Positions 1 to 7,542 of a stretch of 7,542 bases of DNA are shown here, piece by piece. Both the position numbers and the translations under genes were made by a program. Below the pieces are notes generated by a model that did not search any database, had not been told where the DNA came from, and saw only the letters and a list, made by a program, of their open reading frames with translations. The DNA is from Candidatus Tectimicrobiota bacterium (GTDB taxonomy: Bacteria; JACPSX01), in the NCBI GenBank assembly GCA_016193065.1, contig JACPSX010000030.1, positions 1 through 7,542 of the forward strand, given 5' to 3'. The stretch's first letter is position 1. Each line of letters starts with the position of its first letter.

Positions 1-630
1 CTGGGGGTCTGCCTGGTGGACATCGGCGGCGGCACCAGCGACATTGCCGTTTTCGCCCAGGGCTGCATACGCCACACGGCGGTTCTGTCCCTGGGCGGAA
101 ACCACGTGACCAACGACATTGCCGTGGGTCTTCGGACCCCGACTCACGAGGCGGAAAAGCTCAAGAAGAAGTATGGATGCGCCTTGCGGGAACTGGTCAA
201 GGAACAGGAAACCATCGAGGTTCCCAGCGTCGGGGGACGGGAGCCCCGCGTCCTTTCCCGGCAGCTCCTGAGCGAGATCATCGAGCCCCGCATGGAAGAA
301 ATCTTCACCCTCATCCAGAGGGAGATCATCACCAGCGGGTTTGCGGATCTGATCAGTTCGGGAATCGTCCTGACGGGAGGGGCGACGATTATGGAAGGAG
401 TGCCGGAGCTCGCCGAGCGGGTGATGCACCTGCCGGTGCGGCGGGGGATCCCCGCCGGTGTCGGAGGTCTGGTGGACGTGGTGAGCAGTCCGCTGTACGC
501 CACGGGCGTGGGGCTTCTCCTGTACGGCAGGCGGTGCCAGCTCCAGGGACGCAATCACCAGCTCAACGGCCATAACGTGTTCGATCGGGTAATGAGCCGC
601 ATGAAGACCTGGTTCGGAGAATTTTTTTAA
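1..630 (+). CDS. ftsA: Cell division protein FtsA, C-terminal part (5' end outside window)
   Basis: FtsA is the actin-like ATPase that anchors FtsZ filaments to the inner face of the cytoplasmic membrane and recruits later divisome proteins. The reading frame is open from base 1, so about 209 C-terminal residues are visible. They begin at the phosphate-2 loop (VDIGGGTSDIAVF, visible residues 6-18), continue through EVPSVGGREPR, and reach the adenosine-binding motif (GIVLTGGA, around visible residue 121). The last residues (VMSRMKTWFGEFF) form an amphipathic, aromatic-rich tail, as expected of the FtsA membrane-targeting helix. The gene ends in a run of seven T followed by AA, giving Phe-Phe-stop. 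ftsZ follows after 30 bases, so the two are almost certainly co-transcribed. Identity is very secure; only the N-terminal part is missing. Confidence 0.96.
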   Translation: MGVCLVDIGGGTSDIAVFAQGCIRHTAVLSLGGNHVTNDIAVGLRTPTHEAEKLKKKYGCALRELVKEQETIEVPSVGGREPRVLSRQLLSEIIEPRMEEIFTLIQREIITSGFADLISSGIVLTGGATIMEGVPELAERVMHLPVRRGIPAGVGGLVDVVSSPLYATGVGLLLYGRRCQLQGRNHQLNGHNVFDRVMSRMKTWFGEFF

Positions 631-645
631 CGGCGCAGCGCAGAG

Positions 646-651
646 AGGAGG
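646..651 (+). promoter_or_regulatory. Strong Shine-Dalgarno sequence of ftsZ
   Basis: AGGAGG lies 9 bases upstream of the ATG at 661. It is a perfect anti-16S match at good spacing, fixes the ftsZ start, and is the strongest ribosome-binding site in the window. This agrees with the high FtsZ level cells usually need relative to FtsA. Confidence 0.85.
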
Positions 652-660
652 CAGGACTCT

Positions 661-1806
661 ATGTTTGAATTTCACGAGGAGCACGACCGCTCCGCCCGGA
701 TCGTGGTGGTGGGAGTCGGCGGCGGCGGGGGCAACGCGGTCAACACCATGATCGCGGCCGGGCTCAGCGGGGTCGATTTTGTCGCCGCCAACACGGATGC
801 TCAGGCCCTGAAGATCTCCCAGGCCCCGGTCGTCTTGCAGATGGGAGCGGAGTTGACCCGGGGTCTGGGCGCCGGGGCGGACCCGGAGGTCGGGCGCAGG
901 GCCGCCCTGGAGGATGCGGATAAGATCGCCGACTTCCTGCAGGGGGCCGATATGGTTTTCATCACCGGCGGGATGGGCGGAGGAACCGCCACGGGGGCTG
1001 CGCCGATCATCGCCCAGATCGCCAAGGAGCAAAAATCCCTGACCGTGGCGGTGGTCACCAAGCCGTTCCTCTTTGAAGGCAAGAAGCGCATGACCCGGGC
1101 TGAGGAAGGAGTGCGGGAGCTGCGCAACACCGTGGACACGCTGATCACGATTCCGAACCAGCGCCTGCTGAACGTGGTGGGACGGCAGACTCCCCTGACG
1201 GAGGCGTTCCGCATCGCCGACGATGTCTTGCGCCAGGCGGTCCAGGGGATCTCGGATCTCATCATGGTGCCGGGCCTCATCAACCTGGATTTCGCCGACG
1301 TGCAGACGATCATGGCGGAGATGGGGATGGCCCTCATGGGGAGCGGAATAGCCGGAGGTGAGAACCGGGCCGTCGAAGCCGCTCAGCGCGCCATTTCAAG
1401 TCCTCTTCTGGAGGAGTCTTCCATCGAAGGGGCCCGAGGGGTTCTCATCAACATCACGGGGGGGAGCGATCTTTCCCTGTACGAGGTGACCGAGGCCTCC
1501 TCTCTCATCCAGGAGGCAGCTCATGACGATGCCAACATCATCTTCGGCGCCGTCATCGATCCCGGCATGGAGGAGCAGGTGAGGGTGACCGTCATTGCCA
1601 CGGGTTTCGGGCTCCCGGAGCGGATGAACCAGACCACGCCCGAGAAATCCAGGGGGATATCGGAGCGGGAGAACCTGGAGATTCCTACCCACGTCCGGCA
1701 CAGGGTGCAGGTGAAAAAAGAAGTGAACAGCCGCAGTCCCGGGGTCATCCTGTACGACGATGAGGAACTGGACATCCCCACCTTCTTGAGGCGGCGTCCC
1801 GATTGA
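661..1806 (+). CDS. ftsZ: Cell division GTPase FtsZ
   Basis: FtsZ is the tubulin homologue that polymerises into the cytokinetic Z ring. The protein has 381 residues, a normal length. The G-box [11 protein letters not shown] is at residues 18-28 and NTDAQAL follows around 44-50. The tubulin signature loop is at 106-112 and the T7 loop NLDFADV at 208-214, with the GTPase-activating aspartates D210 and D213. Residues from about 318 to 365 form a short variable linker. The extreme C-terminus carries the conserved peptide LDIPTFLRR (370-378), which binds FtsA and other partners. Oddity: the signature loop reads GGGTATG, with A110 replacing the usual second glycine (GGGTGTG); see findings. The ATG start is supported by a perfect SD, and the MFEF N-terminus resembles that of Desulfobacterota FtsZ as I recall it. 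The stop is followed by a short repeat block rather than lpxC as in E. coli. Confidence 0.98.
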
Positions 1807-1825
1807 GGGGACAGGGCAAGGAAGC

Positions 1826-1846
1826 GATCAGCGGTCAGCGATCAGC
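1826..1846 (+). repeat. Three tandem GRTCAGC heptads in the ftsZ downstream spacer
   Basis: GATCAGC, GGTCAGC and GATCAGC follow one another without gaps. A short inverted repeat (AGCTT, two bases, AAGCT) lies at 1860-1871 in the same 74-base spacer. GATCAGC-type heptad strings resemble short dispersed intergenic repeats known from several bacterial genomes, but one window cannot show that this one is dispersed. If the TTG at 1803 were used as the start of the next gene, this block would be translated as low-complexity sequence, which argues against that start. Confidence 0.5.
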
Positions 1847-1880
1847 CGGACGGCAGGGCAGCTTGAAAGCTCAGAGAGCA

Positions 1881-3161
1881 ATGAATTCGCTTGCCCTGAT
1901 CTTTCCAAGGAGCCCGGGCTCAACGAGCGGCGATCGGGAGTGGAAGCCGTTCCTTGGGCACCTCAGGGTCCCTAAAGGCTGGCAGGTGTCCTGGCAGGGA
2001 ATCCCCGATCCTCCCCCTGCCGGCTTCATCCCGGAAATTGGCTCCCCTTCGATCCTCCTGTTCTGTGCCCGGTCGGAAGTGGATTACCCCTTCATCGTCC
2101 GGGTGCTGGATCTTCTGGGACTGGACCGCAGCCGCCGGAGTCATAAGAAGGGCCGCTCCAGTTCCCCCTGGGTGCTCGTCTATCTGAAAACACCGGGAAT
2201 TAATCCGGAACCCCTGGCCCCGTTCGTGGACGGATTTCTCCTGGGCGAGCCGGAGAAAATTCTTCCCCCCGTCTGCGTTGCTTTCCCCCGGAACCGGGAG
2301 TTCTGGACGTCGCCGGCGGCGATCGTTCCCGGGTTGTACGTTCCCCGAAACTATCGTGTCGAGTATACCCCTGCAGGCGTGATCCGGGGGATCAAGCCCC
2401 GTTCCCCGTTTTCTCAGCCGGTGCCGTATCGTTGCCCCTTGCCGGCAGCCTGGTGGCGCCGCCACTTTCCCGGTGCAAGCGGCAGCGGGGCGGTTGCGCG
2501 GGGGAAGAGAGCCGCACTGTGGCCCGTGGGCAGCAGCGCGAAGCTGCGCCGGCTTCTCGGCAGGCCTCCCGAAGAGGAGCATTACCTCTCGCAAGTGCCG
2601 GGCCTGCTTCAGCGCGGAGCTGAAAACTTTACCCTCCACTTCTTCGTGGGACTGCCGGGAGAAGGAGCCGAAGACCGGGAAGGGATCATTCGCCTCGTGA
2701 AGCGCCTGAGGCATGCGGTGTTCCAGTTCCGCCGCCCCACTCTCTTTAGCGGCCTGATTACTGTGAACCTGGTCAGCTTCTCCCCGAAGCCCTTTAGTCC
2801 CCTGCAGTGGGAAGGCATGTTCCCGCTTTCTCTCCTCCAACTCCAGATGAAGGCCCTAGTGTCCAAGTTGCGGGCAATCCCTGGAGTTCACGTAGTTCAC
2901 GATCTACCCAAGTGGGCTTACCTTTACGGAATCTTGGCCCGGGGAGACCGGCGCGCGGGGGAGTTCCTGCGGGCCCTGGCCCGCCGGGGAGGGGACTGGT
3001 GGTCTGCCTTGAGCGAGGTGAACCTCAACCCGGATTTTTACACGGTGCGTCAGCGCTCTCTGGAGGAGTCGCTGCCCTGGGACCACCTGGAGGGACCTGT
3101 CCCGCGGCAGAAGCTGGAAGATCAGGCGAGGGCCTGGCGAGAGCAAGCGGTTCGGTCTTAG
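1881..3161 (+). CDS. Degenerate B12-binding radical SAM-like protein lacking the CxxxCxxC motif
   Basis: A 426-residue protein whose ends resemble the B12-binding radical SAM family of TIGR03960 type; function unknown. Family-like blocks, numbered from the ATG at 1881: LDLLGLDRSRRSHKKG (about 77-92), INPEPLAPFVDGFLLGE (107-123) and PGLYVPRNY (150-158) from the N-terminal region. C-terminal blocks are LHFFVGLPGEGAEDREGI (252-269), FSPKPFSPLQWEGM (300-313), RGDRR (354-358), LNPDFY (382-387) and LPWDHLEG (398-405). Between about residues 170 and 214, where the 4Fe-4S site and first half of the barrel should lie, there is only a short Pro/Arg-rich stretch. The whole protein has three cysteines (62, 132, 185), none in a CxxxCxxC. 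It is therefore unlikely to cleave SAM. The frame is open throughout with GC-rich third positions, so it looks translated rather than freshly broken. Family members are usually about 600 residues, so this is a shortened paralogue, or a slowly decaying gene. The SD is weak; a TTG at 1803 overlapping the ftsZ stop is an alternative start. Confidence 0.72.
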   Translation: MNSLALIFPRSPGSTSGDREWKPFLGHLRVPKGWQVSWQGIPDPPPAGFIPEIGSPSILLFCARSEVDYPFIVRVLDLLGLDRSRRSHKKGRSSSPWVLVYLKTPGINPEPLAPFVDGFLLGEPEKILPPVCVAFPRNREFWTSPAAIVPGLYVPRNYRVEYTPAGVIRGIKPRSPFSQPVPYRCPLPAAWWRRHFPGASGSGAVARGKRAALWPVGSSAKLRRLLGRPPEEEHYLSQVPGLLQRGAENFTLHFFVGLPGEGAEDREGIIRLVKRLRHAVFQFRRPTLFSGLITVNLVSFSPKPFSPLQWEGMFPLSLLQLQMKALVSKLRAIPGVHVVHDLPKWAYLYGILARGDRRAGEFLRALARRGGDWWSALSEVNLNPDFYTVRQRSLEESLPWDHLEGPVPRQKLEDQARAWREQAVRS

Positions 3162-3188
3162 GCTTAGAGCTGAGTGCTAAGGGCTAAG
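3157..3188 (+). repeat. CTTAG/CTAAG inverted repeat at the end of the radical SAM-like gene
   Basis: Two CTTAG units (3157-3161 and 3163-3167) can pair with two CTAAG units (3177-3181 and 3184-3188) around a 9-base loop. This gives a stem of ten pairs with a small internal bulge. The left arm includes the TAG stop of the preceding gene. There is no T-run after it, so a classical intrinsic terminator is not supported. It may be a 3'-end stabilising hairpin or a copy of a dispersed short repeat. Confidence 0.5.
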
Positions 3189-3190
3189 GG

Positions 3191-3225
3191 CGGGGCAACA
3201 CCCACAAGGTGGGTACCCGGCCCCG
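3191..3225 (+). other. Nested hairpin candidate upstream of yggS
   Basis: An outer stem CGGGGC/GCCCCG (3191-3196 with 3220-3225) encloses an inner stem ACCCAC/GTGGGT (3200-3205 with 3209-3214, loop AAG), separated by an asymmetric internal loop. GGCC at 3219-3222 and 3231-3234 could form a competing stem. I cannot match it to a known riboswitch class. It lies upstream of the candidate yggS promoter, so it would belong to the 3' end of the upstream transcript, or to a longer read-through leader. Confidence 0.4.
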
Positions 3226-3249
3226 GCAGCGGCCAGTCTTAAGTTTTCC

Positions 3250-3278
3250 TTGAAATTTAGGGCCTTGGGTGCTATAGG
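3250..3278 (+). promoter_or_regulatory. Candidate sigma-70-type promoter for yggS and downstream genes
   Basis: TTGAAA (3250-3255, five of six matches to the -35 consensus) is followed after exactly 17 bases by TATAGG (3273-3278, four of six matches to the -10 consensus). Transcription would start near 3284-3286, only a few bases before the ATG at 3289, giving a nearly leaderless message. It lies in the only sizeable gap of the downstream gene run, a sensible place for a promoter. It is a pattern match only. Confidence 0.42.
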
Positions 3279-3288
3279 ACACACCCAT

Positions 3289-4002
3289 ATGGTGGATCAG
3301 TCCCTGCAGGAAAGCCTGGCTCGGGTGCGGGAGAGAATCGAGCGGGCAGCCAGAACCTCCGGCCGCCGCCCTGAGAAAATCAAGCTTGTGGCAGTCACCA
3401 AAACCTTTCCGGTGGAGGTGATCCGGGAAGCTGTAGAACTGGGGGTTACCTGCTTCGGAGAAAACCGGGTGCAGGAAGCTCGGGAAAAGATTCCCGCCAT
3501 TGGCCGGGGGGTAGAGTGGCACCTGATCGGCACTCTGCAGCGCAACAAGGTGAAGTACATCTTCGATTTGTTTGATATGGTGCAGTCCCTGGATAGTTTC
3601 GCGCTCGGACAGGAGATCGAGGATCGGGGCCGGGCCCGGGGGAGGGTCATGCCTGTTCTGGTGGAGGTCAATGTGTCCGGGGAAGCGAGCAAGTCGGGCG
3701 TCCGCCCCGAAGAACTCCCCGAGTTGTTGAGAAGGCTCTCCGACTTTCGCCATTTGGCGGTTAAGGGACTCATGGCGATTCCCCCCCTGACGCCGAACCC
3801 GGAGGAGGCCCGCCCCTATTTTCGGGAGTTGCGCCGTCTGCGGGATCAGGTGGCGTCCGAAGGGATTCGGGGGATTGAGCTGGAAGAACTCTCCATGGGC
3901 ATGTCGGCGGATTTTGAAGTGGCCATTGCCGAGGGGGCAAGCATGGTCAGGATCGGCACGGCGATTTTCGGCGCCAGGAACCCTAAGGCGGAAAGGAATT
4001 AG
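3289..4002 (+). CDS. yggS: YggS/PLPBP family PLP homeostasis protein
   Basis: This single-domain PLP-binding protein has the alanine-racemase-like fold. Family members (YggS, YlmE, human PLPBP) buffer pyridoxal phosphate and affect amino acid and keto acid balance; no catalytic activity is established. The product has 237 residues from the ATG at 3289. The PLP lysine is K38 in LVAVTKTF. FGENRVQE (56-63), WHLIGTLQRNK (77-87), VEVNVSGEASKSG (125-137), and the phosphate-binding end SMGMSADFEVAI (202-213) with VRIGTAIFGAR are all intact. The ATG start is chosen because residues encoded from the upstream TTG at 3250 do not resemble the family; AGGA at 3276-3279 is a possible SD. proC begins three bases after the stop, the classical yggS-proC pairing. 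Confidence 0.95.
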   Translation: MVDQSLQESLARVRERIERAARTSGRRPEKIKLVAVTKTFPVEVIREAVELGVTCFGENRVQEAREKIPAIGRGVEWHLIGTLQRNKVKYIFDLFDMVQSLDSFALGQEIEDRGRARGRVMPVLVEVNVSGEASKSGVRPEELPELLRRLSDFRHLAVKGLMAIPPLTPNPEEARPYFRELRRLRDQVASEGIRGIELEELSMGMSADFEVAIAEGASMVRIGTAIFGARNPKAERN

Positions 4003-4005
4003 GAG

Positions 4006-4833
4006 ATGTTGTCCAAGAAACGACTGGCCATCATTGGCGGCGGCAACATGGGCGAGGCCCTCCTGCGCGGCCTTTTGAAGGTCGATTTCATCAAGCCGGG
4101 CAACGTCTTTGTGACCGATATACGCGCCGAGCATCTGGAGGCACTGCGTCAGGGCTACGGTGTCGAAGTCACCCCGGACAACCTGGAGGCCGCCCGGGCC
4201 TGTGACATCGTCCTGCTGGCGGTCAAACCGCAGATCATCAAGAAAGTTTACACCGGGATCGTGGGCGGCTTGGACGAGAAGAAGGTCATCATCACGATCG
4301 CGGCGGGCGTCCCTACCGCGGCGCTGCAGGCCCTCTCGGATAAGAAGCTGCGGATCGTCCGGGTCATGCCGAACACCCCGGCTCTGGTCCTGGAGGGGGC
4401 GGCGGCCATCGCCGCAGGGGAGTACGCGGAGAGTGAGGATCTGGAAATCGCCGAGAAGATTTTCCAGGCGGTGGGCAAGACCGTGATCATCGAGGAAGAT
4501 CTCATGGATGCCGTCACCGGTCTCAGCGGCAGCGGTCCGGCCTATATCTTCCTCATCATCGAGGCTCTGGCGGATTCCGGAGTGAAGATGGGGCTATCCC
4601 GGGAGGTTGCCATGTTCCTGGCGGCCCAGACGGTCATGGGGGCCGCCAAAATGGTTTTGGAGACGGGGGAACATCCGGGAAAGCTCAAAGACATGGTAAC
4701 CTCTCCCGGAGGTACTGCAATTGCCGGCCTGCACACGCTGGAGGCGGGAGGGTTGCGGACGACGCTCATCAACGCTGTGGAGACCGCCACACTGCGCTCC
4801 CGGGAGCTGGGCCAGAACCAGGGTAAAAAATGA
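4006..4833 (+). CDS. proC: Pyrroline-5-carboxylate reductase
   Basis: ProC reduces 1-pyrroline-5-carboxylate to L-proline with NAD(P)H, the last step of proline synthesis in the cytosol. The 275 residues match the family length. The Rossmann nucleotide loop IIGGGNMGEALL is at 9-20, LLAVKPQ at 70-76 and RVMPNTPALV at 119-128. The C-terminal dimerisation/catalytic domain has LSGSGPAY (173-180) and the family signature around VTSPGGTAIAGLHTLEAGG (231-249). The gene starts three bases after yggS. AGGAG abuts the ATG directly, which is too close to be ideal; GAAAGG at 3991-3996 gives better spacing (9 bases), and a TTG at 4009 is a less likely alternative start. Complete, no unusual residues seen. 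Confidence 0.97.
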   Translation: MLSKKRLAIIGGGNMGEALLRGLLKVDFIKPGNVFVTDIRAEHLEALRQGYGVEVTPDNLEAARACDIVLLAVKPQIIKKVYTGIVGGLDEKKVIITIAAGVPTAALQALSDKKLRIVRVMPNTPALVLEGAAAIAAGEYAESEDLEIAEKIFQAVGKTVIIEEDLMDAVTGLSGSGPAYIFLIIEALADSGVKMGLSREVAMFLAAQTVMGAAKMVLETGEHPGKLKDMVTSPGGTAIAGLHTLEAGGLRTTLINAVETATLRSRELGQNQGKK

Positions 4834-4873
4834 CCTGCACTGCCATCGAAACAGCTAAGATTGGGGAGGCGGA

Positions 4874-5176
4874 ATGTTCCTCGTCGGCAACTTCCTCTCG
4901 GCGCTAGCAACCGTCCTCGACTACGCCTTGAGTCTCTACATGATCATCATCATCATTCGCGCGCTCATTTCCTGGGTGAGCCCTGACCCTTACAACCCCA
5001 TCGTGCGCTTTCTCTACGCGGTCACCGAGCCGGTCCTGAGCCCGGTCCGCCGCTGGCTGCCGTTTGCCTCCATGGGGATCGACTTCTCGCCGGTGATCGT
5101 GTTTTTTGTCATCATCTTTCTAAAAGGTTTTGTCGTCGCCTCCTTAAGTCAACTGGCTTTCCGCTTGAAGTTCTAA
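4874..5176 (+). CDS. yggT: YggT/YlmG family membrane protein
   Basis: A small integral membrane protein of 100 residues. It has two hydrophobic segments (about 7-35, including a run of five isoleucines, and about 73-95), joined by a loop with the family motif RALISWVSPDPYNPIVRFLY and TEPVLSPVRRWLP. In Gram-positive bacteria the homologue YlmG lies in the division cluster; plastid and cyanobacterial homologues affect nucleoid and division organisation. The molecular activity is not established. GGGGAGG lies four bases before the ATG. The 40-base gap from proC shows no clear promoter or terminator, so it is probably read from the same transcript. Its position just before divIVA matches the ylmG-divIVA neighbourhood of Firmicutes. 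Confidence 0.93.
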   Translation: MFLVGNFLSALATVLDYALSLYMIIIIIRALISWVSPDPYNPIVRFLYAVTEPVLSPVRRWLPFASMGIDFSPVIVFFVIIFLKGFVVASLSQLAFRLKF

Positions 5177-5228
5177 AAGGCTCGAGGGGTTCTTAGACGG
5201 GGAGTGTCGGGGAAAAAGGAGACCGAGG

Positions 5229-5822
5229 ATGAAGATCACGCCGTTGGATATCCGCCAGCAGCAGTTTGGAGTCAAGTTCAGGGGCTTTGACCCGGCCGAG
5301 GTGGACGCTTTCCTGGATATGGTCGCCACCGAGATGGAAGAGATTATCCAGGAAAGGGACAGTTTCAGGGATCAACTGGAGCGGCGGCAGCAGGATCTGG
5401 CGGAATATAAGGAGCGGGAACGGGACCTGCAAAAATCCCTCTCCGCCGTCCAGCAGGTGCGGGAGAGTCTCACGGAAGGCGCCACCCGGGAGGCCCAGCT
5501 CATCGTGGAAGAAGCCAAGCAGCGGACCGCGGAGATGATCACCAAAGCCGAGGAAGAACTGGGCAAAATCCGCGCCGAAGTGCACCGCCTGCAGGGGCTC
5601 AAGAAGACTTTTGAAATCCGGCTCCGCTCCACGCTCGACTCCTTCCAAAAGATGCTGGAGCTGGACGAGGCGGAAGTCTTCGAAGAGCCCGGGGCGGCCG
5701 GGGAAGTCTCGGGGAAGGCGGGAAAGAGAACGGCGCAGCGGGAAAGGTCTCCCGCCGGTGCCTCTGCGGAAGCCTCCGACGACGAGAGGGAAGAAGGGTT
5801 CGAAGGAACTGATGGGGATTGA
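5229..5822 (+). CDS. divIVA: DivIVA-domain coiled-coil protein
   Basis: A cytosolic, peripheral membrane scaffold that in characterised species binds negatively curved membrane at septa or poles. The N-terminal lipid-binding domain (2-38) contains KFRGFDPAEVDAFL, with F17 and R18 at the positions that insert into the membrane in Bacillus subtilis DivIVA. Heptad-rich, charged coiled-coil sequence follows, from about 30 to 75 and again from about 88 to 130 (EAQLIVEEAKQRTAEMI and onward). From about residue 150 to 197 the tail is acidic, low-complexity and probably disordered. The length is 197 residues; the tail makes it longer than the B. subtilis protein. AAGGAG (5216-5221) lies 7 bases before the ATG. 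The 3' end overlaps yggU by 11 bases. Its client in this organism cannot be told from the sequence. Confidence 0.93.
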   Translation: MKITPLDIRQQQFGVKFRGFDPAEVDAFLDMVATEMEEIIQERDSFRDQLERRQQDLAEYKERERDLQKSLSAVQQVRESLTEGATREAQLIVEEAKQRTAEMITKAEEELGKIRAEVHRLQGLKKTFEIRLRSTLDSFQKMLELDEAEVFEEPGAAGEVSGKAGKRTAQRERSPAGASAEASDDEREEGFEGTDGD

Positions 5823-6123
5823 ACCTCTTCCGGTCGTAGAGGACGAGGGTGGAGTGGCCTTTCCCATCCATGTTCAGCCCCGCTCCTCGCGCTCCGAGGT
5901 GGTCGGCGTGTCCGGTGAGTTCCTCAAGGTTCGGGTTTGCGCCCCTCCGGTGGAGGGGGTTGCCAATGAGGAGTGTCTTCGCATTTTGGCCAAGTGGCTC
6001 CACGTTCCCCGTGCTGCCGTCGCGATTGTGGCGGGTGGAAAGTCCAGGCGAAAGCGGGTCCGGGTCGAGGGCCTCAATCGGGCCCAACTGATGGCTTGCC
6101 TCGCCCGTGTGCCACATGATTAA
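5812..6123 (+). CDS. yggU: YggU family (DUF167) small protein
   Basis: A 103-residue member of the YggU/DUF167 family, whose function is not established. It has the typical pattern: FPIHVQPRSSRSEVVG, then LKVRVCAPPVEGVAN with the conserved APP and G-AN, a short helix ECLRILAKWL, and the glycine/serine turn AGGKSRRKRVRV. The start chosen is the ATG at 5812, 11 bases inside divIVA, with AAGGA at 5803-5807. An upstream in-frame extension would only read divIVA out of frame as Arg/Pro-rich sequence. The overlap suggests translational coupling to divIVA. The gene overlaps mtnA by 8 bases at its 3' end. yggU next to yggS, proC and yggT is a common bacterial arrangement. Confidence 0.92.
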   Translation: MGIEPLPVVEDEGGVAFPIHVQPRSSRSEVVGVSGEFLKVRVCAPPVEGVANEECLRILAKWLHVPRAAVAIVAGGKSRRKRVRVEGLNRAQLMACLARVPHD

Positions 6124-7162
6124 GCCCCTCGATTACCGCGACGGAGTCCTCTACTTTCTTGATCAGAGGCGTCTGCCCCAGGAAGAAACTTACGTGCCCT
6201 GCCGGACCGACCAGGAGGTGGCCGAAGCGATCCGCTCCATGATCGTGCGCGGTGCCCCGGCCATCGGGATTGCCGCAGCGTTTGGAATGGTCCTGGGGGC
6301 CCGCAGGCTCGCTGCCCGGACCTCCGGGGAACTTTTGGCGGGATTGGAGGGAGTGGCAGCGACACTCACCGCGACCCGCCCGACTGCCCGGAATCTTTTC
6401 TGGGGAGTCGAGCGGATGAGGGCCTGCGCGCTCCGCTGTAGAGACCGGGCAGTGGAGGATATCTGCAGAGAACTGGAGGCCGAGGCCCTCCGCGTTTGGG
6501 AGGAGGACATTGCCGGAAACCGGAAGATCGGCCAGGCCGGTCAGAAATTTCTTGGAGACGGCAGCGCCGTCCTTACCCATTGCAATGCGGGCGCTCTGGC
6601 CACGGGCGGCTACGGAACAGCAATTGGTGTCGTGCGGGCGGCTGTGGAGGCGGGGAAGAAACTCGTGGTCTACGTGGACGAAACTCGCCCCTTCCTGCAG
6701 GGGAGTCGCCTTACGGCCTGGGAGCTTCTCAAAGACGGCATCCCCTTGCGCTTGATCACGGACAGCATGGCGGGCCACTTGATGAAGCGGGGCGTGATCC
6801 AGGCCGTGATCGTCGGGGCCGACCGCATCGCCGCCAACGGGGACGTGGCCAACAAGATCGGCACCTACATGCTTGCCGTTCTGGCCAAGGAAAACGGCCT
6901 CCCCTTTTACGTCGCGGCTCCCTTTTCGACGATCGATCTCTCGGTTTCCAGCGGTGAGGAGATCCCGATTGAAGAGAGACCGGCCCGGGAGGTGACGCAT
7001 CTGGCCGGTGAGGCTTTGGCTCCGGAAGGGGTTGAGGTATGCAATCCGGCCTTTGACGTTACTCCGGCGGCCTACGTGACGGCCATGTTCACCGACCGGG
7101 GAGCTATTTTCCCCCCCTTTGCCGAGAACCTGGCGAGAGCTGCCGGGGAGAAGGTGGACTAG
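6116..7162 (+). CDS. mtnA: Methylthioribose-1-phosphate isomerase MtnA
   Basis: MtnA converts 5-methylthioribose 1-phosphate to 5-methylthioribulose 1-phosphate in methylthioadenosine salvage; in some anaerobes the same step feeds shunts that recycle MTA or 5'-deoxyadenosine by-products. The protein has 348 residues, normal for the family. LDQRRLPQEE is near the N-terminus, VRGAPAIGIAAAFG is around 44-57, and the catalytic cysteine is C156 in THCNAGALATGGYGTA. The catalytic aspartate is D236 in VGADRIAANGDVANKIGT. These residues favour MtnA over the related eIF2B-like and ribose-1,5-bisphosphate isomerase proteins. The start is taken as the ATG at 6116, overlapping yggU by 8 bases; a GTG at 6107 would add three residues. 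Neither start has a clear SD, so translation probably depends on coupling. Its TAG overlaps the opposing methionine synthase stop. Confidence 0.95.
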   Translation: MIKPLDYRDGVLYFLDQRRLPQEETYVPCRTDQEVAEAIRSMIVRGAPAIGIAAAFGMVLGARRLAARTSGELLAGLEGVAATLTATRPTARNLFWGVERMRACALRCRDRAVEDICRELEAEALRVWEEDIAGNRKIGQAGQKFLGDGSAVLTHCNAGALATGGYGTAIGVVRAAVEAGKKLVVYVDETRPFLQGSRLTAWELLKDGIPLRLITDSMAGHLMKRGVIQAVIVGADRIAANGDVANKIGTYMLAVLAKENGLPFYVAAPFSTIDLSVSSGEEIPIEERPAREVTHLAGEALAPEGVEVCNPAFDVTPAAYVTAMFTDRGAIFPPFAENLARAAGEKVD

Positions 7163-7542
7163 CCGCGCAGGCCGGCCCTTACTTCCCCAACGGCCTCCGC
7201 AATGACGCGGAGTTTGGCGACGGCCTCATCCACGGTGCGCGTCTTGAGGCCGCAGTCGGGATCCACGTAAACTCTCTCGGGGGGGATTACTTCCAGAATC
7301 TCCCGAATCCGCTTCGCCACCGTCTCTTTGTCCTCGATGACGTGGGAGTGCACGTCCACTACCCCGAACCCCATCTCCTTGGTGAAGGGATATTTGCGGA
7401 TCGCTTCCAGGAAATTTAACTGGGAGTTGGAGAATTCCAGATCGAGACGGTCCACGGGGATTTCCAGGATCTTGGGATAAATCTTCTCGAAGGTGCCGTA
7501 GCAGAGGTGGGTGATGGTTTTTGCCTTAAGCCCGTCGACGAC
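7159..7542 (-). CDS. Core MetE-type cobalamin-independent methionine synthase, C-terminal part (5' end outside window)
   Basis: The 127 visible residues match the zinc-dependent catalytic domain of MetE-like enzymes, which methylate homocysteine to methionine. All four expected zinc ligands are present: H12 and C14 in THLCYGTF, E36 in LEFSNS, and C97 in VDPDCGLKTR (numbered from the window edge). GVVDVHSHVIEDKETVAKRIREIL lies between them. The style (short loops, DVHS and PDCGLKTRT) resembles archaeal and anaerobic-bacterial stand-alone catalytic domains (core MetE, the Mes families) more than the long two-domain E. coli MetE. Those enzymes take methyl groups from a corrinoid protein or another non-folate donor. 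The upstream part is not visible, so full-length MetE is not excluded. The frame stays open to base 7542, so the GTG at 7455 is internal. The gene is convergent with mtnA; the stops overlap. Confidence 0.88.
   Translation of the reverse strand, partial: VVDGLKAKTITHLCYGTFEKIYPKILEIPVDRLDLEFSNSQLNFLEAIRKYPFTKEMGFGVVDVHSHVIEDKETVAKRIREILEVIPPERVYVDPDCGLKTRTVDEAVAKLRVIAEAVGEVRAGLRG

Follow-up and report, generated by a model that had tools for sequence, protein, structure and literature searches.

The stretch of DNA analysed here, which we call the window (7,542 nucleotides), carries on its forward strand an ordinary ftsZ gene (661-1806), followed by an open reading frame, termed X (1803-3161), and by yggS (3289-4002). 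The ancestral order of this cluster, ftsA-ftsZ-rSAM-pgeF-yggS-proC-yggT-divIVA-DUF167-mtnA, is present as a whole or in large part in several genomes of other phyla, and at the loci L060, L061 and L062, as well as at L077 from rSAM onwards, an intact enzyme of approximately 540-590 amino acids occupies the rSAM place. In the window this order is retained, except that X stands in for rSAM and pgeF is missing. X is the positional orthologue of the intact stand-alone TIGR03960-type enzyme of the ftsZ cluster. A first-pass annotation had suggested a possible link of X to cell division from its place directly behind ftsZ. In other phyla, however, intact enzymes stand at this very position within the same order of genes; the location is therefore inherited and is ruled out as evidence for a division role.

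A search between X and yggS revealed no remnant of pgeF above chance. The gene is found elsewhere in the same genome (L081 1501-2187, on contig C287; PF02578, 247 bits), next to an open reading frame which we take to encode an MFS-type transporter. The radical SAM gene itself is absent behind ftsZ in three other genomes, G047 (ftsZ followed by yggS), G137 (ftsZ, pgeF, yggS) and G178. The gene can therefore be lost, and at the ftsZ loci L084, L087 and L088, which represent three genomes, two of them also without pgeF there, this loss has apparently occurred repeatedly. Elsewhere in the window, the reverse strand carries at 7159-7542 the 3' end of an open reading frame, presumably of a cobalamin-independent methionine synthase-type protein. 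Two long antisense open reading frames on the same strand (1-1032, 344 codons; 1920-2840, 306 codons) show no evidence of being genes; such frames are common in GC-rich coding DNA.

On the forward strand, the frame of X is open from 1764 to 3158 and is closed by the stop codon at 3159-3161. Read from the ATG at 1881, as in the first-pass annotation, it comprises 426 codons without stops and encodes three cysteines, all of which our analysis confirms. Frame and stop were thus correctly assigned, but the start was probably not. A TTG at 1803 overlaps the stop codon of ftsZ (TTGA), and because the N-terminus of X aligns from there without gaps with the starts of intact family members, translation probably begins at this TTG and would yield a protein of 452 amino acids. 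Residue numbers of X are counted from the ATG at 1881, and blocks of conserved residues (1-35 and so on) from the TTG at 1803. Ribosome-binding sites are weak at both candidate starts. A promoter scan found no promoter-like site around X, terminators in the scan were at chance level, and an Rfam search of the window returned no matches. In shuffled sequence, a stop-free frame as long as X occurred in 0 of 2000 cases. Short repetitive intergenic stretches at 1826-1850 (GATCAGCGGTCAGCGATCAGCC) and 3169-3190 (GAGCTGAGTGCTAAGGGCTAAGG) flank X, and neither has an exact copy in 20 other sampled stretches of the same genome.

X belongs, in degenerate form, to the TIGR03960 family of B12-binding radical SAM proteins, to which the first-pass annotation had assigned it. 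It matches the TIGR03960 profile in two stretches (122.9 bits, E 1.4e-35) and does not reach the cut-off of 462.3 bits, just below which the intact relative L061 also scores (461.7). The Pfam domain Radical_SAM_N2 (PF19864) is detected with 34.8 bits (cut-off 29), covering only the last two thirds of the model, and Radical_SAM (PF04055) has no match in X at E<=1. A profile of 24 intact relatives matches residues 57-181 and 209-418, the latter with 204.5 bits, and its positions 220-342 are missing from X.

These matches define the layout of the protein. A probable N-terminal lead (1803-1880) is followed by the beginning of the N-terminal domain, which is eroded (1908-2048); two of five conserved residues are left in block 1-35 and none of 16 in the MSNLGFQ...CER.FLP region. 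The rest of the Radical_SAM_N2 or B12-like domain (N2, residues 57-181; 2049-2423) is more diverged than in any intact member. A linker of 27 residues (2424-2504) then stands in place of approximately 123 residues that carry CxxxCxxC and barrel strands 1-3 in the intact enzymes. Barrel strands 4-5 (C1, residues 209-290; 2505-2750) have also diverged past all intact members. Finally, barrel strand 6 and the family-specific C-terminal helical module (C2, residues 291-418; 2751-3134), with the motifs DLPKWA, RGDRR, NLNPDFY and LPWDHL, are as conserved as in the intact enzymes. N2, C1 and C2 have codon scores that are ordinary for the genome and higher than those of 99% of the wrong-frame windows; only the linker is without coding signal.

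The first-pass annotation had noted that the iron-sulphur motif and roughly half of the SAM barrel are absent, and this holds. CxxxCxxC, which is kept by every listed TIGR03960 relative, lies within the missing profile positions, and a search of all frames turned up no remnant of this core. Losses extend beyond the gap: at 101-102, GG has become YL, and LAPEAG is without its APE and reads WPVGSS. Structure prediction gives the same picture. The AlphaFold2 model of L061 (pLDDT 93.2) has six barrel strands (210-213, 255-259, 282-284, 308-314, 347-354 and 390-397), of which the model of X has the last three and lacks the first three. X is predicted to be folded (pLDDT 84.5, pTM 0.85, a confidence partly inherited from intact homologues in the alignment) except for residues 186-203 of the linker, which are predicted to be disordered. 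With CxxxCxxC and strands 1-3 gone and no remnant left, it is close to certain, as judged from sequence and model, that X has lost radical SAM chemistry. Since the cluster ligands are missing, X would be expected not to cleave SAM.

What is left of X is unevenly conserved. The first-pass annotation had matched both ends to family blocks, which is borne out for the C-terminus, where 10 of 11 conserved residues remain, but erosion of the first 80 residues goes much further than this implied. Relative to the intact members, the divergence of X is 1.37 in N2, 1.41 in C1 and 1.03 in C2. In N2 and C1, X is less conserved than all 34-35 intact members, whereas in C2 it is better conserved than 12 of the 35, and the divergence of C2 reached that of N2 or C1 in none of 300 column bootstraps. 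The terminal branch of X is the longest in the family tree (1.34), and FtsZ from the same contig sits on a short branch; the grouping of X with L063 (support 84) joins long branches and was set aside as evidence. Despite this deep divergence, the 452 codons of X contain neither a stop nor a frameshift. At highly conserved N2 and C1 sites, 11 of 34 residues are lost, and under simulated neutral change of that depth the frame stays free of stops with P of approximately 0.002 (11 losses) or 0.015 (8 losses), in a simulation that assumes a mutation model, starts from X itself and ignores indels and frameshifts. These tests speak against neutral decay over a long time and suggest that the C-terminal module remained under selection once catalysis had gone, in line with the signs of a selected frame noted in the first-pass annotation; they are also compatible with a fast-evolving enzyme whose core was lost recently.

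We also looked for relatives of X, within its own genome and beyond. No intact TIGR03960 protein over the cut-off, as considered in the first-pass annotation, was found in the own genome (2.9 Mb in 294 contigs, 86% complete), where one other weak radical-SAM-like match (17.8 bits) lies on contig C279. Among the genomes compared, this genome is the sole representative of its phylum. Sampling of many phyla gave no second copy of the gutted form; the open frames there are long, and where a short copy was examined (G031, G033), a contig end had cut it off. A scan of GTDB contigs with peptides of X gave as its only match an intact long-form enzyme from Desulfoluna. In one relative (L052, on contig C60 of G206), the matched region of the radical SAM gene was read through one TGA, possibly near the end of the gene. 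The orthologues found are intact and X alone is degenerate, which is one of the two signs, beside a dN/dS near 1, that the first-pass annotation had named as the marks of a pseudogene.

Three known systems can be compared with X. The stand-alone ftsZ-linked TIGR03960 form (rSAM_fuse_unch, approximately 540-600 amino acids) shares with it the place in the gene order, Radical_SAM_N2, barrel strands 4-6 and the family-specific C-terminal module (GDRR, NPxFYxxR, PWD). In contrast to this form, X lacks CxxxCxxC, barrel strands 1-3, the MSNLGFQ/CERxFLP block, GG and APE. Longer TIGR03960 members of approximately 800-900 amino acids at other loci, such as that of Desulfoluna limicola (L035), have an N2 domain, a barrel and a C-terminal module homologous to those of X. 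Unlike X, they have intact cysteines, are longer and, where examined, lie outside the ftsZ cluster. The closest solved fold is MgmA, the methyl-coenzyme M reductase glutamine methylase (PDB 9ccb), with a B12-like domain and a radical SAM barrel. It is the top Foldseek match of the intact relative and aligns with X over 266 residues (Z 14.2, rmsd 3.3). MgmA, however, is an active enzyme with complete barrel and cluster, and the match does not extend to the C-terminal module of X (from model residue 357). Our literature search found no paper that mentions TIGR03960 or gives the family a function, nothing relevant on TIGR03936/DUF2344 or on the ftsZ gene cluster, and no radical SAM pseudoenzyme resembling X.

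We modestly favour the view that X is a retained non-catalytic protein over recent decay, and put its chance at close to even. The alternative, in which the gene is in decay, is itself quite possible. It would mean that an enzyme already evolving fast under relaxed constraint recently lost its core by deletion, and that X is a relic, translated or not, caught before any stops and on its way to the full loss that other genomes show at this locus. The frame is clean on the longest branch of the family tree although about a third of the most conserved N2 and C1 residues are gone, which is improbable under neutrality. Moreover, N2 and C1 are eroded while C2 is not, with the kept residues rising toward the C-terminus, and the codon signal is normal. 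These observations speak for retention and against decay, and retention is further favoured by a predicted fold that includes everything except the linker and by a location shared with intact enzymes of other genomes. Other observations point to decay: CxxxCxxC is present in the other family copies found, G047, G137 and G178 no longer have the gene at the ftsZ locus and it is thus dispensable, pgeF has already left the cluster, the first 80 residues of X are almost unrecognisable, and its ribosome-binding sites are weak. Against retention it also counts that X is a single sequence whose gutted form recurs in no relative found, that its genome holds no intact paralogue for it to regulate as far as the 86% recovered shows, and that the confidence in its fold is in part borrowed.

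The sharp rise of conservation toward the C-terminus would also fit an internal start, in which case the C-terminal module would be the sole product and the sequence before it an untranslated remnant. We consider this unlikely, since the in-frame starts near the border of C1 and C2 lack a good ribosome-binding site (a GTG at 2718 is preceded by one weak GAGG) and the N2 half retains coding signal in the homologous frame. An artefact of assembly or binning, in which the barrel core was lost through misassembly or in a chimeric contig, is more improbable still. The genome is indeed a draft assembly in 294 contigs, with the window as one of them at 7.5 kb, and the composition of the linker is unusual, but a false join would not explain why N2 and C1 on either side are eroded as well, both sides share one frame, and the neighbouring genes stand in ancestral order on one strand.

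If X is indeed a retained non-enzyme, its history may be pictured as follows. X descends from a stand-alone B12-binding radical SAM enzyme of the TIGR03960 type in the ftsZ cluster. Sequence and model show that an internal deletion took the iron-sulphur motif and barrel strands 1-3, and because of this X should no longer be able to bind the cluster or cleave SAM. The cofactor-binding N-terminal half would have drifted after this loss, with selection continuing to act on the family-specific C-terminal module. X would still be made, its translation presumably coupled to that of ftsZ, and as the most likely mechanism the C-terminal module would bind the partner or substrate of the old enzyme without catalysis. 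Tentatively, and with less assurance than for retention as such, we picture a gutted radical SAM enzyme that persists as a stable protein without catalysis, in a cell where no active paralogue was found, and that binds its old partner through the conserved C-terminal module.

If X is only decaying, it is one more case of a dispensable enzyme leaving the ftsZ cluster. If, on the other hand, catalysis was dropped and the C-terminal module kept, this module would stand out as the part that is worth retaining, which in turn would lead to the binding partner of the enzyme.
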